Assembly (NCBI GenBank): GCA_019694855.1
Contig: JAIBBD010000007.1
Span: 1 to 60,618, forward strand
Source of the DNA: Dehalococcoidia bacterium
GTDB lineage: Bacteria; Chloroflexota; Dehalococcoidia; UBA2979
Length of the DNA stretch: 60,618 bases
Direction of reading: 5' to 3'
The notes below the pieces were generated by a model. That model did not search any database, was not told the DNA's origin, and saw only the letters and a list, made by a program, of their open reading frames with translations. Below are positions 1-60,618 of the stretch, one piece after another. The first letter of the stretch is position 1. Each line of letters opens with the position of its first letter. The translations under genes were made by a program, and so were the position numbers.

Positions 1-30
1 GCACTGACGTCCGTTCGACCTGAGACGGGC

Positions 31-960
31 TCAGCCCTCCGGTGCACCCGCAAATGGCGCGGGCGGTGCGCCGTCACCCCACCACACGATCTCAGGAGTC
101 AGCCACACCCCAGACGTCTCGAGGACCCGCCGTTGCACCTCGGACATGAGCGCCAGCACGTCTGACGCCCGTCCGCTCCCGTCGTGCACGAAGAAGTTCG
201 CGTGCAGTTCGCTCACGCGCACCCCGCCGGACGCCAGTCCCTTGCATCCAGCGGCCTCGATCAGCCGCCCGGCAGCATTCCCCTCCGGGTTGCGAAACAT
301 CGAACCCGCGTTCGGTTCCGCCGTCGGCTGCGAGGCGGACCGCGCCTCGAGCAGCTGACGCATCTCCGCCTGAATCTCGGCCGTCGGACGCGGTTCGAGG
401 TGCAGCGTCGCGCCGACGACCATCACGCCGGCCCCGCGCAGGCTCGAATGCCGGTAGTCGAAATGGATCTCGTAGCGGCTCAGGGTCTGAAACCCGCGGC
501 CTCCGAAGACCTCGACTTCCCGCACCAGCGGCCCGATGCATCGGCCGTCGCCGATGCCCGCGTTGGTCTGCAGCGCGCCTCCAACCGACCCCGGGATTCC
601 AACCGCAAACTCGAGGCCCCCGAGCCCGCGTTCGGCCGCCGCCCGCGCCAGCGCCGGCAACATCACCGCCGCGCCCGCCGTCACCCGTGAGCCAGTGAAT
701 TCGATGCCACCGCAGGCCCGCCGCAGCGAAACGACGAGTCCGCTCACGCCTTCGTCGGCCACGAGCAGGTTCGACCCTCCACCGATGATCCGCATCGGCA
801 TCGCGGCAGCTCGGGCCCACAGCATCAGCCGTTCGAGTTCGACGAGGTCCGCGGGTGTAGCGAAATACTCCGCCGGCCCCCCGATACGCATGTAGGTGTG
901 CCGGGCAAGCGGAGCATGCTCGTGAATCTCGATGCCCGCGGGAGGCGGAGGCCGGTCCAT
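31..960 (-). CDS. murB: UDP-N-acetylenolpyruvoylglucosamine reductase MurB
   Basis: This cytoplasmic FAD enzyme reduces UDP-GlcNAc-enolpyruvate to UDP-MurNAc in peptidoglycan precursor synthesis. The 309-residue product has the FAD-binding GGGSNLL (60-66), GIPGSVGGA (121-129), the catalytic serine in NAGSMFRNP (S220) and the C-terminal LTPEI with the catalytic Glu (E290). The ATG at 960 is chosen because it begins just before the conserved fold; an upstream in-frame extension to 1065 is low-complexity and would run past the start of the divergent regulator gene. It stands alone on the reverse strand, and the 30 bases before its stop hold nothing recognisable. Family assignment is firm. Confidence 0.96.
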   Translation of the reverse strand: MDRPPPPAGIEIHEHAPLARHTYMRIGGPAEYFATPADLVELERLMLWARAAAMPMRIIGGGSNLLVADEGVSGLVVSLRRACGGIEFTGSRVTAGAAVMLPALARAAAERGLGGLEFAVGIPGSVGGALQTNAGIGDGRCIGPLVREVEVFGGRGFQTLSRYEIHFDYRHSSLRGAGVMVVGATLHLEPRPTAEIQAEMRQLLEARSASQPTAEPNAGSMFRNPEGNAAGRLIEAAGCKGLASGGVRVSELHANFFVHDGSGRASDVLALMSEVQRRVLETSGVWLTPEIVWWGDGAPPAPFAGAPEG

Positions 961-1057
961 CCCTCGATGGTAGGGCGTGCACCCGACGCGCACGAGGGAG
1001 CATGGATGCTCCCCGTGGCTGGTTGCCATCCCCCCGCCCGCCATCGACACTGGCGCC

Positions 1058-1759
1058 ATGAGCAAGGTCCTCGTGGTCGAGGATGATCCCGCGATTCTCG
1101 ACGCCGTCGCCTACAACCTGAAGCGCGACGGCCACGAGGTGCTGACCGCTACCGACGGCCTCGACGGCCTGCAGCTCGCCCGCGAGGCCGGCCCCGACCT
1201 CGTGCTGCTCGACCTCATGCTGCCCCGCATGTCCGGCCTCGATGTCTGCCGCATCCTGCGCTCCGAGCGCCCCGTCCCGATCCTCATGCTCACCGCGCGT
1301 GACACCGAGGTGGACAAGGTCGTCGGGCTCGAGCTCGGAGCTGACGACTACCTGACGAAGCCTTTCTCGATGCGTGAGCTGATGGCGCGCGTCGCCGCCG
1401 TCCTGCGCCGCGACCGCATGTCACGGGAGGCGGGCCACGAGACCCCGTCTGCCCGCAGCGAGACCATCGAGGGCGGCGACATCGCGCTGAATATCTCGGC
1501 CCACGAAGCCCGGCGCGCGGGCGAGGTTGTCCCCCTCCGCCCGAAGGAGTTCGACCTGCTCGAGTTCCTGATGCGCCACCCCGGGCAGGTGCTCACTCGC
1601 GAGATGATCCTCGAGACCGTCTGGGGCTACAGCTACGGCGGTGAGACGCGAACGGTCGATGTCCACATCCGCTGGCTGCGCGAGAAACTCGAGGCGGATC
1701 CCGCCCATCCTGCCCACATCCAAACCGTGCGCAGCGTCGGCTATAAATTCGTACCGTGA
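1058..1759 (+). CDS. phoP: PhoB/PhoP-type response regulator (OmpR family)
   Basis: This 233-residue DNA-binding regulator has an N-terminal receiver domain (1-120) with acidic residues E8-D9-D10, phospho-acceptor D52 in LLDLMLPRMSG, T79 and K101 (YLTKPF). A C-terminal winged helix of the OmpR/PhoB type (about 137-232) follows, with the typical ending TVRSVGYKF. The ATG at 1058 begins MSKVLVVEDD, exactly where the receiver fold starts. The stop overlaps the start of the sensor kinase by 4 bases. With the pst operon downstream it is most likely the phosphate-starvation regulator, and it is the natural candidate to bind the direct repeat upstream of pstS. Confidence 0.93.
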   Translation: MSKVLVVEDDPAILDAVAYNLKRDGHEVLTATDGLDGLQLAREAGPDLVLLDLMLPRMSGLDVCRILRSERPVPILMLTARDTEVDKVVGLELGADDYLTKPFSMRELMARVAAVLRRDRMSREAGHETPSARSETIEGGDIALNISAHEARRAGEVVPLRPKEFDLLEFLMRHPGQVLTREMILETVWGYSYGGETRTVDVHIRWLREKLEADPAHPAHIQTVRSVGYKFVP

Positions 1760-2967
1760 CCCCCGTCTGGAGGTCGCCCGCCGCGGTCGCTCTCCTCGCC
1801 TTCCTGGCTGCTGCCTCCGTCCTCCTGCTGCCCGCCACGGTAGCCGCCGTGGTCGTGCTCACCATCGTCGCGCTGGCGGCGGTCGCCGCCCGCGGCGACG
1901 ATCACGAGCCCCCACGCGAGGCCGCCCCGGTCGTGTCGCCACCCGAAGGGTTGGGCCGCGCCATCGCGCCCCTCGCCACCGGCGTCCTCGCGCTCGACGG
2001 TGACCGCAACGTCCTGCTCGCCAACCCCGCCGCCGCCTCCATCCTCGCCCGACCGCTCGATTCGATGATCGCCGTCTCGCTCATACAGGCCGTCCGCGAT
2101 CACGACCTTGCCGAGGTCGCCCGCCAGGCCACCGGCCTTCCGATCGAAGTCCACCTCTCCACCGCGAACCGCGATGTCCTCGCGACGGCTACCCCGGTCG
2201 AGTTCGACGCCGTGCGCACGCTGCTCGCCATCGAGGACGTCACCGAGCTACGTCGGGCCCAGCGCGCGCGCAGCGAGTTGGTCGCCAACGTCTCACACGA
2301 GCTGCGGACCCCCATCGCGGCCGCCCGCGCGCTCGCCGAGACCCTCGAGACGGGCGTGGCCGAGGAGGACGACCGGCAGCGGTTCCTCCGCCGCCTCCTC
2401 GAGGAGATCGACCGCCTCAGCGCAATCGTCCAGCGGCTCCTCTGGCTGGCCCGCGTCGAGTCCGGGGCGGAGACGTTCAGCCCTACGCCGCTGGATGCCA
2501 CCGACCTTCTCACCGAGTCAACGGAACGAGTCGCCCCCGTGGCCGCCGGACGCGCCATCCACATCGAAGTCACCCCGGGACTTGGCGCGGAGTCCGTGCT
2601 CGGCGACCGCGAGCGCGTGCTCGAAGTCCTCTCGAACCTCCTGGACAATGCCGTCCGTCACAGCCCCAACGGCGCGCGCATCCGGCTGCGCTCCATCCGC
2701 GAGGGTTCCTTCGTCCGCTTCGAGGTCATCGACGAAGGACCCGGCATCCCACCCGCGGACCGCGAGCGCGTCTTCGAGCGCTTCTACACCGGCGACCGCG
2801 CTCGCGGCTCGGCCGGGAGCGGCCTCGGCCTCGCCATCGCGCGTCACATCGTGCAGCGTCTGGGCGGCCGCATCTGGATCGAGGACCGCAGCGAGCCCGG
2901 CGCGATGCTGTGCTTCACTCTCCCCGTCGCGATGCCGGGCGATCCCGCTCCAGCAACGCCGCACTGA
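1756..2967 (+). CDS. phoR: PhoR-like sensor histidine kinase
   Basis: A membrane sensor kinase of 403 residues that would phosphorylate the preceding regulator. Two hydrophobic segments lie at about 8-26 and 28-46 with almost no extracytoplasmic loop. A PAS-like domain follows (about 65-165). The HisKA phospho-acceptor is H181 in NVSHELRTP, and the ATPase domain has an N box (LSNLLDNAVRH), a G1 box (DEGPGIP) and a G2 box (GSGLGLAI). The GTG start at 1756 overlaps the phoP stop as GTGA, implying translational coupling. The lack of a sizeable outer sensory loop fits PhoR proteins, which are thought to read phosphate through the Pst-PhoU complex rather than directly. Confidence 0.92.
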   Translation: MTPVWRSPAAVALLAFLAAASVLLLPATVAAVVVLTIVALAAVAARGDDHEPPREAAPVVSPPEGLGRAIAPLATGVLALDGDRNVLLANPAAASILARPLDSMIAVSLIQAVRDHDLAEVARQATGLPIEVHLSTANRDVLATATPVEFDAVRTLLAIEDVTELRRAQRARSELVANVSHELRTPIAAARALAETLETGVAEEDDRQRFLRRLLEEIDRLSAIVQRLLWLARVESGAETFSPTPLDATDLLTESTERVAPVAAGRAIHIEVTPGLGAESVLGDRERVLEVLSNLLDNAVRHSPNGARIRLRSIREGSFVRFEVIDEGPGIPPADRERVFERFYTGDRARGSAGSGLGLAIARHIVQRLGGRIWIEDRSEPGAMLCFTLPVAMPGDPAPATPH

Positions 2968-3013
2968 CGGTGTGAGACGCTTCGAGCGCGCGCGCTGACA
3001 GACGAGGAGCGCC

Positions 3014-3772
3014 ATGTCACTGCTCGAGGTCTTAGGCCTGGTCGCTGCGGCCTTTGCCGCAGGTGCCGTGAACGCCCTCGCGGGGGGCGGGTCCCTGATC
3101 AGCTTCCCCGCCCTCGTTGCCGCCGGGTATCCCGCAAAGACCGCGAATGTCACGAACACAGTCGCGCTCTGGCCCGGATACGTCGGCGGTTCGTTCGGCT
3201 ATCGCGAGCTTCTCGTCCCGCAGCGCCGCACGATCGCCCTCCTCGCGGGCTCCAGCATCGCCGGCGCCGTCGCCGGCTCCGCCATCCTCCTCTCGACGCC
3301 CGAGTCCGCCTTCGAGGCGATCGTCCCCTTCCTCATCCTGTTTGCCGCCCTTCTGCTCGCGGTCCAGACGAGGATCGCCGCATTCGTCGCTGCCCACCGC
3401 CGCCCTCGTCCGCCCTCTGAGGCGCCACTCGAGCTGCACGCCGCCGTCTTCGTCCTCGCCGTCTACGGCGCCTACTTCGGCGCAGGGCTCGGCATCCTGA
3501 CCCTCGCCGTGCTCGGCATCGTGCTTCCCGATGACCTGCAGCGGTCGAACGCGCTCAAGGGCGTGCTGTCCCTGCTCATCAACGCGGTAGCCGTGGTCTA
3601 CTTCGCGGCCTTCGGGCCCGTCGAGTGGCCTCCCGCCCTGGTGATGGCCCTCGCCGCCCTCACCGGAGGCTACGCCGGCGCGCACCTCGCGAGGCAACTC
3701 AGCCCTCGTCTCCTGCGCACCGCCGTGGTCGTCTTCAGCGTGGTCGCCGCCCTCGTGTTGCTCGTTCGTTGA
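3014..3772 (+). CDS. TSUP (TauE/SafE/YfcA) family membrane permease
   Basis: An integral membrane protein of 252 residues with about eight hydrophobic segments arranged as two similar halves. The first contains GAVNALAGGGSLISFPAL (residues 17-34) and the second GAYFGAGLGILTLAVLG, the hallmark glycine-rich motifs of the TSUP family. Members export sulfite, sulfoacetate or related anions, but most substrates are unknown. A Shine-Dalgarno (GAGGAGC) lies just before the ATG. It sits between phoR and pstS, so it may be co-transcribed with phoPR; whether it moves a sulfur or phosphorus anion cannot be read from the sequence. Confidence 0.88.
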   Translation: MSLLEVLGLVAAAFAAGAVNALAGGGSLISFPALVAAGYPAKTANVTNTVALWPGYVGGSFGYRELLVPQRRTIALLAGSSIAGAVAGSAILLSTPESAFEAIVPFLILFAALLLAVQTRIAAFVAAHRRPRPPSEAPLELHAAVFVLAVYGAYFGAGLGILTLAVLGIVLPDDLQRSNALKGVLSLLINAVAVVYFAAFGPVEWPPALVMALAALTGGYAGAHLARQLSPRLLRTAVVVFSVVAALVLLVR

Positions 3773-3788
3773 TAGCGGCACGGCTCCG

Positions 3789-3805
3789 TTAATCGAGCCT
3801 TAACC
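3789..3805 (+). promoter_or_regulatory. Candidate PHO box upstream of pstS
   Basis: Two near-identical hexamers, TTAATC (3789-3794) and TTAACC (3800-3805), repeat with an 11-base period. This is the layout of Bacillus-type PhoP boxes (TTAACA-like repeats spaced 11 bases apart). The pair lies 55 bases before the pstS ATG, with a possible -10 element TATCCA at 3826-3831. Binding by the PhoP encoded at 1058 is inferred. Confidence 0.6.
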
Positions 3806-3859
3806 CGCCGTCGCAACGATCGAGCTATCCAGAGGAACAGCATTCGGAGGAAGCACGAC

Positions 3860-5014
3860 ATGCGTGTAGCCCGCGTTCGGTGGTGGAAGGCGGCACTGCT
3901 CACCCTCGCCATCGCCAGCCTCGCGCTCATCGTCGTCGCGTGCGGCGGCAACGACAGCAGCGATGAGGCGACCCCCGCCGACGGCACCGCGACGACAGCC
4001 GGCGGCCTCGCCACGAATATCGGCAAGGACGACCGGGCACAGATCACCGGCGCCGGGGCAACCTTCCCGGCCCCCATCTACCAGGCCTGGTTCGACGACT
4101 ACAACAAGAAGGTCGCCAAGGGCGTCCAGGTCAACTACCAGTCGATCGGGTCGGGCGGCGGCATCCAGCAGTTCACCGAGAAGACGGTGGACTTCGGCGC
4201 CTCGGACGCTCCGATGAGCGACGCTGAGCTCGCCAAGGCCACCGATGCCGTCCACATCCCGATGGTGCTCGGCTCCGTCGTCCTCACCTACAACGTTTCG
4301 GGCGTGAACACTCCCCTGAAGTTCGACGGCGACACCATCGCGAAGATCTACATGGGCACGATCAAGAAGTGGAACGACCCCGCGATCGCCGCGCTGAACT
4401 CGGGAATGAAGTTGCCCGACGCCGACATCCAGGTGGTGTACCGCTCCGATGGCTCTGGCACGACCTTCGTCTGGACCGACTACCTGTCCAGCGTCAGCGC
4501 TGACTGGAAGAGCAAGGTGGGCACGAGCAAGAACCCGAGCTGGCCCGTCGGCCAGGGCGGCAAGGGCAACGAGGGCGTGACCACTGCTGTGAAGCAGACC
4601 CCAAACGCCATCGGCTATGTCGAGCTCAACTACGCCATCGCCAACAAGCTCGCGTTCGCGGACATCAAGAACAAGGCCGGCAAGTTCATCACCCCGTCCA
4701 TCGACGCCACCAGCGCCGCCGCCGCGGGGGTGACCATCCCGGACGACTACCGCGTCTCGATCGTCAACGCCAGCGGCGAGGGCGCGTACCCCATCGCCTC
4801 GTTCACCTATCTCCTGGTCCACAAGGACACGCAGAGCTGCGACAAGCAGAAGCCGCTGGTGAACATGCTGTGGTGGGTGTTCCACGACAAGAACGCCAAC
4901 GAGACCGCGAAGTCGCTCAACTACGCCCCGCTCCCCGCTACGCTGCAGCCGAAGGTGGACGCCACCCTCAAGACCCTGACCTGCAACGGCCAGCCCATCC
5001 TCCCGAAGGGCTAG
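3860..5014 (+). CDS. pstS: Phosphate ABC transporter substrate-binding lipoprotein PstS
   Basis: This extracytoplasmic protein binds phosphate for the Pst importer. It has 384 residues: a lipoprotein signal peptide ending in a lipobox (VVAC, lipidated C28), a short Thr/Ala-rich linker, then the PstS fold with ITGAGATFPAPIYQAW, the phosphate-binding YRSDGSGTT segment and TPNAIGYVELNYA. The ATG follows a strong Shine-Dalgarno (GGAGGAAG). An 88-base gap with a PHO-box-like repeat precedes it, and a stable hairpin follows before pstC, as expected for the most heavily expressed gene of a pst operon. Confidence 0.97.
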   Translation: MRVARVRWWKAALLTLAIASLALIVVACGGNDSSDEATPADGTATTAGGLATNIGKDDRAQITGAGATFPAPIYQAWFDDYNKKVAKGVQVNYQSIGSGGGIQQFTEKTVDFGASDAPMSDAELAKATDAVHIPMVLGSVVLTYNVSGVNTPLKFDGDTIAKIYMGTIKKWNDPAIAALNSGMKLPDADIQVVYRSDGSGTTFVWTDYLSSVSADWKSKVGTSKNPSWPVGQGGKGNEGVTTAVKQTPNAIGYVELNYAIANKLAFADIKNKAGKFITPSIDATSAAAAGVTIPDDYRVSIVNASGEGAYPIASFTYLLVHKDTQSCDKQKPLVNMLWWVFHDKNANETAKSLNYAPLPATLQPKVDATLKTLTCNGQPILPKG

Positions 5015-5043
5015 TCGCCAGGATCGACTCCGGAAAACGGTCA

Positions 5044-5073
5044 AGGGGCCGGAAGCCGAACGCTCCGGCCCCT
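5044..5073 (+). terminator. Intercistronic hairpin between pstS and pstC
   Basis: AGGGGCCGGA (5044-5053) and TCCGGCCCCT (5064-5073) form a perfect 10-bp stem with a 10-base loop, 29 bases after the pstS stop and 20 before the pstC ATG. No T-tract follows, so it is more likely a partial terminator or mRNA-stabilising hairpin that raises pstS over pstCAB than a full stop. Confidence 0.6.
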
Positions 5074-5093
5074 CCGCCTGAAGCGAGGTAACT

Positions 5094-6062
5094 ATGGCGG
5101 GACTCGCACAGGAACGCGGTCGGACCAGCCTGGTCAACCGTGTCCGGATCGGCGACTGGATCTTCACGGCGCTGGTCTCGGCCGCCGCGGCGGTCGTCTT
5201 GCTGATCATCGTTGGCCTCTTCTACGAGCTCATCACGCGCTCCTGGCCGGCCGTCACCCACAATGGCATCGACTTCATCTGGGCGACTGAGTGGAACCCG
5301 CCCCGTGAGGTCTTCAACGCCGGCACGTTCATCGTCGGGACCGTGGTCACCTCGGTGGCCGCGCTCGTCATCGCAACCGCGATCGGCGTGCTCGTCGCGA
5401 TCTACCTCGTCGAGATCGCCCCGCCGATGGTCGCCCGGCCCGTTTCGTTCATGGTGGAGCTGCTCGCGGCCATCCCCAGCGTCGTCTTCGGGCTCTGGGG
5501 CGTATTCGTCCTCGGCGTCTTCATCCGTGACGACTTCGGCCCCCGCTTCGTCGATGTCTTCGGCTTCATCCCCTTCTTCGACGGCACCCCGCTCATCACC
5601 GGCCTGCTCTCCGCCGTCCTCATCCTCGCGACGATGATCCTCCCCACCGTCATGGCCGTGTCGAGGGACGTCATCGCCGCCGTCCCCCGCAGTCAGCGCG
5701 AGGGCATCGTGGCCCTCGGCGCGACTCGCTGGGAGATGATCCAGTTGACCGTCCTGCCGTACGCCCGTTCGGGGGTGCTGGGCGCCGCCATCCTCGGTCT
5801 CGCCCGCGCTGTCGGCGAGACCCTCGCGGTCACCCTCGTCATCGGCAACCGCGTCGGCATCCCCCACACCATCTTCGACCCCGCCTACACGATGGCCAGC
5901 GCCATCGCCAATCAGTTCACCGAGGTCGAGAACGACATGCACCGCGCCTCCCTGCTCGAGGTCGCGCTGCTGCTCCTCATCATCACGTTCCTGATCAACG
6001 TGGCCGCCCGCCTCCTCGTCTGGAGGGTCACCGGCGGCCAGCGCGTATCGGTGGTGGAGTGA
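5094..6062 (+). CDS. pstC: Phosphate ABC transporter permease PstC
   Basis: One of the two membrane subunits of the high-affinity phosphate importer. The 322-residue product has about six hydrophobic helices, the motif LLAAIPSVVFGLWG in the permease core and the EAA-type loop REGIVALGATRWEMI that contacts PstB. The last helix is followed by a short basic tail. The ATG is preceded by GCGAGGTAAC. The stop overlaps the pstA start by one base (TGATG), so PstC and PstA are probably made in a 1:1 ratio. Confidence 0.96.
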   Translation: MAGLAQERGRTSLVNRVRIGDWIFTALVSAAAAVVLLIIVGLFYELITRSWPAVTHNGIDFIWATEWNPPREVFNAGTFIVGTVVTSVAALVIATAIGVLVAIYLVEIAPPMVARPVSFMVELLAAIPSVVFGLWGVFVLGVFIRDDFGPRFVDVFGFIPFFDGTPLITGLLSAVLILATMILPTVMAVSRDVIAAVPRSQREGIVALGATRWEMIQLTVLPYARSGVLGAAILGLARAVGETLAVTLVIGNRVGIPHTIFDPAYTMASAIANQFTEVENDMHRASLLEVALLLLIITFLINVAARLLVWRVTGGQRVSVVE

Positions 6063-6931
6063 TGACGAGCATTGTCGAAGCCTCGGACATGCGGCGGCGC
6101 CGCCGCCACTTCATCGACCGCACGATGACCGGCGTCATGGTCGGCGCGGCCGTGGTCGGGGTGATCCCGTTGGTGCTCATCCTGTTCTACCTGCTGAAGG
6201 AGGGCATTCCGGGCCTGAGCCTCAGTCTCTTCACCGAGGATCCCAACCGTCCCGGCCTGCCCGGCGGTGGCGTCCGCAACTCGATCGTCGGCAGCGCCAT
6301 CATGGTGACCGTCGCCACGCTCATCGGAGTCCCAATCGCCGTGGGCTGCGGGATCTTCCTCTCCGAGTTCGGACAGAACCGCCTCGGTACCGTGCTCCGC
6401 TTCCTCGTCGATGTGCTCGCCGGCATCCCCTCGATCACGATCGGCCTCTTCATCTACGGCCTCATGGTCGTCACCCGCGGCGAATTCACCGGCTTCGCTG
6501 GCGGCCTCGCCCTCTCGATCCTGTTCCTGCCGATCGTTGCCCGCATCACCGAGGAAATGATGCTCCTCGTCCCGCGGTCCCTCCGCGAGGCCTCGCTCGC
6601 GCTCGGGGCGCCCTCGTGGATGACCACGCTGAGAGTCGTCGTCCCCACAGCGCTGCCGGGCATCGCGACCGGGGTGATGCTCGCGCTCTCGCGCATCGCC
6701 GGCGAGGCAGCGCCGCTGCTCTTCACGGCGCTCGGCAACCAGTTCTTCTCGACCGACCTGTTCCACGCCATGGACGCGCTGCCGCTGCGCATCTTCGTGT
6801 ACGCAGTCGGACCGTATGACTACTGGCATGACCAGGCCTGGGCGATGAGCCTTATCCTAGTGACGTTCATCCTGGTAGTGAGCCTGATCGTGAGAGCGGT
6901 CATTGGCACCAGGGTGACCGTCCGCAGCTAG
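6062..6931 (+). CDS. pstA: Phosphate ABC transporter permease PstA
   Basis: The second membrane subunit of the phosphate importer, 289 residues from the ATG at 6062; a GTG one codon earlier is an equally good start. An arginine-rich N-terminus (MRRRRRHF) precedes about six membrane segments. The permease signature [14 protein letters not shown] and the EAA loop [16 protein letters not shown] are both present. It is translationally coupled to pstC by a one-base overlap and followed by a 29-base gap to pstB. The assignment as PstA rather than a second PstC rests on the motif order and position. Confidence 0.95.
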
Positions 6932-6960
6932 CGGCTCCGCGCCGCGAAAGGCGGATCCAG

Positions 6961-7860
6961 ATGGTGCTCGACAGCGAGCCTCGAACGGCGGTCGACGTGA
7001 CCGGTGAGACCGGTACCCAGAGCTTTCAGTTCCAGCCCCAGAATGCGCTGAAGGCCCCCGCGGGCCCCGAGGTGCGCGAAGAGCCCGGCGACGTCGCCCT
7101 CCGCGCCGAGCATGTCCACGCCTACTACGGCCAGAAGCTCGCTGTGGGCGATGTCTCCATGGAGATCTACGCGCGCAAGATCACGGCCCTGATCGGGCCC
7201 TCAGGCTGCGGCAAGTCCACCTACATCCGCTGCTTCAACCGCATGCACGAGTTCACGCCGCACGCCCGCGTCGAAGGCCACATCTACCTCGAAGGCACGG
7301 ACATCTACGACCCGAACGTCGATGCGACTCGTGTCCGCCAGCGCATCGGCATGGTCTTCCAGAAGCCCAACCCGTTCCCCACGATGTCGATCGAGCAGAA
7401 CGTCGCCGCGGGGCTGCGCTTCACGAACATCCGCAATCGCTCGGAGATTCGCGACCGCGTCGAGACCGCCCTCAAGCAGGCGGCCCTCTGGGACGAGGTC
7501 AAAGGCGACCTCAAGAAGCCCGGCATCGCCCTCTCGGGCGGCCAGCAGCAGCGGCTCTGCATTGCCCGCGCCATCGCGGTGGAGCCCGAGGTCGTCCTGA
7601 TGGACGAGCCCTGCTCGGCCCTCGACCCGATCGCCACCCTCAAGATCGAAGACCTGATGTACGGCCTCGCCGAGCGCTTCACCATCGTGATCGTCACGCA
7701 CAACCTTCAGCAGGCCGCCCGCGTCAGCGATTGGACCGGCTTCATGCTCGCCGGCGAAGACGGGGTGGGCCGACTCGTCGAGTACCGCCCTACGCAGGAC
7801 ATGTTCACCAACCCGCGGGAGGACCGCACCGAGGCCTACATCACCGGCCGGTTCGGCTAG
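6961..7860 (+). CDS. pstB: Phosphate ABC transporter ATP-binding protein PstB
   Basis: This peripheral ATPase powers the Pst importer. The 299 residues include Walker [10 protein letters not shown] (79-87), the PstB-typical [10 protein letters not shown], signature [14 protein letters not shown], Walker [14 protein letters not shown] and the switch histidine in [14 protein letters not shown]. About 45 residues precede the ATPase domain, longer than in E. coli PstB, but the ATG at 6961 has its own Shine-Dalgarno (AAAGGCGGA), so the extension may be real. PhoU follows after 16 bases. Confidence 0.97.
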
Positions 7861-7876
7861 GCGGAGGGGGAGAGTC

Positions 7877-8542
7877 ATGTCACGCGAGCAATTCCACAAG
7901 GGCTTGCAGGGACTCCAGGACGGCGTCCTTGAGATGGGCTCGATGGTCGACCGTCAGATCGAGCGCTCAATGCAGGCGCTCATCAACCGCGACGTACCCC
8001 TCGCGGAGGCCGTCATCCGGGACGACGTCGAGGTGAACCGCTCACGCTTCCACCTCGACAACATCTGCCTCTCGCTCCTCGCCATGCAGGCCCCGATGGC
8101 AAGCGACCTCCGCCTGATCGTCTCCGTGCTCTCGATGATCACCGACCTCGAGCGCATGGGAGACCACGCCGAGGGCATCGCGCGCATCGTCTTGCTGATG
8201 CGCGACGAGCCGCTCGTAAAGCCGCTCGTGGACATCCCGGCCATGGCCAACACGGGCCGCGTCATGCTCAAGGAGGTCCTCGATGCGCTTGTACAGCGTG
8301 ACGAGGAGGCCGCCTACCGCGTCGGAGCCATGGACGACGAGGTGGACGTCCTCTACGAGCGCGTCTACCACGACCTCATTGGCATCATGATCAAAGACCA
8401 GTCGACGGTGGAGGCCTGCACACACCTGCTCTGGATCGCGCACAACCTCGAGCGCATCGCCGACCGCTGCACCAACATCGCCGAGCGCGTCGTCTTCACC
8501 AAGACCGGCATGCTGCCGGAGATGGATATCTCGACCTACTAG
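7877..8542 (+). CDS. phoU: Phosphate signalling protein PhoU
   Basis: A helical cytoplasmic protein of 221 residues that links Pst transporter state to PhoR and limits phosphate uptake. Both PhoU repeats are visible, with the metal-binding type motifs DLERMGDHAEGIAR (about 92-105) and NLERIADRCTNIAE (about 193-206). It is the last gene of the pst operon. Its TAG stop shares the palindrome CTAG with the stop of the convergent MFS gene, leaving no room for a terminator between them. Confidence 0.96.
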   Translation: MSREQFHKGLQGLQDGVLEMGSMVDRQIERSMQALINRDVPLAEAVIRDDVEVNRSRFHLDNICLSLLAMQAPMASDLRLIVSVLSMITDLERMGDHAEGIARIVLLMRDEPLVKPLVDIPAMANTGRVMLKEVLDALVQRDEEAAYRVGAMDDEVDVLYERVYHDLIGIMIKDQSTVEACTHLLWIAHNLERIADRCTNIAERVVFTKTGMLPEMDISTY

Positions 8543-9816
8543 CGCTCGGCCTCCGCCACCGGGACCGCGGTCGCGACCGTCGCTGCTGGCATCGACCGCC
8601 CCGGACGCAGTACGAGCACCACGAGGAGGCTCGCTGCAATCGAGAGGAAGACGCCGGTCGCCAGGGCCGTCGTGCTCGCCTCGACGAAGCGGCTGTACGT
8701 GATGTTGTAGCTCGAGGCGATCAGCATCTGGCTGAACCCGAGCGTCGCCGAGGCCAGCCCCGCCATCGTGGTGAACGGCACCAGCGCCGAGGCCATGGCG
8801 GGCGCCCGCGTCATCCCCAGCCCCAGCGCCACCACGAACATCGGCAGCAACACCGCCGCCACGTGGTGCACCCCGAGCCAGGCGAGCACCGCCAGCACGG
8901 TCGCCGCCGTCGCGGCCGTGGTCACTCCGCTCAAGACAGCCTGGTGCGTCCACCCTCGCCGTACGAGGCGCGCCGAGAGCGTGGCGCCGCCCATGATTCC
9001 GATCGCAACGAACCCGAAGCTCAGCCCGTACAGCCGCGCGCTCAACCCCAGCTCATCGATCAGCACGAACGAGGACGACGAGATGAAGACGAGCTGGCCG
9101 CCGAACATCAGCCCCATGATCAGCGCGTACGTCGAGAACGTGCGGTTCGACAGCAGCGTCCGGTAATCCGCGAGCAGTCCGTTCGATCCTCGTCCGGCAC
9201 CGGCCTCCCGGCGGTTCGTCTCCGGCAGCAGCGCGAGGTACGCCGTGAGCAGCACGGTGCCAAGTACCGCCAGCGTCACGAACACGGCATGCCAGCCCCA
9301 GGCGTCGTGCAGGAACCCGCCGATGATCGGCGCCACAGCGGGCGCCAGCGGCAACGCGATCGCCATGTACGCGATCACCTTGCCCGCCCGCTCTCGTCCG
9401 TAGATATCGAGGACGATCGCCTGCCCGATCGCCGGCCCCGCACCGCCGCCCAGCCCCTGTAGCACCCGCCCGGCGAGCAGCATCCCGACCGATTGCGCCG
9501 TCAGCGCCACCAGGCTGCCGACGACGAACAGGCAAATGCCGATGACGAGCGTGGGCCGGCGCCCGTGCCGGTCCGAGAATGGCCCGTAGAACAGCTGCGA
9601 CCCCGCGAAACAGATGATGAAGAGCGTAACGGCGAGCTGCAGCGTCGCCTTCTCGGCGCCGAACTCATCAGAGATCGTCGGCATCGACGGCAGGAACATG
9701 TCGATCGACAGCGGCGCCATCGCGGTAAGCGCCACCAGCAGCACCATGGCCGGCCACGCCTCGGCCCGCCGCCGCTCGGCGGCCGAGATGCCCCCACCCG
9801 GTGCCACGTCAGTCAC
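8539..9816 (-). CDS. Bcr/CflA-type MFS drug-resistance exporter
   Basis: A 12-helix major facilitator of about 425 residues. The N-terminal helix ends in APLSIDMFLPSMPTISDEF, the Bcr/CflA and Drug:H+ antiporter signature, followed by the MFS loop motif FYGPFSDRHGRRP and VLQGLGGGAGPAIG in helix 5. Members export bicyclomycin, chloramphenicol, sulfonamides or cysteine; the substrate here is unknown. The GTG at 9816 overlaps the upstream DUF4202 gene by 8 bases; another GTG at 9852 would add 12 residues and a 44-base overlap. The stop is shared with phoU in CTAG. Confidence 0.9.
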   Translation of the reverse strand: MTDVAPGGGISAAERRRAEAWPAMVLLVALTAMAPLSIDMFLPSMPTISDEFGAEKATLQLAVTLFIICFAGSQLFYGPFSDRHGRRPTLVIGICLFVVGSLVALTAQSVGMLLAGRVLQGLGGGAGPAIGQAIVLDIYGRERAGKVIAYMAIALPLAPAVAPIIGGFLHDAWGWHAVFVTLAVLGTVLLTAYLALLPETNRREAGAGRGSNGLLADYRTLLSNRTFSTYALIMGLMFGGQLVFISSSSFVLIDELGLSARLYGLSFGFVAIGIMGGATLSARLVRRGWTHQAVLSGVTTAATAATVLAVLAWLGVHHVAAVLLPMFVVALGLGMTRAPAMASALVPFTTMAGLASATLGFSQMLIASSYNITYSRFVEASTTALATGVFLSIAASLLVVLVLRPGRSMPAATVATAVPVAEAER

Positions 9817-10402
9817 CGAGCGCTCGTCGCACCAGGCTCCGCCCCTCGTCACTCAGCTCCAGGCGGAGCGCGAACTCGCGCCCGGCCGGCGACATCTTCC
9901 GCCACGACTTCCGAAGCACCTCGACCATCCGTCCCTCGTCCCCCACGCTTTCGGCCGTCGAATCGAGCTGCAATTGCAGGAAGACGAGGCAGAGCCCGTC
10001 TTCGAGCGTCTGCACCTCCGGGTCGAGCGTCAGCCGTTCCTTGCGCACGATCTGCTGCACGCGCGTAATCGTGCCCGCATCGTAGCCCACCCGCTCGAGG
10101 ATCGCGCCCACTTCATCAGCGTGAAACCGGTGGAGGTCTCGGCGCCACTGCAGGTACGACGCTCGCCCCGGCGGGTACGAGGAGCGCGGCACCACCCACC
10201 GCCGGATATGGTGCGCGCGGGCGGCCAGCAACAACGCCTCGCTCGGCTCGGGCTCAAGCCGCCGGATCCACTCCGTCAGCAACTCTGCGTGCACGAGTTC
10301 CTTGGGCCGCGGCCCCGCGCCTGTTTCGAGGCGATTCGGATCCTGGGCGTTGGCTGCGTCGATCAGCTCGGTTGCACGGCGGAAGCGATCAACCTCGTTC
10401 AT
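9809..10402 (-). CDS. DUF4202 family protein
   Basis: A cytoplasmic protein of 197 residues matching the DUF4202 family by its conserved ELVHAELLTEWI and ARAHHIRRWVVPRSSYP (about 63-79) followed by YLQWRRDLHRFHADEV. The pattern of histidines and aspartates recalls an HD-type metal site, but no activity is known for the family. The ATG at 10402 is preferred over a start five codons upstream. It is divergent from the sulfite reductase gene across a 161-base AT-richer region. DUF4202 genes are often near sulfur or nitrogen assimilation genes, so a supporting role in that pathway is plausible but unproven. Confidence 0.8.
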   Translation of the reverse strand: MNEVDRFRRATELIDAANAQDPNRLETGAGPRPKELVHAELLTEWIRRLEPEPSEALLLAARAHHIRRWVVPRSSYPPGRASYLQWRRDLHRFHADEVGAILERVGYDAGTITRVQQIVRKERLTLDPEVQTLEDGLCLVFLQLQLDSTAESVGDEGRMVEVLRKSWRKMSPAGREFALRLELSDEGRSLVRRALGD

Positions 10403-10498
10403 TTCCGCCCGCCCCACGCTCGCCGTCAGAACAATTAGACTGCGTTTGCTTCTCTATTGAGACGCCTCATGTTCCGAGTGATAGCATAGCTCCATTAT

Positions 10499-10536
10499 CG
10501 TCAAACTTGACCATGTTACTCAACATTGGCGATGAT
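10499..10536 (+). promoter_or_regulatory. Candidate divergent promoter/operator of the sulfate-assimilation operon
   Basis: The palindrome GTCAAACTTGAC (10500-10511) carries a forward -35 TTGACC (10507-10512) and a reverse -35 TTGACG (10504-10499). Forward, GATGAT (10531-10536) is a possible -10 after an 18-base spacer, 28 bases before the reductase ATG. The spacer contains an inverted repeat ATGTT-ACTC-AACAT (10513-10526), well placed for a repressor or activator site. The reverse promoter would serve DUF4202 and the MFS gene. All of this is motif reading only. Confidence 0.45.
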
Positions 10537-10563
10537 AGAGCCCACCAGCGAGGGGGACTGGCC

Positions 10564-12348
10564 ATGACCACCACACGAACCGACGCTCCCGGCCGCGTCA
10601 TCCCCATCCTCCAGCAGGAGTTTGAGGACTTCCGTACCGAGGCCACCGCATTCCTCGAGGGGAAGACCGAGGAGGCCATCTTCATCGGCTTCCGCCTCAA
10701 GCAGGGGGTGTACGGCCAGCGACAACCCGCACGCCAGATGATCCGCGTGAAGTTGCCGTTCGGGGCCGTCAGCGCCGATCAGCTCGACGCCTTCGGGCGC
10801 GTCGCCGAGGAGTATGCGCCCCTTCGCAAGGGCCACATCACCACCCGGCAGAACTACCAGTTCCACCACATCCCGCTGGAGCGCATGACCGAAGTGCTTG
10901 AGTACCTCGGCACCGTCGGCCTCTCGAGCCGCGAGGCGTGCGGGAACACGGTACGCAACGTCACGGGCGACCCGTACGCCGGCGTCCGCCCGGACGAGCC
11001 GTTCGACATTTCGCCGTATGCCGGCGCTTTCGTGCGCTACTTCGTACGCCAGAACCTGACGCAGCTGCTGCCCCGCAAGTGCAAGGTCGCCTTCACCGGC
11101 AGCGCGCAGGACGAGGCGATCACCGACATCCATGACATCGGGTTCATCCCCGAGATCCGCGAGGTTGATGGCGTCCCCACCAAGGGCTTCAAGATGGTGG
11201 CCGGCGGTGGCCTCGCGATCATGGCCCGCCACGCCGTCACCATCCGCGAATGGGTCTCGGTCGATGACTACCTGCGCGTCTCCGAGGCCGTCATCCGCAT
11301 CTTCAACGCGGCGGATGAGCTGCGGAAGAACCGCGCCAAGGCCCGCCTCAAGTTCCTCGTGCACCGCGTTGGCGAGGCCGAGTTCAACCGCATGGTGGAC
11401 GACGAGCTGATGAAGCCCTGGGCCGACCAGCGCATCAGCCCCGAAGACCTCCTCTTCCTCGACGACGAGGAAGCCGACGCCCCGCCACACCCCGAGAACC
11501 CGAAGCAGCCCGGCGCCGACCGCGCCGAGTTCGAGCGCTTCTGGACCACCAACGTCCGCAAGCAGCGCCAGGCCGGCTACTGCACCGTCGATGTCACCGT
11601 CCCGCAGGGCGACATGTCGCCGGAGCAGTTCCGAGGCGTCGCGAGCATCCTGCGCACCTACGGCAACGGCCGCGCACGCACGTCGGTGAACCAGAACATC
11701 GTGCTCCGTTGGATCCCCGAGGGCAGCGTCTACGCCGTCTGGACCGAGCTGCAGGCACTCGGCCTCGCGAAGGGCGGCTCGGGCGAGATCACGGATGTCG
11801 TCTCCTGCCCCGGCACCGACTCCTGCAAGCTCGGCATCACCTGCTCCATGGGCCTCAACCGCGCCATCTCCTCGAAACTCTACGAAATGAACATCGAGGA
11901 TCCGACGACCCGGAAGATGCGCATCAACATGAGCGGCTGCCCCAACTCCTGCGGCCAGCACCACCTCGCGAGCATCGGCTTCCACGGCGCGGCTATCAAA
12001 GCCTCGAACGACGCCGACCGCCAGGTCCCCGCGTACCACATCTTCATGGGCGGCGCCCGCGGCGATGGCCACATCCGCATCGGCCAGCTGCTGAAGGCGC
12101 GCATCCCCGCGAAGCGCGCGCCCGTCGTCGTCGAGCGCTTCATTCGTTACTACGAGGCCGAGCGCCAGAGCCCGGACGAGGAGTTCAACGCGTTCTTTGA
12201 CCGCGTCGGACCCGCCCCGTTCGATGCCCTCCTCGGCGACCTCACCATTCCGCCCGAGTTCTCGCTCGACAACATGGGCGAGTTCATCGACTGGGAGCGC
12301 GACGGACTCTACGTCCTCGAACGCGGCGAAGGCGAGTGCGCGATCTAG
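10564..12348 (+). CDS. Ferredoxin-type sulfite/nitrite reductase (siroheme, 4Fe-4S)
   Basis: The 594-residue enzyme carries out the six-electron reduction of sulfite to sulfide (or nitrite to ammonia). The coupled siroheme/[4Fe-4S] ligands are seen as Cx5C (C415, C421) and CxxxC (C459, C463), and both ferrodoxin-like half domains are present (KGHITTRQNYQFHHI; NGRARTSVNQNIVLRW). The ATG at 10564 follows GCGAGGGGG. It heads an operon with APS reductase, APS kinase and ATP sulfurylase, so sulfite is the likely substrate. Sequence alone does not separate Sir from NirA here, and no siroheme synthase is in the window. Confidence 0.92.
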   Translation: MTTTRTDAPGRVIPILQQEFEDFRTEATAFLEGKTEEAIFIGFRLKQGVYGQRQPARQMIRVKLPFGAVSADQLDAFGRVAEEYAPLRKGHITTRQNYQFHHIPLERMTEVLEYLGTVGLSSREACGNTVRNVTGDPYAGVRPDEPFDISPYAGAFVRYFVRQNLTQLLPRKCKVAFTGSAQDEAITDIHDIGFIPEIREVDGVPTKGFKMVAGGGLAIMARHAVTIREWVSVDDYLRVSEAVIRIFNAADELRKNRAKARLKFLVHRVGEAEFNRMVDDELMKPWADQRISPEDLLFLDDEEADAPPHPENPKQPGADRAEFERFWTTNVRKQRQAGYCTVDVTVPQGDMSPEQFRGVASILRTYGNGRARTSVNQNIVLRWIPEGSVYAVWTELQALGLAKGGSGEITDVVSCPGTDSCKLGITCSMGLNRAISSKLYEMNIEDPTTRKMRINMSGCPNSCGQHHLASIGFHGAAIKASNDADRQVPAYHIFMGGARGDGHIRIGQLLKARIPAKRAPVVVERFIRYYEAERQSPDEEFNAFFDRVGPAPFDALLGDLTIPPEFSLDNMGEFIDWERDGLYVLERGEGECAI

Positions 12349-12389
12349 CGCACAACGACAGCAGGGATCAGCAAGACAGGGCAGCGACC

Positions 12390-13121
12390 ATGACCACAGA
12401 GACGAAGGCCACCGAGGCGGATCCGCGCGAGCTCGCCGCGATCGAGGAGGCATCGATCGCCCTCGATCAGGCGGAGCCTGAGGAGATCCTGCGCTGGGCG
12501 ATCGACCGCTACGGCGAGGGCCTCACTCTCGCCTGCTCCTTCGGCGGCATCTCCGGCATGGTCCTCATGGACATGGTCCAGAACCTGGCCCCGTCGACCG
12601 AGGTGTTCTACCTCGACACCGACTACCTGTTCCCCGAGACGTATGAGATGGTCGACACCGCGAAGGCGAAGTGGGTCGGCGCGAACATCGTCGGCTACCG
12701 CACGGACGTCTCCACCGAGGAGCAGGCGCGCATCCACGGCGCGAACCTGTGGGAGCGCGACCCCGACCTCTGTTGCGAGATCCGCAAGGTCGAGCCGAAC
12801 CGGCGCGCCCTCGATGGTAAGGCGGCCTGGATCTCGGGCCTCCGCCGCGACCAGTCCACCGACCGTGGCTCGACGCCGGCCGTCCAGTGGGACGCCAAGT
12901 TTGGCCTCGTGAAGGTCAACCCGCTCATCAACTGGGACGAGAAGAAGGTCTGGGCCTACATCTTCAAGCACAGCGTCCCCTACAACCCGCTGCACGACCG
13001 CGGCTACCCGAGCATCGGCTGCACCAACTGCACCAAGCCCGTGAAGCCCGGCGACGACCCGCGCTCGGGCCGCTGGTCCGGCATGGACAAGGACGAGTGC
13101 GGGCTGCACACCGCGCCCTAG
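12390..13121 (+). CDS. cysH: Assimilatory APS reductase, Fe-S type (CysH)
   Basis: This 243-residue enzyme reduces adenylyl sulfate to sulfite using thioredoxin. It has the PP-loop-type region [11 protein letters not shown] (46-56) and the Cys pairs that bind a [4Fe-4S] cluster, C128-C129 and C211/C214 (CTNC). The catalytic cysteine is in ECGLH (C237), six residues from the end. The cluster cysteines mark the bacterial APS-preferring branch rather than the cluster-free PAPS reductase of E. coli. The start MTTETK at 12390 lies 41 bases after the reductase stop. The electron donor could be the TrxA/TrxB pair encoded at 19.6-21 kb. Confidence 0.94.
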
Positions 13122-13138
13122 CGCATCGAGGCTGATTC

Positions 13139-13163
13139 CGCGGCGCCCCACCCGGGCGCCGCG
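13139..13163 (+). terminator. Hairpin between cysH and cysC
   Basis: CGCGGCGCCC (13139-13148) pairs perfectly with GGGCGCCGCG (13154-13163) around a 5-base loop, 17 bases after the cysH stop. There is no T-tract, so it more likely tunes the upstream/downstream ratio or protects the upstream mRNA end than stops transcription fully. Confidence 0.5.
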
Positions 13164-13203
13164 TGACCAAACGCGCAACGACGTCACATCGGAAGGGATC
13201 AAC

Positions 13204-13749
13204 GTGGGGCAACAGGGATTTGTCGTGTGGTTCACCGGGCTGTCAGGCGCCGGTAAGTCAACGCTCGCCGAGCATCTCGCGCCCATCCTGCGCGAGCGGG
13301 GAGTCCCGGTCGAAATCCTCGACGGTGACGAGGTGCGCACCAACCTCTCGAAGGGCCTCGGCTTCTCGAAGGAAGACCGCGACACCAACATCCTGCGCAT
13401 CGGCTACGTCGCGAAGCTCCTCGCCCGCAACGGCGTCTGCGTCATCACCGCCGCCATCTCGCCCTACGCCGACATCCGCCAGCAGGTCCGCGACTCCGTC
13501 GACAACTTCATCGAGGTGCACGTCGACTGCTCGATTGACGAGCTGTCGCGCCGCGACGTGAAGGGCCTCTACGCCAAGGCCCTGCGCGGCGAGATCGCCA
13601 ACTTCACCGGCGTCTCCGACCCGTACGAGGCCCCGGAGACCCCCGAGGTGCGCGTGAACTCCGAGCACCAGACGGAGCAGGAGTCGCTCAACGACATCCT
13701 CAACTACCTCGAGCAGCGCGGACTCGTCCCGGTGGCCGCCCGTGCCTGA
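13204..13749 (+). CDS. cysC: Adenylylsulfate kinase CysC
   Basis: Phosphorylates APS to PAPS. The 181 residues begin with the P-loop [11 protein letters not shown] (10-20), followed by [22 protein letters not shown], the APS-binding segment, and the typical ISPY and [17 protein letters not shown] motifs. The start is GTG at 13204 after GGAAGGGATCAAC. It overlaps sat by 8 bases. Its presence next to an Fe-S APS reductase is not strictly required for sulfite formation, so PAPS may feed sulfotransferases, or the reductase may accept both nucleotides. Confidence 0.96.
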
Positions 13750-14911
13750 GCTCATCGCGCCCCACGGCGGGCGGCTCAACGAACGCCTCGTCACTGGCGA
13801 TGCCGCCCAGGCCCTCGCCGAGCGCGCCCGCTCGCTCAAAACCGTCACCCTCGACGCCCGCCAGGTCACCGACCTCGAGCTGCTCGCGGTCGGCGCGCTC
13901 AGCCCCCTCGATGGCTTCATGGGCAAGGCTGACTACGACCGTGTCATCGACGAGATGCACCTCGCCAGCGGCGCGGTGTGGAGCGTCCCCGTCACCCTCG
14001 GCGTCCCCGCCGAGGAGGCGCGCGCACTCGTCGGCTCCGAGGTCGCGCTCGTCACGCCGGACGGCACTCCCCTCGCCGTCATGCAGGTCGCCGAGGCGTT
14101 CGACGCCGACCGCCCGCGCGAGGCGCTCAAGGTCTACCGCACGGACGACATGGCCCACCCCGGCGTCGAGGCAATCTTCGCCCAGGGCAACACGCTCATC
14201 GGCGGCTCGGTGCAGGTCTTCGCTCTGCCGCCCGACCCCGAGTTCCCGGAGTACCGCCTCACGCCCGCTCAGACACGTGCCTACTTCGAGGCGCAGGGCT
14301 GGCGCACGGTCGTCGGCTTCCAGACCCGCAACCCCGTCCACCGCGCGCACGAGTACCTGCAGAAAGTCGCCCTCGAGACCATCGATGGCCTCCTGCTGCA
14401 CCCCCTCGTCGGCGAGACGAAGGAAGGCGACATCCCCGCCGACGTCCGCATGCGCTGCTACCGGGTACTGCTCGACAACTACTACCCGAAGGACCGCGTG
14501 CTGCTCTCGGTGCTGCCCGCCTCGATGCGCTACGCGGGCCCGAGGGAGGCGATCTTCCACGCGATCATGCGCCAGAATTACGGCTGCTCGCACTTCATTG
14601 TGGGCCGCGACCACGCCGGCGTCGGCGACTACTACGGCACCTACGACGCGCAGACGATCTTCGATGAGCTGGCGCCCGGCGAGCTGGGCATCACGCCGCT
14701 GAAGTTCGAGCACACCTTCTTCTGCCGCGCCTGCGACTCGATGGCGAGCACACGCACCTGCCCGCACACCTCGGATCACCACGTCGTGCTCTCGGGCACG
14801 AAGGTCCGTCAGATGCTCGCGGCCGGCGAGGTGCCCCCTGTCGAGTTCTCGCGCCCAGAGGTCGCCCAGGTGCTGATCGACTCGATGCGCACCGAGACCG
14901 CGAGCGTCTGA
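13742..14911 (+). CDS. sat: Sulfate adenylyltransferase (ATP sulfurylase)
   Basis: Activates sulfate with ATP to give APS and pyrophosphate. It is the single-subunit form (389 residues), not CysND. The PUA-like N-terminal domain is followed by the catalytic domain with [15 protein letters not shown] (from Q194; the RNP and the HxxH at H200/H203 bind ATP) and [12 protein letters not shown]. Near the C-terminus, [15 protein letters not shown] resembles the metal-binding cysteine cluster of many bacterial Sat proteins. The start is GTG at 13742 inside the end of cysC, so the two are translationally coupled. Confidence 0.96.
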
Positions 14912-14913
14912 AC

Positions 14914-16044
14914 GTGGCGGACGCCCCGCCAACCGGGGCCGCTCGGCCGTTGAGCCATCGCCTGGTGTCGTTCCTCCCGGGACGGTTGCACCGGCCCACG
15001 CTCATCACGGCGACCACGATCCGCCTCCTCGTCGGAGGCGCGCTCGTGTTCTACCTCTTCGTGCTCGCGCTGCGGCTGCTTTCCGCCTCCGCGAGTGGGG
15101 TCGCGCATCTGCTGACGCAGATCGGCGCGGACGGACCGCTGAATCTCCTCGGGTTCGGCTGGCTGCTCGCCTACGGCGCGCTCTCGGGCTCCCCCGTCGC
15201 CGCCCTCTCGCTCTCGCTACTGCACGGTGGCGCGATCAGCACCTCCGAGGCGCTCGGCATGGTCTCCGGTTCGCGCTTCGGCGCCTCGATGGTCGTGCTG
15301 CTCGTCGGCTTCGTCGCCTACGTCCGAGGACGCGGCCGGCCCGACGGCATCTATGTCGGCGTGATCTCGCTGCTCACGACCGCGACGATCTACGCGCCCG
15401 CGACCGTGATCGGCCTGCTGCTCCTCAAGGCGGGCTGGCTGCATGGAGCCGTCGACAACGTCCCCGTCCAGTGGGGCGACGCGCTCGCCCAGATCGTGCG
15501 GCCCATCGTCCGCACGGTGGACAGCCACGTCCCCGGCGTCGTGGTCTTCCTGCTGGGCGTCGGCTCGCTCCTGACGGCGTTCACGCTCTTCGATCGGCTG
15601 CTCCCGAACCTCGATCCGCCGACGCCGCGCATCGAGAGCTTCTCGAGGCATTTCCGCTCACCGAGGCGCATGTTCCTCCTCGGGGCGGCCATCACTTCCG
15701 TCACGATGTCCGTCTCGATCTCGCTGACGATCCTCGTGCCCCTCACGATGAAAGGCGTCGTCCGGCGCACCGATGTGATCCCCTACATCATGGGCGCGAA
15801 CATCACCACCTTCATCGACACCCTGTTCGCATCGTTCCTCGTCCCCGGTGGAGGCGCGACCGAGGTCGTCGTCGTGGAAATGCTCTCGGTCACGACCGTG
15901 TCGCTGGTCGTGCTCGCCCTGCTCTACGGCCCCTACTCGCGGCTGCTACTCGGCACCGCGCACCTCGTCTCGTCGCGCCTCCGCTGGCTCGCCGTCTTTC
16001 TCGCCATCATGGCGGCCATCCCTCTGGCGCTGCTCCTCGTCTGA
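14914..16044 (+). CDS. Na/Pi-cotransporter-like membrane protein, candidate sulfate transporter
   Basis: An integral membrane protein of 376 residues with about nine or ten helices. Two diverged repeats resemble the Na/Pi-cotransporter (PF02690-type) core: one with GALSGSPVAALSLSLLHGG then MVSGSRFGASM, the other with SVTMSVSISLTILVPLTM then IMGANITTFIDTLFASF, in the positions of the QSSS and GANIGTT motifs of that family. The motifs are altered, so the ion specificity may differ. It starts with GTG two bases after sat and closes the sulfate-assimilation operon, while no CysTWA or SulP gene is present. A role in sulfate uptake is therefore inferred from context; phosphate or another anion is possible. 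Confidence 0.7.
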   Translation: MADAPPTGAARPLSHRLVSFLPGRLHRPTLITATTIRLLVGGALVFYLFVLALRLLSASASGVAHLLTQIGADGPLNLLGFGWLLAYGALSGSPVAALSLSLLHGGAISTSEALGMVSGSRFGASMVVLLVGFVAYVRGRGRPDGIYVGVISLLTTATIYAPATVIGLLLLKAGWLHGAVDNVPVQWGDALAQIVRPIVRTVDSHVPGVVVFLLGVGSLLTAFTLFDRLLPNLDPPTPRIESFSRHFRSPRRMFLLGAAITSVTMSVSISLTILVPLTMKGVVRRTDVIPYIMGANITTFIDTLFASFLVPGGGATEVVVVEMLSVTTVSLVVLALLYGPYSRLLLGTAHLVSSRLRWLAVFLAIMAAIPLALLLV

Positions 16045-16106
16045 CCCGTCTGCGGCGCCCGCTCCGCACCTCGAGACGGATCGCGGGTGCACAGCGCTCC
16101 GCGCGC

Positions 16107-16323
16107 TCAGGGAGCAATGAGCTTCGAGCCGAGGGAGGTAGGTGCCGTAGCGACGCGCATCGCGGGTCAGCAGCCGGTAACCCGCGATGGCAGCACGCGC
16201 GCCGATGTACCGCGGTGGCTGTGCCTTCACGATCCGTACGCCATCGTCCTCCAGGACGAAATCCACTTCGGTGTCCGGCAGCAGTCCCGCCGCGCCGTCC
16301 GCTACGATCGAGGCCGGAGGCAA
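16107..16323 (-). pseudogene. Remnant of an AbrB-type antitoxin fused to a PIN toxin tail
   Basis: Reading the reverse strand from 16323, about 22 residues (LLPDTEVDFVLEDDGVRIVK) match the second half of an AbrB/VapB antitoxin. They run directly into RYIGARAAIAG and LLTRDARRYGTYLP, the C-terminal helix and last strand of a VapC-type PIN toxin. The PIN N-terminus, with most of its catalytic acids, and the antitoxin N-terminus are missing. A frameshift near 16130 is suggested because the other frame then reads LGSKLIAP followed by a stop (TGA at 16109-16107), a normal PIN ending. It looks like a deletion-fusion relic of a toxin-antitoxin locus. Confidence 0.65.
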
Positions 16324-16325
16324 CC

Positions 16326-17312
16326 ATGCCCGGCCGCATCCTGATCGGCACCGCCTCGTGGACCGACAAGCCGCTCATCGAGAGCGGCCGCTTCTACCCG
16401 CCCGAGGCGAAGACCCCCGAGGCGCGCCTGCGCCATTACGCCACCCAGTTCCCGCTCGTCGAGGTGGACTCCACCTACTACGGCCTCCCGACGGTCGAGA
16501 ACGCCGAGCGCTGGGTCGAGCGCACCCCACCCGGGTTCGTATTCGACGTGAAGGCGTACTCGCTCTTCACCGAGCACCCGACGCCAGTCGCACGCCTGCC
16601 GAAGGCTTTGCAGGCGATCCTACCGGCCGGCATCGTCGGCAAGCGCAGCTTCAGCCGCGAGGACGCGCCCGGCGAATTCGTCGACCTCTGCTGGTCGACG
16701 TTCAACGACGCCCTGCTCCCGCTCCACGACGCCGGCCGCCTCGGCGCGATCGTCTTCCAGTTCCCGAAGTGGGTGTATCCGAGCCGCTACACCCACCACT
16801 ACCTCGAGGAAATCCGCGAACGCCTCGGCACGTACCGGGGCGCCGTCGAGTTCCGCCAGGCGCGCTGGCTCGACGCCGAGCACCAGGAGGAAACGCTCGC
16901 GCTCCTCGGCGACCTCGAGCTGACCTACATCTGCGTCGACGAGCCGCAGGGCTTCCCGTCTTCGATCCCGCCCGTCGCCGCCGTCACGACGCCCGGCCTC
17001 GCATATGTGCGGTTCCACGGCCGCAACGCCGAGACGTGGGAGAAGCGCACCGAGACCTCCTCGGAGCGCTTCGACTACTACTACCCGCCTTCCGAGCTCG
17101 AGGAGTGGGCATCGAAGGTGGCCGACCTTGCCATGGACGCCGATGAGGTGCACCTGATCATGAACACCAACAACTATGACCAGGGCCCGGAGAACGGCCG
17201 CCGTCTCGAACGGGTCCTCCATGATCGCGGCATCGAGGTGGTACACTCCGTCCCCGTCGCCGCCCCTGCCTCCACCCCGGAAGACACCGGCCCGCAGGGG
17301 AAGCTGTTCTGA
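16326..17312 (+). CDS. DUF72 (YecE-like) family protein
   Basis: A cytoplasmic TIM-barrel-like protein of 328 residues. It opens with the family-typical ILIGTASWTD and FYPPEA, then VEVDSTYYGLP (about 46-56), FDVKAYSLFTEHP and, near the C-terminus, LIMNTNNYDQGPENGRRL. The function of DUF72/YecE proteins is not established. The ATG at 16326 is supported by GGAGG five bases upstream. It is followed after four bases by the M14-like lipoprotein gene, so the two may share a transcript. Confidence 0.92.
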   Translation: MPGRILIGTASWTDKPLIESGRFYPPEAKTPEARLRHYATQFPLVEVDSTYYGLPTVENAERWVERTPPGFVFDVKAYSLFTEHPTPVARLPKALQAILPAGIVGKRSFSREDAPGEFVDLCWSTFNDALLPLHDAGRLGAIVFQFPKWVYPSRYTHHYLEEIRERLGTYRGAVEFRQARWLDAEHQEETLALLGDLELTYICVDEPQGFPSSIPPVAAVTTPGLAYVRFHGRNAETWEKRTETSSERFDYYYPPSELEEWASKVADLAMDADEVHLIMNTNNYDQGPENGRRLERVLHDRGIEVVHSVPVAAPASTPEDTGPQGKLF

Positions 17313-17316
17313 CGCG

Positions 17317-18267
17317 ATGTCCGCACAACCCTCCCGCCCAACACGTCGTCGGTTCCTGGGCATAGCCGCAACGGGCGGCTTGGCTGCGCTGCTCCTCGCC
17401 TGTCAGCGCTCCGGCTCGGCGGCGGTGCCGGCGCCCGCCGCACCGCTCGCGCGCGACGGCGGCTCCGAGGCGGTGCAGCCCTCTCCCTCCGCCACGGCGA
17501 GCCCGACGCCGCGACCAGTACCGCTGGCCGGCCGTTTCGAGCGCATGCTCCTCCCCGGCACGCCATGGGAGACACCGCTGGTCGTCGCGCACAGCGGCCG
17601 GCGCGGCTCCGCGGTCATGTTCCTCGGCGGCGTCCATGGCAACGAGCCCGGCGGCTGGCTCGCCGCAGACGAAGTCGCTCGCTGGCAGCCGTCCGCAGGC
17701 AGCCTGCTCGTCATTCCGCGCGCCAACATCGTCGCCACCCGCGCCTTCGAGCGGACCTTGCCGGACCTCGGCGACCTCAACCGCCTGTACCCGGGCTCGC
17801 TCACCGGCGCGCTCCCCATGGAGCGGATGGCCGCCGCCATCATCGAGGTGGCCACGGAGTTCGGCGTCGACCTTCTCATCGACATGCATGAGTCCTGGGG
17901 CTTCTTCGCCGAGCGCACCCAGAACGGCACCGCCTTCCTGGGCCAGACCGTCACGAGCAGCAGCGGCCCCGAGGCCGAGACCATCGTCCCGGCGCTCCTC
18001 GCGATCGCGAACCCGAGGATCGGCGCCGGACGTGACCGCCTCGTCACCCGCGACCAGTTCCCCCTTCCCGGACCGAGCCCGACCGCCACGCCGCCCTCGA
18101 ACGCCGCGCTCGGCCGAGGCAGCAGTTCACTCGCTCTCGGGCGCTTCGTGCCGGGCCTCACTCCCGTCCTCGTCGAGATGGGCCAGCAGGATCAACCCGA
18201 GGACCGCCGCGTCGCCCTCCATCTCGAGGTCGCGCGGGCCGCCCTCGAGCTGCGCGGGATGGCCTAA
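17317..18267 (+). CDS. Tat-type lipoprotein with M14/AstE-like zinc hydrolase domain
   Basis: The 316-residue product starts with a twin-arginine-like signal (TRRRFLGIAA, 9-18) running into a lipobox with C29, then a Ser/Thr/Pro-rich linker to about residue 70. The domain that follows has GGVHGNEPGG (zinc ligands H107 and E110), DLNRLYPG, a third ligand H191 in LLIDMHES, and a late Glu in PVLVEMG. These fit the zinc carboxypeptidase/succinylglutamate-desuccinylase superfamily. An extracytoplasmic amidase or peptidase is likely; the substrate is unknown. Export through Tat suggests the metal may be loaded in the cytoplasm before secretion. Confidence 0.8.
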   Translation: MSAQPSRPTRRRFLGIAATGGLAALLLACQRSGSAAVPAPAAPLARDGGSEAVQPSPSATASPTPRPVPLAGRFERMLLPGTPWETPLVVAHSGRRGSAVMFLGGVHGNEPGGWLAADEVARWQPSAGSLLVIPRANIVATRAFERTLPDLGDLNRLYPGSLTGALPMERMAAAIIEVATEFGVDLLIDMHESWGFFAERTQNGTAFLGQTVTSSSGPEAETIVPALLAIANPRIGAGRDRLVTRDQFPLPGPSPTATPPSNAALGRGSSSLALGRFVPGLTPVLVEMGQQDQPEDRRVALHLEVARAALELRGMA

Positions 18268-18346
18268 CCGGCTTCACCCGCATTGCCCCGAACTCCCCAC
18301 CTGCGTACCGTGACCTCGCGAGCAACACGGGCGAAGGGAGACCGAC

Positions 18347-18487
18347 GTGGAAGAGAGCCGTTGTCAGCGCTGCGGGCATCGCGAGGCGGCGCACCTCGAA
18401 TCCGGTCCCGAGGGCAATCCCTGGTGCCGCCTCTGCTACGGCCACCAGCAGCTCCACCGCGCGAGGAACCACGCCTTCGAGGCCTGA
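18347..18487 (+). CDS. Small zinc-ribbon protein, 46 residues
   Basis: A short open frame begins with GTG at 18347 after GGGAG and a six-base spacer, and ends with TGA at 18485-18487. The 46-residue product has two CxxC pairs, C6/C9 and C27/C30, plus several histidines, which is the pattern of a small zinc ribbon. No other frame in this 340-base stretch between larger genes looks coding. The function is unknown; small proteins of this kind often bind nucleic acid or a partner protein. The good ribosome-binding site and the paired cysteines are the grounds for calling it. Confidence 0.65.
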   Translation: MEESRCQRCGHREAAHLESGPEGNPWCRLCYGHQQLHRARNHAFEA

Positions 18488-18606
18488 CGCTCTGATTCGC
18501 ACGTCCCGAGGAAGCATCGAGGGCCGCGCTCGGGTACACTGACCTTCGGCGGGAATCGGTTCAGGTTTGTACACGGTTGCGGCATCGCAACTCGAGCGGA
18601 CATCCC

Positions 18607-19581
18607 ATGAACGTGCGCCCGCTGATCCTCGCCTCGTTGCTGATCGCCGCGGCTCTCCTGGTCACGTCGAGCCCGGCCCGCGCCATCGAGTCCGGTCGCG
18701 ACGCCACTGTCCACGCGGACGGCGACTGTCTCCGCCTCCGGGCGACTGCCAGCGTCTCCGGCCAGGTGCTTGCCTGCCTCGCCGACGGCACCACCGTGTC
18801 CGTCCTCCCCGCGAGCCTGAACGCCGATGGTTTCGTGTGGCGACTGGTGTCCGTGAACGGCCAGACCGGCTGGGTCGTCGAGCAGTACCTCCAGCAATCA
18901 ACCGCCGGTCCCGCCCCTTCCACGCCCAGCGGCACGGTGAGCGGACTGCTGCCCACGGCAGGTGGAGGCGCGCTCATCGTCTGGGGTGGCGGCCCCCTGA
19001 GCTCGCTGCTCGATAGGACCGCACGCCAGGGGTGCCCGGCCCTCTCGCTCTGGGTCACTGACTCGAGTGGTTCGTTCGTCAGCTACATCGTCGGCGCACC
19101 GGACTTCGCCAACGGCGCATGGAACCTCCGCTACCCCGGCGGGCAACTCCCCGCGCGCTCACCCTATGTCGCGATGTGCGCCCCTGGCGTCCGTTCCGAG
19201 CAGCCAGCCCTACCAGCTCCTCCCGGCTCCCCGGCCATCTCCGGTGATCTCCCCGCCGCCGGTGGCTTCGGTCTCGTGGTCTGGGGCGGCGGCGGGGCCG
19301 ACGCACTGGTCGCCGCCGCGCAGAGCCGGGGCTGCGACGCGACCTCCGTGTGGACCAACGACGCCGCCGGACAGTTCGTCAGCTACATCGCCGGCGCACC
19401 CGCGATCGCGAACGCCGCCTGGAGCAGCCGGTTCGGAGGCACTCCGATGCCCGGTGACTCGGCCGTGGTGGTGGTGTGCCGCGGACGCGAGACGCCCGCC
19501 TCGGCTGGCGGCCCGGTCGGCGCGGCGGGCCTGCCCGCCGGGATCCCCGCGCTGCCGCCGGGCCCCGCCGGCAACCGCTAG
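18607..19581 (+). CDS. Secreted protein with SH3-like domain and a duplicated ~85-residue domain
   Basis: The 324-residue product begins with a signal peptide (cleavage near ARA, residue 26). A bacterial SH3-like domain (about 32-90) with CLRLRATAS and GQTGWVVEQYL follows. The rest is two copies of a domain, at about 105-195 and 210-298, sharing the pattern GG..L.VWGGG, RGC, a Trp, FVSYI.GAP, then PG..V.C. Each copy has two cysteines that could form a disulfide. I do not recognise the duplicated domain as a named family. A cell-surface or envelope-associated role is inferred from the signal and SH3 domain. The C-terminus is Gly/Pro-rich. Confidence 0.75.
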   Translation: MNVRPLILASLLIAAALLVTSSPARAIESGRDATVHADGDCLRLRATASVSGQVLACLADGTTVSVLPASLNADGFVWRLVSVNGQTGWVVEQYLQQSTAGPAPSTPSGTVSGLLPTAGGGALIVWGGGPLSSLLDRTARQGCPALSLWVTDSSGSFVSYIVGAPDFANGAWNLRYPGGQLPARSPYVAMCAPGVRSEQPALPAPPGSPAISGDLPAAGGFGLVVWGGGGADALVAAAQSRGCDATSVWTNDAAGQFVSYIAGAPAIANAAWSSRFGGTPMPGDSAVVVVCRGRETPASAGGPVGAAGLPAGIPALPPGPAGNR

Positions 19582-19587
19582 CGGCCC

Positions 19588-20529
19588 TTACGCCGCCGCG
19601 TCGAACCGCTCCGCGAGGTAATGCTCAGCACGAATCGCCGCGGTGACTCCGTCCCCCGCCGCCGTCACGAGCTGACGCGCCGACTGCGCTCGGATGTCCC
19701 CGGCCGCGAAGAGCCCGGGCACGTCGGTCTCCATCCACTCGTTCACAATCGCGTGGCCGCCGGCGTCCAGCCGCGTCAATCCCCGCAGCAGTTCCGAGGC
19801 CGGCCGCTGTCCGACGAAGACGAACATCGCCGCGACGGGCAGCGACCGCCGCTCGCCGGTCCGGACGTCACACAGCTGCAGCGATTCGACCGCGGCTTCA
19901 CCGTCGACCCGTTCGACGACCGTGTTCCAGCTGAACTCGATCTTCGAGGACGCGAACGCGCGCTCCTGCAGCACCTTCGAGGCCCGCAGCTCATCGCGTC
20001 GATGGATCAGGTACACCTTCGAGGCGTAGCGCGTCGTGAACAGTGCCTCGTCGATGGCCGCGTCGCCACCGCCCACGATCGCCACCGGCACGTCGCGAAA
20101 GAACGCCGCGTCACAGGTGGCGCAGTACGAGACGCCTCGGCCCGTGAGCTCCGCTTCCCCTGGTACACCGAGGCGAATCGCCTCCGCACCCGCCGTCACG
20201 ATCACGGCGCGCGCGGGTACCTCGCCCTCCGCGCTGGCGAGGATGAAGCCGTCCCCCGCCCGCCGCAGCTCGCTGATCGCCTCGTACCGCGTCTCAAGGC
20301 CGAACCGCTCCGCCTGCTGCCGCATGGCAAGGGCCAGGTCCAGCCCGTTCACGCCCTCGGCAAACCCCGGGTAGTTCTCGACCGTCGAGGTCGTCGCGAT
20401 CTGCCCGCCGATCACGCCGCGCTCCCATAGCACCGTCCGTCGCAGCGCGCGTGCCGCGTACAGCCCCGCGGCGAGCCCGGCAGGTCCACCACCGACGATC
20501 GCGATGTCGATTCGCTCGTTCGTCGTCAC
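19588..20529 (-). CDS. trxB: Thioredoxin reductase
   Basis: An FAD/NADPH flavoenzyme of 313 residues that reduces thioredoxin. The FAD motif IVGGGPAGLAAGLYAAR (11-27), redox-active CATC (C136/C139), NADPH motif IVGGGDAAIDEA and the FAD-binding C-terminal FAAGDIRAQSARQ are all present. The GTG at 20529 is chosen because a long purine-rich Shine-Dalgarno (AGGAGGAGGAGC) precedes it; the longer in-frame extension upstream is low-complexity and covers the trxA-trxB gap. It lies downstream of trxA on the same strand, separated by a strong hairpin. Confidence 0.96.
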   Translation of the reverse strand: MTTNERIDIAIVGGGPAGLAAGLYAARALRRTVLWERGVIGGQIATTSTVENYPGFAEGVNGLDLALAMRQQAERFGLETRYEAISELRRAGDGFILASAEGEVPARAVIVTAGAEAIRLGVPGEAELTGRGVSYCATCDAAFFRDVPVAIVGGGDAAIDEALFTTRYASKVYLIHRRDELRASKVLQERAFASSKIEFSWNTVVERVDGEAAVESLQLCDVRTGERRSLPVAAMFVFVGQRPASELLRGLTRLDAGGHAIVNEWMETDVPGLFAAGDIRAQSARQLVTAAGDGVTAAIRAEHYLAERFDAAA

Positions 20530-20577
20530 GTGCTCCTCCTCCTGAGTTCGCGCCGATGGAGCGGCCCCGGAGAAACA

Positions 20578-20604
20578 CAAACGGCGGGCCAGGCCCGCCG
20601 TTTG
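20578..20604 (-). terminator. Hairpin terminator/attenuator between trxA and trxB
   Basis: A near-perfect inverted repeat, AAACGGCGGGCC against GGCCCGCCGTTT, sits 24 bases after the trxA stop and about 50 bases before the trxB start. On the reverse strand it is followed by TTTGTGTTTCT, a loose T-rich stretch. It could end trxA transcripts or attenuate read-through into trxB. Confidence 0.65.
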
Positions 20605-20627
20605 AGACGCTCGAGAGAGAGCGGCGA

Positions 20628-20951
20628 CTAGAGGACGGCGTCCAGGCGCTTCGCCAGGTCGCTCTTGGGACGGAAGCCCACGATCTGCCCGACAATCGAA
20701 CCCTGCTTGAAGACGAGCAACGTCGGGATCGAGCGGATCCCGAACTGGCTCGCGACCCGGGGGTTCTCGTCGGTGTTCAGCTTGAGGAACTTCACGCGCC
20801 CCTCGTACTCGCCCGCCAGCTCCTCCACGATCGGGGCCACCATGCGGCACGGACCGCACCAGGGCGCCCAGAAGTCCACCAGGACCGGGGTGTCGCTCTG
20901 CAATACGTCCGCGTCAAACGTCGTGTCGGTCGTGTCCGCCGGATGTGCCAT
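20628..20951 (-). CDS. trxA: Thioredoxin
   Basis: A 107-residue thioredoxin with the canonical active site [13 protein letters not shown] (C32/C35), the buried acidic residue in LVDFWAP, and the cis-proline in [10 protein letters not shown]. The ATG at 20951 follows AAAGGAAG. With trxB it forms a complete disulfide-reducing pair and could supply electrons to the APS reductase encoded upstream. It is divergent from a CsoR-type regulator across a 143-base region holding that regulator's promoter and operator. Confidence 0.96.
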
Positions 20952-21023
20952 GCCGCTTCCTTTCGTGCCATCATCGTAATCGAGGTTCGAAGCTGTGCCG
21001 CCCGAGTGTACTCGCTGCAGGCG

Positions 21024-21053
21024 TTGACACGGTCGGCTACTACAGGCTAGATT
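21024..21053 (+). promoter_or_regulatory. Promoter of the csoR-like gene
   Basis: A perfect -35 TTGACA (21024-21029) and a -10-like TAGATT (21048-21053) are separated by 18 bases. The expected transcription start falls at about 21060, inside the inverted-repeat operator. Motif match only. Confidence 0.6.
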
Positions 21054-21057
21054 CTAG

Positions 21058-21074
21058 ATACCCCTTGGGGGTAT
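21058..21074 (+). promoter_or_regulatory. CsoR-type operator (inverted repeat)
   Basis: ATACCCC (21058-21064) and GGGGTAT (21068-21074) form a perfect 7-base inverted repeat around TTG. This matches the known CsoR/RcnR-family operator style, for example the ATACCC...GGGTAT site of Bacillus. It overlaps the predicted start of transcription of the regulator gene, so autorepression relieved by ligand is expected. Confidence 0.75.
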
Positions 21075-21094
21075 GTCAAGCCCGGAGGACACCC

Positions 21095-21433
21095 ATGGCC
21101 GAGCCAGCCTCTCCCGAACAACTCCGCGCCCGCCTCAGTCGCATCGAGGGCCAGATCCGCGGCATCGCCAAGATGCTCGAAAGCGAGCGCCCCTGCGAGG
21201 ACGTCGTCACGCAGCTCATGGCCGTACGCTCCGGCATCGACACGGTCGGCGCGCTCGTACTCGACTTGCATCTCGGTAACTGTATCGGCTGTGCCGAGCC
21301 CACCGAGCGCGTCGAGCTGTTGCGCGACTCGATGCGCATGTGGTGGCGCTTCGCACCCGGCGCGGCCGGCTTCGCCGTCGGCGCCGTCGAGGCTACCGAG
21401 GTCGCTCCCGCAAACCCCGAGGCGGCGAACTAG
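21095..21433 (+). CDS. csoR: CsoR-family metal-sensitive transcriptional repressor
   Basis: The 112-residue all-helical repressor has the family opening QLRARLSRIEGQIRGIAKML (10-29) and the Cu(I)-ligand triad C34, H59 and C63 (HxxxC); an extra C66 lies nearby. This triad favours copper sensing over the persulfide-sensing CstR branch, which lacks the histidine. The tail after about residue 90 is Ala/Glu-rich. The ATG at 21095 follows GGAGG. A matching operator overlaps its promoter. No copper exporter lies in the window; the only divergent genes are trxA-trxB. Its stop and the plsX stop lie six bases apart, tail to tail. Confidence 0.9.
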   Translation: MAEPASPEQLRARLSRIEGQIRGIAKMLESERPCEDVVTQLMAVRSGIDTVGALVLDLHLGNCIGCAEPTERVELLRDSMRMWWRFAPGAAGFAVGAVEATEVAPANPEAAN

Positions 21434-21439
21434 GAAACC

Positions 21440-22444
21440 CTAGTCCCGGCTCCCGAGGCGTTCGGTAGGGACAGCTGCCAGCGCCGCGATCATTCCCCGC
21501 TCGACTGCGCCCGCGGCCGTCCGGATCGCGTTCGCGATCGTCCCCGCATCACTCCGGCCATGGGCCACGAAGACCGGCCCCTCCACCCCCAGCAACGGCG
21601 CTGCGCCGTACTTCCGGTAGTCCAGCCGCGTCGACATCTCACGTAGCGCCGGCCGCAGCAGTGCACCCCCCAGGCGCGTGCGCAGCGACGACGAAGCCAC
21701 GCTACGCATTTCCGTGAAGATCATCTCGATGAGTCCCTCGGCCAGCTTCAGCATAACGTTGCCGGTAAACCCGTCGGCGACCACCACGTCCACGGCGCCG
21801 CGAAAGACGTCACGCCCTTCCACATTGCCGACGAAACGCAGGTCGCTCTTCGCCAGCTCCTCGTGCGTCTCGATGAGGACCGGCGTCCCCTTCGTCGGCT
21901 CCTCGCCAATGTTGAGCAGCCCCACGCGCGGGTTCGGCACCCCGACCACTGTCGCCATGTAGGCGGACCCGAGGTGCGCGAACTGGACGAGATGAGACGG
22001 CCGGCACTCCGCGTTGGCCCCGGCGTCCAGCAACAGCGTCGGGCCCGCCGGCACCGGCAACAGGGCGCCAAGCGCCGGGCGCTCGATGCCACGTAGCCGT
22101 CCCAGCACCACGAGGGCCGTCGCGAAGACCGCGCCCGTATTGCCTGCCGAGACGAACGCGTCGGCTTCGCCCCGGCGCACGAGACTGAGTCCCACGTAGA
22201 TCGAGGAGTCGCGGCGGCGCCGCGCCTCGATCGCGGCATGCTCACCCATCTCGATCACGTCGGAGGCCTGCTCGATCCGCACGCCCGGCGGCGTCCCGCC
22301 GCTGCGTGCCAGCTCCGCCTCAAGCACCGACCGCTCGCCCACCAGCGCGACCTCGATACCTTCGCGCGCGGCTTCGATGGCGCCGCGCACGGTCGCCGCC
22401 GGAGCGTCATCGCCACCCATCGCGTCGAGGGCAATCGCCGTCAT
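21440..22444 (-). CDS. plsX: Phosphate acyltransferase PlsX
   Basis: Makes acyl-phosphate from acyl-ACP for phosphatidic acid synthesis in the PlsX/PlsY route. The 334 residues begin with IALDAMGGDDAPAATVRGA, the PlsX hallmark, and contain SAGNTGA (about 101-107), LLDAGAN, NIGEEPTKGT, FVGNVEGRD and GFTGNVMLK. The ATG overlaps the stop of the methyltransferase gene by 4 bases. The usual partners rpmF and fabH are not adjacent. Confidence 0.96.
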   Translation of the reverse strand: MTAIALDAMGGDDAPAATVRGAIEAAREGIEVALVGERSVLEAELARSGGTPPGVRIEQASDVIEMGEHAAIEARRRRDSSIYVGLSLVRRGEADAFVSAGNTGAVFATALVVLGRLRGIERPALGALLPVPAGPTLLLDAGANAECRPSHLVQFAHLGSAYMATVVGVPNPRVGLLNIGEEPTKGTPVLIETHEELAKSDLRFVGNVEGRDVFRGAVDVVVADGFTGNVMLKLAEGLIEMIFTEMRSVASSSLRTRLGGALLRPALREMSTRLDYRKYGAAPLLGVEGPVFVAHGRSDAGTIANAIRTAAGAVERGMIAALAAVPTERLGSRD

Positions 22445-23241
22445 CGCGCGAGTTCGAACACGGCGACCTGCCGCAGGTCGCCGTCACCCAGCGGTGTCAG
22501 TTCGTAGTCACCGTACAGCGCGGTCAGTTCGAGGCCAGCCAGCCGTCCGGCCAGCTCCAGTTCCCCGCTCGTGATCGTGCGCAGGTTGAACTCGTGGCTC
22601 ACACGGCGGAACGGCCCGTCGTTCGGTTGGATGTCGTAATGGAAGGTCACCTGCCGCCGGCACTCCGAGGGCACGCCATCGACGGCGACCAGCTTCGTTA
22701 CCAGCGAGTCCCTCCACCGCCTGGTCCAGTGCGCCACCAGCGGACGCGGCCCCGAGGTGAAGTCCTCCGGTTGCGGCGCTTCGACGTCCACGATCGCCAG
22801 CCCGTCCTCCGCGAGGTGGCTCGCCACCGTCTCCAGCGCCGCGACTACATCCGCGGCCGACTCGAGGTGCTGCAGGCTGCCGAGGGGGATAAGCACCATC
22901 CCAAACTGCCGGCCGAGGCGCACGTCGCGGATGTCGCCCTCGACCAGCGTCACGGGCAGACCGCGCGTCCGCTCTGCGGCCACCCCGAGCATCCCCGCGC
23001 TGAAGTCCACGCCCACCACATCGAGGCCGGCGCGCGCCAGTTCGGCCGCCACGCGCCCGGTCCCGCACGCAAGCTCGAGCACCGGCCCGCGCTGCCGGAC
23101 CCCCAGTTCGCGATACATCGTGACGTCGTCGTCGAACTCCTCGAAGTCGAGGTCGTATAGCGGCGCGACGAGCGACCAGGGGTCAGAGTTGAGGGCTGGG
23201 GGCACGAACAGGATGCTAGGCGGCACGATCTGGGGGGTCAA
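22441..23241 (-). CDS. Class I SAM-dependent methyltransferase
   Basis: A 266-residue Rossmann-fold methyltransferase. Motif I is PVLELACGTGRVAAELA (about 54-70), followed by VVGVDFSAGML (motif II) and LVEGDIRDV (motif III). The TTG at 23241 is preferred because GGGGAGGG lies about ten bases upstream; GTG codons at 23226 and 23205 are alternatives. It overlaps plsX by 4 bases and starts one base after the DUF1003 stop, so it sits in the middle of a tight reverse-strand operon. The methyl acceptor is not predictable. Confidence 0.85.
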   Translation of the reverse strand: MTPQIVPPSILFVPPALNSDPWSLVAPLYDLDFEEFDDDVTMYRELGVRQRGPVLELACGTGRVAAELARAGLDVVGVDFSAGMLGVAAERTRGLPVTLVEGDIRDVRLGRQFGMVLIPLGSLQHLESAADVVAALETVASHLAEDGLAIVDVEAPQPEDFTSGPRPLVAHWTRRWRDSLVTKLVAVDGVPSECRRQVTFHYDIQPNDGPFRRVSHEFNLRTITSGELELAGRLAGLELTALYGDYELTPLGDGDLRQVAVFELAR

Positions 23242-23242
23242 T

Positions 23243-23743
23243 TCAGATCGACCCTCCCCGCTCGGCTCCGCCCGCCTCCGGCCGGGGCATCACGACCGCG
23301 CCATGGATCTCCGCCGTCAGTTGCCTCACCTGGCGCGACAGCTCCGCGACCTGCTCGGTCAGGTCCGTGTTCTGCTCCAGCAGCGTGATCGTGTTCTGTG
23401 CCAGCTCTTCGCGATGCCGCGCATCGGCGTCCGACCACATCTTGTCGCGCTCCGCCTGTCGCGTCTGCGCGAGCAGGATCAGCGGCGCCGCATACGCGGC
23501 CTGCAGGCTGAACGCGAGGTTGAGCAGGATGAACGGGTAGGGGTCGAAGTGGAACAGCGCGACCACGTTCGAGGCCACCCACAGTGCCACCACCAGCGAC
23601 TGCCCGATGAGGTACTGCGGCGTACCAAAGAACCGCGCGATGCGCTCGGCGACCGCCCCGAACCACCCGCCGCCAAACGGCGTCCCGAGGTGCGCGTGCG
23701 CCGCGTGGTACCGCATGTGCTCTTGTGTCTCAACGTTCGCCAT
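23243..23743 (-). CDS. DUF1003 membrane protein with C-terminal coiled coil
   Basis: A 166-residue protein with two hydrophobic helices (about 45-65 and 70-92) containing VALWVASNVVALFHFDPYPF and LNLAFSLQAAYAAPLILLAQ, the DUF1003 signature. A predicted coiled coil (about 108-150, heptads around TITLLEQNTDLTEQVAELSR) follows. The ATG at 23743 has GGGAGCG upstream; the longer frame before it is non-conserved in style. DUF1003 proteins are inner-membrane proteins of unknown function. Confidence 0.88.
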   Translation of the reverse strand: MANVETQEHMRYHAAHAHLGTPFGGGWFGAVAERIARFFGTPQYLIGQSLVVALWVASNVVALFHFDPYPFILLNLAFSLQAAYAAPLILLAQTRQAERDKMWSDADARHREELAQNTITLLEQNTDLTEQVAELSRQVRQLTAEIHGAVVMPRPEAGGAERGGSI

Positions 23744-23838
23744 CTCGTCGCGCTCCCTGCCGTCTGCCCGGCCTCGAGGTAACTGCGGTGCACGATCCAG
23801 CTTGCGACTGGCGAGGACAGGCCGACTACCGGCAACCA

Positions 23839-24612
23839 CTACGTCACTTTGTAGAGGCCCGTGGCGAACAGCCCGACGCCGTATGCGACCGCGTAGTACA
23901 CGAAGAGCGGACGTCGCCTCGCCCGCCACCACAGCGCGGCCGAAACCACGAACAGCAACGCGACCACCGGCAGGTCGAACCCCGTCTCCTCGAACGCAAG
24001 GTTCACGAAGATCCCGCTGGCGATGAACAGCGCGTTGACGCTCACCAGCGCAAGGTCGGCGCCGCGGGCATCTGGCGTCGCCCTCGCCAGCGCCTGCAGC
24101 GCGAGGATGACGAGGTTGATCACCACGAACCCCGTGAAGAACAGCCAGTGCGAGAAGGAGTCGTCGTTGAAAGCGATGATCTCGCAGAGCCGGCCGCTGT
24201 CCCCGTCGCAGAACCGGACATGCAGGTAGTTCGTCACCTCGTGCGTCCCGTAGCTCGCCGCGAGGACATACACCCCCAGGAGAAACACGATGTCCAGCAC
24301 GGGCAGCGCCCAACGCATCTGCTCGCCGCGCTCCGACGCCTCGCTCCCCCCGACCCGTGCCTCGAGCCACCGCTTGAGCAACACCGAGGCCACGACACTG
24401 GCCATCGGCAGCGCCAGCATGTTGATCAGGTCCACCCAGCGCAGGAACTCGTTCGACGCCACATAGCCGACGGTGAGGTCGGTGCGACGGTTGACCCCGA
24501 CCAGGATGACGATCGCCGACTGTGCCGCCAGCAGCAGATGCAACGCACGCAGGCCCGATCGAGGCGCTGACCGCGCGCCGGCCGCGCCACCCACCACTCC
24601 CGCCTCTGCCAT
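23839..24612 (-). CDS. Multi-pass membrane protein of unknown function
   Basis: A 257-residue protein with about six or seven membrane segments. I do not recognise the family. Between the third and fourth helices is a stretch with two cysteines (RFCDGDSGRLCEII) that could form a disulfide outside the membrane. The ATG at 24612 is well supported by GGAGCGGAGGAGG upstream. It is the first gene of the reverse run toward DUF1003 and plsX, and is divergent from the next gene. A 95-base gap separates it from the DUF1003 gene; I see nothing distinctive there. Confidence 0.75.
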   Translation of the reverse strand: MAEAGVVGGAAGARSAPRSGLRALHLLLAAQSAIVILVGVNRRTDLTVGYVASNEFLRWVDLINMLALPMASVVASVLLKRWLEARVGGSEASERGEQMRWALPVLDIVFLLGVYVLAASYGTHEVTNYLHVRFCDGDSGRLCEIIAFNDDSFSHWLFFTGFVVINLVILALQALARATPDARGADLALVSVNALFIASGIFVNLAFEETGFDLPVVALLFVVSAALWWRARRRPLFVYYAVAYGVGLFATGLYKVT

Positions 24613-24717
24613 CGGTCGCCTCCTCCGCTCCACCCCTCCAGACGAGCGCATTCTAAAGATCCGCGTGGTCGTGCCATTCGAGGGCTGCCGCCCTAGACTT
24701 GGGGGGCCGGGGCGCGA

Positions 24718-25638
24718 ATGGCCCCCACCTGCACGGGACGGCTCATCTTGCATTACCAGCCTCCGAGGGCGCTCGGGCTTCTGGTCGGCACCCTGCTGAC
24801 GCTCTGGTCGGCCGGCGTCGCCGTGCTGCTCGCCAACAGCGGCATCGCCGCCGACGAGGGCTGGCAGGTCTTCATCACGTTCCTCGGCGCGACCCTCGCC
24901 GGTGCGCTCGCCGTCCTCTTCGCCTTCTGGACCTACAGCCTCGCCACCATCTCCTACCTGCTCGACCGCAACGGCCTCGTCATCGCCTGGGGCCCCACGA
25001 GGCAAATCGTGCCCCTGCGCGCCATCCGACGCCTCGTCCCCGCCTCCTCCGTCGGCGTCCCCCGCATCCGCGGCGTCTCCTGGTGGGGCCACCACGTCGG
25101 CCAGGGCGATGTCGCGCAGATCGGCAACGTCCTCTTCTACTCAACGCACCAGACCAGCGACCAGGTCCTCTACGTCGTCACTGCCGAGAAGAATTACGCG
25201 ATCTCGGTCGAGGATCCTGAAGCCTTCGCCCGCGAGGTGCTGATGCGCCAGGAGCTCGGCCCGACCGCGGAGGTCACCCACCACGTCGAGCGTTCCGGCG
25301 CGTCGCTCGAGTCCTTCTGGGCCGACCCGCGCGCGCGCTGGCTGGCCGCGGCCGCCGTCATCGGCCTCGCGCTCGTCTGGGCGCAGATCGCCCTGCGCTA
25401 TGGCTCCATCCCCGAACGCGAACCCCTGCACTTCCCCGTGAACGACACCGTCGTCTCCTCTCAGGGTCGCGAGGCGATCCTCGAGCTGCCGCGCACGGCC
25501 ACGTTCCTCCTCGCTGCGGACCTGATCCTCGGCGTCATCCTGCATTCTTGGGACCGCATGGCCGGCTACGTCCTGTTTGCCGCAGCCGTCGCCGTCGAGG
25601 TCGGCATCTTCGCCGCGATCGTGCTCGCGCTCTGGTGA
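24718..25638 (+). CDS. Membrane protein with bacterial PH-like domain
   Basis: The 306-residue product has two N-terminal helices (about 17-35 and 48-72), a soluble segment (about 75-170) starting LDRNGLVIAWGPTRQIVPLRAI that resembles a bacterial pleckstrin-homology fold, and three further C-terminal helices. The overall layout recalls the PH-domain membrane proteins of Gram-positive bacteria, whose functions are poorly known. The start is tentative: ATG at 24718, with a TTG ten codons later as an alternative. It lies 57 bases before the hydrolase-USP gene on the same strand. Confidence 0.65.
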   Translation: MAPTCTGRLILHYQPPRALGLLVGTLLTLWSAGVAVLLANSGIAADEGWQVFITFLGATLAGALAVLFAFWTYSLATISYLLDRNGLVIAWGPTRQIVPLRAIRRLVPASSVGVPRIRGVSWWGHHVGQGDVAQIGNVLFYSTHQTSDQVLYVVTAEKNYAISVEDPEAFAREVLMRQELGPTAEVTHHVERSGASLESFWADPRARWLAAAAVIGLALVWAQIALRYGSIPEREPLHFPVNDTVVSSQGREAILELPRTATFLLAADLILGVILHSWDRMAGYVLFAAAVAVEVGIFAAIVLALW

Positions 25639-25695
25639 TGAGGACCCTATGCCCTGCCATTGCGTTCGGTACGCCAACGTGCTGGAGTTGAACCC

Positions 25696-27060
25696 ATGAG
25701 TGAGGCCGGAGCAGACCAACCCTCGCCGTCGTCTCCGACAGCGGCTGCCGATGGCCACGCGCCCGTGCCTCCACCGCCCCTCTTCGTGCGCCACGAGGTC
25801 AACGGGCTCGCCTACGGTCGCATTGACCAGGGCGACGGCCTCGCCATCATCGGGGCCTTCCCGCTGGGCATCACCCTCGATGGCATCGATCACACCAGCA
25901 CGCAGCGGACCTTCCTGGAAGCCCTCTCCGTTGGGCACGCCTTCGTCGCCTACGACCAGCGAGGCAGCGGTGGCTCCGCGCCCCTCGGCTCGGCGACCGA
26001 CTGGGAACAGCTGGGCGCCGATCTCTGGGCCGTCGCCGATGCTGCCGGGTTTGAGCGCGCCATTCTCTACGGTGTCTTCGACGCCGGTTACACGGCGATC
26101 CAGGCCGCGGCGATGCACCCCGACCGCGTCCTCGGTCTCATCCTGAACTTCGTCCCGCCCGTGTTCGGGCGTCCCGAGGGCGTCCCCGCCGAGCTCATGC
26201 AGTCCTGGGCGCTGAGCACCGACCCCGTCGAGGCCCAGAGCTTCGACCCGGTTCACCTGCTCCAGAACCTCGGGCTCGACGAGGGCGATGCGCAGGCCCT
26301 CGGCGCCGCCTGGCGCGCCTCGACCCTGGCCCAGGCCGTCCAGGCCCGGGCCGCCCTGCTGCCGCAGTTCGACCCTGCCCCACTCCTTCGTGAGTGCCGC
26401 GCCTCCGGGCTCATCATCGAGCCCCGGCGCCGCGCCCTCTTCCACGGCTGGGCTGACTCACTCGCTCAGTCCTACACCGGCGCAAAGATCGTCCGCCCCT
26501 CGAGAGGCAGCGAGGCGCTCGGGGCCATCTACGCCTACCTCGTACTGCGCAGCATCGAGGCCGGGCCGCTCGCCAGCCGCCTCTCGGCTGGCCTTTCGCA
26601 GACCGTCGCCGAGAGCGAGCGTGCCGTCCGCGAGCTGGATCACATCGTCGTCCCCGTCGACGGCAGCGTCGCCAGCGGCCGTGCCGTGAACCTCGCCTGC
26701 CGCCTCGGCGAGGCGCAGAACGCCGAACTCGTCCTCCTCCACGTCGTCGCCGTCCCGCGCTCCCGCGCGCTTGACGACCCGGCGCCCGAGGATGTCGCCC
26801 GCGGCGAGGCCGCCCTCCAGATCGGCTCCGCCATCGCCGCCCGCCACCACATCCGCTGGCGGACCCGCCTCACCTACCAGCGCGAGATGGTGGAAGGCAT
26901 CGTCCGCGTCGCGACCGAGGAGACCGCGGACCTCATCGTCATCGCGAACCCGGCCGCCGACGCCGAAGGCCCCGTCGCCAACATCATCGAGGAGCTGCTC
27001 CGCCGCGCACCCTGCGAGGTCCTCGTCGACCGCGGCGATCGCGTCGAGGTGCCGGCGTAA
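25696..27060 (+). CDS. Alpha/beta-hydrolase-like domain fused to a universal stress protein domain
   Basis: The 454-residue product joins an alpha/beta-hydrolase fold (about 28-300) to a C-terminal UspA domain (about 313-447, starting LDHIVVPVDGS). The hydrolase part has AYDQRGSGGS (85-94), as in hydrolase domains linked to adenylate cyclases and LuxR regulators. At the nucleophile elbow, where those have GVSQGG, this protein has GVFDAG (126-131): the serine is replaced by F128. The domain is therefore probably not a normal hydrolase and may sense a ligand. The Usp part has a poor ATP-binding glycine motif. The stop TAA overlaps the ATG of the potassium transporter by one base. Confidence 0.82.
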   Translation: MSEAGADQPSPSSPTAAADGHAPVPPPPLFVRHEVNGLAYGRIDQGDGLAIIGAFPLGITLDGIDHTSTQRTFLEALSVGHAFVAYDQRGSGGSAPLGSATDWEQLGADLWAVADAAGFERAILYGVFDAGYTAIQAAAMHPDRVLGLILNFVPPVFGRPEGVPAELMQSWALSTDPVEAQSFDPVHLLQNLGLDEGDAQALGAAWRASTLAQAVQARAALLPQFDPAPLLRECRASGLIIEPRRRALFHGWADSLAQSYTGAKIVRPSRGSEALGAIYAYLVLRSIEAGPLASRLSAGLSQTVAESERAVRELDHIVVPVDGSVASGRAVNLACRLGEAQNAELVLLHVVAVPRSRALDDPAPEDVARGEAALQIGSAIAARHHIRWRTRLTYQREMVEGIVRVATEETADLIVIANPAADAEGPVANIIEELLRRAPCEVLVDRGDRVEVPA

Positions 27061-29066
27061 TGGCTCGCGGCTGGGCGATCCGCCACCCGTTTGGGCGCCC
27101 GCTGCGGCGCAATGAGCTCTCTCATCAGACGCTGCCCAAGCGCTACGCCCTCCCGGTCTTCGCCAGCGACAACCTCTCCTCCGTCGCCTACGCCACCGAG
27201 GAGATCCTCATCGTCCTCGCGCTCGCGGGGAGCGCGTACTTCGCGGACGCGAGGTGGATCTCCGGGATCATCGTCGGCATGATCGTCGTCCTGCTCGTGA
27301 GCTACCGGCAGACGATCTTCGCGTATCCAAACGGCGCCGGCGCCTACATCGTCTCGCGGGACAACCTCGGCAAAGGTCCGGCCCAGGTCGCCGGCGCCTC
27401 CCTGCTGATGGACTACATCCTGACCGTCGCCGTGAGCATCTCCGCCGGCGTCGCCAACTTCTCGAGTGGCGTCCACCAGTTCGTTCCCAACATCCCCGTG
27501 TTCAACGACGAGGTCCGCGTCGCCATCGCGGTCAGCCTGCTCGCGATGATGTGGTACGTGAACAAGCGAGGCGTGCGCGAAAGCGGCCGCGCCTTCTCCA
27601 TCCCCACGTACTTCTTTCTCACCTCGGTCTTCATCATGCTGGGCGCCGGTCTCTTCCGGGCGTTCACCGGTGACCTGAACCAGGTGCAGGACGTCAAGGA
27701 CGTCATCGAGCCGACCCAGGGCATCAGTCTGTTCCTGCTCATACGCGCATTCGCCAGCGGGTCCACCGCCGTCACCGGCATCGAGGCCATCAGCGACGGC
27801 ATCCAGACCTTCCGCGAGCCCAAGTCTCGAAACGCCGCCAACACGATGGTGATCATGGCCGCCTTCGTCGCGGTCATGTTCCTCGGCATCACGCACCTCG
27901 CGATTGAGACAGGCGCACAGGCCAGCCACTCGGAGACGGTCATCTCGCAGATCGGCCGCACGGTCTTTACTCCGCACTCGCCGTTCTACATCGCCGTCAT
28001 CTTCGGCACTGCCGCGATCCTGATCATGGCCGCCAACACGGCCTTCGCCGACTTCCCCCGCCTCGCGGCCTTCCAGGCCGGCGACGGCTTCCTCCCGCGC
28101 TGGCTGCTCGATCGCGACAACCGCCTCGTCTTCGGCGTCGGGATCAGTGTCCTCTCCTTCGCGGCGGGGCTGCTCATCATCGTCTACCGTGCCGAGGTCT
28201 CCAGCCTGATCCCGCTCTACGCGATCGGCGTGTTCCTCTCCTTCACCCTCAGCCAGGCCGGCATGATCGTCCACTGGCAACGGGTCCGCCACGTCCCACC
28301 CGGCCAGCGCATCCCGCGCTACGCGGCGGGCAACATGCTCGTGACCACCCTCGAATACGATCCGCGCTGGCCCTGGAAGATGGCCATCTGCACGATCGGC
28401 ACCATCATGGCCGCCGTCGTGACCGTCATCTTCGCCGTCGCGAAGTTCACCGAGGGCGCATGGATCATCCTGGTCGTCATCCCGACGCTCGTGTTCCTGC
28501 TCTCACGCATCCACGCGCATTACCAGAACGTCGAGCGCGAGATCGGCGCCGAGGAGGTCGACATCAAGACCTACCTCCAGCGCCCGGTCCGCACCCTTCA
28601 GATCCTCGTGGTCGGCGACCTCAACAAGCACACCCTGCCCGCGCTCCGCGAGTTCGTGCATATGTCCGGCTACGGCGGCATCCGCCAGGCCGTCCACGTC
28701 AACGTCGACGAGGAGGCCACCACCGAGCTGAAGCGGCAGTGGCGCGATCTCGGCATCGACGCCATGGGCGTGCAGCTCGTCGTCCTCCCGAGCCACTTCG
28801 GTGCGGGCGACGTCATCGGCACGCTCAGCTCGTACGTCCACGGCGCGCTCTCCATCGACCCCGAGATCCGCGTGAACGTCGTGATTACCGACTGGGCCAC
28901 CAGCACCCGCTGGTGGGGCTGGCTGCTCACCCCGGCGCTGCATCACCTCACCGGCGCGCGCCTCCGGCTCGCCTTCCTCGCCGAGGACCGAGTCACCGTC
29001 ACCAATTACCGTTACCTCGCAGGGTCGTCGCTCGCCCTCTTCGGAGATCTCGACCGCACGGCATGA
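27060..29066 (+). CDS. kimA: KimA-like potassium uptake protein (APC superfamily)
   Basis: A 668-residue transporter closely resembling Bacillus KimA (YdaO), a high-affinity K+/H+ symporter inhibited by c-di-AMP. Shared segments include FASDNLSSVAYATEEILIVL (about 35-54), YRQTIFAYPNGAGAYIVS, SLLMDYILTVAVSISAG, MAANTAFADFP and LIPLYAIGVFLSFTLSQ. About 12 helices are followed by a cytosolic tail (from about 510, LQILVVGDLNKHTLPALREF) with a Usp-like fold, as in KimA. It could be mistaken for a generic amino acid permease. The one-base overlap with the hydrolase-Usp gene suggests the two proteins act together. Confidence 0.85.
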   Translation: MARGWAIRHPFGRPLRRNELSHQTLPKRYALPVFASDNLSSVAYATEEILIVLALAGSAYFADARWISGIIVGMIVVLLVSYRQTIFAYPNGAGAYIVSRDNLGKGPAQVAGASLLMDYILTVAVSISAGVANFSSGVHQFVPNIPVFNDEVRVAIAVSLLAMMWYVNKRGVRESGRAFSIPTYFFLTSVFIMLGAGLFRAFTGDLNQVQDVKDVIEPTQGISLFLLIRAFASGSTAVTGIEAISDGIQTFREPKSRNAANTMVIMAAFVAVMFLGITHLAIETGAQASHSETVISQIGRTVFTPHSPFYIAVIFGTAAILIMAANTAFADFPRLAAFQAGDGFLPRWLLDRDNRLVFGVGISVLSFAAGLLIIVYRAEVSSLIPLYAIGVFLSFTLSQAGMIVHWQRVRHVPPGQRIPRYAAGNMLVTTLEYDPRWPWKMAICTIGTIMAAVVTVIFAVAKFTEGAWIILVVIPTLVFLLSRIHAHYQNVEREIGAEEVDIKTYLQRPVRTLQILVVGDLNKHTLPALREFVHMSGYGGIRQAVHVNVDEEATTELKRQWRDLGIDAMGVQLVVLPSHFGAGDVIGTLSSYVHGALSIDPEIRVNVVITDWATSTRWWGWLLTPALHHLTGARLRLAFLAEDRVTVTNYRYLAGSSLALFGDLDRTA

Positions 29067-29129
29067 TGCTTAAGCGCTCCTTTACTTTCGATCCGCGATA
29101 GGAGTACGGTAGAGCGCAGGGGGACCTCT

Positions 29130-30974
29130 GTGCGTTACCTGCTCCGCCTCCTGCCCTACACGCGGCGTTACACCCGTCGGGTGCTGTTCACCTGGCTCTG
29201 CGTCTTCGCGTCCGGCGCCTTCGTCATGATCAGCCCGGTGCTCATCCGCGAGGCGATCAACCAGGGCCTCCGTCCCGTCCGCGAGGGCCGCGACATCGTC
29301 GGGCTCAACGGCAACGAGCAGCTCCTGATCTTCGCCGCCCTCGCCATCGTCGCCTTCGCCATCGCTCGAGGGCTGACCGCCTTCGGCCAGACCTACCTCG
29401 GCGAAACCGTCGGTCAGCATGTCGCCTATGACATCCGCAACGAGATCTACAACAACATCCAGCGCCTGAGTTATGCCTACCACGACCGCGTCGAGACCGG
29501 TCAGATCATGTCGAGGGCTACCCAGGACGTCGAGAACATCCGCATGTTCTTTGGCATGAGCCTGTTCCGCCTCGGCTACGTCGCCGTCCTCGTCATCGTC
29601 GCCGTCGTCGGTATGTTCGTGATCAATCCCACCCTCGCGCTGGTCAGCATCGTCACCGTCCCCGTCATCGCCTGGCGCTCCATCGTGATGAGCCGCCGCA
29701 TGCGCCCGATGTGGCTCGAGATCCAGCAGAGCCAGGCCGAGATGACCCAGACCGCCGAGGAGTCCCTCACCGGCATCCGCGTCGTCAAGGCTTTCAGCCG
29801 CGAACCTTTCGAGAGCGAAAAGTTCCGCCGCACCGTCCAGCGCCAGGCCGATCTCAACTACAACCAGGCCCGCGAGATGGCGAAACACCAGCCACTCATG
29901 CAGGGCCTTTCGATGCTCCAGATCGCGATCACCGTCGGCGTCGGCGCGTTACTGATCGCCCGCGGCCAGCTCCAGGAAGGCGACCTGCTCGCCTTCGTCC
30001 TCTGGCTGAACCTGCTCCAGCTCCCCATCCGCACGGTCGGCTTCCTGCTCAACGGCGTCGCCCGCTGCATCAGCTCCGCCGAGCGCGTCTTCGAGCTGAT
30101 CGACGCCCAGTCCGCCGTCACCGAGTCACCCGACGCCACCGAACTGCGCGCCGTCGAGGGCGCCGTCCGCTTCGAGGGCGTCAGCTTCGGCTACGACCAG
30201 ATCAGCCCCGTCCTCAGCGGCATCGACATCGAGGCGCATCCGGGCCAGGTCATTGCCCTGCTCGGTCCGGCCGGCAGCGGAAAGTCCACGGTCGTCAACC
30301 TCATTCCTCGCTTCTACGACGTCACCGCCGGCCGCATCACCATCGACGGCCAGGACGTCCGCGACGTGACCATCGAGTCCCTCCGTCGCAACATCGGCAT
30401 CGTCCAGCAGGACGTCTTCCTCTTCATCGGCACCATCCGCGACAACATCGCCTACGGCCGCCCGGGCGCCTCCCAGGAGGAGATCGAGCGCGCCGCGAAG
30501 GCCGCGCGCATCCACGACTTCATCGTCAGCCTCCCCCTCGGCTACGACGAATGGGTCGGCGAACGAGGCGTGACGCTGTCCGGAGGCCAGAAGCAGCGCA
30601 TCGCCATCGCCCGCACCTTGCTCCTCGATCCGCGCATCCTCATCTTCGACGACTCCACCGCGAGCGTGGACGCCCAGACGGAGTACCTCATCTTGCAGGC
30701 GCTGCAGGAGCTTATGCGGGGCCGCACCACCTTCGTGATCGCCCAGCGCCTCCGCACCGTGATGCGCGCCGATGAGATCGTGGTCCTCGATCGTGGCCGC
30801 ATCGTGCAGCGCGGCAGCCACGCCCAGCTCCTCGCGCAGGAGGGCCTCTACCGCACGATCTTTGACCTCGAGTTGAAGGACCAGGAAGAGGCCCTGGGTG
30901 AGTACCGAGCCGCTCACCAGAACGGCTCCGGAGCCACACCCCTGCCCGCCCGCCCGGCCGAGGTCACCGGCTGA
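29130..30974 (+). CDS. ABC exporter half-transporter with degenerate ATPase residues
   Basis: A 614-residue membrane-ATPase fusion of the multidrug/lipid exporter class, with about six helices (1-320) and an ATPase domain. Walker A is GPAGSGKST (K385), signature LSGGQ (483-487) and Walker B LIFDD. The catalytic Glu after Walker B is Asp (D508) and the switch His is Gln (Q539 in VIAQRLRT). These changes mark it as the degenerate partner of a heterodimer. The GTG at 29130 follows AGGGGGA. Its stop overlaps the next gene's ATG by one base. The substrate is unknown; drugs, peptides and lipids are all possible. Confidence 0.9.
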   Translation: MRYLLRLLPYTRRYTRRVLFTWLCVFASGAFVMISPVLIREAINQGLRPVREGRDIVGLNGNEQLLIFAALAIVAFAIARGLTAFGQTYLGETVGQHVAYDIRNEIYNNIQRLSYAYHDRVETGQIMSRATQDVENIRMFFGMSLFRLGYVAVLVIVAVVGMFVINPTLALVSIVTVPVIAWRSIVMSRRMRPMWLEIQQSQAEMTQTAEESLTGIRVVKAFSREPFESEKFRRTVQRQADLNYNQAREMAKHQPLMQGLSMLQIAITVGVGALLIARGQLQEGDLLAFVLWLNLLQLPIRTVGFLLNGVARCISSAERVFELIDAQSAVTESPDATELRAVEGAVRFEGVSFGYDQISPVLSGIDIEAHPGQVIALLGPAGSGKSTVVNLIPRFYDVTAGRITIDGQDVRDVTIESLRRNIGIVQQDVFLFIGTIRDNIAYGRPGASQEEIERAAKAARIHDFIVSLPLGYDEWVGERGVTLSGGQKQRIAIARTLLLDPRILIFDDSTASVDAQTEYLILQALQELMRGRTTFVIAQRLRTVMRADEIVVLDRGRIVQRGSHAQLLAQEGLYRTIFDLELKDQEEALGEYRAAHQNGSGATPLPARPAEVTG

Positions 30975-32926
30975 TGGGAATGTGGGGCGGCGGAGGCGCC
31001 GCGGGCTGGAGTACAGGCATCGGCGGCCAGTCGATGGGGCCCGGCCGCGCCGCTGGTCGCGGCAGCGACGGCTGGGACGACGAGTATCTCGGCAAGGCCT
31101 ACGATGCCGAGGTCGTCCGCCGCATCCTCCCCTACCTGCGACCCTATCGATTGCAGGCCACGATCGCCTTCCTCGCCATGGTGCTCTCAGCCGCCATGAA
31201 CTTCGCGCAGCCACTGATCATCGGCTTCGCCGTCACCGCCGGCGTCCGCCGCGACGAACGGCAGGTCGTGATCCTCCTGATCGTCCTCGCGGTGATGGCG
31301 GTCCTCTACTGGCTCGCCTCCTTCGCCCAGCAGCTCGCGGTCAACTGGCTCGGCAACCGCCTGCTCGTGAAGCTCCGTACGGACATGTACGACCACATGC
31401 AGAGCCTCTCGCTCAGCTTCTACGACGAGATGGAAGTCGGCCGCATGATCAGCCGGCTCACCAGTGACGTCACCGTCATCCAGGACCTCCTGACGAGCGG
31501 CTCGCTGACCTTCGCCGCCGACATCGTCGGCCTCGGCATCATCGTCATCGTGCTACTGGTCCGGGACTGGCAGCTCGCGCTCGTCACCTTCGCCGTCGTG
31601 CCCCCGCTCGTGCTCGTCATGGTCTGGTGGGCCCGCCACGCCAAGGACGCCTTCGTCAACGTCCGCGTCCAGGTCAGCCAGCTCTACGGCACCCTGGCCG
31701 AGAACCTCTCCGGCGTCCGCGCCGTCCAGTCGATGTCCCGCGAGGACGAGAACAGCCGCCGCTTCGATCAGCTGAACCGCCAGAACCGCGCCGCCAACAT
31801 CCGCGCCGCCGTCATGACCGCGGCTGTCATGCCCGCCCTCGAGCTCGCCGTTGCCATCGCAACCGCCGCCGTCCTCATCGTCGGCGGCCTCCGCGTCTTG
31901 AACTCGACCGACGCCGACCTCGCCGTCTTCTTCGGCGTCCTCACCTCGTTCACCCTCTACGTCGGCCGCTTCTTCGACCCTATTCGCGACCTCGTCCTCC
32001 AGTACACGATGCTGCAGCGCGCCATGGCCGGCGGCGAGCGCGTCTTTGAGGTCCTCGACACCCCACCCCGCATCCAGGACCGCCCCGGCGCGCTCGAGCT
32101 TGAGACCGTCGAGGGCCGCGTCGACTTCGACCACGTCTCCTTCCACTACGTCGAGGGCATTCCCGTCCTCGAGGACATCGACCTCCACGTCGCCCCCGGC
32201 GAGACCGTCGCCTTCGTCGGACACACCGGCGCCGGCAAGACCACGATCACCTCGCTCGTCAGCCGTGGCTACGAGGTCACCAGCGGCGCAATCCGCATCG
32301 ATGGCCACGACCTGCGGGACATCAAGCGTCGCTCACTCACACGCCACATGGGCGTCGTGCTGCAGAACCCGTACCTTTTCAGCGGCACGATCCGGGAGAA
32401 CATCGCCTACGGCGACCCGGACGCCCCCATCGAGCGCATTCAGGAAGCCGCGCGGGCGGTCGGCGCGGACGACTTCATCTCGCGCCTGCCAAAGGGCTAC
32501 GACACCGTCCTCCAGCAGCGTGGGCAGAACTTCTCCGTCGGCCAGCGGCAGCTCATCAGTTTTGCGCGTGCCATCCTCGCCGCCCCCCGCATCCTGGTGC
32601 TCGATGAGGCCACCGCCTACGTCGACACCCAGACGGAGGCGATCATCCAGCGCGCCCTCCGCGAACTGCTGAAGGGCCGGACCTCCTTCGTCATCGCCCA
32701 TCGCCTCTCCACCATCCGCGAGGCGGACCGCATCGTGGTCCTCGACCGCGGGCGTATCGCGGAGATCGGCACGCACGAGCAGCTCCTTGCCGCCGACGGC
32801 ATCTACGCCAACCTCTACCGCATGACCTTCGAGACCGAGCAGGCCGCACGCGCCGCCGAGCTCATCGGCGAAGACGAAGCCACCGCAAGACGCGCCCGAG
32901 GCGAGCTAATCGGAGAACCCGGTTAA
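30974..32926 (+). CDS. ABC exporter half-transporter, catalytic partner
   Basis: A 650-residue partner with a Gly-rich N-terminal tail of about 45 residues, six helices and an ATPase domain. Walker A is GHTGAGKTT (K422), Walker B VLDEA with catalytic E545, and the switch histidine is present (H576 in VIAHRLST). Its signature is FSVGQ (520-524) in place of LSGGQ. In the heterodimer, its Walker residues would pair with the partner's intact LSGGQ to make the active site, while its altered signature would pair with the partner's altered Walker residues to make the dead site. This is the arrangement of BmrCD- and TM287/288-type exporters. Confidence 0.92.
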   Translation: MGMWGGGGAAGWSTGIGGQSMGPGRAAGRGSDGWDDEYLGKAYDAEVVRRILPYLRPYRLQATIAFLAMVLSAAMNFAQPLIIGFAVTAGVRRDERQVVILLIVLAVMAVLYWLASFAQQLAVNWLGNRLLVKLRTDMYDHMQSLSLSFYDEMEVGRMISRLTSDVTVIQDLLTSGSLTFAADIVGLGIIVIVLLVRDWQLALVTFAVVPPLVLVMVWWARHAKDAFVNVRVQVSQLYGTLAENLSGVRAVQSMSREDENSRRFDQLNRQNRAANIRAAVMTAAVMPALELAVAIATAAVLIVGGLRVLNSTDADLAVFFGVLTSFTLYVGRFFDPIRDLVLQYTMLQRAMAGGERVFEVLDTPPRIQDRPGALELETVEGRVDFDHVSFHYVEGIPVLEDIDLHVAPGETVAFVGHTGAGKTTITSLVSRGYEVTSGAIRIDGHDLRDIKRRSLTRHMGVVLQNPYLFSGTIRENIAYGDPDAPIERIQEAARAVGADDFISRLPKGYDTVLQQRGQNFSVGQRQLISFARAILAAPRILVLDEATAYVDTQTEAIIQRALRELLKGRTSFVIAHRLSTIREADRIVVLDRGRIAEIGTHEQLLAADGIYANLYRMTFETEQAARAAELIGEDEATARRARGELIGEPG

Positions 32927-33365
32927 TCGCATTCGCAATCAATCGCCGATCTCCGATTAAGTCGTAAGAGTCCTCCCAGAATTCGCAATGCGGGCTTGAC
33001 ACCCCAACGCGACGTTAAGGTACTATTCGAGGGTCGCGTCAGGGTTTGCTTCGCTCTGGTCGCGTCGGTCGGGCTGCCTCACCCTGGAGGGTCGCCTCCC
33101 TCCCCTCGCCCGAACCCGTCGACGAGCCTCCCGGGTAGCCCTCAGCCCGGACGTCGTTTCTCAGTCTGACCGCGCCTCTCGGTCGCGCCTTGGTTGACCG
33201 GCTGTGCACGCTGCGCCATTTGCGTGCGGGTCAACACACCGACTGACTCCTTGTGCCTCGTTTGCGCCTTTCATCGCGCCTTGATCACTGCGCGCCTCGC
33301 TGCTCGGCGTTGCCATGTCACGCCCGCGGCGAGCTTCGGCCCGAGGAGGCCGGAAAGGTTCGACG
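32927..33365 (+). other. 439-base non-coding region, probable long 5' leader of the surface-protein gene
   Basis: No convincing frame is found here. The first 70 bases are AT-richer than the surroundings and contain ATTCGCAAT twice (32932 and 32981 regions). A promoter follows at 32996-33026. The remaining 340 bases are rich in C and T, with several short inverted repeats (for example TCGGGC and GCCCGA around 33068-33113). Near the end, a Shine-Dalgarno (GGAAAGG) precedes the ATG at 33366. I recognise no riboswitch class. Confidence 0.5.
32996..33026 (+). promoter_or_regulatory. Candidate promoter of the surface-protein gene
   Basis: A perfect -35 TTGACA (32996-33001) precedes TACTAT (33021-33026), a good -10 match but with a 19-base spacer. 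It would produce a leader of about 330 bases before the ATG at 33366. Confidence 0.5.
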
Positions 33366-34544
33366 ATGTCCGCAATTAGGAAACTCCTCGTCTCGACTGC
33401 CACGGTCATGGCGCTCGTCGCCGTCGTCTCCACGACGGTGATCTCGCTCACTAGCCCCGCCGAGGCGACCAAGCCGGGTGACGATGGCGAGCACAAGGTC
33501 CGCATCTGCCATCGCACCAACTCCGTCACCAACCCCTACGTCAGCATCGAGGTCGATGTCGCGGCAGCCGACGGCAGCGGTGACAAGGGCGACCACTACA
33601 GCGAGCACCAGGGCCCGCTCGCGAGCAGCGAGTCCGTCGCTCAGCAGTTCAAGGACGACAAGATCGAGTGGGGCGACATCATCCCCCCGATCGAGGGAGC
33701 TCATGACGGCCTGAACTGGACTGCAGAGGGCCAGGCGATCTGGGAGAACGACTGCAACATCTCTGAGGGCACGCCGACCGGCACGCCAATCAGCACCCCC
33801 CAGACCACGCCGACGGGTACGCCGACCGGGACCGCGACGTCGACCCCGACGAGCACGCCGACTTCGACTCCAACGTCCACTCCGACTTCGACGCCGACCA
33901 GCACCCCCACGTCGCAGGTCACCCCGACGCCAACCACGACTCCGACGTCGACGCCGACCACGACTCCGACGTCGACGCCGACTACGACCCCGACATCGAC
34001 GCCGACTACGACCCCGACGTCGACGCCAACCACGACCCCGACGTCGACGCCAACCACGACCCCAACGTCGACGCCAACCACGACCCCGACGTCGACGCCG
34101 ACCAGCACGCCCACGGCACAGGCCACCCCGACGCCGACGGGCACGGCGACCACCACCCCGACGTCAACGGCCACCAGCACGCCCACCTCGACGTCGACCA
34201 GCACGCCGACGACGCAGACGACGCCAACCTCGACCCCAACGAAGACGGCCACTTCGACCGCCACCGCCTCGGTGACGAGCACGCCCACCGTGGTCATCTC
34301 GGTCGCTGGCGCGACCCCGCCTGCTGGCGCCCAGCCTTCGAGCGGCGCCGTGGGGCAGGTCGCCCCACCGGCCATCGGTGTTCAGGGCGCCGCGCCGATT
34401 GCGCCGCGTCCGCCCAACACGGGTAACGCCGGCCTCGGTACCAGGACCACGAGCCCCGCGACGGCCTTCGCCTGGCTCGGCCTCGCCGGCCTGCTTACCG
34501 CGGCTGCTCGCTACTCGGTGCTGACGAGAAGCCGCCGCTCGTAA
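33366..34544 (+). CDS. Secreted surface protein with Thr/Pro-rich repeats and PNTG-like C-terminal anchor
   Basis: The 392-residue protein has a signal peptide (cleavage near AEA, residue 36). A small domain (about 40-135) follows, beginning KVRICHRTNSVTNPYVSIEV and including HYSEHQGP and IIPPI, a module seen in other bacterial surface proteins. Then come about 180 residues of TPTSTPT-type repeats (about 138-310). The C-terminus has PPNTGNAG, a hydrophobic stretch and the basic tail TRSRRS, the layout of an LPXTG-like cell-wall sorting or membrane-anchor signal. The repeats probably form an extended, glycosylated stalk. A strong terminator follows. Confidence 0.85.
   Translation: MSAIRKLLVSTATVMALVAVVSTTVISLTSPAEATKPGDDGEHKVRICHRTNSVTNPYVSIEVDVAAADGSGDKGDHYSEHQGPLASSESVAQQFKDDKIEWGDIIPPIEGAHDGLNWTAEGQAIWENDCNISEGTPTGTPISTPQTTPTGTPTGTATSTPTSTPTSTPTSTPTSTPTSTPTSQVTPTPTTTPTSTPTTTPTSTPTTTPTSTPTTTPTSTPTTTPTSTPTTTPTSTPTTTPTSTPTSTPTAQATPTPTGTATTTPTSTATSTPTSTSTSTPTTQTTPTSTPTKTATSTATASVTSTPTVVISVAGATPPAGAQPSSGAVGQVAPPAIGVQGAAPIAPRPPNTGNAGLGTRTTSPATAFAWLGLAGLLTAAARYSVLTRSRRS
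33927..34094 (+). repeat. Seven tandem copies of a 24-bp coding repeat
   Basis: Units begin at 33927, 33951, 33975, 33999, 34023, 34047 and 34071 and differ by only a few bases. Each encodes TPTTTPTS in frame. Looser TP-rich repeats flank them from about 33770 to 34290. Near-identical DNA copies suggest recent slippage, so copy number may vary between strains. Confidence 0.9.
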
Positions 34545-34567
34545 CCGCGGCTCGCTGCAGCGCAAAG

Positions 34568-34600
34568 CAAAGCGGGGGAGGCTCCGCCTCCCCCGCTTTG
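34568..34600. terminator. Bidirectional intrinsic terminator
   Basis: A perfect 15-bp stem, CAAAGCGGGGGAGGC (34568-34582) against GCCTCCCCCGCTTTG (34586-34600), with a 3-base loop, lies between two convergent genes: 24 bases after the surface-protein stop and 19 bases beyond the aminotransferase stop. The AAAG/CTTT ends give a short T-run in both directions. Confidence 0.85.
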
Positions 34601-34618
34601 GTGATCGTTACCGCAACG

Positions 34619-35836
34619 CTACGGGGTCACGCGCGCCGCGGCGCAGGCCCTCCCAAGCTGGGTGATCGCGTCGTGCAGCTGCTCCGGCGGCAGCGCCGAG
34701 AACACCAGGCGCACATTGCGCTCGCCGCCTTCATACGCGTAGTACATCTGCCCGGGAGTGATCGCCACCCCGACCTCGGTCGCCGCGCGGGCCAGCGCCC
34801 GTGCCTCCAGCCCCTCCCGCAACCGCAGCCACAGGAAAAACCCGCCTCGAGGCACCTCGAACGTCACGAACGAGTCGCATCGCTCTCGGAGCGCGCTCAC
34901 CGCCGCGTCGCGCCGCTCACGGTAGATCCCCTGCAGCCGCGCGACGTGCGGGTCGTACGCCCCCGTCTTCAGGTACTCGAAGATCATGCGCTGGACGAAC
35001 GGCGAGGCGCCGTTGTCGAACCGCATATACGTGAGCGCCTGGATGACTCGCGGCGTCGCGAGGATCCACGCCGACCGCAGGCCGGTCGCGATCGTCTTCG
35101 AGAACGTCCCCACGCGCAGGATGCCCTCGCCCCCCATGATCTGAAACAACGAGGTGGGCGGCGGGCCATCGAGGTCGATCCCGGTGTACGCGTCGTCCTC
35201 GACGATCAATGCGCGGTATTCCGCGGCGAGCCGCGCCAGCTCGATGCGCCGCTCCTCGGGCAACGTCGCCCCCGTCGGGTTGTCATAGTTCGCGACGACG
35301 TAGATCAGCTTTACCGAACGGCCTGCCGCGCGCTGCGCCTCGAGCGCGCTGGCCAGCGGCCCCATTTCGAGTCCGTCGCCGTCCTGAGGCACCGTCACGA
35401 TCTCGGCGCCCCGAGCGCGGAACGTCCGGATCGCCCCGGGGTACGTCGGGGCGCCCGTCACCACTACGTCGCCCGGCGCCGTGAACGTGGCCGCGATGTT
35501 GTCGATCGCGTGCGCGCTGCCCGAGGTGAGCGTCACCCAGCTCGAGTTCAGCTCAAGCCCCGTCTCGGCGGCGTTACGCTCCGCGATCCAGGCGCGCAGC
35601 GGTTCGTAACCCAGCGTCCCCCCGTACGTCAGCGCCCCACCGGGGTCCGCCTCGAGGGCGCGGGCCGCGGCCTCGGCCAGCTCGCGCCAGGGAAGGCTGG
35701 CGCGGTCCGGCACGCCGGCGTTCAGGTCATACGGCAATGGTGACAGCGACGTTGGCGCAGCCAGCTCCCGTGCCACGGGCGCCAGCAGCCGCTCGATGTC
35801 CGCGTCAGTCCACCCCGAGGTCGTTAGGTCCCCCAC
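34619..35836 (-). CDS. PLP-dependent aminotransferase (class I/II, 2-aminoadipate/MocR-like)
   Basis: A cytoplasmic aminotransferase of 405 residues. It contains LTYGGTLGYEPLRAWIA, VVANYDNPTGATLPEERR (the substrate-binding NPTG), VEDDAYTGI with the PLP-binding Asp, and the Schiff-base lysine in GTFSKTIATGLR. These motifs fit the branch related to 2-aminoadipate aminotransferase and MocR C-terminal domains, without the GntR DNA-binding domain. The start is GTG at 35836. It is divergent from the DrrAB-type exporter. The substrate is uncertain. Confidence 0.9.
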   Translation of the reverse strand: MGDLTTSGWTDADIERLLAPVARELAAPTSLSPLPYDLNAGVPDRASLPWRELAEAAARALEADPGGALTYGGTLGYEPLRAWIAERNAAETGLELNSSWVTLTSGSAHAIDNIAATFTAPGDVVVTGAPTYPGAIRTFRARGAEIVTVPQDGDGLEMGPLASALEAQRAAGRSVKLIYVVANYDNPTGATLPEERRIELARLAAEYRALIVEDDAYTGIDLDGPPPTSLFQIMGGEGILRVGTFSKTIATGLRSAWILATPRVIQALTYMRFDNGASPFVQRMIFEYLKTGAYDPHVARLQGIYRERRDAAVSALRERCDSFVTFEVPRGGFFLWLRLREGLEARALARAATEVGVAITPGQMYYAYEGGERNVRLVFSALPPEQLHDAITQLGRACAAARVTP

Positions 35837-35956
35837 AGTCCGGCCAGCGTAGGCGCACGGGCTTCGCCGGACAAGCGTCGCCGCCGCGTGTGCTCACGCC
35901 CGCCGAGGTGCGATCGGTACAATGGGTACTTGTCGTCTGTGCGGGGCGGGGAGTCG

Positions 35957-36967
35957 ATGGACGTCATCACGGCCAAGGGCCTGGTCAAGGTGTACCGCTC
36001 ACGCAAGAGCGAAGTCCGTGCCCTCGACGGCCTCGACCTGACCGTCGAGGAGGGCACAGTGCTTGGCCTGCTCGGCCCCAATGGCGCCGGCAAGACCACG
36101 ACCGTCCGCATCCTCGCGACCCTCATGCGTCCGGACGCCGGCAGTGCCACCATTGCCGGCTACGACCTCCTCCACGAGGCCCAGCGGATCCGCTCCATCA
36201 TCGGTCTCTCCGGCCAGTACGCCGCCGTCGACGAGAACCTCACGGGCCGCGAGAACCTCGTCATGTTCGGACGGCTGTATGGCCTGCCCTCCGAGGTGGC
36301 CCGCCGCCGCGCGGATGACCTCCTCGGACAGTTTGACCTGGAGGACGCCGCCAGCCGAACCGTAAAGACTTACTCCGGTGGGATGCGCCGCCGGCTCGAC
36401 CTCGCCAGCGCCATCATCATCCGGCCCCGCCTCCTCTTCCTCGACGAACCGACGACCGGACTCGACCCCCGCAGCCGGCTGAGCATGTGGGAGATCATCC
36501 GCGACCTCATCGGCGAGGGCGCCACACTCCTCCTCACGACCCAGTACCTCGAGGAAGCCGACGCCCTCGCCGACTCCATCGCGGTCGTCGATCACGGCAA
36601 GATCATCGCCCGCGGCACCGCCGACGAGCTGAAGTCTCGCATCGGCGGCGAGCGCGTCGAAGTCGTGCTCACTAACAACGTCGACCTGGCCCGAGCCGCC
36701 GTGGCCATCCGGCGTCATGGCGAACAGGTCGCGGTCGACGAGGCCGCCTGCCGCCTCACCATCCCCACCTCGGACGGCGTCCCGACGCTCCTGCGTATCG
36801 GTCGCGAGCTCGATGAGCTGCGCGTCCCCGTCGTCGATATCGGCATCCACCGCCCGACGCTCGACGACGTGTTCCTCGTCCTGACCGGCCACGCCGCCGC
36901 CCCCACGTTCGAGGACCCCGCAGCCGGCGCTGCTGCCGAGGAGAGGACGGGCGCCCGTGGCCGCTGA
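35957..36967 (+). CDS. DrrA-type ABC transporter ATP-binding protein
   Basis: A 336-residue ATPase for a two-component exporter. It has Walker A GPNGAGKTT (about 37-45), a Q-loop region (SGQYAAVDENLTGRENL), signature YSGGMRRRLDLA, Walker B LFLDEPTTGLDP and switch His-region TTQYLEEADALAD, in which Gln replaces the usual His as in DrrA. A C-terminal domain of about 100 residues is typical of daunorubicin-resistance-like ATPases. The ATG at 35957 follows GGGGCGGGGAG; a TACAAT (-10-like) lies at 35918-35923. It overlaps the permease gene by 11 bases. Confidence 0.93.
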   Translation: MDVITAKGLVKVYRSRKSEVRALDGLDLTVEEGTVLGLLGPNGAGKTTTVRILATLMRPDAGSATIAGYDLLHEAQRIRSIIGLSGQYAAVDENLTGRENLVMFGRLYGLPSEVARRRADDLLGQFDLEDAASRTVKTYSGGMRRRLDLASAIIIRPRLLFLDEPTTGLDPRSRLSMWEIIRDLIGEGATLLLTTQYLEEADALADSIAVVDHGKIIARGTADELKSRIGGERVEVVLTNNVDLARAAVAIRRHGEQVAVDEAACRLTIPTSDGVPTLLRIGRELDELRVPVVDIGIHRPTLDDVFLVLTGHAAAPTFEDPAAGAAAEERTGARGR

Positions 36968-37787
36968 CTCGTCGCTGCCTCACCCGCAGCCCGGCGGCGT
37001 CAGGCATGCCGTGCGGGACGGCCTCATCATCGCCGTCCGCAACCTGAAGCGCGTGCCGCGCATCCCGGAGCTCGCGATCTTCGCGATCCTCCAGTCGATC
37101 ATGTTCGTCCTGCTGTTTGCGTACGTCTTCGGCGGAGCCATCCCCCTCCCGGGCGGCGGCTCCTACCGCGAGTTCCTCATCCCCGGCATCTTCGCCCAGA
37201 ACGTCGTCTTCGCCGCCGCCACGACCGCCATCGGCATCTGCGAGGACATCAACAAGGGCCTCATGGACCGCTTCCGCTCGCTGCCGATGGCCCGCTCCGC
37301 CGTCCTCAGCGGACGCGCCGTCTTCGACGTCATCTACCAGAGCGGCATCCTCGTCGTGATCATGAGCTCCGGCCTCGCGGTCGGCTGGCGCGTCCACAGC
37401 AGCGTCCCCGAGTTCTTTGCCGGCGTCGGCCTCCTCCTCCTGTTCGTCTTCGCGATGTCCTGGGTCGGCATTTGGTTCGGCACGATGGTCCCCACCGTGG
37501 AGGTCGCCAACCAGGTCGCGTTCACGGTCATCCTCCCCGTCACGTTCCTGTCGAGTGTCTTCGTCCCCCCCGAAACACTCCCCTCGGTCCTGCAACCCGT
37601 CGCCGAGTGGAACCCCACCAGCGCACTTGCGGGCGCCCTGCGCGGCTTCTGGGGCAACCCCAACCCCTTCGCCTCCTCCGGCTTCCCCGCCGAGCACCCG
37701 GCATTGCTGACGCTCATCTGGATCGCGGTCATCGTCACCGTCTTCGCGCCGCTCGCCGTGCTGCGCTACCGTTCCATGAGCCGCTGA
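36957..37787 (+). CDS. DrrB-type ABC-2 transporter permease
   Basis: The membrane partner of the preceding ATPase, 276 residues with about six helices. It has the ABC-2 pattern: an N-terminal helix (FAILQSIMFVLLFAYVFGG), the segment EDINKGLMDRFRSLPMARSAV between the second and third helices, and FLSSVFVPPETLPSVLQPV before the last helix. The start is GTG at 36957 inside the ATPase gene, so translation is coupled. DrrAB-like pairs export drugs, lipids or polyketides; no biosynthetic genes nearby suggest a specific cargo. Confidence 0.92.
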   Translation: MAADSSLPHPQPGGVRHAVRDGLIIAVRNLKRVPRIPELAIFAILQSIMFVLLFAYVFGGAIPLPGGGSYREFLIPGIFAQNVVFAAATTAIGICEDINKGLMDRFRSLPMARSAVLSGRAVFDVIYQSGILVVIMSSGLAVGWRVHSSVPEFFAGVGLLLLFVFAMSWVGIWFGTMVPTVEVANQVAFTVILPVTFLSSVFVPPETLPSVLQPVAEWNPTSALAGALRGFWGNPNPFASSGFPAEHPALLTLIWIAVIVTVFAPLAVLRYRSMSR

Positions 37788-37864
37788 CAACACCTACCCT
37801 CTGCCCGCTCCCCGTCGCATGATCGCTGTCATTCGATGCCGAACCGCAGCCGAGGGGGCAAGCC

Positions 37865-40507
37865 GTGCCGTCTGAACTCGAGTCCTATCACGGAGGCCTG
37901 ATCGCCTGCGGCGGATCCACGGGCGCCATCGCGCTCGCCGACCGCCGTCCCTTCGCCCTTCCCGGCGACCGCGCCGTCTGGGGCCGCGACCGTCCCCTGG
38001 TCATCGAACACCTCCGCCTCGAGTTCGCCTTCGACCTCCAGCATCGCGAGGTCCGCGGCGTCACCACGACGACCTTCCACCCCCGCGTCGGCGGTCTCCG
38101 CGAGGCCGTCTTCGACGCCATCGAACTCGATATCGAGGCGGTTACGGACGCCGATGGCCACGCGCTGCCCTTCACCGCCAGCGACGGCAAGCTCCGCATC
38201 GACCTCGGCCGCGCCCGCCCCGCCGGCCGCTCGATCGCGACCGTCGTCCGCTACGCATGTCGGCCGCGCCGCGGCTTGTACTTCAATCAGCCCGACGAGG
38301 GCTACCCCGACCGGCCCACACAGATCTGGACGCAGGGCCAGGCCGAGGACAGCCCCTACTACTTCCCCTGCGTCGACTACCCCGGCGAGAAGGCGACCTC
38401 CGAGGTCATCGCCACCGTCCCCACCGGCTGGACGGTCATCTCGAACGGCCGCCTCGAGTCCACTTCACGAGACCGTCGCACCACAACCTTCCACTGGATG
38501 CAGGACGTTCCGCACCCCGCCTATCTCGTGACACTCGTCGCGGGAGAGTTCGACGTCGTCGAGGACGACGCCGACGGCGTGCCCGTGCAGTACTACGGCC
38601 GCCGGGGCAGCGCGGATGACCTCCGCCGCGCCTTCGGCCGCACCCCCGAGATGGTCCGCTTCTTCGCGGAGAAGATCGGCGTCCCCTACCCATACGACAA
38701 GTACGCCACGGTCGCGGTGGCCGACTTCATCTTCGGCGGCATGGAGAACACCTCCGCCACGACGATGACCGACACCCTCCTCCACGACGGGCGTGCCCAC
38801 GAGGACATGGTCGAGACTGCCGACGGCATCACCGCCCACGAGCTGGCCCACCAGTGGTTCGGCGACCTCCTCACCTGCCGCGAGTGGTCCCACGGCTGGC
38901 TGCACGAGTCGTTCGCGACCTACTTCGACACCCTCTTCACCGAGCACCATCGAGGCTGGGACGCGTTTCGCTACGCCCTCCACCGCAACGCGCAGCTCTA
39001 CCTGCAGGAGGACGCTACCTACCGCCGCCCGCTCGTCCAGAGCACCTACAGCGAGCCCATCGACATCTTCGACCGCCACCTCTACGAGCGCGGCTCCGTC
39101 GTCCTCGACATGCTGCGCACCGAGCTCGGCGACGACCTCTGGTGGCGCGCCATCCGCGCCTACGTCGAGCGCTTTGCTGGCCGCGACGTGCTCACCCACG
39201 ACCTCCAACGCACCATCGAGGAGACCACGGGCCGCAATCTCGACTGGTTCTTCGACCAGTGGGTCTGGAAGGGCGGCCACCCCGAGTTCAAGGCGACCTA
39301 CTCCTGGGACGCCGCTCATAACGCCGCCACGCTCACGCTGGAGCAGACCCAGCAGCCGGACGGCCAGCTCACCTCGATCTACCGGGCGTCGATGGAGGTC
39401 GGCTTCATGACGGCGCGCGGCATGCGCACCTTCCCCATCGAGCTGACCGAAGCGCGCCAGACCTTCGTCTTCCCCCTGACCGCCGAGCCGCGCTTCGTCG
39501 CTATCGACCCCGGCAACCGCGTGCTCAAGACGCTCGCCTTCGAACCCGGCGAACCCATGCTGAAGGCCCAGCTCGCCGACGACCCGCAGGCCATCGGCCG
39601 CATCGAGGCCGCAAAGGGCCTCGCCAGGCTCGCCTCCCCCGGCGCTATCGACGCACTTCGCACCACGCTCCTCAACGACGCAGAACTCGACTTCGTCCGT
39701 GCCGAGGTCGCCACGGCCCTCGGCGGCACGAAGGCGTCCGCCGCCCGCGACGCGCTCGTGGCCGCGGCCGGCCAGGGCGACTCGAAGGTCAGGCGCGCGG
39801 GCGCCGCGGCCCTCGGGCAGTTCCCGGACGACGCCGAAGCCGCGCGTGCCCTCGGGAACATGCTCTCGGGCGAGGGGGACGCCTCCTACTACGTCCAGGC
39901 GGCGGCCGCCGAGGCGCTCGGGCGCACCCGCACTCCGGGCGCGTACGAGGTTCTGACGGGCGTCCTCGGCCGTCCCGCGCATAACGACGTCATCACGGTC
40001 GGCGCGCTCACCGGCTTCGCGCATCTGCGCGATCTCCGCGCCATCGACCTGCTGCTCGATTACACAAGTTGGGGCCGCCACCAGAACGCTCGCCGCGCCG
40101 CCGTCGACGCCCTGGGCGCGCTTGGCCCGCTCGCCGATGAGCCCACCCGGCTCCGCACCCGCGAACGCCTCGAGGGCCTCCTCGATGACCGCTGGCTCCG
40201 CGTGCAGCTCTCGGCCATCGGCGCCCTCGCCGCGCTCAAAGACGCACGCGCGGTTCCCGCCCTCCGTGCGGTCTCAGCGCGCGCTCTCGAAGGCCGCGTC
40301 CGCCGCAACGCCCAGCTCGCCATCCGCACCCTCACCGAAGGCGCTGACAAGGGCGCCGAACTCCGAGGCCTCAAGGACGATGTCGAGAAGCTCCAGCAGG
40401 AGAATCAGCGCCTGAAGGACCGCCTGACCAAACTCGAAGCCGCCGAGGCATCGCCCCCCACCCCGGCGGCCCCTGCCGCGCGGCGCGCACGAGGCCGCTC
40501 CTCGTGA
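37865..40507 (+). CDS. M1-family zinc aminopeptidase with HEAT-like repeats and coiled-coil tail
   Basis: An 880-residue metallopeptidase. After a beta-rich N-terminal domain comes the exopeptidase motif GGMEN (291-295), in place of the usual GAMEN, then the zinc site HELAHQWFG (H325, E326, H329) with the third ligand E348 exactly 19 residues after H329. From about 560 to 835, alpha-helical HEAT/PBS-like repeats (LARLASPGAIDALRTTL and AAAALGQFPDDAEAARALG) follow. The protein ends with a charged coiled coil (about 838-865) and a basic tail. The start is GTG at 37865 after AGGGGGC. No signal peptide is seen, so it is probably cytoplasmic. Confidence 0.92.
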   Translation: MPSELESYHGGLIACGGSTGAIALADRRPFALPGDRAVWGRDRPLVIEHLRLEFAFDLQHREVRGVTTTTFHPRVGGLREAVFDAIELDIEAVTDADGHALPFTASDGKLRIDLGRARPAGRSIATVVRYACRPRRGLYFNQPDEGYPDRPTQIWTQGQAEDSPYYFPCVDYPGEKATSEVIATVPTGWTVISNGRLESTSRDRRTTTFHWMQDVPHPAYLVTLVAGEFDVVEDDADGVPVQYYGRRGSADDLRRAFGRTPEMVRFFAEKIGVPYPYDKYATVAVADFIFGGMENTSATTMTDTLLHDGRAHEDMVETADGITAHELAHQWFGDLLTCREWSHGWLHESFATYFDTLFTEHHRGWDAFRYALHRNAQLYLQEDATYRRPLVQSTYSEPIDIFDRHLYERGSVVLDMLRTELGDDLWWRAIRAYVERFAGRDVLTHDLQRTIEETTGRNLDWFFDQWVWKGGHPEFKATYSWDAAHNAATLTLEQTQQPDGQLTSIYRASMEVGFMTARGMRTFPIELTEARQTFVFPLTAEPRFVAIDPGNRVLKTLAFEPGEPMLKAQLADDPQAIGRIEAAKGLARLASPGAIDALRTTLLNDAELDFVRAEVATALGGTKASAARDALVAAAGQGDSKVRRAGAAALGQFPDDAEAARALGNMLSGEGDASYYVQAAAAEALGRTRTPGAYEVLTGVLGRPAHNDVITVGALTGFAHLRDLRAIDLLLDYTSWGRHQNARRAAVDALGALGPLADEPTRLRTRERLEGLLDDRWLRVQLSAIGALAALKDARAVPALRAVSARALEGRVRRNAQLAIRTLTEGADKGAELRGLKDDVEKLQQENQRLKDRLTKLEAAEASPPTPAAPAARRARGRSS

Positions 40508-40583
40508 CCGGCCTGCCCGCACGGTCGTGGTACCGTCAGGAACGGACGACAAACGAGGTCACGCACCGCCAACAGGAGCGACC

Positions 40584-40985
40584 ATGCGCAAGCTGAACGT
40601 GTTCTTCGACGTCGACTACACGCTCATCATGTGGGACGGCAAACTGCGCAACCACGTCGAGTACGTCTTCCAGCGCCTCACCGAGGGCGGGCACACCATC
40701 TACATCTGGTCCGGCGTCGGCATCCGCCGCTGGGACATGCGCCGCCACAACCTCGAGGGCTACGTCACCGACTACTTCGTGAAGCCGCTGTGGGGCTACA
40801 AGGACCGCCTCGGCGAGTACAACGTCAACGTCATGCCCGACTTCGTGATCGATGACCACAAGGGCGTGGTCGATGACTTCGGCGGCTACCACATCCCGGA
40901 CGTTGCCGACAAAGACGACCGCCACCTGCTGAACGTCCTCGAGGCCATCGAGGCGTTGGCCGCGCAACCACCCGCCGAGGACTAG
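40584..40985 (+). CDS. Small HAD-superfamily protein
   Basis: A 133-residue HAD-like protein with motif I FFDVDYTLI (D9 nucleophile, D11 acid/base), motif II in IYIWSGVG, and a late acidic motif DFVIDDHKGVVDD. The cap domain is minimal. It starts at ATG 40584 after ACAGGAGCG. Activity as a phosphatase is plausible; many such short HAD proteins have no assigned substrate. Its TAG stop is shared with the convergent hypothetical gene in the palindrome CTAG. Confidence 0.85.
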   Translation: MRKLNVFFDVDYTLIMWDGKLRNHVEYVFQRLTEGGHTIYIWSGVGIRRWDMRRHNLEGYVTDYFVKPLWGYKDRLGEYNVNVMPDFVIDDHKGVVDDFGGYHIPDVADKDDRHLLNVLEAIEALAAQPPAED

Positions 40986-41800
40986 CCCGTCCGCCAGCCG
41001 GGCTGCGCCGTCGTCCCGTTCGAGCCCGCCGGACCGAAGTAGCTCCGCAGCATCCCCGCCACGCGGTTCCGCTCGAGCATCGCCGCCGCGTTCGCGCGCT
41101 GGCCCACGTCCGATGCCGCCGATAGCTGCGCGAGGGCAAGCCGCGCCCGGCTGTCCTGCTCGAGCCGCAGCAACGGCTCCACGATCGTCCAGATCGAGCA
41201 GCCCGCGTGCCTGGCCGGGTCGTAGCTCACATACGCCGCCCAGTCGAGGCCGCGCTCGCGGATGTCGTAATGCGAGAACAGGCGCTCGTCCGGGTCCCAC
41301 CAGTCACGCTCGAAGCATGCCGGTGACCAGTCGATCGCGAGCGGCCGGTCCGACGAGCTCTCGGGGTCGAGCGCGATCAGCCACAGCGAGGTCGCGAGGG
41401 CGATCGGCTCCTGGTGGTAGCTCCCGCCGCCGCTCGTCGCCCACGACAGCGCATGCGCGGTCGTCATCGCCGCGTCGACCCGTTCGTCGATCGACAGCCC
41501 TACCGCGAGGAGCGTTCGCGTCACGACGAGGTGCGCGAGGAACCGTGCCGACTCGTCACTGCCGGCCTGCTCACCCGTCGGGAGCGTGAACGTAGCCTCC
41601 TCGGCGGGCCCGAAGCACGCGAACGTCGTCCGTAGCCCGTCCTCGTACCCTGCGGCCCCCGGCAGTCCCTGGGATTCCAGCAGCCGGTCGAGGTCGTTCG
41701 GATCGCTCACCACCCCCTGGTCGCGCGCCTGCGGCCAGAGTCGGAGCGCCAGGTCCAGGATCTCGCTGTTTGACACCCTTCCGACGCTATCGGCCGTCAC
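40982..41800 (-). CDS. Hypothetical protein
   Basis: A soluble protein of up to 272 residues that I do not recognise. It is rich in Trp and acidic residues (for example SPACFERDWWDPDERLF and ERGLDWAAYVSYDP), with a helical C-terminal third (LRLEQDSRARLALAQLSAA). There is no signal peptide or membrane segment. Two starts are possible: GTG at 41800, or GTG at 41776, which would be nearly leaderless behind a TTGACA at 41806-41811. It converges on the HAD gene and is divergent from the DUF192 lipoprotein gene. Confidence 0.65.
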   Translation of the reverse strand: MTADSVGRVSNSEILDLALRLWPQARDQGVVSDPNDLDRLLESQGLPGAAGYEDGLRTTFACFGPAEEATFTLPTGEQAGSDESARFLAHLVVTRTLLAVGLSIDERVDAAMTTAHALSWATSGGGSYHQEPIALATSLWLIALDPESSSDRPLAIDWSPACFERDWWDPDERLFSHYDIRERGLDWAAYVSYDPARHAGCSIWTIVEPLLRLEQDSRARLALAQLSAASDVGQRANAAAMLERNRVAGMLRSYFGPAGSNGTTAQPGWRTG

Positions 41801-41843
41801 CTTTGATTGTCAACGAACGCACCTGACGCCTACGATCGACCGC

Positions 41844-42455
41844 GTGACGCACCGTCTCTACCTCGCACTGACGGCCAGCGTCCTCCTGCTCACTACCGCC
41901 TGTTCCGGCGACAAGTACCAGGCCCGGGCTCCGGCCTCCACCCCCGCCGCCGCTGCCGGGTGCACCGCGACGCCCGCCCCCGCCGCCGCCGTTGTCACCA
42001 GCGTGGCGCGGCCGCCCGCCACACCCGAGCCCACCGCGAGCACTGGCGCCACGACTCGCGCGCAGCTCCCCCTCGTCGAATTCGTTCGTGGCGACGGCAG
42101 CGCCGTTTGCCTTCCCACCGAGGTCCTCCCGCGCGCCGAGTTCACGACCGGCCTCTCCGGCCGCTACTTCCTCGACGAACGCGGCATGCTCTTCTATTTC
42201 GCCAACAGCCAGCGCGGCAGCTTCTGGATGAAGAACACGCACGTCGACCTCTCGATCGCCTTCGTGGGCGCCGATTCCCGCATCGTCGAGGTCCGCGAGA
42301 TGAAGGCCGAGTCGCTCGACTACATCACGCCGGCTGCTGACTACCTCTACGCGATCGAGGCGCAGCCCGGCTGGTACGCGCGCAACGGCATCGCCGCGGG
42401 GAACGAGGTGCGCTTCGACGCCGGAGTGACCGCGCAGCTGCCACAGCCCGAGTGA
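41844..42455 (+). CDS. DUF192 lipoprotein
   Basis: A 203-residue exported lipoprotein: signal peptide, lipobox LTTAC (C20), an Ala/Thr/Pro-rich linker to about residue 75, then a DUF192 domain (about 78-198) with GLSGRYFLDERGMLFYF, RGSFWMKNTHVDLSIAFV and IVEVREMKAESLD. DUF192 is a compact beta fold of unknown function, often extracytoplasmic. The start is GTG at 41844. A convergent GAF-protein gene ends eight bases after its stop. Confidence 0.9.
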   Translation: MTHRLYLALTASVLLLTTACSGDKYQARAPASTPAAAAGCTATPAPAAAVVTSVARPPATPEPTASTGATTRAQLPLVEFVRGDGSAVCLPTEVLPRAEFTTGLSGRYFLDERGMLFYFANSQRGSFWMKNTHVDLSIAFVGADSRIVEVREMKAESLDYITPAADYLYAIEAQPGWYARNGIAAGNEVRFDAGVTAQLPQPE

Positions 42456-42462
42456 CCCCGGA

Positions 42463-42984
42463 CTAGTACCACTCGCGCTCGATCACCTTCGAGGCATGCG
42501 TCGCCAGGGTCACCACCAGCCGCTCGTCGTCGTCGTCGAACGGCTTCCCGTCGAGCCGGTCCGTCACGTACAGCGAGCCTCGGACGTTGCCCCGTGCCCA
42601 CACCGGCACCCCGAGCAACGAGCGCATCTGTGGGTGCTTCGGCGGAAACCCGAACGACCGGCGCGCGTTCGAGACATCGTCGTATCGCACCGGTCGCCCG
42701 TCATCGCGCAACGCGCCCAGCGGCCCGTGGCCCTGCGGCGGTACGCGCAGCCCACGCAGTTCGTCGGATGTCATCCCCGACGTGACGAATCCCTGCGTGC
42801 GGTCGTGCTCGTCCGTCACTGCGAGCGCCGCATAGCGCGCCCGCGTCTCCCGGCGCGCGATGTCCGCCACGATCTGTAGTGCCTCCTCGGGCCGGTGCCG
42901 CTCCGGGAGCTGCCGCAGCCCGTCGGCAAGGGCGCGCAGCGCCCGAGCCTCCGGATCGCGCCGCAAGAGACTGAATCCCCGCAT
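42463..42984 (-). CDS. GAF-domain protein
   Basis: A 173-residue cytoplasmic protein consisting almost entirely of one GAF domain (about 30-165), with an N-terminal helix (ALADGLRQLPERHRPEEALQ), SLLGVPVWARGNVRGSLYV in the core strands and a final helix. There is no kinase, cyclase or DNA-binding output domain, so it may be a free-standing ligand or redox sensor. It lies downstream of the thiamine transporter operon on the same strand, 86 bases beyond thiQ; a shared transcript is possible. A GC-rich hairpin at 43050-43081 lies in the gap. Confidence 0.8.
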   Translation of the reverse strand: MRGFSLLRRDPEARALRALADGLRQLPERHRPEEALQIVADIARRETRARYAALAVTDEHDRTQGFVTSGMTSDELRGLRVPPQGHGPLGALRDDGRPVRYDDVSNARRSFGFPPKHPQMRSLLGVPVWARGNVRGSLYVTDRLDGKPFDDDDERLVVTLATHASKVIEREWY

Positions 42985-43070
42985 GTGGTCAGGCTACCCG
43001 CCCCCGCCACCGGATTCCAGCAACCAGGGACCTGTGATATCGACAACCCGCGCGTCCCCGCGCCGGGGCC

Positions 43071-44147
43071 TCAGGACGCGCCCGACAGCACCGGCTGCGT
43101 CGACACCGCGTAGAACCGCAGCGTGTCCGACCGCACCGCCAGCGCCACCTGCGACCCCGTCGAGGGCGCACTGCCCTCCCACGCCCACCGCGCGAGCAAC
43201 TGGCGCGTCCCCACCATGATCTTCAGCAGCTGCGTCGGCCCGTCCGGCTGCGTCCCGCTCACGAGCCCGGTCACGCCCGAGCTCTCTCCGGCGCTCGTGG
43301 GCACCGCCCGCAACGACGAGGGGTGCGCCATGACCCGCACGCGCCCGGTCAGCCGCAGCTCCGGAGGCAGCGGCAGCGACCCCACGCCCTGCTCGAACAC
43401 CCCGCGTTCGCGCACCTCGCCCGCGATCAGCGTCACGTAGCCGAACATCGCGGCCGCTTCTGCCGTGATCGGGTACGCGACGACCGTCGCGAGCGGTCCG
43501 CTCTGCAGCACTCGCCCCGCGTCCATCACCACCACGTCGTCCGCGATCGCCACCGCGTCGCGAATGTCATGGCTCACGATGAGTGCCGTCGTCTGCACTG
43601 ACCGCAGCACGGCCCGCAGTTCGTTACGCAGCCAGCGCTTGCGCTCTTCGTCGATCGCCCCCAGCGGTTCGTCGAGGAGCAGCAGCCCCGGCTGCGGCGC
43701 CAGCGCCCGCGCCAGCGCCACCCGCTGCCGTTCGCCGCCGGACAGCTCGTCGACGCGCCGCGTCGCAAACGCCGTCAGCCCCACGAGCGCCAGCATCTCC
43801 TCGGCTCGCTCACGCCTCGCCGGCTTCGGCCACTTCGCCATCCGCAGCCCGAACATCACGTTGTCTTCAACGTTCATGTGCGGAAAGAGGGCCAGCTCCT
43901 GGAACATCATCCCGATGCCCCGCCGGTGCGGCTTCACTCGCCGCAACGAGTGCCCGTCCAGCCGCACGTCGCCCAGGTTCGGCTCGTCAAGGCCGGCGAT
44001 CATGCGCAGCACCGAGGTCTTGCCAGCCCCTGACGGCCCGATCAGGGCCGCGATGTGCCCGTCCGGCACCTCGAACGACACGTTCTCGACGGCGAGCACC
44101 TCATCCGAGAACGAGCGGTACAGCCCTTCGACGACGAGAGACGCCAT
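43071..44147 (-). CDS. thiQ: Thiamine ABC transporter ATP-binding protein (ThiQ-like)
   Basis: The 358-residue ATPase has Walker A GPSGAGKTS (about 37-45), the Q-loop MFQELALFPHMNVEDNV, signature ELSGGERQRVALARAL, Walker B LLLLDEPLGAID and the switch His in LIVSHDIRDAV. A C-terminal TOBE-like region of about 120 residues makes it longer than E. coli ThiQ. Taken alone it could be a Fe3+ or spermidine importer ATPase; the thiamine call comes from the ThiB-type binding protein and the TPP riboswitch at the head of the operon. It follows thiP after 35 bases. Confidence 0.82.
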   Translation of the reverse strand: MASLVVEGLYRSFSDEVLAVENVSFEVPDGHIAALIGPSGAGKTSVLRMIAGLDEPNLGDVRLDGHSLRRVKPHRRGIGMMFQELALFPHMNVEDNVMFGLRMAKWPKPARRERAEEMLALVGLTAFATRRVDELSGGERQRVALARALAPQPGLLLLDEPLGAIDEERKRWLRNELRAVLRSVQTTALIVSHDIRDAVAIADDVVVMDAGRVLQSGPLATVVAYPITAEAAAMFGYVTLIAGEVRERGVFEQGVGSLPLPPELRLTGRVRVMAHPSSLRAVPTSAGESSGVTGLVSGTQPDGPTQLLKIMVGTRQLLARWAWEGSAPSTGSQVALAVRSDTLRFYAVSTQPVLSGAS

Positions 44148-44182
44148 GACACACCCTGGACACGTGCAATCGCCGGCGGAGA

Positions 44183-45862
44183 CTAGAAGCCGGTCGTGTC
44201 ACGGTAGCGTAATCGCTCGATCAGTAAGAAGGCAGCCGCCGTCACCGCCATCAACAACGTCGACATCGCCAGCGCATGTCCGAGGTTCGCCTCGCCCGGC
44301 TTGCTCAGCGCGTCGAAGATCGCGATCGGCAGCGTCGCGAACTCGCGCCGCTGCAGCAGCACCGTCGCCCCGAACTCGCCGAGCGACACCGCGAACGCAA
44401 ACAGCGCCCCGGCGAGCAGCGGCCGTCGCAGGATCGGGAACTCGACGCTCCACCACACTGTCCACGAGGAGGCCCCGAGCATCCTCGCGGCCTCCGGCAC
44501 ACGTGGGTCGACCGCTCGCAGCGTCGATAGCACCGAACGCACCACGAACGGGTAGGCGACCAGCGCATGCGCCGCGAACACCAGCCACAGCGACCCTCGC
44601 AGGTCGTACGGGTCCCGGTTGAATGTCACGAGGTAGCCGAACCCCAGCACCACCGCCGGCACCGTCAGCGGCAGCATCAGCAGCCCGTCCCCGAGTGCGC
44701 CGAACGCGCCCCGCGAGTACGCGATCGCCCGCGCCGAGGCCAGCCCGACCACCGTTGCGAGCGCGGCTGACCCCGCCGCGAACGTCAGACTCCACCGCAC
44801 AGCATCGAGCGGCGGGATGAACGACTGCCGCCCGGTGTCGTCGAACAGGCTGGTGAAGTTTTCCAGCGTCGCGACATCGCTCGCGCCCACCGTGAACGCG
44901 CTATGCACGAGTGCCGCCATCGGCGCGACGATAAACACCCCGAGCGCCACCACCACGAGGAACGCCAGCAACCGCTGACCCCAGCCCGCCTCCCGCAGCC
45001 GCCTCGACCGTTCGCCGCGTAACGTCAGTGAGCGTGTCGCCCCGCGCTGGAAGTACGAATACAGCGTGAGCGCCGTAATCGTCGCCCCGATCTGGATCGT
45101 GGACACCAGCGCCGCGGCCGGCAGGTCCACCAGGCGGGTCGCCAGCCGGTAGACCACCACCTCGAGCGTATCGAGGTCAGGGTTCCCCGCTCCGAGGATG
45201 AGGACCACCCCGAACGAGGTGAACGTGAAGGTGAACACGAGCGCCGCCGCCGAGAGGATCGCGGGCGTCAACGCGGGCAGCGTCACCGCGCGGAACGCCG
45301 CCAGTGGCCCCGCACCCAGAAGCCGGGCCGCCTCCTCTGTCCGCGGATCGAGGTTGCGCCACACCGCCGCGACCAGCCGGATCACGATCGAGACGTTGTA
45401 GAACACGTGGGCGGCCAGGATGATGCCGAGCGTGCCGAGCGGACGTATCGGATCGAGCCCCATCGCCTCGAGGACGTCGTTGAGCCAGCCGCCCGGACCG
45501 ACCAGCTGCTGGAACGCGATCGCCACGACCAGCGTCGGCAGCACGAACGGCACGGTTAGCAACGCAAGCAGGAACCCGCGCAGCGGGAAACGCAACCGGG
45601 CGAACACATACGCTGCCGGCAGCCCTACGAGCACGGACAGCGCCGTCGAGGCGGCAGCCTGGCCGGCCGTGAATCCCAGCCGCCTCCAGTAGTACCCGTC
45701 CCCCACCACGTCGCCGAGCGGCCCGAGAGAGAAGCTGCCGTCAGGCGTGACCGCCCGCCACACCATCGCTCCCAGCGGCCACAGCAGGAACGGCCCGAGC
45801 AGCGCCAGCGCCGGGATCGCCCACGGCCACGTCGTCCGCCGCCGCGTCCAGCTCGCGTTCAT
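44183..45862 (-). CDS. thiP: Thiamine ABC transporter permease, two-domain (ThiP-like)
   Basis: A 559-residue permease with about 12 helices made of two fused permease halves. The EAA loops are EEAARLLGAGPLAAFRAV in the first half and PEAARMLGASSWTVWWSVEF in the second. Such fused permeases occur in ThiP and FbpB-type importers. The ATG at 45862 overlaps the thiB stop as ATGA; an ATG at 45883 would give a 25-base overlap and is less likely. Thiamine specificity is inferred from the operon. Confidence 0.85.
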   Translation of the reverse strand: MNASWTRRRTTWPWAIPALALLGPFLLWPLGAMVWRAVTPDGSFSLGPLGDVVGDGYYWRRLGFTAGQAAASTALSVLVGLPAAYVFARLRFPLRGFLLALLTVPFVLPTLVVAIAFQQLVGPGGWLNDVLEAMGLDPIRPLGTLGIILAAHVFYNVSIVIRLVAAVWRNLDPRTEEAARLLGAGPLAAFRAVTLPALTPAILSAAALVFTFTFTSFGVVLILGAGNPDLDTLEVVVYRLATRLVDLPAAALVSTIQIGATITALTLYSYFQRGATRSLTLRGERSRRLREAGWGQRLLAFLVVVALGVFIVAPMAALVHSAFTVGASDVATLENFTSLFDDTGRQSFIPPLDAVRWSLTFAAGSAALATVVGLASARAIAYSRGAFGALGDGLLMLPLTVPAVVLGFGYLVTFNRDPYDLRGSLWLVFAAHALVAYPFVVRSVLSTLRAVDPRVPEAARMLGASSWTVWWSVEFPILRRPLLAGALFAFAVSLGEFGATVLLQRREFATLPIAIFDALSKPGEANLGHALAMSTLLMAVTAAAFLLIERLRYRDTTGF

Positions 45863-46905
45863 CGGCGCATGATGTCCGTCCACTCACGCACCCAGCGCTC
45901 GATCGTCGGCCCATCGACGCTGAGCGCCGCGGGTTGCACGTCGACCTTCGCCCACTGCCACCAGTCAGGCGTCGCAAGGCCGGGCATCACGGGGTACACG
46001 AACATCGTCTCCGGAATGTGCGCCTGCACGTCGTCCGAGAGCAAGAAGTCGATGAACTGACCTGCCAGCTCGGGCTGCTTCGTGCCACGCAGCACGCCCG
46101 CCGCCTCAACCTGCCGGAACAGCTTCGTCCCTGCCGGGATCACGTTCGAGGTCGGCGGCTCGCTCAGCTTCCCTTCGCTAAAGAAGACTTCCGCCGCCGG
46201 GCTCGTCGTGTACGAGACGACCACCGGCCGGTCGCCGCCGTTGCGGCTGAAGTACGTGTTGTACGCCGCGTCCCAGCCGTCGACCACGAGCACGTCGTTC
46301 GCGCGCAGGTCGCGCCAGTAGTCCTTCCACGTGTACGACCCGGTCTCACCGAACTGCGCCACCGTTGTCGCGAGGAACTGCAGGCCCGGCGACGAGGTCG
46401 TCGGGTCCTCGACCACGAGCTTTCCACGCCACGCCGCGTTCGTGAGGTCCTCCAGACGGCTCGGTGCGGTCCCCTTCGCCCGATCGAAGTTCAGCGCGAC
46501 GTACCCGTAGTCGATCGGCGTCACCTCCCGCGAATCCCCGAGCCCCGCCCGGACGTCCGAGGGGATGCGGTCGCGCAGCGTCGAGGTGTACTCCTCAAAG
46601 AGCCCCTTCCCGACCGTTCGCGGCAGGGTCAGGTTGTCGATCCCGTACAGCACGTCGCCCTCGGGGTTCCCCGCGTTGAGCAGTGCGCGGTTCACGACCT
46701 CGTTGGCGTCGCCGCCCTTGCGGATGTCGACGGTAACGTGGTGCTCCTGCTCGAACCGCGCGACCAGCTCGCGGTCGATGTCGAACGAGCTGTGGGTCAA
46801 CACCACCAGCGTGGGTTGGCCGCCGTCGTCGTCTCCGCAGCTGAGCACCAGCAGCCCGACGCTCGCGAAGCAGACGAGAATGATGAGCGTACGAATGGTC
46901 CGCAT
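45859..46905 (-). CDS. thiB: Thiamine-binding lipoprotein (ThiB-like)
   Basis: A 348-residue extracytoplasmic binding protein with a lipoprotein signal (LVLSC, C23). The mature part starts TLVVLTHSSFDIDRELVARF and contains DPTTSSPGLQFL and VVVSYTTSPAAEV, which closely track the ThiB/TbpA family. The ATG at 46905 follows GGGAGGAA. A TPP riboswitch and an intrinsic terminator lie in its leader, so expression should fall when thiamine pyrophosphate is plentiful. It heads the thiB-thiP-thiQ operon. Confidence 0.9.
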   Translation of the reverse strand: MRTIRTLIILVCFASVGLLVLSCGDDDGGQPTLVVLTHSSFDIDRELVARFEQEHHVTVDIRKGGDANEVVNRALLNAGNPEGDVLYGIDNLTLPRTVGKGLFEEYTSTLRDRIPSDVRAGLGDSREVTPIDYGYVALNFDRAKGTAPSRLEDLTNAAWRGKLVVEDPTTSSPGLQFLATTVAQFGETGSYTWKDYWRDLRANDVLVVDGWDAAYNTYFSRNGGDRPVVVSYTTSPAAEVFFSEGKLSEPPTSNVIPAGTKLFRQVEAAGVLRGTKQPELAGQFIDFLLSDDVQAHIPETMFVYPVMPGLATPDWWQWAKVDVQPAALSVDGPTIERWVREWTDIMRR

Positions 46906-46981
46906 TTCGGGGTTCCTCCCTGATCTGCGAGACCGCTGTCCCCGGTGGCTCGGCCGCGCCTCGAGGGCGGACGCCGGCAAC

Positions 46982-47017
46982 AAAAAGCCAGCGTCCGAGC
47001 ACCTCGAAAACGCTGGC
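46982..47017 (-). terminator. Intrinsic terminator of the TPP riboswitch expression platform
   Basis: On the reverse strand, GCCAGCGT (47017-47010) pairs with ACGCTGGC (46994-46987) and is followed directly by TTTTT (46986-46982). It lies about 20 bases after the aptamer and 77 bases before the thiB start, the right place for riboswitch-controlled premature termination. Confidence 0.85.
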
Positions 47018-47035
47018 CTGATGTTCGGAGACCGA

Positions 47036-47120
47036 ACCGCATTCCTACGCACGGATGACCGTGATCAGGTTCGAGGGGTTGGTGGTCGCCCACCTCTCAG
47101 CCCGAAGGCACCCCCAGCGG
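47036..47120 (-). ncRNA. TPP riboswitch (THI element)
   Basis: The reverse strand carries the conserved TPP aptamer in order: GGGGGTGCC (47115-47107), CTGAGAGGTGG (47100-47090), ACCCCTCGAACCTGATCAC (about 47079-47061) and GCGTAGGAAT (47050-47041). These are the THI-box consensus segments, including the invariant CUGAGA and the ACCUGAUC stretch. Flanking GC-rich bases can close helix P1. It controls thiBPQ through the terminator just downstream. Confidence 0.95.
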
Positions 47121-47144
47121 ATCTCTGCGCTGTGACTGCTGCCG

Positions 47145-47172
47145 AGGGTACCGCGCTCGCGCTCGCCGTCAA
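47145..47172 (-). promoter_or_regulatory. Candidate promoter of the thiBPQ operon
   Basis: TTGACG (47172-47167) and TACCCT (47150-47145) are separated by 16 bases on the reverse strand. Transcription would begin about 18 bases before the aptamer. The -35 overlaps the stop codon of the upstream kinase gene. Confidence 0.45.
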
Positions 47173-48761
47173 GACCGCGCCGGCAGCCGCTCCGCGATCG
47201 CCCGCGCCGACGCCGCCGGTGGCAGCGTGGCATCGAGCACGAGCTGCGGGCCTTCGCTCGTCCCCACCGCCTCGAACTGCCCGCGCTGGCGCTCGTACAC
47301 CTCCCACGTCGCGTCCGAGGTGCGCAGCGGGTCGTCCTCGCGGCCCTCGATCCGCGCCCGCGCCGCCTCGTCGTCGAGCCGCAACTCCACGATCAGCGCC
47401 GGCACGCCATGGGCTCGCGCCAGCTCTATCGCCGCTGCCCGCTCCGAGGCCCGGCCATGCATCGCGTCGATCACCACCGGCCGCCCCGCCTCGAGGTGTA
47501 CGTGCGCACGCGTTCGCAGCTCCTCGTACGTGCGCTCCGTCATCTCCGCGTTGTACAGCCCGCTCCGAAACTCCGCTGCGGCCCGTTCCCGCGGGTTCAG
47601 CCCCGCCAGCTGCTTACGCGTCGCGTCCGAGGACAGGTACGCGGCCCCGATCCGGCCGGCGAGCGTCGCCGCCACCGTCGACTTCCCGGTCGCCGGCAGC
47701 CCGCTCATGACCACGACGCACGGCGCCGCCCGGCGCCCGCCGAACGACGCCGCGAGGCGGAAGTACGCCGCCGCCGAGGCCCACAGCCGCTCCCGCTCCT
47801 CAGTCGAGATTTCCGTGGCATGCGCCCCGATCGACTCGACCTTCCCGCGCACGAACGCGCGGAACGCCCGGTGCAACGGTTGCAGCACACCCATCGTCTC
47901 GTCGCACGCCGCCGCGATGTACCGCCCCGCGACCTCGTCCCCGAGCTCCGGGAACCCCCGCGCCTCGAGGTCCATCGCGAGGAACGCGATGTCGTACCCC
48001 ACGTCGAGGTACCGGAAGTGGAACCAGTCCGTGAATTCGATGCAGTCCACGATCGCGACCTGCTCGCCGCCATCGAGGAGGTAGACGTGCTTCGCGTGCA
48101 AGTCGCCGTGCCCCTCGACGACGCGCCCGTCGGCGAGCCGCTGGTCGAACAGCGCCTGCTGCGCCTCGATCGTCTCGTCGAAGAACGCCTTCGTCGCCTC
48201 GGCATCCTCGGCACGCCAGGTGTCACCGATGAACCCGGCTGCCTCGCCGTACTCGCGCGACCACCATTTCCGTTCACCCGGCCCGCCCGCGTACTCGGGG
48301 TCGTTCGGCACCACTGCGGCGGCCTCGTGGAACGCGATCAGCGTTTGCACGAGCCGCTCCGCGAGCCGAGGCGGCGGTCCCTCCGCTGCCAGGATGCGGT
48401 CGAGCGTGCGGTCGTCCGGCAGGCGGCGCATCTTCACCGCCCACTCCACGACCTCGCCCTCCGACTCCACCGCGAACCGCCCGTCCGCGCGCCGCACCAC
48501 AGGCACCACCCCGAGGTACACGTCGGGAGCCAGCCGCGAGTTCAGGCGTACCTCGTCGTGGCAGTACTGCTCGCGCGCCTCGGGCGTCAGCTGACTGATG
48601 AACCCGAAGTCGACCGGCTTCTTGGTCTTGTAGACCACGTCGCCCGCCAGGAAGACATACGAGATGTGCGTCTGCGCCAGCTCCACCGAGGCCGGTGGCT
48701 CGGGGTACGCGGACGGCTCGAGGAGGCCGCGGACATACGGGGGCAGCGTGTCGTCGCTCAC
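47169..48761 (-). CDS. Bifunctional aminoglycoside-phosphotransferase-like / P-loop kinase protein
   Basis: A 530-residue two-domain protein. The N-terminal part (about 25-330) is an APH/choline-kinase-like domain with VYKTKKPVDFGF and the catalytic loop EGHGDLHAKHVYL followed by IVDCIEF. The C-terminal part is a P-loop kinase with Walker A GLPATGKST (about 354-362) and YLSSDATRKQLAGL, like gluconate/zeta-type kinases. This architecture is widespread in bacteria and usually annotated only as an AAA-family ATPase; its substrate is unknown. The start is GTG at 48761. The helicase gene lies 54 bases upstream on the same strand. Confidence 0.88.
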   Translation of the reverse strand: MSDDTLPPYVRGLLEPSAYPEPPASVELAQTHISYVFLAGDVVYKTKKPVDFGFISQLTPEAREQYCHDEVRLNSRLAPDVYLGVVPVVRRADGRFAVESEGEVVEWAVKMRRLPDDRTLDRILAAEGPPPRLAERLVQTLIAFHEAAAVVPNDPEYAGGPGERKWWSREYGEAAGFIGDTWRAEDAEATKAFFDETIEAQQALFDQRLADGRVVEGHGDLHAKHVYLLDGGEQVAIVDCIEFTDWFHFRYLDVGYDIAFLAMDLEARGFPELGDEVAGRYIAAACDETMGVLQPLHRAFRAFVRGKVESIGAHATEISTEERERLWASAAAYFRLAASFGGRRAAPCVVVMSGLPATGKSTVAATLAGRIGAAYLSSDATRKQLAGLNPRERAAAEFRSGLYNAEMTERTYEELRTRAHVHLEAGRPVVIDAMHGRASERAAAIELARAHGVPALIVELRLDDEAARARIEGREDDPLRTSDATWEVYERQRGQFEAVGTSEGPQLVLDATLPPAASARAIAERLPARS

Positions 48762-48815
48762 CTCGCGACGGTAGGCACGCCGCGAGGGGGAGTCAATCGC
48801 CGGAGCTGGATCGCC

Positions 48816-50705
48816 CTATGCGTATAGCTCGAGGTGTTCCTTCTGCAGCCGGTCCCCGAACGCCGCAATCAACGTGTCGAACTCCGCCACGTCACGTTCG
48901 CACACGAAGGTGATCGCCTTGCCCGTCCGCCCCGCCCGGCCCGTCCGGCCGATGCGGTGGACGTACTCCTCGGGGTTCTGCGGCACGTCGTAGTTGAGCA
49001 CGTGCGTGATCTCGGGGATATCGAGCCCGCGCGCGGCCACGTTCGTCGCCACGAGGATGTCGAGCTGCCCGCTGCGGAACTGCTGCACGACCTGGTCGCG
49101 CTTCCGCTGGTCCATGTCCCCGTGCAGCGCACCGACCCGAATCCCCGCGTCCGAGAGCTGGTCGCGCAGGTAGTCCACCCCGCGCCGGGTCCGCGAGAAG
49201 ACGAGCGTCCGCCCGCGCAGCTCGCGTTCAATCAGCTCGCGCAGCCCACGGATCTTGTCGCGCTGAGCGACCTCGAAGTACACCTGCTCGACCGTTTCGA
49301 CGGTCGTCTGCTCCGGCGCGATCGTGACCGTCTCGGGCTCCTCCATGTACCGCCGCACGAGGCGCAGGATGGAGTGTGGCATCGTCGCCGAGAACAGCGC
49401 CGTCTGCCGTGCCCGCGGCGTGCGCGTGAGGATGCGCGTGATGTCCGGCAGGAACCCGATGTCCAGCATCTGGTCCGCTTCATCGAGGACCGCGTAGCGC
49501 ACTGCGTTCAGTGACAGCGTCTGCCGGTGCAGGTGGTCGATCACTCGCCCGGGCGTCCCCACCACGATCTGCGGCTGCCGCTCCAGCGCTCGGAAGTCCC
49601 GGTCGAGTGACCGGCCCCCGAGCAGTCCCACGGCCTCGAGGCCGTAGTACCGGCCGAGGTCTTGCAGCACCTCGAGTACCTGCTGTGCCAGCTCGCGTGT
49701 CGGCACCAGCACCAGCCCCTGCACCGCGCGATGCCCCGCGTCGAGCCGCTCGACCATCGGCAACCCGAAAGCGAGCGTCTTTCCGGTCCCCGTCTGCGCG
49801 ATGCCCACGACGTCCCGCCCGCTCAGGAGCAACGGGATCGCCTGCTCCTGGATCGGGCTCGGCGTCGTAAAGCCGAAGTTCGTGACCGCCGCGAGCGATC
49901 GCTCGTTCAACCCGAGCGCGACGAACGCGGGCGGAAACGAGGCAGGGTCGACCTCGATCGGAGGAGGAGCCTGCCGCTCCCGCTCCTCCGCCTGCACGGC
50001 GACGGCATCCTCGTACGTCGGCACTTCGTCGTCCTCGGAGGCGTCCTCCGCCTCGTCCGAGTCCGCTTCCGAAGCCGCTTCGCCCTCGACGCCTTCCGCG
50101 TGCCGGTGTCGCCGGCCCCCACGCCGGCCACGCCGGCGGCGCTTCGAGGTGGCTTCCTCGTCGACGCCCTCGCCGGTCTCATCGGCGGTGGTGGGCGGTG
50201 GCTCGGGCGGCCCTTCGTGCTCTTCGGCTTCCACACCCGGCTCGGACTCCGCCGAGCGCGTCACGTACTGCTTGATCCCCGCGTACAGCACGCGGTCGGT
50301 GCGCGGCCCCACCGGCCGGCGCCGCACCGGCACGATCGAGGCGTCCCCGCCCTCGGCCGCCGGACGGAACGCGATGTCCTCCGGCAACGGCGCATCGAGC
50401 GAGGACAACGCGGGTCGCCGCCACCGCCCGTTTCGAGGAGCTTCCGAACGGCCCCCGGATCGAGCGGGCGCGAGCGCTGTGGCGCCGTTGCCATTCCCGT
50501 TGTTGCCGTTCGTCGCCGGGGCGTCGCCGCGCCCTCGGCCGCGGCCGCCACGACCGCCTCGTCGGCGGCGCTGCTGGCTCGCTGCTTCATCGTCTGAGGC
50601 AGTGGACGAGGGTGGGGGAGATTCTGACTCGGCGGAATCGTAGAGGATGACGGTGCTCGGGCGGGCATCGCCTCCGGCACCAAACAGGCGGCGGAACAGA
50701 CTCAC
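48816..50705 (-). CDS. DEAD-box ATP-dependent RNA helicase
   Basis: A 629-residue RNA helicase. The first 250 residues are disordered: Arg/Gly-rich (RRRRGGRGGRGRGRG) and then acidic and Lys/Arg-rich blocks, probably RNA-binding. The core has a Q motif (GFTTPSPIQEQAIP), AQTGTGKT, PTRELAQQ, LDEADQML, SAT, and HRIGRTGRAG in domain 2. No recognised accessory domain follows the core. The GTG at 50705 is preferred because GAGA lies seven bases upstream; a TTG two codons earlier is possible. Such helicases assist ribosome assembly or mRNA decay, often under cold stress. Confidence 0.92.
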   Translation of the reverse strand: MSLFRRLFGAGGDARPSTVILYDSAESESPPPSSTASDDEAASQQRRRRGGRGGRGRGRGDAPATNGNNGNGNGATALAPARSGGRSEAPRNGRWRRPALSSLDAPLPEDIAFRPAAEGGDASIVPVRRRPVGPRTDRVLYAGIKQYVTRSAESEPGVEAEEHEGPPEPPPTTADETGEGVDEEATSKRRRRGRRGGRRHRHAEGVEGEAASEADSDEAEDASEDDEVPTYEDAVAVQAEERERQAPPPIEVDPASFPPAFVALGLNERSLAAVTNFGFTTPSPIQEQAIPLLLSGRDVVGIAQTGTGKTLAFGLPMVERLDAGHRAVQGLVLVPTRELAQQVLEVLQDLGRYYGLEAVGLLGGRSLDRDFRALERQPQIVVGTPGRVIDHLHRQTLSLNAVRYAVLDEADQMLDIGFLPDITRILTRTPRARQTALFSATMPHSILRLVRRYMEEPETVTIAPEQTTVETVEQVYFEVAQRDKIRGLRELIERELRGRTLVFSRTRRGVDYLRDQLSDAGIRVGALHGDMDQRKRDQVVQQFRSGQLDILVATNVAARGLDIPEITHVLNYDVPQNPEEYVHRIGRTGRAGRTGKAITFVCERDVAEFDTLIAAFGDRLQKEHLELYA

Positions 50706-50837
50706 AGGCAATTCTCGAGAGGCGTACTGGTGCGCGGGGGCGAGGCTGGGAGCGCCTCGAGACAGGAAGGCAAGTGCGGACTGCTCGATGGGCGGACGCC
50801 GCGCCTCGCGGGCGCGGAGACTGATGTCATTGCACTG

Positions 50838-50843
50838 ATTGTA
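50838..50843 (-). promoter_or_regulatory. Candidate -10 element upstream of the helicase gene
   Basis: TACAAT on the reverse strand lies about 130 bases before the helicase start, with a weak TTCGCC 18 bases further up. A GC-rich inverted repeat (CCGCGCC and GGCGCGG, about 50790-50817) would lie in the resulting leader. The -35 is poor, so this is tentative. Confidence 0.35.
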
Positions 50844-50870
50844 GCAATTCCGCCCGCTTCAGGCGAACCG

Positions 50871-52157
50871 TCAGTCGTCCCCCGCCGTCGCCGGCGCCAG
50901 CTCCCGGATCACGAGCCGCGCGGGCCGCATCTGCGCGCGCCGCATGAGCACCCAGAACGCGACCACCCCCGCAAACACCAGCAGCCCCGCGAATCGAAAC
51001 ACCGAGGGCAGCCCGAACGCGCTTACCACGGCGGCCCCCAGCAGCGACCCGCTCAGGAACCCCAGCGAGGACGCCATCTGGTTGAGGCTCATCACCGCCC
51101 CCATGCCGCCCTGTCGGCCCGCCTCGACGAACAACGCCTGCTGCGCGGGCATTGCGAACGCCTCCGCCATCCCCATCACGACGAACACCAGCAGCAGCCA
51201 CGGCGCAGTCGTCATCTGGTCCCCGAGGATCGAGGCCTCGACGAGCGTCTTCGGCAGGTCCGGAATCACGAACAGGCAGACCGCCGCGATCCCGAGCCCC
51301 GAGGCCACGAGGTAGCGACGGTTCAAACGGTCGGCCAGCCGCCCCGTGAGCGGCTGTACCAACCCACCGAGCAGCGACCGCGCCGCGAGCACGATGCCCA
51401 CGAACGTTGCACTCCCGGTGTTCAACCCGTCCGAACTCACGACGTACACCGCGAGGAACGTCGACCCCGCACCCCAGCTCGTGGACACGCAGACGCGAGC
51501 GGCCACGGCGGCCTGCACGATCGGCATCCGCGCGACCTCGCGCCAAGGCCGCGCCACGCTGCCCGGTTCCTCCTCCTCGTCGTCCTCGTGCCGGTGCCCG
51601 GACCCGCGCACCGCCGGCAGCGCGATCAGTGCCAGCAGCCCCGTCCCGCAGAGCGCCACCGACATCGTCAGGAACGCCGCCTGCGAGCTCACGAGGTCGC
51701 GCACCGCGCCGCCCAGCAGCGGCCCCAGCCCAAACCCCGCCGTCTCCGCGACGGCGTACATCCCCATGTACGTCCCTTCGCGCCCCGGCGGCGCGAGCCG
51801 GCCCACGTACGACAGCGCCATCGGGAAGATCGCCGCCGCCCCGACTCCCGAGAGCAGCCGGAACGCGATGACGAGCGCCCAGTGGTGCGAAAACAGGTAT
51901 CCGAGGCCCGCCGCACCGTAGATGAGGAAGCCGACGACGATCAGGATCTTGGGCCCGTGCCGGTCGCCCAGCCGTCCCACCAGTGGCGACATCGCCAGCT
52001 GCGTCACCGCGAGCCCCGAGAACGACAGCGCGACCGCCAGCTCGGGACCGTGCAACTCCTCGCGCACGTACACCGGCAGCAACGGCGACACCATGCCGAT
52101 GCCGGCCATAGCGACCGCCATCGCGATCCACAGGACCACGAACCCTCGAGTAAGCAT
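50871..52157 (-). CDS. MFS transporter, multidrug efflux type
   Basis: A 428-residue, 12-helix major facilitator. The loop 2-3 motif GRLGDRHGPK, the helix-5 GPLLGGAV segment and the second-half loop GRLADRLNRR fit proton-driven drug exporters of the TetA/YajR-like group. The central loop is unusually charged (HRHEDDEEEE, about 209-218), which could bind metal. The ATG at 52157 is clear. A 165-base gap separates its stop from the helicase start. It is divergent from the SRPBCC gene. Confidence 0.9.
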   Translation of the reverse strand: MLTRGFVVLWIAMAVAMAGIGMVSPLLPVYVREELHGPELAVALSFSGLAVTQLAMSPLVGRLGDRHGPKILIVVGFLIYGAAGLGYLFSHHWALVIAFRLLSGVGAAAIFPMALSYVGRLAPPGREGTYMGMYAVAETAGFGLGPLLGGAVRDLVSSQAAFLTMSVALCGTGLLALIALPAVRGSGHRHEDDEEEEPGSVARPWREVARMPIVQAAVAARVCVSTSWGAGSTFLAVYVVSSDGLNTGSATFVGIVLAARSLLGGLVQPLTGRLADRLNRRYLVASGLGIAAVCLFVIPDLPKTLVEASILGDQMTTAPWLLLVFVVMGMAEAFAMPAQQALFVEAGRQGGMGAVMSLNQMASSLGFLSGSLLGAAVVSAFGLPSVFRFAGLLVFAGVVAFWVLMRRAQMRPARLVIRELAPATAGDD

Positions 52158-52280
52158 GCGCGCCTCAGGCAGGGAACCGCTCGGACCGTCCGAGGCGGCT
52201 CACCTCAGCGAGTGTACGAGACGCACCACGCACGTGCTGACGAGGTGCATACTCCTCGCCACCGCCAAAGGGGGCGCTCC

Positions 52281-52754
52281 ATGTTCACCGCCGAGAACAC
52301 CGTTACGATCGACCGCCCGGTCGCCGAGGTCTTCGCCTATGCGATGGACCCGCTGAGAATCCATGAGTGGCGGCCCAACGTCCTCGAGATCATCGACTAC
52401 GAGCCGCCGCTGCGCGCCGGGACGGAGTACCAGATCGCCGAGAACATGATGGGCCGCAAGGTCTTCGGCCAGCGGGTCACCGAGTACCAGCAGGACCGAC
52501 TCGTCGTTATCGAGACAACGTCAGGTTCGGTCCGCCCGGTCCAGCGGTTCTCCGTCGAGCCGCTCTCCGGGGGCTCCACGCGCTACACCGCACGCCTCGA
52601 CATCACCACGCATGGCTTCATGCGCCTGATGGAGCCGATGTTCCGAGGCAGTGTCCGCAAGCGCATGGTCGAGTACGGCGACAATCTGAAGCGCAACATC
52701 GAGGCGCTACCCCGCGTGGAGGCTGACGCCAGACCGGGAGGCACGCAACCCTAG
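52281..52754 (+). CDS. SRPBCC-family protein
   Basis: A 157-residue START/Bet v1-like lipid- or ligand-binding fold: TIDRPVAEVFAYAMDPLRIHEW at the start is the typical opening of polyketide-cyclase/CoxG-like SRPBCC proteins, followed by alternating strands and a long C-terminal helix. No catalytic residues can be assigned. The ATG at 52281 follows AAAGGGGGCG. Its TAG stop overlaps the purU stop through CTAG at 52751-52754. Confidence 0.88.
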   Translation: MFTAENTVTIDRPVAEVFAYAMDPLRIHEWRPNVLEIIDYEPPLRAGTEYQIAENMMGRKVFGQRVTEYQQDRLVVIETTSGSVRPVQRFSVEPLSGGSTRYTARLDITTHGFMRLMEPMFRGSVRKRMVEYGDNLKRNIEALPRVEADARPGGTQP

Positions 52755-53620
52755 CGGAAGACCACCGTCTTGTTGCCGTGCACGAGCACCCGGTCCTCGA
52801 GGTGCCACTGCACCGCGCGCGCCAGCACGGAGCGTTCGACCTCACGCCCGTGCCGCACGAGGTCGGCCCGCGTGTCACGATGCGACACCCGCACCACGTC
52901 CTGCTCGATGATCGGCCCCTCGTCGAGCTGCTCGGTCGCGTAGTGGGCCGTCGCACCGATGATCTTGACCCCGCGGTCGAATGCCTGCCCGTATGGGTCC
53001 GCGCCCGCAAACGCCGGCAGGAACGAGTGATGGATGTTGATCACCGCGTGCGGGTACTCCTCGATGAACGCCGGCGACAGCACCTGCATGTACCGCGCCA
53101 GCACGACGAGGTCTGCCTGCCCGCGCAGCAGCTCGCGGATCGCTCGCTCCTGCTCCGGCTTCGTGGCCGCGGTCACCGGCAGGTGGTGGTACGGGATGTC
53201 GAACGCCTCCACCTCTCGGCGCAGGTCGTCATGGTTCGAGATCACCATCGAGATCTCGGCTGCCAGCTCGCCCCGCCGCCACCGCCACAGCAGTTCGAGG
53301 AGACAGTGGTCCGCCTTCGACACGAGGATCGCCATCCGACGATGGTCGGCGCTGTACGCGACCTCCCACTGCATCTCGAACCCCGGCGCGATCCGCTCCC
53401 CGAACTCCGAGGCGATCCGCTGCGCCGGCGCGTCCAGCCCCGCCAGCTCGTATTCCAGGCGCAGGAAGAACTGCCCTCGCCCGTCCTCCGAGGAGTACTG
53501 GTCGGCCTGGACGATGTTCGCCCCGTGCTCGTACAGGAACGACGAGACCGCCGCCACGATTCCGGGCTTGTCCGGGCACTGCACGAGTAACCGCGCCGTC
53601 CCCGGCGCCTGCTCAACCAT
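52751..53620 (-). CDS. purU: Formyltetrahydrofolate deformylase PurU
   Basis: Hydrolyses 10-formyl-THF to THF and formate, balancing one-carbon pools and supplying formate for PurT-type purine synthesis. The 289 residues contain an N-terminal ACT domain (about 8-85, starting LLVQCPDKPGIVAAVSSFL) and a formyltransferase domain with MAILVSKADHCLLELL, the catalytic Asn/His region INIHHSFLPAFAGADPY and the late IEQDVVRVSHRD with the catalytic Asp nearby. The ATG at 53620 is clear. No purine genes are adjacent. Confidence 0.96.
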   Translation of the reverse strand: MVEQAPGTARLLVQCPDKPGIVAAVSSFLYEHGANIVQADQYSSEDGRGQFFLRLEYELAGLDAPAQRIASEFGERIAPGFEMQWEVAYSADHRRMAILVSKADHCLLELLWRWRRGELAAEISMVISNHDDLRREVEAFDIPYHHLPVTAATKPEQERAIRELLRGQADLVVLARYMQVLSPAFIEEYPHAVINIHHSFLPAFAGADPYGQAFDRGVKIIGATAHYATEQLDEGPIIEQDVVRVSHRDTRADLVRHGREVERSVLARAVQWHLEDRVLVHGNKTVVFR

Positions 53621-53665
53621 GGCCCGGATGATAGGTGCGCCCTCGGTCAGCGGCCATGCGCGGCA

Positions 53666-53878
53666 CTACCCGCCCGCCTCAACCTTCGCGATCCGGTCGA
53701 CGATCCCGAGGATCGCGCGCACCTCAACCAGATCGCCCTCCTGCGGGTCTGCGTACACCATGTCGTGCGACAGCCGCGCCTCGCGCAGGCCGTCCTCGCC
53801 TTCGCCGCGGTAGATCACGCGGTAATACCGCACCCCGTGCAGGTCGTACGGCTGTACTGCCTCGATCGTTGCTCGCAT
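53666..53878 (-). CDS. Small hypothetical protein, 70 residues
   Basis: A 70-residue product with strong translational signals: ATG at 53878 preceded by GGGAGG with a five-base spacer. It looks like a small beta-rich protein (RYYRVIYRGEGEDG and EGDLVEVRAILGIVDRIAKV). No cysteines, signal or membrane segment. I do not recognise the family. It is divergent from the haemoglobin gene and lies 45 bases upstream of purU on the same strand, so the two may be co-transcribed. Confidence 0.75.
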   Translation of the reverse strand: MRATIEAVQPYDLHGVRYYRVIYRGEGEDGLREARLSHDMVYADPQEGDLVEVRAILGIVDRIAKVEAGG

Positions 53879-53918
53879 CGTCGCCTCCCGCCCGCGCTTC
53901 GAGGGTAGACTGAGTCCG

Positions 53919-54569
53919 ATGCCGACTTCCATCGAGGCCGGGCTCTGCGGGCACTGCCGCTGGGCGCAGCGCATCCAGAGCGCCCGCGGCTCCGAGTTCA
54001 TCCGCTGCCGCCGCTCCGACGACGATTCGGCATTCCCAAGGTACCCACGGCTGCCGATGCACTCGTGCCCCGGCTTCCAGACCAACCGCCCCGTGGACGC
54101 GCCGCCCCTGCCCAGGCGCGCCCCAGGCGCACGAGCGGAGGTCCTCGTGACAAACCCGAATGAGCCGCTGTTCGAGCGCCTCGGCGGTCGCGAGGGCGTG
54201 GAGCGCATCGTCGACCGTTTCTACGATCTCGTGGAGGCCGACCCCGAGCTCCGCCCCCTCTTCCCCGAGGACATGCGGGCCGGCCGCGAGAAGCAGAAAT
54301 GGTTCTTCGAGCAGTGGTTCGGCGGCGACTTCCTCTACTCGCAGCGCTTCGGCCATCCCCGCCTGCGCCGTCGCCACTTCCCCTTCATCATCGACCAGAA
54401 GGCCGCCGGTCGCTGGCTCCGCCATTTCAACCAGGCCCTCCAGGACAGCGGCGTCGCGAGGACCGATATCGAGGAGATCATGGGCGGCCTCGGCCCTCTC
54501 GCCCATCACATGGTGAACGCCAGCGAGGACGTCCCACGCGATCCCCTCGGAGATGTCCGCATGAGTTGA
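53919..54569 (+). CDS. Truncated haemoglobin with N-terminal Cys-rich module
   Basis: The 216-residue frame has two parts. Residues 1-55 are a Cys-rich module (CGHCRWAQRI, FIRCRRSDDD, FPRYPRLPMHSCPGF) like small proteins that occur alone in other bacteria. From residue 77 comes a truncated haemoglobin with RIVDRFYDLVEADPELR (B10 Tyr region), WFFEQWFGG and the proximal-His region FGHPRLRRRHFPF, typical of group II. A GTG at 54147 in the same frame has its own Shine-Dalgarno (GCGGAGG) and would make a 140-residue globin alone. The gene may give a fusion, a free globin, or both. The globin would handle oxygen or nitric oxide. Confidence 0.85.
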   Translation: MPTSIEAGLCGHCRWAQRIQSARGSEFIRCRRSDDDSAFPRYPRLPMHSCPGFQTNRPVDAPPLPRRAPGARAEVLVTNPNEPLFERLGGREGVERIVDRFYDLVEADPELRPLFPEDMRAGREKQKWFFEQWFGGDFLYSQRFGHPRLRRRHFPFIIDQKAAGRWLRHFNQALQDSGVARTDIEEIMGGLGPLAHHMVNASEDVPRDPLGDVRMS

Positions 54570-54581
54570 GCGCTTGCAAAG

Positions 54582-54598
54582 TGCTGCTAGTCGCAGCA
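54582..54598 (+). promoter_or_regulatory. Inverted repeat before the antitoxin gene
   Basis: TGCTGC (54582-54587) and GCAGCA (54593-54598) flank TAGTC, ending ten bases before the antitoxin ATG. RHH antitoxins usually bind such palindromes to repress their own operon, so this is a likely operator. Confidence 0.5.
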
Positions 54599-54608
54599 TT
54601 CTGCATGC

Positions 54609-54848
54609 ATGCCAGTTTCCATCACGGTCCGCAACGTCCCCGATGAAACCCGCAACGAGCTCGCGGCCCGCGCCGCGCGCTCCGGCCGATCGCTCCAGGA
54701 GTACCTCCGCGTCCAGCTCATCGAGATGGCGGAACGGCCCGATAGAGCGCAGTGGGTAGCACAGGTTCGCGAGCACGTGCACGAATACGGCACCCATCTC
54801 ACGACCGATGAGATACTCCGATACCGTGACCAGGGCCGCCGCCGTTGA
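54609..54848 (+). CDS. RHH (FitA/VapB-like) antitoxin
   Basis: A 79-residue antitoxin. Residues 1-42 (VSITVRNVPDETRNELAARA) form a ribbon-helix-helix DNA-binding domain like FitA, and the C-terminal half, with HLTTDEILRYRDQGRRR, would wrap around the toxin. The gene is AT-normal for the window. The stop overlaps the toxin's TTG start by 4 bases (TTGA), ensuring antitoxin is made first. The putative operator is just upstream. Confidence 0.88.
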   Translation: MPVSITVRNVPDETRNELAARAARSGRSLQEYLRVQLIEMAERPDRAQWVAQVREHVHEYGTHLTTDEILRYRDQGRRR

Positions 54849-55243
54849 CGCTCGTCGTCGACGCGTCCCTCGTCGTCGCGGCGCTGATCGATGTCGAAGC
54901 CCCGGGCCAATGGGCGCGAGCGCTTCTCGCCCGGGAGTCAGTGGCAGCACCCCAACTGTTGCCTGCCGAGACAGCGAATGCTCTGCGAGGGGCGGTCATC
55001 TCGAGTCGCCTCACCGAGGCGGGCGCGTCGCGCGCATACACCGATCTCCTTCAGCTCCCCGTCGTGCTGTACGACTACGACGAGGTCGCCGACCGTGCCT
55101 GGGAGCTCCGCAACACCATCACCATCTATGACGCCTGGTACGTCGCCCTCGCCGAGGCGCTCGAGGTCCCACTCGCCACGCTCGACCTGCGCCTCGCCCG
55201 CGCACCCGGCGCTCATTGCACGTTCCTCACACCGCCCGCCTGA
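54845..55243 (+). CDS. PIN-domain toxin (VapC family)
   Basis: A 132-residue ribonuclease-type toxin. The four acidic residues of the PIN active site are all present: D6 (VVDASL), E42 (PAETAN), D96 (IYDAWYVALAEAL) and D114 (ATLDLRLA). It should cleave RNA, often tRNA or rRNA, when not held by the antitoxin. The start is TTG at 54845, coupled to the antitoxin stop. With all catalytic residues intact this pair is likely functional, unlike the relic at 16.1-16.3 kb. Confidence 0.9.
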   Translation: MTLVVDASLVVAALIDVEAPGQWARALLARESVAAPQLLPAETANALRGAVISSRLTEAGASRAYTDLLQLPVVLYDYDEVADRAWELRNTITIYDAWYVALAEALEVPLATLDLRLARAPGAHCTFLTPPA

Positions 55244-55282
55244 CCGGTCAGGGCGCTCCGAACGCGAGCGAAGCTCGCTGCC

Positions 55283-56005
55283 CTACGGCTTCTCCGCGAC
55301 GTGCAGCGCCACCGTCCCGAACATGAACGTCCGCACCCGCCGCACCTCGAACCCCGCCATGCGCAGCCGCGCCGACAGCTCGTCCGGCGTGAGGAAGTGG
55401 TCGACCGACACCGGCAGGTAGCGGTACGCGCTCGAGTGCCCCGAGACGAGCCGCCCCACGCGCGGAATGACGTGCTGGAAGTGGACGCGCGCCCCCGGCC
55501 GCAAGAGCCCGCGCTCCATCCGCGGAATCTCGAGGATCCCCACGCGCCCGCCCGGCTTGAGGACGCGCCACGCCTCGGAGAGTGCGGCGTCGAGGTCGGG
55601 GATGTTCCGCACGACGAACGCCGAGCACCACACGTCGAACGTCTCGTCGCCCACCGGCAGCCGCGTCGCGTCGCCGACCCCGAACGAGACGATGCCCGCG
55701 CGCCGCTCGACCGCCTTCTGCCGCGCCCGCACGACCATCGGCCGTGCGAAGTCCAGCCCGAACACGTATCCCGCCCCCGCGTTGAGACACGCGAACGAGA
55801 GGTCCCCCGTCCCGCACCCCACATCGAGGACCGCGTCGCCCGGCCGTACGAGCGCCCCCGCCGCCGCCTTCCGCCAGGCGTGGTGCCGTCCGCCCGTCAT
55901 CAGCGTGTTCATCAGGTCGTACCGCGCCGAGATGTCGCCGAACATCCCGCGCACGTACCCCGCGCGGTCCGCGTCCCCCTCGAACAGCTCCTCTGGCGTT
56001 GCCAT
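55283..56005 (-). CDS. menG: Menaquinone/ubiquinone biosynthesis C-methyltransferase (MenG/UbiE)
   Basis: A 240-residue SAM-dependent methyltransferase that methylates demethylmenaquinone. Its N-terminus has MFGDISARYDLMNTLMTGGRHHAWR, the UbiE/MenG signature, followed by motif I LDVGCGTGDLSF (about 60-71), LDFARPMV, and AFVVRNIPDLDAALSEAWRVLKPGG. In an organism without other ubiquinone genes in view, menaquinone is the likelier product. The ATG at 56005 is divergent from nurA across a 109-base promoter region. Confidence 0.93.
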   Translation of the reverse strand: MATPEELFEGDADRAGYVRGMFGDISARYDLMNTLMTGGRHHAWRKAAAGALVRPGDAVLDVGCGTGDLSFACLNAGAGYVFGLDFARPMVVRARQKAVERRAGIVSFGVGDATRLPVGDETFDVWCSAFVVRNIPDLDAALSEAWRVLKPGGRVGILEIPRMERGLLRPGARVHFQHVIPRVGRLVSGHSSAYRYLPVSVDHFLTPDELSARLRMAGFEVRRVRTFMFGTVALHVAEKP

Positions 56006-56059
56006 ACGAGGAGCATAGCGCCGCGCTCACTGGCGGCATCGAGTCAATAGCTTAAGCAT

Positions 56060-56089
56060 TTGAGACGAACAGCCGTTCTGCGCTATACT
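56060..56089 (+). promoter_or_regulatory. Candidate promoter of the nurA-herA-sbcDC operon
   Basis: TTGAGA (56060-56065) and TATACT (56084-56089) are spaced by 18 bases, ending 25 bases before the nurA ATG. This is one of the best sigma-70-type matches in the window. Confidence 0.65.
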
Positions 56090-56114
56090 CCGCCTCGGCT
56101 CCCCGGAGGCTCCA

Positions 56115-57095
56115 ATGGCGCTCCGCCTGCTCCCCTGGTCCCCCGAGTACGGCACCGGTATGCAGTTCGATGTCGACGCCAGCGCCGCCATGAACGGCGA
56201 GGGCTCGCCCACGATCGAGTTCACCGAGCGCCGCTCGTGGGAGCGTATTGTCCCTCACGCCGAGCCGCCGGCCGCCGTCCAGATCGTCGATGGCGTCCGC
56301 CGCGCCGAGGCGCATGCGATGGACGAAGCCGCCGACGGCTCGCTCGTGCTCGGCCTGTTCGGCTCCTACGCCGTGGGCGCCGTCTGCTGCAACGGCCGCG
56401 CGCAGCTCCTCGAAGACCACTTTCGAGTCGAGCGCCGTTACTTCCAGACGGCTGGCGACCCCATCTCGAGGGAGATCCCTGGCGGCAACGCCTCGCTCTG
56501 CTTCCGTGCCGAGCTGCCCGAGAATGCCACCACCGCCAACGACCTCGTTGCTGCCCTCAACCGCAAGATGCTCGACGAGGAGGAGAAGCTCGCCGAGGAG
56601 CTGTCGCGCGACGAGTCGATCCTGACCTTCGTGGACGGCCCTCTGCGCCTCCGCTCACCGGGCGACCACGTTATCGGCTACATCAAGCGCGTCCACCGCT
56701 GGTACCTCCCGGCCGAGCATCAGCGCCTCCTGCTCGACCTCGCCGTCGGCGAGCGCACCCCCGTGTTCCGCATCCTCGAGGGGGCCGAGGGCCGCCACGA
56801 CCGCCTCTCCTGGTTCCTCCGCCTTGCCGACCTGCGTGGCCACTACCATCCGCTCGCCGGCGTTATGCGCCTCGAGGTGCCCGGCTCGCTTCCCTGCGAC
56901 GCCGCCGCTCACCTCGCCGATCAGTCCGCGCTCGTGCTGCCCGGCCTCGCCTCCTCGCCCGTGCGCGACCCGCGCTCACCACAGAACCTCACCCCGGTCG
57001 GCGCGCTCGAGGCCGCCCTCACCCACCGCCTCGGCGACCGCCGCTGGATCAACCGCCTCCTCACCGCAGCCATTGAGCGCGAGGCCGCCGCATGA
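56115..57095 (+). CDS. nurA: NurA-domain nuclease
   Basis: A 326-residue NurA-like nuclease, which in archaea resects DNA ends together with HerA. The RNase-H-like core has the first acidic motif VQIVDGVRR (D59) and a second VDG at 173-175 (FVDGPLRLR), followed by GYIKRVHRWYL (189-199), which supplies basic residues. It uses ATG at 56115. The stop overlaps the herA start by 4 bases (ATGA), the arrangement expected if NurA and HerA form one complex. The domain call rests on motifs and on context with HerA. Confidence 0.85.
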   Translation: MALRLLPWSPEYGTGMQFDVDASAAMNGEGSPTIEFTERRSWERIVPHAEPPAAVQIVDGVRRAEAHAMDEAADGSLVLGLFGSYAVGAVCCNGRAQLLEDHFRVERRYFQTAGDPISREIPGGNASLCFRAELPENATTANDLVAALNRKMLDEEEKLAEELSRDESILTFVDGPLRLRSPGDHVIGYIKRVHRWYLPAEHQRLLLDLAVGERTPVFRILEGAEGRHDRLSWFLRLADLRGHYHPLAGVMRLEVPGSLPCDAAAHLADQSALVLPGLASSPVRDPRSPQNLTPVGALEAALTHRLGDRRWINRLLTAAIEREAAA

Positions 57096-58849
57096 CCGCC
57101 TTCGAGGAGGCTCGCCCCGTCGGTCTCGTCCTCGGCACCCGCGCCGAGGCCGCTACCCCGCTCGAGTTCTGGGTCTACGTCGACGAGGACTCCTACCTCC
57201 AACTCGATGACGTCGTCCACGTCCGCTCGCCGCTCCCTGGCGGCCGCCCCGTCGAGGCCATCGACCTCTATGGCGTCGTCGACGAGGTGCGCGCGCTCCA
57301 GGAAGGCGTGAGCTTCGACTCCGATGTCGCCCTCGCCACGCGAGGGATCCTCCCCGCCCAGACCGCGGTCGCCGCCCACGTCGCCGTCACCCGCATCGAG
57401 CCGGAGGTGTTCGTCCCGCCGCTGCCCGGCACCGAGGTCGCGCGCGCCCAGGGCGCCGCCCGTGACGCCGCCCTCTTCTTCGACGAGATGAAGCTCAAAG
57501 ACGGTACCGACACCCGGGTCGCCTTCGGACTCTCCCGCGCCGGCGAGCCGGTCTACGGCAACCTCCAGTTCCTGAACGGCGTCCGAGGCGGTCACGTGAA
57601 CATCTCCGGCATCTCCGGCGTCGCCACCAAGACCTCGTATGCGATGTTCCTGCTCTACTCCCTCTTCGAAGGCCCCGCGCTCGGCGCGCTCCGCGCCAAC
57701 ACCCGCGCTCTCGTCTTCAACGTGAAGGGCGAAGACCTGCTCTTCCTCGACCAGCCAAACGCCGACCTCGATGAGCTGAACCGCGAGGACTACGGCCGCC
57801 TCGATCTGCCTGCCCGCCCCTTCGAGTCGAGCGCCTTCTTCGTCCCCGTCGGCAAGGGCCAGAAGCCGATCCCCGACGCCGGCTCGAGAATGGACGGCGT
57901 CACCGGCTTCTACTGGACCCTCCATGAGTTCTGCGAGGAGCGCTACCTCCGCTTCCTCTTCGCCGACGCCGACTCCGAGGAGTCGCTCCGCTCCTACCTC
58001 GTCGACATCGTCGAGGCACGCCTCGCCGAGTGCGCCCTCGACACCCGCCGCGCCGGCACGATGGACGGCCGCGTCCTCGTCGGCGGCGAGACCATCGACA
58101 GCTTCGACGCCCTCGTCGACGTGATCGAAAAACACATCACCCCCGACGAGTACGAGGACAGCCTCGCCTGGGCCGGACGCGGCGGCAGCGCCGCCGCCCT
58201 CGGCACGGTGCGCGCCTTCATGCGCCGCCTTCGCGGCGCCATCCCCCACGTCGGCCACCTCATCCGCGGCCGCGCCTCCGAGGACAACGAGGCGCACCGC
58301 ATCGACTGGCAGTCCCAGCAGCTCACGGTCATCGGCATCAACAACCTCCACGACCGCGCCCAGCGCTTCGTCGTCGGCGTCGTCCTCAAGCGCCTCATGG
58401 CCCTCCGCGAGCAGCAGGGCGTGAACTCCGAGTCCGCCCGCGTGTTCGTCGTCCTCGACGAGCTGAACAAGTACGCCCCCCGCGAGGGCCACAGCCCGAT
58501 CAAGGACGTGCTGCTCGATATCGCCGAGCGTGGCCGCTCCCTCGGCGTCATCCTCATCGGCGCGCAGCAGACCGCCTCCGAGGTGGAGTCGCGCGTCGTC
58601 GCTAACTGCTCGTACCGCATCGTCGGCCGCCTCGACAGCGCCGAGGCCCAGCGCGGCGAGTATGGCTTCCTCACCCCCGCCGCCCGCGCCCGCGCCAGCC
58701 TCCTCAAGCCCGGCACGATGATCGTCCACCAGCCCGAGATCCCCGTGCCGCTCCTCGTGCGCTTCCCCTTCCCCGCCTGGGCCACCCGCGCCTCCGAGGT
58801 CGCCCGCACATCCGACCCCTTCGCCCGCTTCGAGCTCGGCCGCGTCTAG
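57092..58849 (+). CDS. herA: HerA-like hexameric DNA translocase
   Basis: A 585-residue FtsK/HerA-type ATPase that would pump DNA into the NurA nuclease. It has an N-terminal HAS-barrel-like beta domain (about 8-105), then a RecA-like core with Walker A GISGVATKT (173-181, K180), Walker B VFVVLDE (451-457, E457) and LLDIAERGRSLGVILIGAQQ, the region with the sensor glutamine and arginine finger. The C-terminal helix region ends in PFARFELGRV. It is translationally coupled to nurA and followed 16 bases later by sbcD. Confidence 0.92.
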   Translation: MTAFEEARPVGLVLGTRAEAATPLEFWVYVDEDSYLQLDDVVHVRSPLPGGRPVEAIDLYGVVDEVRALQEGVSFDSDVALATRGILPAQTAVAAHVAVTRIEPEVFVPPLPGTEVARAQGAARDAALFFDEMKLKDGTDTRVAFGLSRAGEPVYGNLQFLNGVRGGHVNISGISGVATKTSYAMFLLYSLFEGPALGALRANTRALVFNVKGEDLLFLDQPNADLDELNREDYGRLDLPARPFESSAFFVPVGKGQKPIPDAGSRMDGVTGFYWTLHEFCEERYLRFLFADADSEESLRSYLVDIVEARLAECALDTRRAGTMDGRVLVGGETIDSFDALVDVIEKHITPDEYEDSLAWAGRGGSAAALGTVRAFMRRLRGAIPHVGHLIRGRASEDNEAHRIDWQSQQLTVIGINNLHDRAQRFVVGVVLKRLMALREQQGVNSESARVFVVLDELNKYAPREGHSPIKDVLLDIAERGRSLGVILIGAQQTASEVESRVVANCSYRIVGRLDSAEAQRGEYGFLTPAARARASLLKPGTMIVHQPEIPVPLLVRFPFPAWATRASEVARTSDPFARFELGRV

Positions 58850-58865
58850 CGATGCAGGTCTAGGA

Positions 58866-60044
58866 ATGCGCTTCCTCCACACCGCCGACTGGCACGTCGG
58901 GCGCACCATTCGCGGACGCAGCCGCCGCGAGGAGTTCGAGGCCGTCCTCTCCGAGGTCGTCGAGATCGCCCGTGCCGAGGACGTCGAGTGCCTGATTGTC
59001 GCGGGCGACGTCTGGGACCAGCGCACCGCCGCGCCTGACTCCGACCGCCTCGTGTACGAGATGCTGCGCCGCTGCCGCGACCACGGCATCCAGGTCGTCC
59101 TCCTCGCCGGGAATCACGACTCGCCGAAAAAGCTCGAGGCGCTCGGCCACATCTCCGAGCTGATCGGCGTCTACACCCAGCCCGAGGTGCGCCGCCCCGA
59201 CGCCGGCGGCGTCATCACGGTCGAGGGCCGCGAGCACACCGCACGGATCGCCGCCGTCCCCTTCATCACCGAGGGTCAGTACGTCGGCGCCGCCGCCCTG
59301 ATGGGCCTCCAGGAGGAGTGGTACGGGAGCTACGCCGACGGCTGTGCGCACCTCCTGCGAGCGATGTGCGATCGTCTCCCCGCCGACACCGTGAACGTCC
59401 TCACCGCCCACCTCTTCGTGAACGGCGCGCAGTACGCGACCAAGGACGGCTCAGAGCAGCTCCTGCACATCGGCCAGGCGTACGGCGTCCACCCGCAGGG
59501 CCTGCCCGCCACGCCGCAGTACATCGCGCTCGGACACATCCATCGCCCGCAGCGCATCGCCGAGGCAGCCGCCCCCACCGCCTACGCGGGTTCCCTGCTC
59601 CAGCTCGACTTTGGCGAGGTGAACGACACCAAGGGCGTCTACATCGTCGACGCCGTCCCCGGCCGCCCGCTCAACGACCTCCGTTTCGTCGAGCTGACCG
59701 CCGGCCGCCGCCTGCGGGAGCTCCGCGGCAACCTGGACGTCGTACTCGCGCGCGCCTCCGAGGTCGCGGACGCCCACGTCCGTGTCGTCCTCGACGTCGA
59801 CCGCCCCGAGCCCGGGCTCGCCCAGCGCGTCCGCGACCAGATCCCCGCCGCCGTCGACGTCCGCCTCGACTACCCCGAGCTCGTCACCGAGTCCGAGGAG
59901 CGTCTCGCCCACCTCGACCCGCGGGAGCAGTTCGTCCGCTACTACCGCGCCCAGCACTCCGGTGCGGATCCCACGACGGAGCTCCTCGCCCTCTTCACCG
60001 AGCTGTACGAGGACGCTCAAACCGCAGAGCCTGTCGAGGCATGA
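58866..60044 (+). CDS. sbcD: DNA double-strand-break nuclease SbcD/Mre11
   Basis: A 392-residue metallophosphoesterase nuclease, partner of SbcC/Rad50. The five phosphoesterase motifs are visible: HTADWHVG (D8, H10), IVAGDVWDQ, LLAGNHDSP (GNHD), LTAHLF and ALGHIHRPQ. A C-terminal capping domain of about 140 residues follows. The complex processes hairpins and protein-blocked DNA ends. The ATG at 58866 is 16 bases after herA, and sbcC begins 7 bases after its stop. Confidence 0.95.
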   Translation: MRFLHTADWHVGRTIRGRSRREEFEAVLSEVVEIARAEDVECLIVAGDVWDQRTAAPDSDRLVYEMLRRCRDHGIQVVLLAGNHDSPKKLEALGHISELIGVYTQPEVRRPDAGGVITVEGREHTARIAAVPFITEGQYVGAAALMGLQEEWYGSYADGCAHLLRAMCDRLPADTVNVLTAHLFVNGAQYATKDGSEQLLHIGQAYGVHPQGLPATPQYIALGHIHRPQRIAEAAAPTAYAGSLLQLDFGEVNDTKGVYIVDAVPGRPLNDLRFVELTAGRRLRELRGNLDVVLARASEVADAHVRVVLDVDRPEPGLAQRVRDQIPAAVDVRLDYPELVTESEERLAHLDPREQFVRYYRAQHSGADPTTELLALFTELYEDAQTAEPVEA

Positions 60045-60051
60045 ATCCCCG

Positions 60052-60618
60052 ATGAAGCCGGTCCAGCTCCAGCTCCAGGGTTTCACCGCCTTTCATGACC
60101 GCATCACCGTCGACTTCAGCGGCCGCCGGCTCTTCGCCATCACCGGCCCCACCGGCGCCGGCAAGTCCTCGCTCCTCGACGGCATGATCTGGGCGCTCTT
60201 CGGCCGCGTGCCGAGGGTGAGCAACCGCATCGGCGAGCTCATCTCGCACGGCGCGATGCTCGCCCGCGTCCAGTTCGAGTTCGAGGCCCACGGTCACCGC
60301 TACCGCATCGCCCGCGCGCGCCCGCTCAAAGGGCAGACCACCGCACGCCTTGAGCGTCTGCTCCCCGGCGGCGAGGCAGTCCCGCTCGCCGACAGCGTCA
60401 ACGAGGTGAACGCGCACGTCGAGGCGATCCTCGGCATCGACTACGACACCCTCGTCAAGACGATCATCCTGCCGCAGGGCGAGTTCAGCGCCTTCCTGAG
60501 CGGGGACCCGAAGGACAAAAAGACGGTCCTCTCGAGGCTCCTCGGCCTCGATGTCTACAGGGCGATGATGCAGTCCGCCAACAATCGCGCGGGCGGCGCA
60601 AGGTCCGCGGCCGATGCG
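60052..60618 (+). CDS. sbcC: SbcC/Rad50 ATPase, N-terminal part (cut by window end)
   Basis: The first 189 codons of an SMC-like ATPase. Walker A is GPTGAGKSS (32-40), preceded by QLQGFTAFHDRITVDFSG, the typical Rad50/SbcC opening, and the Q-loop is LPQGEFSAFL (Q142). The sequence then enters the first coiled-coil arm and is truncated by the end of the window, with no frame disruption. It forms a complex with SbcD and completes the DNA-end-processing operon. Confidence 0.95.
   Translation, partial: MKPVQLQLQGFTAFHDRITVDFSGRRLFAITGPTGAGKSSLLDGMIWALFGRVPRVSNRIGELISHGAMLARVQFEFEAHGHRYRIARARPLKGQTTARLERLLPGGEAVPLADSVNEVNAHVEAILGIDYDTLVKTIILPQGEFSAFLSGDPKDKKTVLSRLLGLDVYRAMMQSANNRAGGARSAADA

Follow-up and report, generated by a model that had tools for sequence, protein, structure and literature searches.

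A catalytically degenerate α/β-hydrolase–Usp fusion encoded in overlap with kimA is a candidate accessory subunit of a distinct lineage of KimA potassium symporters

The window, by which we mean the whole 60,618-nucleotide stretch of a Dehalococcoidia contig that was analysed, contains a pair of overlapping genes on the forward strand (Table 1). The first encodes a fusion of an α/β-hydrolase-fold domain with a universal stress protein (Usp) domain, and the second a K+/H+ symporter of the KimA type. Pfam profiles match the fusion at residues 71–172 (Abhydrolase_1, E 5e-8) and at residues 315–444 (Usp, E 3e-17). The junction reads GAGGTGCCGGCGTAATGG and contains the TAATG overlap announced by the original prediction, which is present at 27058..27062 when the sequence is read directly; the SD-like GAGGTG lies 8 nt 5′ of the kimA ATG. 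Judged from the sequence, the overlap makes translational coupling possible, and it is not a measured 1:1 ratio of the two products. The flanks of the pair in the window encode a bPH_5 membrane protein and ABC exporters, with no clear role in K+ handling.

Table 1. Features of the fusion–kimA gene pair, in positions of the window
Feature	Position	Strand	Basis or remark
Pseudo-hydrolase–Usp fusion	25696..27060	+	454 aa + stop, ATG start
α/β-Hydrolase-fold domain, about residues 41–300	25816..26595	+	Pfam, PDB profile search, invariant-column counts
Degenerate nucleophile elbow LYGVFDAGYT, residues 124–133	26065..26094	+	Phe128 for Ser
Catalytic-acid loop, P-R-R-R at residues 243–246 in place of Asp	26422..26433	+	Alignment
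Deletion point of about 11 residues including the catalytic-His segment, between G271 and S272	26506..26511	+	Alignment with L129
Usp domain, residues 315–444, without the G-2x-G-9x-G(S/T) motif	26638..27027	+	Pfam, motif check
SD-like GAGGTG for kimA, within the end of the fusion gene	27046..27051	+	Sequence
TAATG, overlap of fusion stop and kimA start	27058..27062	+	Sequence
KimA-type K+/H+ symporter, 668 aa	27060..29066	+	PDB match, residue comparison
Predicted TM10–TM11 loop of KimA, enlarged in the clade	28278..28376	+	Comparison with other KimA

The distribution of the fusion was surveyed in 393 genomes from its class and in 400 from across the phylum, two partly overlapping sets that amount to about 740 distinct genomes. 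Full-length fusions were found in four of them, the window genome (G000) and three others (G059, G258 and G330), each belonging to a separate family and all to one class. All other matches at the same threshold covered the Usp part alone, and a profile built from the four sequences detected no further fusion in the orders of G059, G258 and G330. In each of the four loci kimA is the next gene downstream and overlaps the fusion gene, by 1 nt in the window, 4 nt (ATGA) in G059 and G258, and 14 nt in G330; the outer neighbours differ from locus to locus. KimA itself is common, being encoded in 91 of the 393 class genomes and 232 of the 400 phylum genomes (E ≤ 1e-40), and no fusion was present within the 1.5-kb flanks of 56 other KimA loci. 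Thus every fusion found adjoins kimA and most kimA genes have no such partner (4/4 versus 0/56 loci); the family is rare and is not a general feature of KimA. Its four known members all come from draft or fragmented genomes. The arrangement is not a chance one, because the same gene order and the same elbow recur in the three other genomes at an overall identity to the window fusion of 37–45%. The gene pair and the substitution at residue 128 therefore extend to three further families, contrary to the possibility, raised at the outset, that the pair was confined to this genome. No plasmid match was found, and a pattern-based search of genome contigs with the fusion or KimA returned no related loci, both proteins being too divergent for patterns.

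The N-terminal part of the fusion has an α/β-hydrolase fold by homology, the four-sequence profile matching hydrolases in the PDB. Abhydrolase_1 scores above the cut-off in the window protein (P0001) and in P0005, just below it in P0004, and is not listed for P0006 at E 0.001. AlphaFold, run on the single sequence, modelled the fusion poorly (mean pLDDT 39) and gave no usable structure. The closest intact relative that we looked at is L129 (L129:1172-2434, from G059), which consists of Abhydrolase_1 and GerE domains. An ungapped alignment pairs GSSDGGYTAI of L129 with GVFDAGYTAI of the window fusion, placing Phe128 on the nucleophilic Ser, and an alignment with Est1 gives the same register. 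The elbow GVFDAG, with F128 and D129, lies at residues 126–131, and its near-identical surroundings in L129 support the proposed origin from signalling-type hydrolases. All four fusions have Phe at the nucleophile position, so that none retains the Ser. The acid region, HRRDD in L129, reads EPRRR, APKRR, EPQRR and EPR-R in the fusions, with P243, R245 and R246 invariant and Arg replacing the catalytic acid, and the segment GRNHIPQPQEP, which bears the catalytic His of L129, is deleted in all four. The original prediction, which had noted the missing serine, is thus borne out and extended to the acid and the His. On its sequence, the hydrolase domain is catalytically dead but kept in all four proteins.

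Conservation is concentrated around the former active site. Apart from H/Y132, every residue of the elbow LYGVFDAG[HY]T is identical in the four fusions, and residues 120–131 form the most conserved 12-residue stretch of the protein (11 of 12 invariant); when invariant positions were shuffled within the hydrolase domain, a 12-residue window with at least 10 of them arose in 0.1% of trials. Invariant positions account for 46% of residues 71–154, the most conserved part, for 23% of the Usp domain, and for 10% (14/146) of the cap and C-terminal half of the hydrolase domain. Because the elbow is strictly kept while the Ser, the acid and the His have all been lost, selection on a new, non-hydrolytic function is suggested.

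The Usp domain (PF00582) scores above the Pfam cut-off in all four fusions. ATP-binding Usp proteins carry the motif G-2x-G-9x-G(S/T) (PMC3673472), the glycines of which are absent in all four, and a nucleotide-sensing role of this domain is doubtful because of that loss. Of 39 loci that encode its nearest stand-alone relatives, taken as the best Usp match per genome regardless of neighbours, 38 have the Usp gene beside genes for TrkA (RCK), an APC permease or both; many of them are orthologues of one operon, so that they do not amount to 38 independent events. The remaining locus is truncated by the edge of its contig. In other classes, the nearest relatives have an N-terminal hydrophobic stretch that resembles a membrane anchor. 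The pattern suggests that controlling transporters is one of the main roles of this Usp group, and touches on the long-open question of what universal stress proteins do. A general association of KimA with Usp was considered and discarded: outside the clade of fusion-linked KimA, one clear Usp was found near KimA (L128, in G059), together with two weak matches.

The product of the downstream gene matches the solved KimA structures 6s3k, 8b70 and 8b71 (E 5e-97, residues 9–619) and contains an AA_permease_2 domain (Pfam). The residues that serve K+ binding, gating and proton coupling in Bacillus subtilis KimA, D36, Y43, T121, T230, E233 and Y377 (PMC6994465), are all present, as D37, Y44, T122, T239, E242 and Y387. 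This homology and the retention of the transport residues indicate a KimA that should be competent for transport. R337, the only transmembrane-domain residue of KimA that contacts c-di-AMP strongly (PMC10284832), is conserved as R347, and the C-terminal pocket H579–S582 has no confident alignment. Concerning the earlier statement that c-di-AMP controls KimA through a Usp-like tail, the fold of the cytosolic domain is published as PPAT-like and is not termed Usp there (PMC10284832).

In a tree of 62 KimA sequences, from which the kimA fragment of G330 was left out, the three complete fusion-linked proteins group with the second KimA of the window genome (C98) in one clade with a support of 100/100 and a long stem. 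KimA of other classes are the neighbours of this clade in the tree, whereas the KimA typical of the class lie elsewhere. The G330 fragment, ended by the contig edge after 91 aa, is 78% identical. The C98 protein is 69% identical, has Gly at the R337 position and is encoded without a fusion, which implies that this KimA has no strict need of one. Members of the fusion-linked clade have a longer predicted TM10–TM11 loop than any other KimA in the comparison. By analogy to KimA this loop would be cytoplasmic, and we infer that it is a possible docking site.

A diadenylate cyclase, whose presence in the window genome was a point to be checked, is encoded there and in the other three fusion genomes, which makes control of these KimA by c-di-AMP plausible; Rfam detects no c-di-AMP riboswitch at these loci. 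The gene of a DUF4118 histidine kinase, together with that of an OmpR-type regulator, lies directly upstream of the C98 kimA, upstream of the fusion–kimA pair in G059 and divergent from the pair in G330, so that two of the four pairs, and the KimA paralogue of the window genome, have Kdp-type genes ahead of or beside them. The kinases near the loci have the organization DUF4118-HisKA-HATPase, some with weak GAF matches, and contain neither the KdpD domain PF02702 nor Usp. The fusion itself has no PF02702 domain and no kinase part, and is therefore not a KdpD. PF02702 has no match anywhere in G059 or G330, and G000 and G258 each encode a separate KdpD-domain protein, which in G000 adjoins a DUF4118-like membrane protein seemingly devoid of a kinase part. 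The simplest history would be an ancestral kdpDE–fusion–kimA locus, followed in the window genome by duplication and differential loss.

We propose, with a probability of roughly 55%, that the fusion is a pseudoenzyme that serves one distinct KimA lineage as its dedicated accessory subunit, tunes K+ uptake and is linked to Kdp-type signalling. This reading is favoured because all four fusions directly precede and overlap kimA in four families with different neighbours, because the linked KimA belong to one clade and none of the 56 other loci has a fusion, because the elbow is so strictly conserved although the catalytic triad is gone, and because the Usp lineage is tied to TrkA and APC genes, with Kdp-type genes nearby and a diadenylate cyclase in every fusion genome. 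It is weakened by the C98 copy without a fusion, the missing Usp motif and the small number of members. The regulatory subunit originally envisaged is thus upheld as regards the dead hydrolase, the conserved pair and a setting of K+ homeostasis with diadenylate cyclase, and is narrowed to a rare family (4 of about 740 genomes). In the proposed mechanism, the fusion would be translated just ahead of kimA from the overlapping genes, and its Usp domain would probably dock on the cytoplasmic face of KimA, at the cytosolic domain or at the enlarged TM10–TM11 loop. The dead hydrolase, remodelled around the invariant GVFDAG elbow and two adjacent Arg residues in the former acid loop, may receive an input or bind a partner and thereby tune K+ uptake, in addition to a c-di-AMP control that is probably intrinsic to KimA. 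Physical contact, regulation, its direction and its signal are steps that we infer.

The main alternative role for the fusion, which we consider unlikely, would be to supply a Usp module in trans to the DUF4118 kinases, as a scaffold or sensor that controls kimA transcription. It would fit the lack of both the KdpD domain and Usp in the neighbouring kinases, the KdpDE-like genes that precede the pair in G059 and diverge from it in G330, the absence of any PF02702 match from both these genomes, and the precedent of UspC scaffolding KdpD/KdpE in E. coli (PMC2714519). The gene overlap is, however, with kimA and not with kinase genes; no kdpDE is found near the pair in G258 (on a 7.8-kb contig) or adjoining the pair in the window; the C98 kimA, with kdpDE directly upstream, has no fusion; and G000 and G258 possess a separate KdpD-domain protein.

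That the fusion folds, dimerises or holds KimA as an assembly or stability factor, with no signal input, appears quite improbable. Overlapping genes that have the accessory protein made first would suit such a factor, as would an elbow whose Phe and Ala would fill the old active site, and a cap and C-terminal half that are poorly conserved, being invariant at 14 of 146 positions. Against it, the KimA paralogue of the window genome and many other KimA manage without a fusion, and upkeep of the fold alone would not seem to call for an elbow so strictly conserved.

Operon sharing alone, with a function of the fusion unrelated to K+, would agree with the window flanks, where neither the bPH_5 protein nor the ABC exporters have a clear K+ role, but is very unlikely in view of the recurrence of the overlapping pair in 4/4 loci despite different neighbours and of the ties of the Usp lineage to TrkA and APC genes. 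An enzyme with a non-standard residue is the least credible alternative: D129 adjoins the elbow and is the same in all four fusions, and Asp nucleophiles do occur in related hydrolases, such as dehalogenases and epoxide hydrolases, but the ungapped alignments set Phe128 on the nucleophile position and make D129 the counterpart of the ordinary residue after Ser in GSSDGGYT, and with the acid replaced by Arg and the His segment deleted in 4/4 fusions, D129 is rejected as a nucleophile on the evidence of sequence alignment.

An accessory subunit could also take a more elaborate form, a two-input K+ importer in which the dead domain is a receptor that binds a specific small molecule and a non-nucleotide Usp adaptor gates a c-di-AMP-responsive KimA; we regard this version as tentative and rather doubtful. 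A conserved dedicated partner would in any case open a second route of control over K+ uptake beside c-di-AMP, and would be a clear example of a regulatory module derived from a bacterial hydrolase.

Usp regulators of transporters, Usp modules in KdpD signalling and the control of KimA by c-di-AMP are already known. In the literature searched, which lies mostly outside subscription journals, we found no paper on KimA paired with a hydrolase, a Usp or a dead-hydrolase–Usp partner, in keeping with the original remark that no system of this form was known to be described. The post-translational control of KimA found described there is that by c-di-AMP. The B. subtilis protein, a c-di-AMP-inhibited K+/H+ symporter of the KUP family, resembles the window KimA over its full length, including the transport residues and R337 (PMC6994465, PMC10284832). 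It differs in that no such partner was found described for Bacillus KimA and in the longer TM10–TM11 loop of the window KimA clade.

Among Usp proteins, the closest precedent is TeaD of Halomonas elongata, which, according to PMC3673472 (citing Schweikhard 2010), is encoded with the ectoine transporter TeaABC and regulates it. TeaD is a weak profile match of the Usp part of the fusion (E 0.008), and the linkage of a Usp with a transporter gene holds for the fusion in 4/4 loci. TeaD is, however, a lone, ATP-binding Usp, whereas the Usp of the fusion is joined to a dead hydrolase and is devoid of the glycine motif. Regulation of a transporter by a Usp is also known for Rv2623 with Rv1747 (PMC5549992). 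Usp modules take part in K+ signalling as well: the Usp domain of Staphylococcus aureus KdpD binds c-di-AMP (PMC4686210), UspC is the scaffold mentioned above, and Kdp-type kinases are encoded near several fusion loci. KdpD carries its Usp inside the kinase, whereas here the Usp resides in a separate protein whose gene overlaps kimA.

With respect to the hydrolase, the nearest comparison is with hydrolase–LuxR (GerE) proteins such as L129, in which a hydrolase is likewise fused to an output domain and the elbow surroundings are near-identical. These proteins keep Ser, Asp and His and have a DNA-binding output, in contrast to the Usp output of the fusion. In plant receptors of the GID1 type, a hydrolase fold without catalysis has turned into a receptor. 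The hydrolase fold of the fusion resembles theirs in having lost catalysis. If the two-input form were true, the fusion would be a bacterial counterpart of these hydrolase-derived receptors, with an ion transporter as its direct target.

The Usp lineage to which the closest stand-alone relatives of the fusion's Usp domain belong is marked by an EVPxTLPLD-like signature and occurs phylum-wide (loci L005–L032, L039–L049 and L052–L066). Genes for TrkA (RCK) proteins and/or APC permeases adjoin this Usp in 38 of the 39 best-hit loci, taken one per genome across the phylum. Some members carry an apparent membrane anchor, and some loci, such as L054, also contain a Kdp-type kinase and regulator.

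A further hydrolase of the fusion's superfamily, with the elbow serine replaced (GDWIGAW), is encoded in another genome, G015 (L130:1224–2033), in an ORF truncated by the edge of its contig. The class may thus hold more such inactive hydrolases.

Around the fusion, the upstream bPH_5 protein was not seen at the other three fusion-kimA loci (genomes G059, G258 and G330). The repeat-containing ORF looks like a surface protein: its repeats have 24- and 48-nt periods (33841–34213), and a C-terminal PPNTG precedes a hydrophobic stretch.

Features of the window and of a second KimA locus in G059
Feature	Location	Strand	Remark
Membrane protein with bacterial PH domain (bPH_5)	window 24718-25638	+	57 nt upstream of fusion
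TPP riboswitch	window 47025-47125	-	Rfam RF00059, 67.8 bits
ORF with Thr-Pro tandem repeats	window 33315-34544		
Separate 295-aa Usp-domain protein	L128:4531-5415 (G059:C40)	same as G059's other KimA	upstream of that KimA

In the window's own genome, KdpD appears to be split over two genes (L138, contig C21, 486–2550), where a DUF4118-like membrane protein of 287 aa, apparently lacking a kinase portion, adjoins a 410-aa KdpD-domain protein. The same genome encodes a second KimA (within L036, contig C98, 259–4573) with 69% identity to the window KimA. It lies directly 3' of a DUF4118 kinase and an OmpR-type regulator, the fusion is absent from the locus, and Gly replaces the c-di-AMP-contacting Arg337 (B. 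subtilis KimA numbering) that the window KimA keeps.
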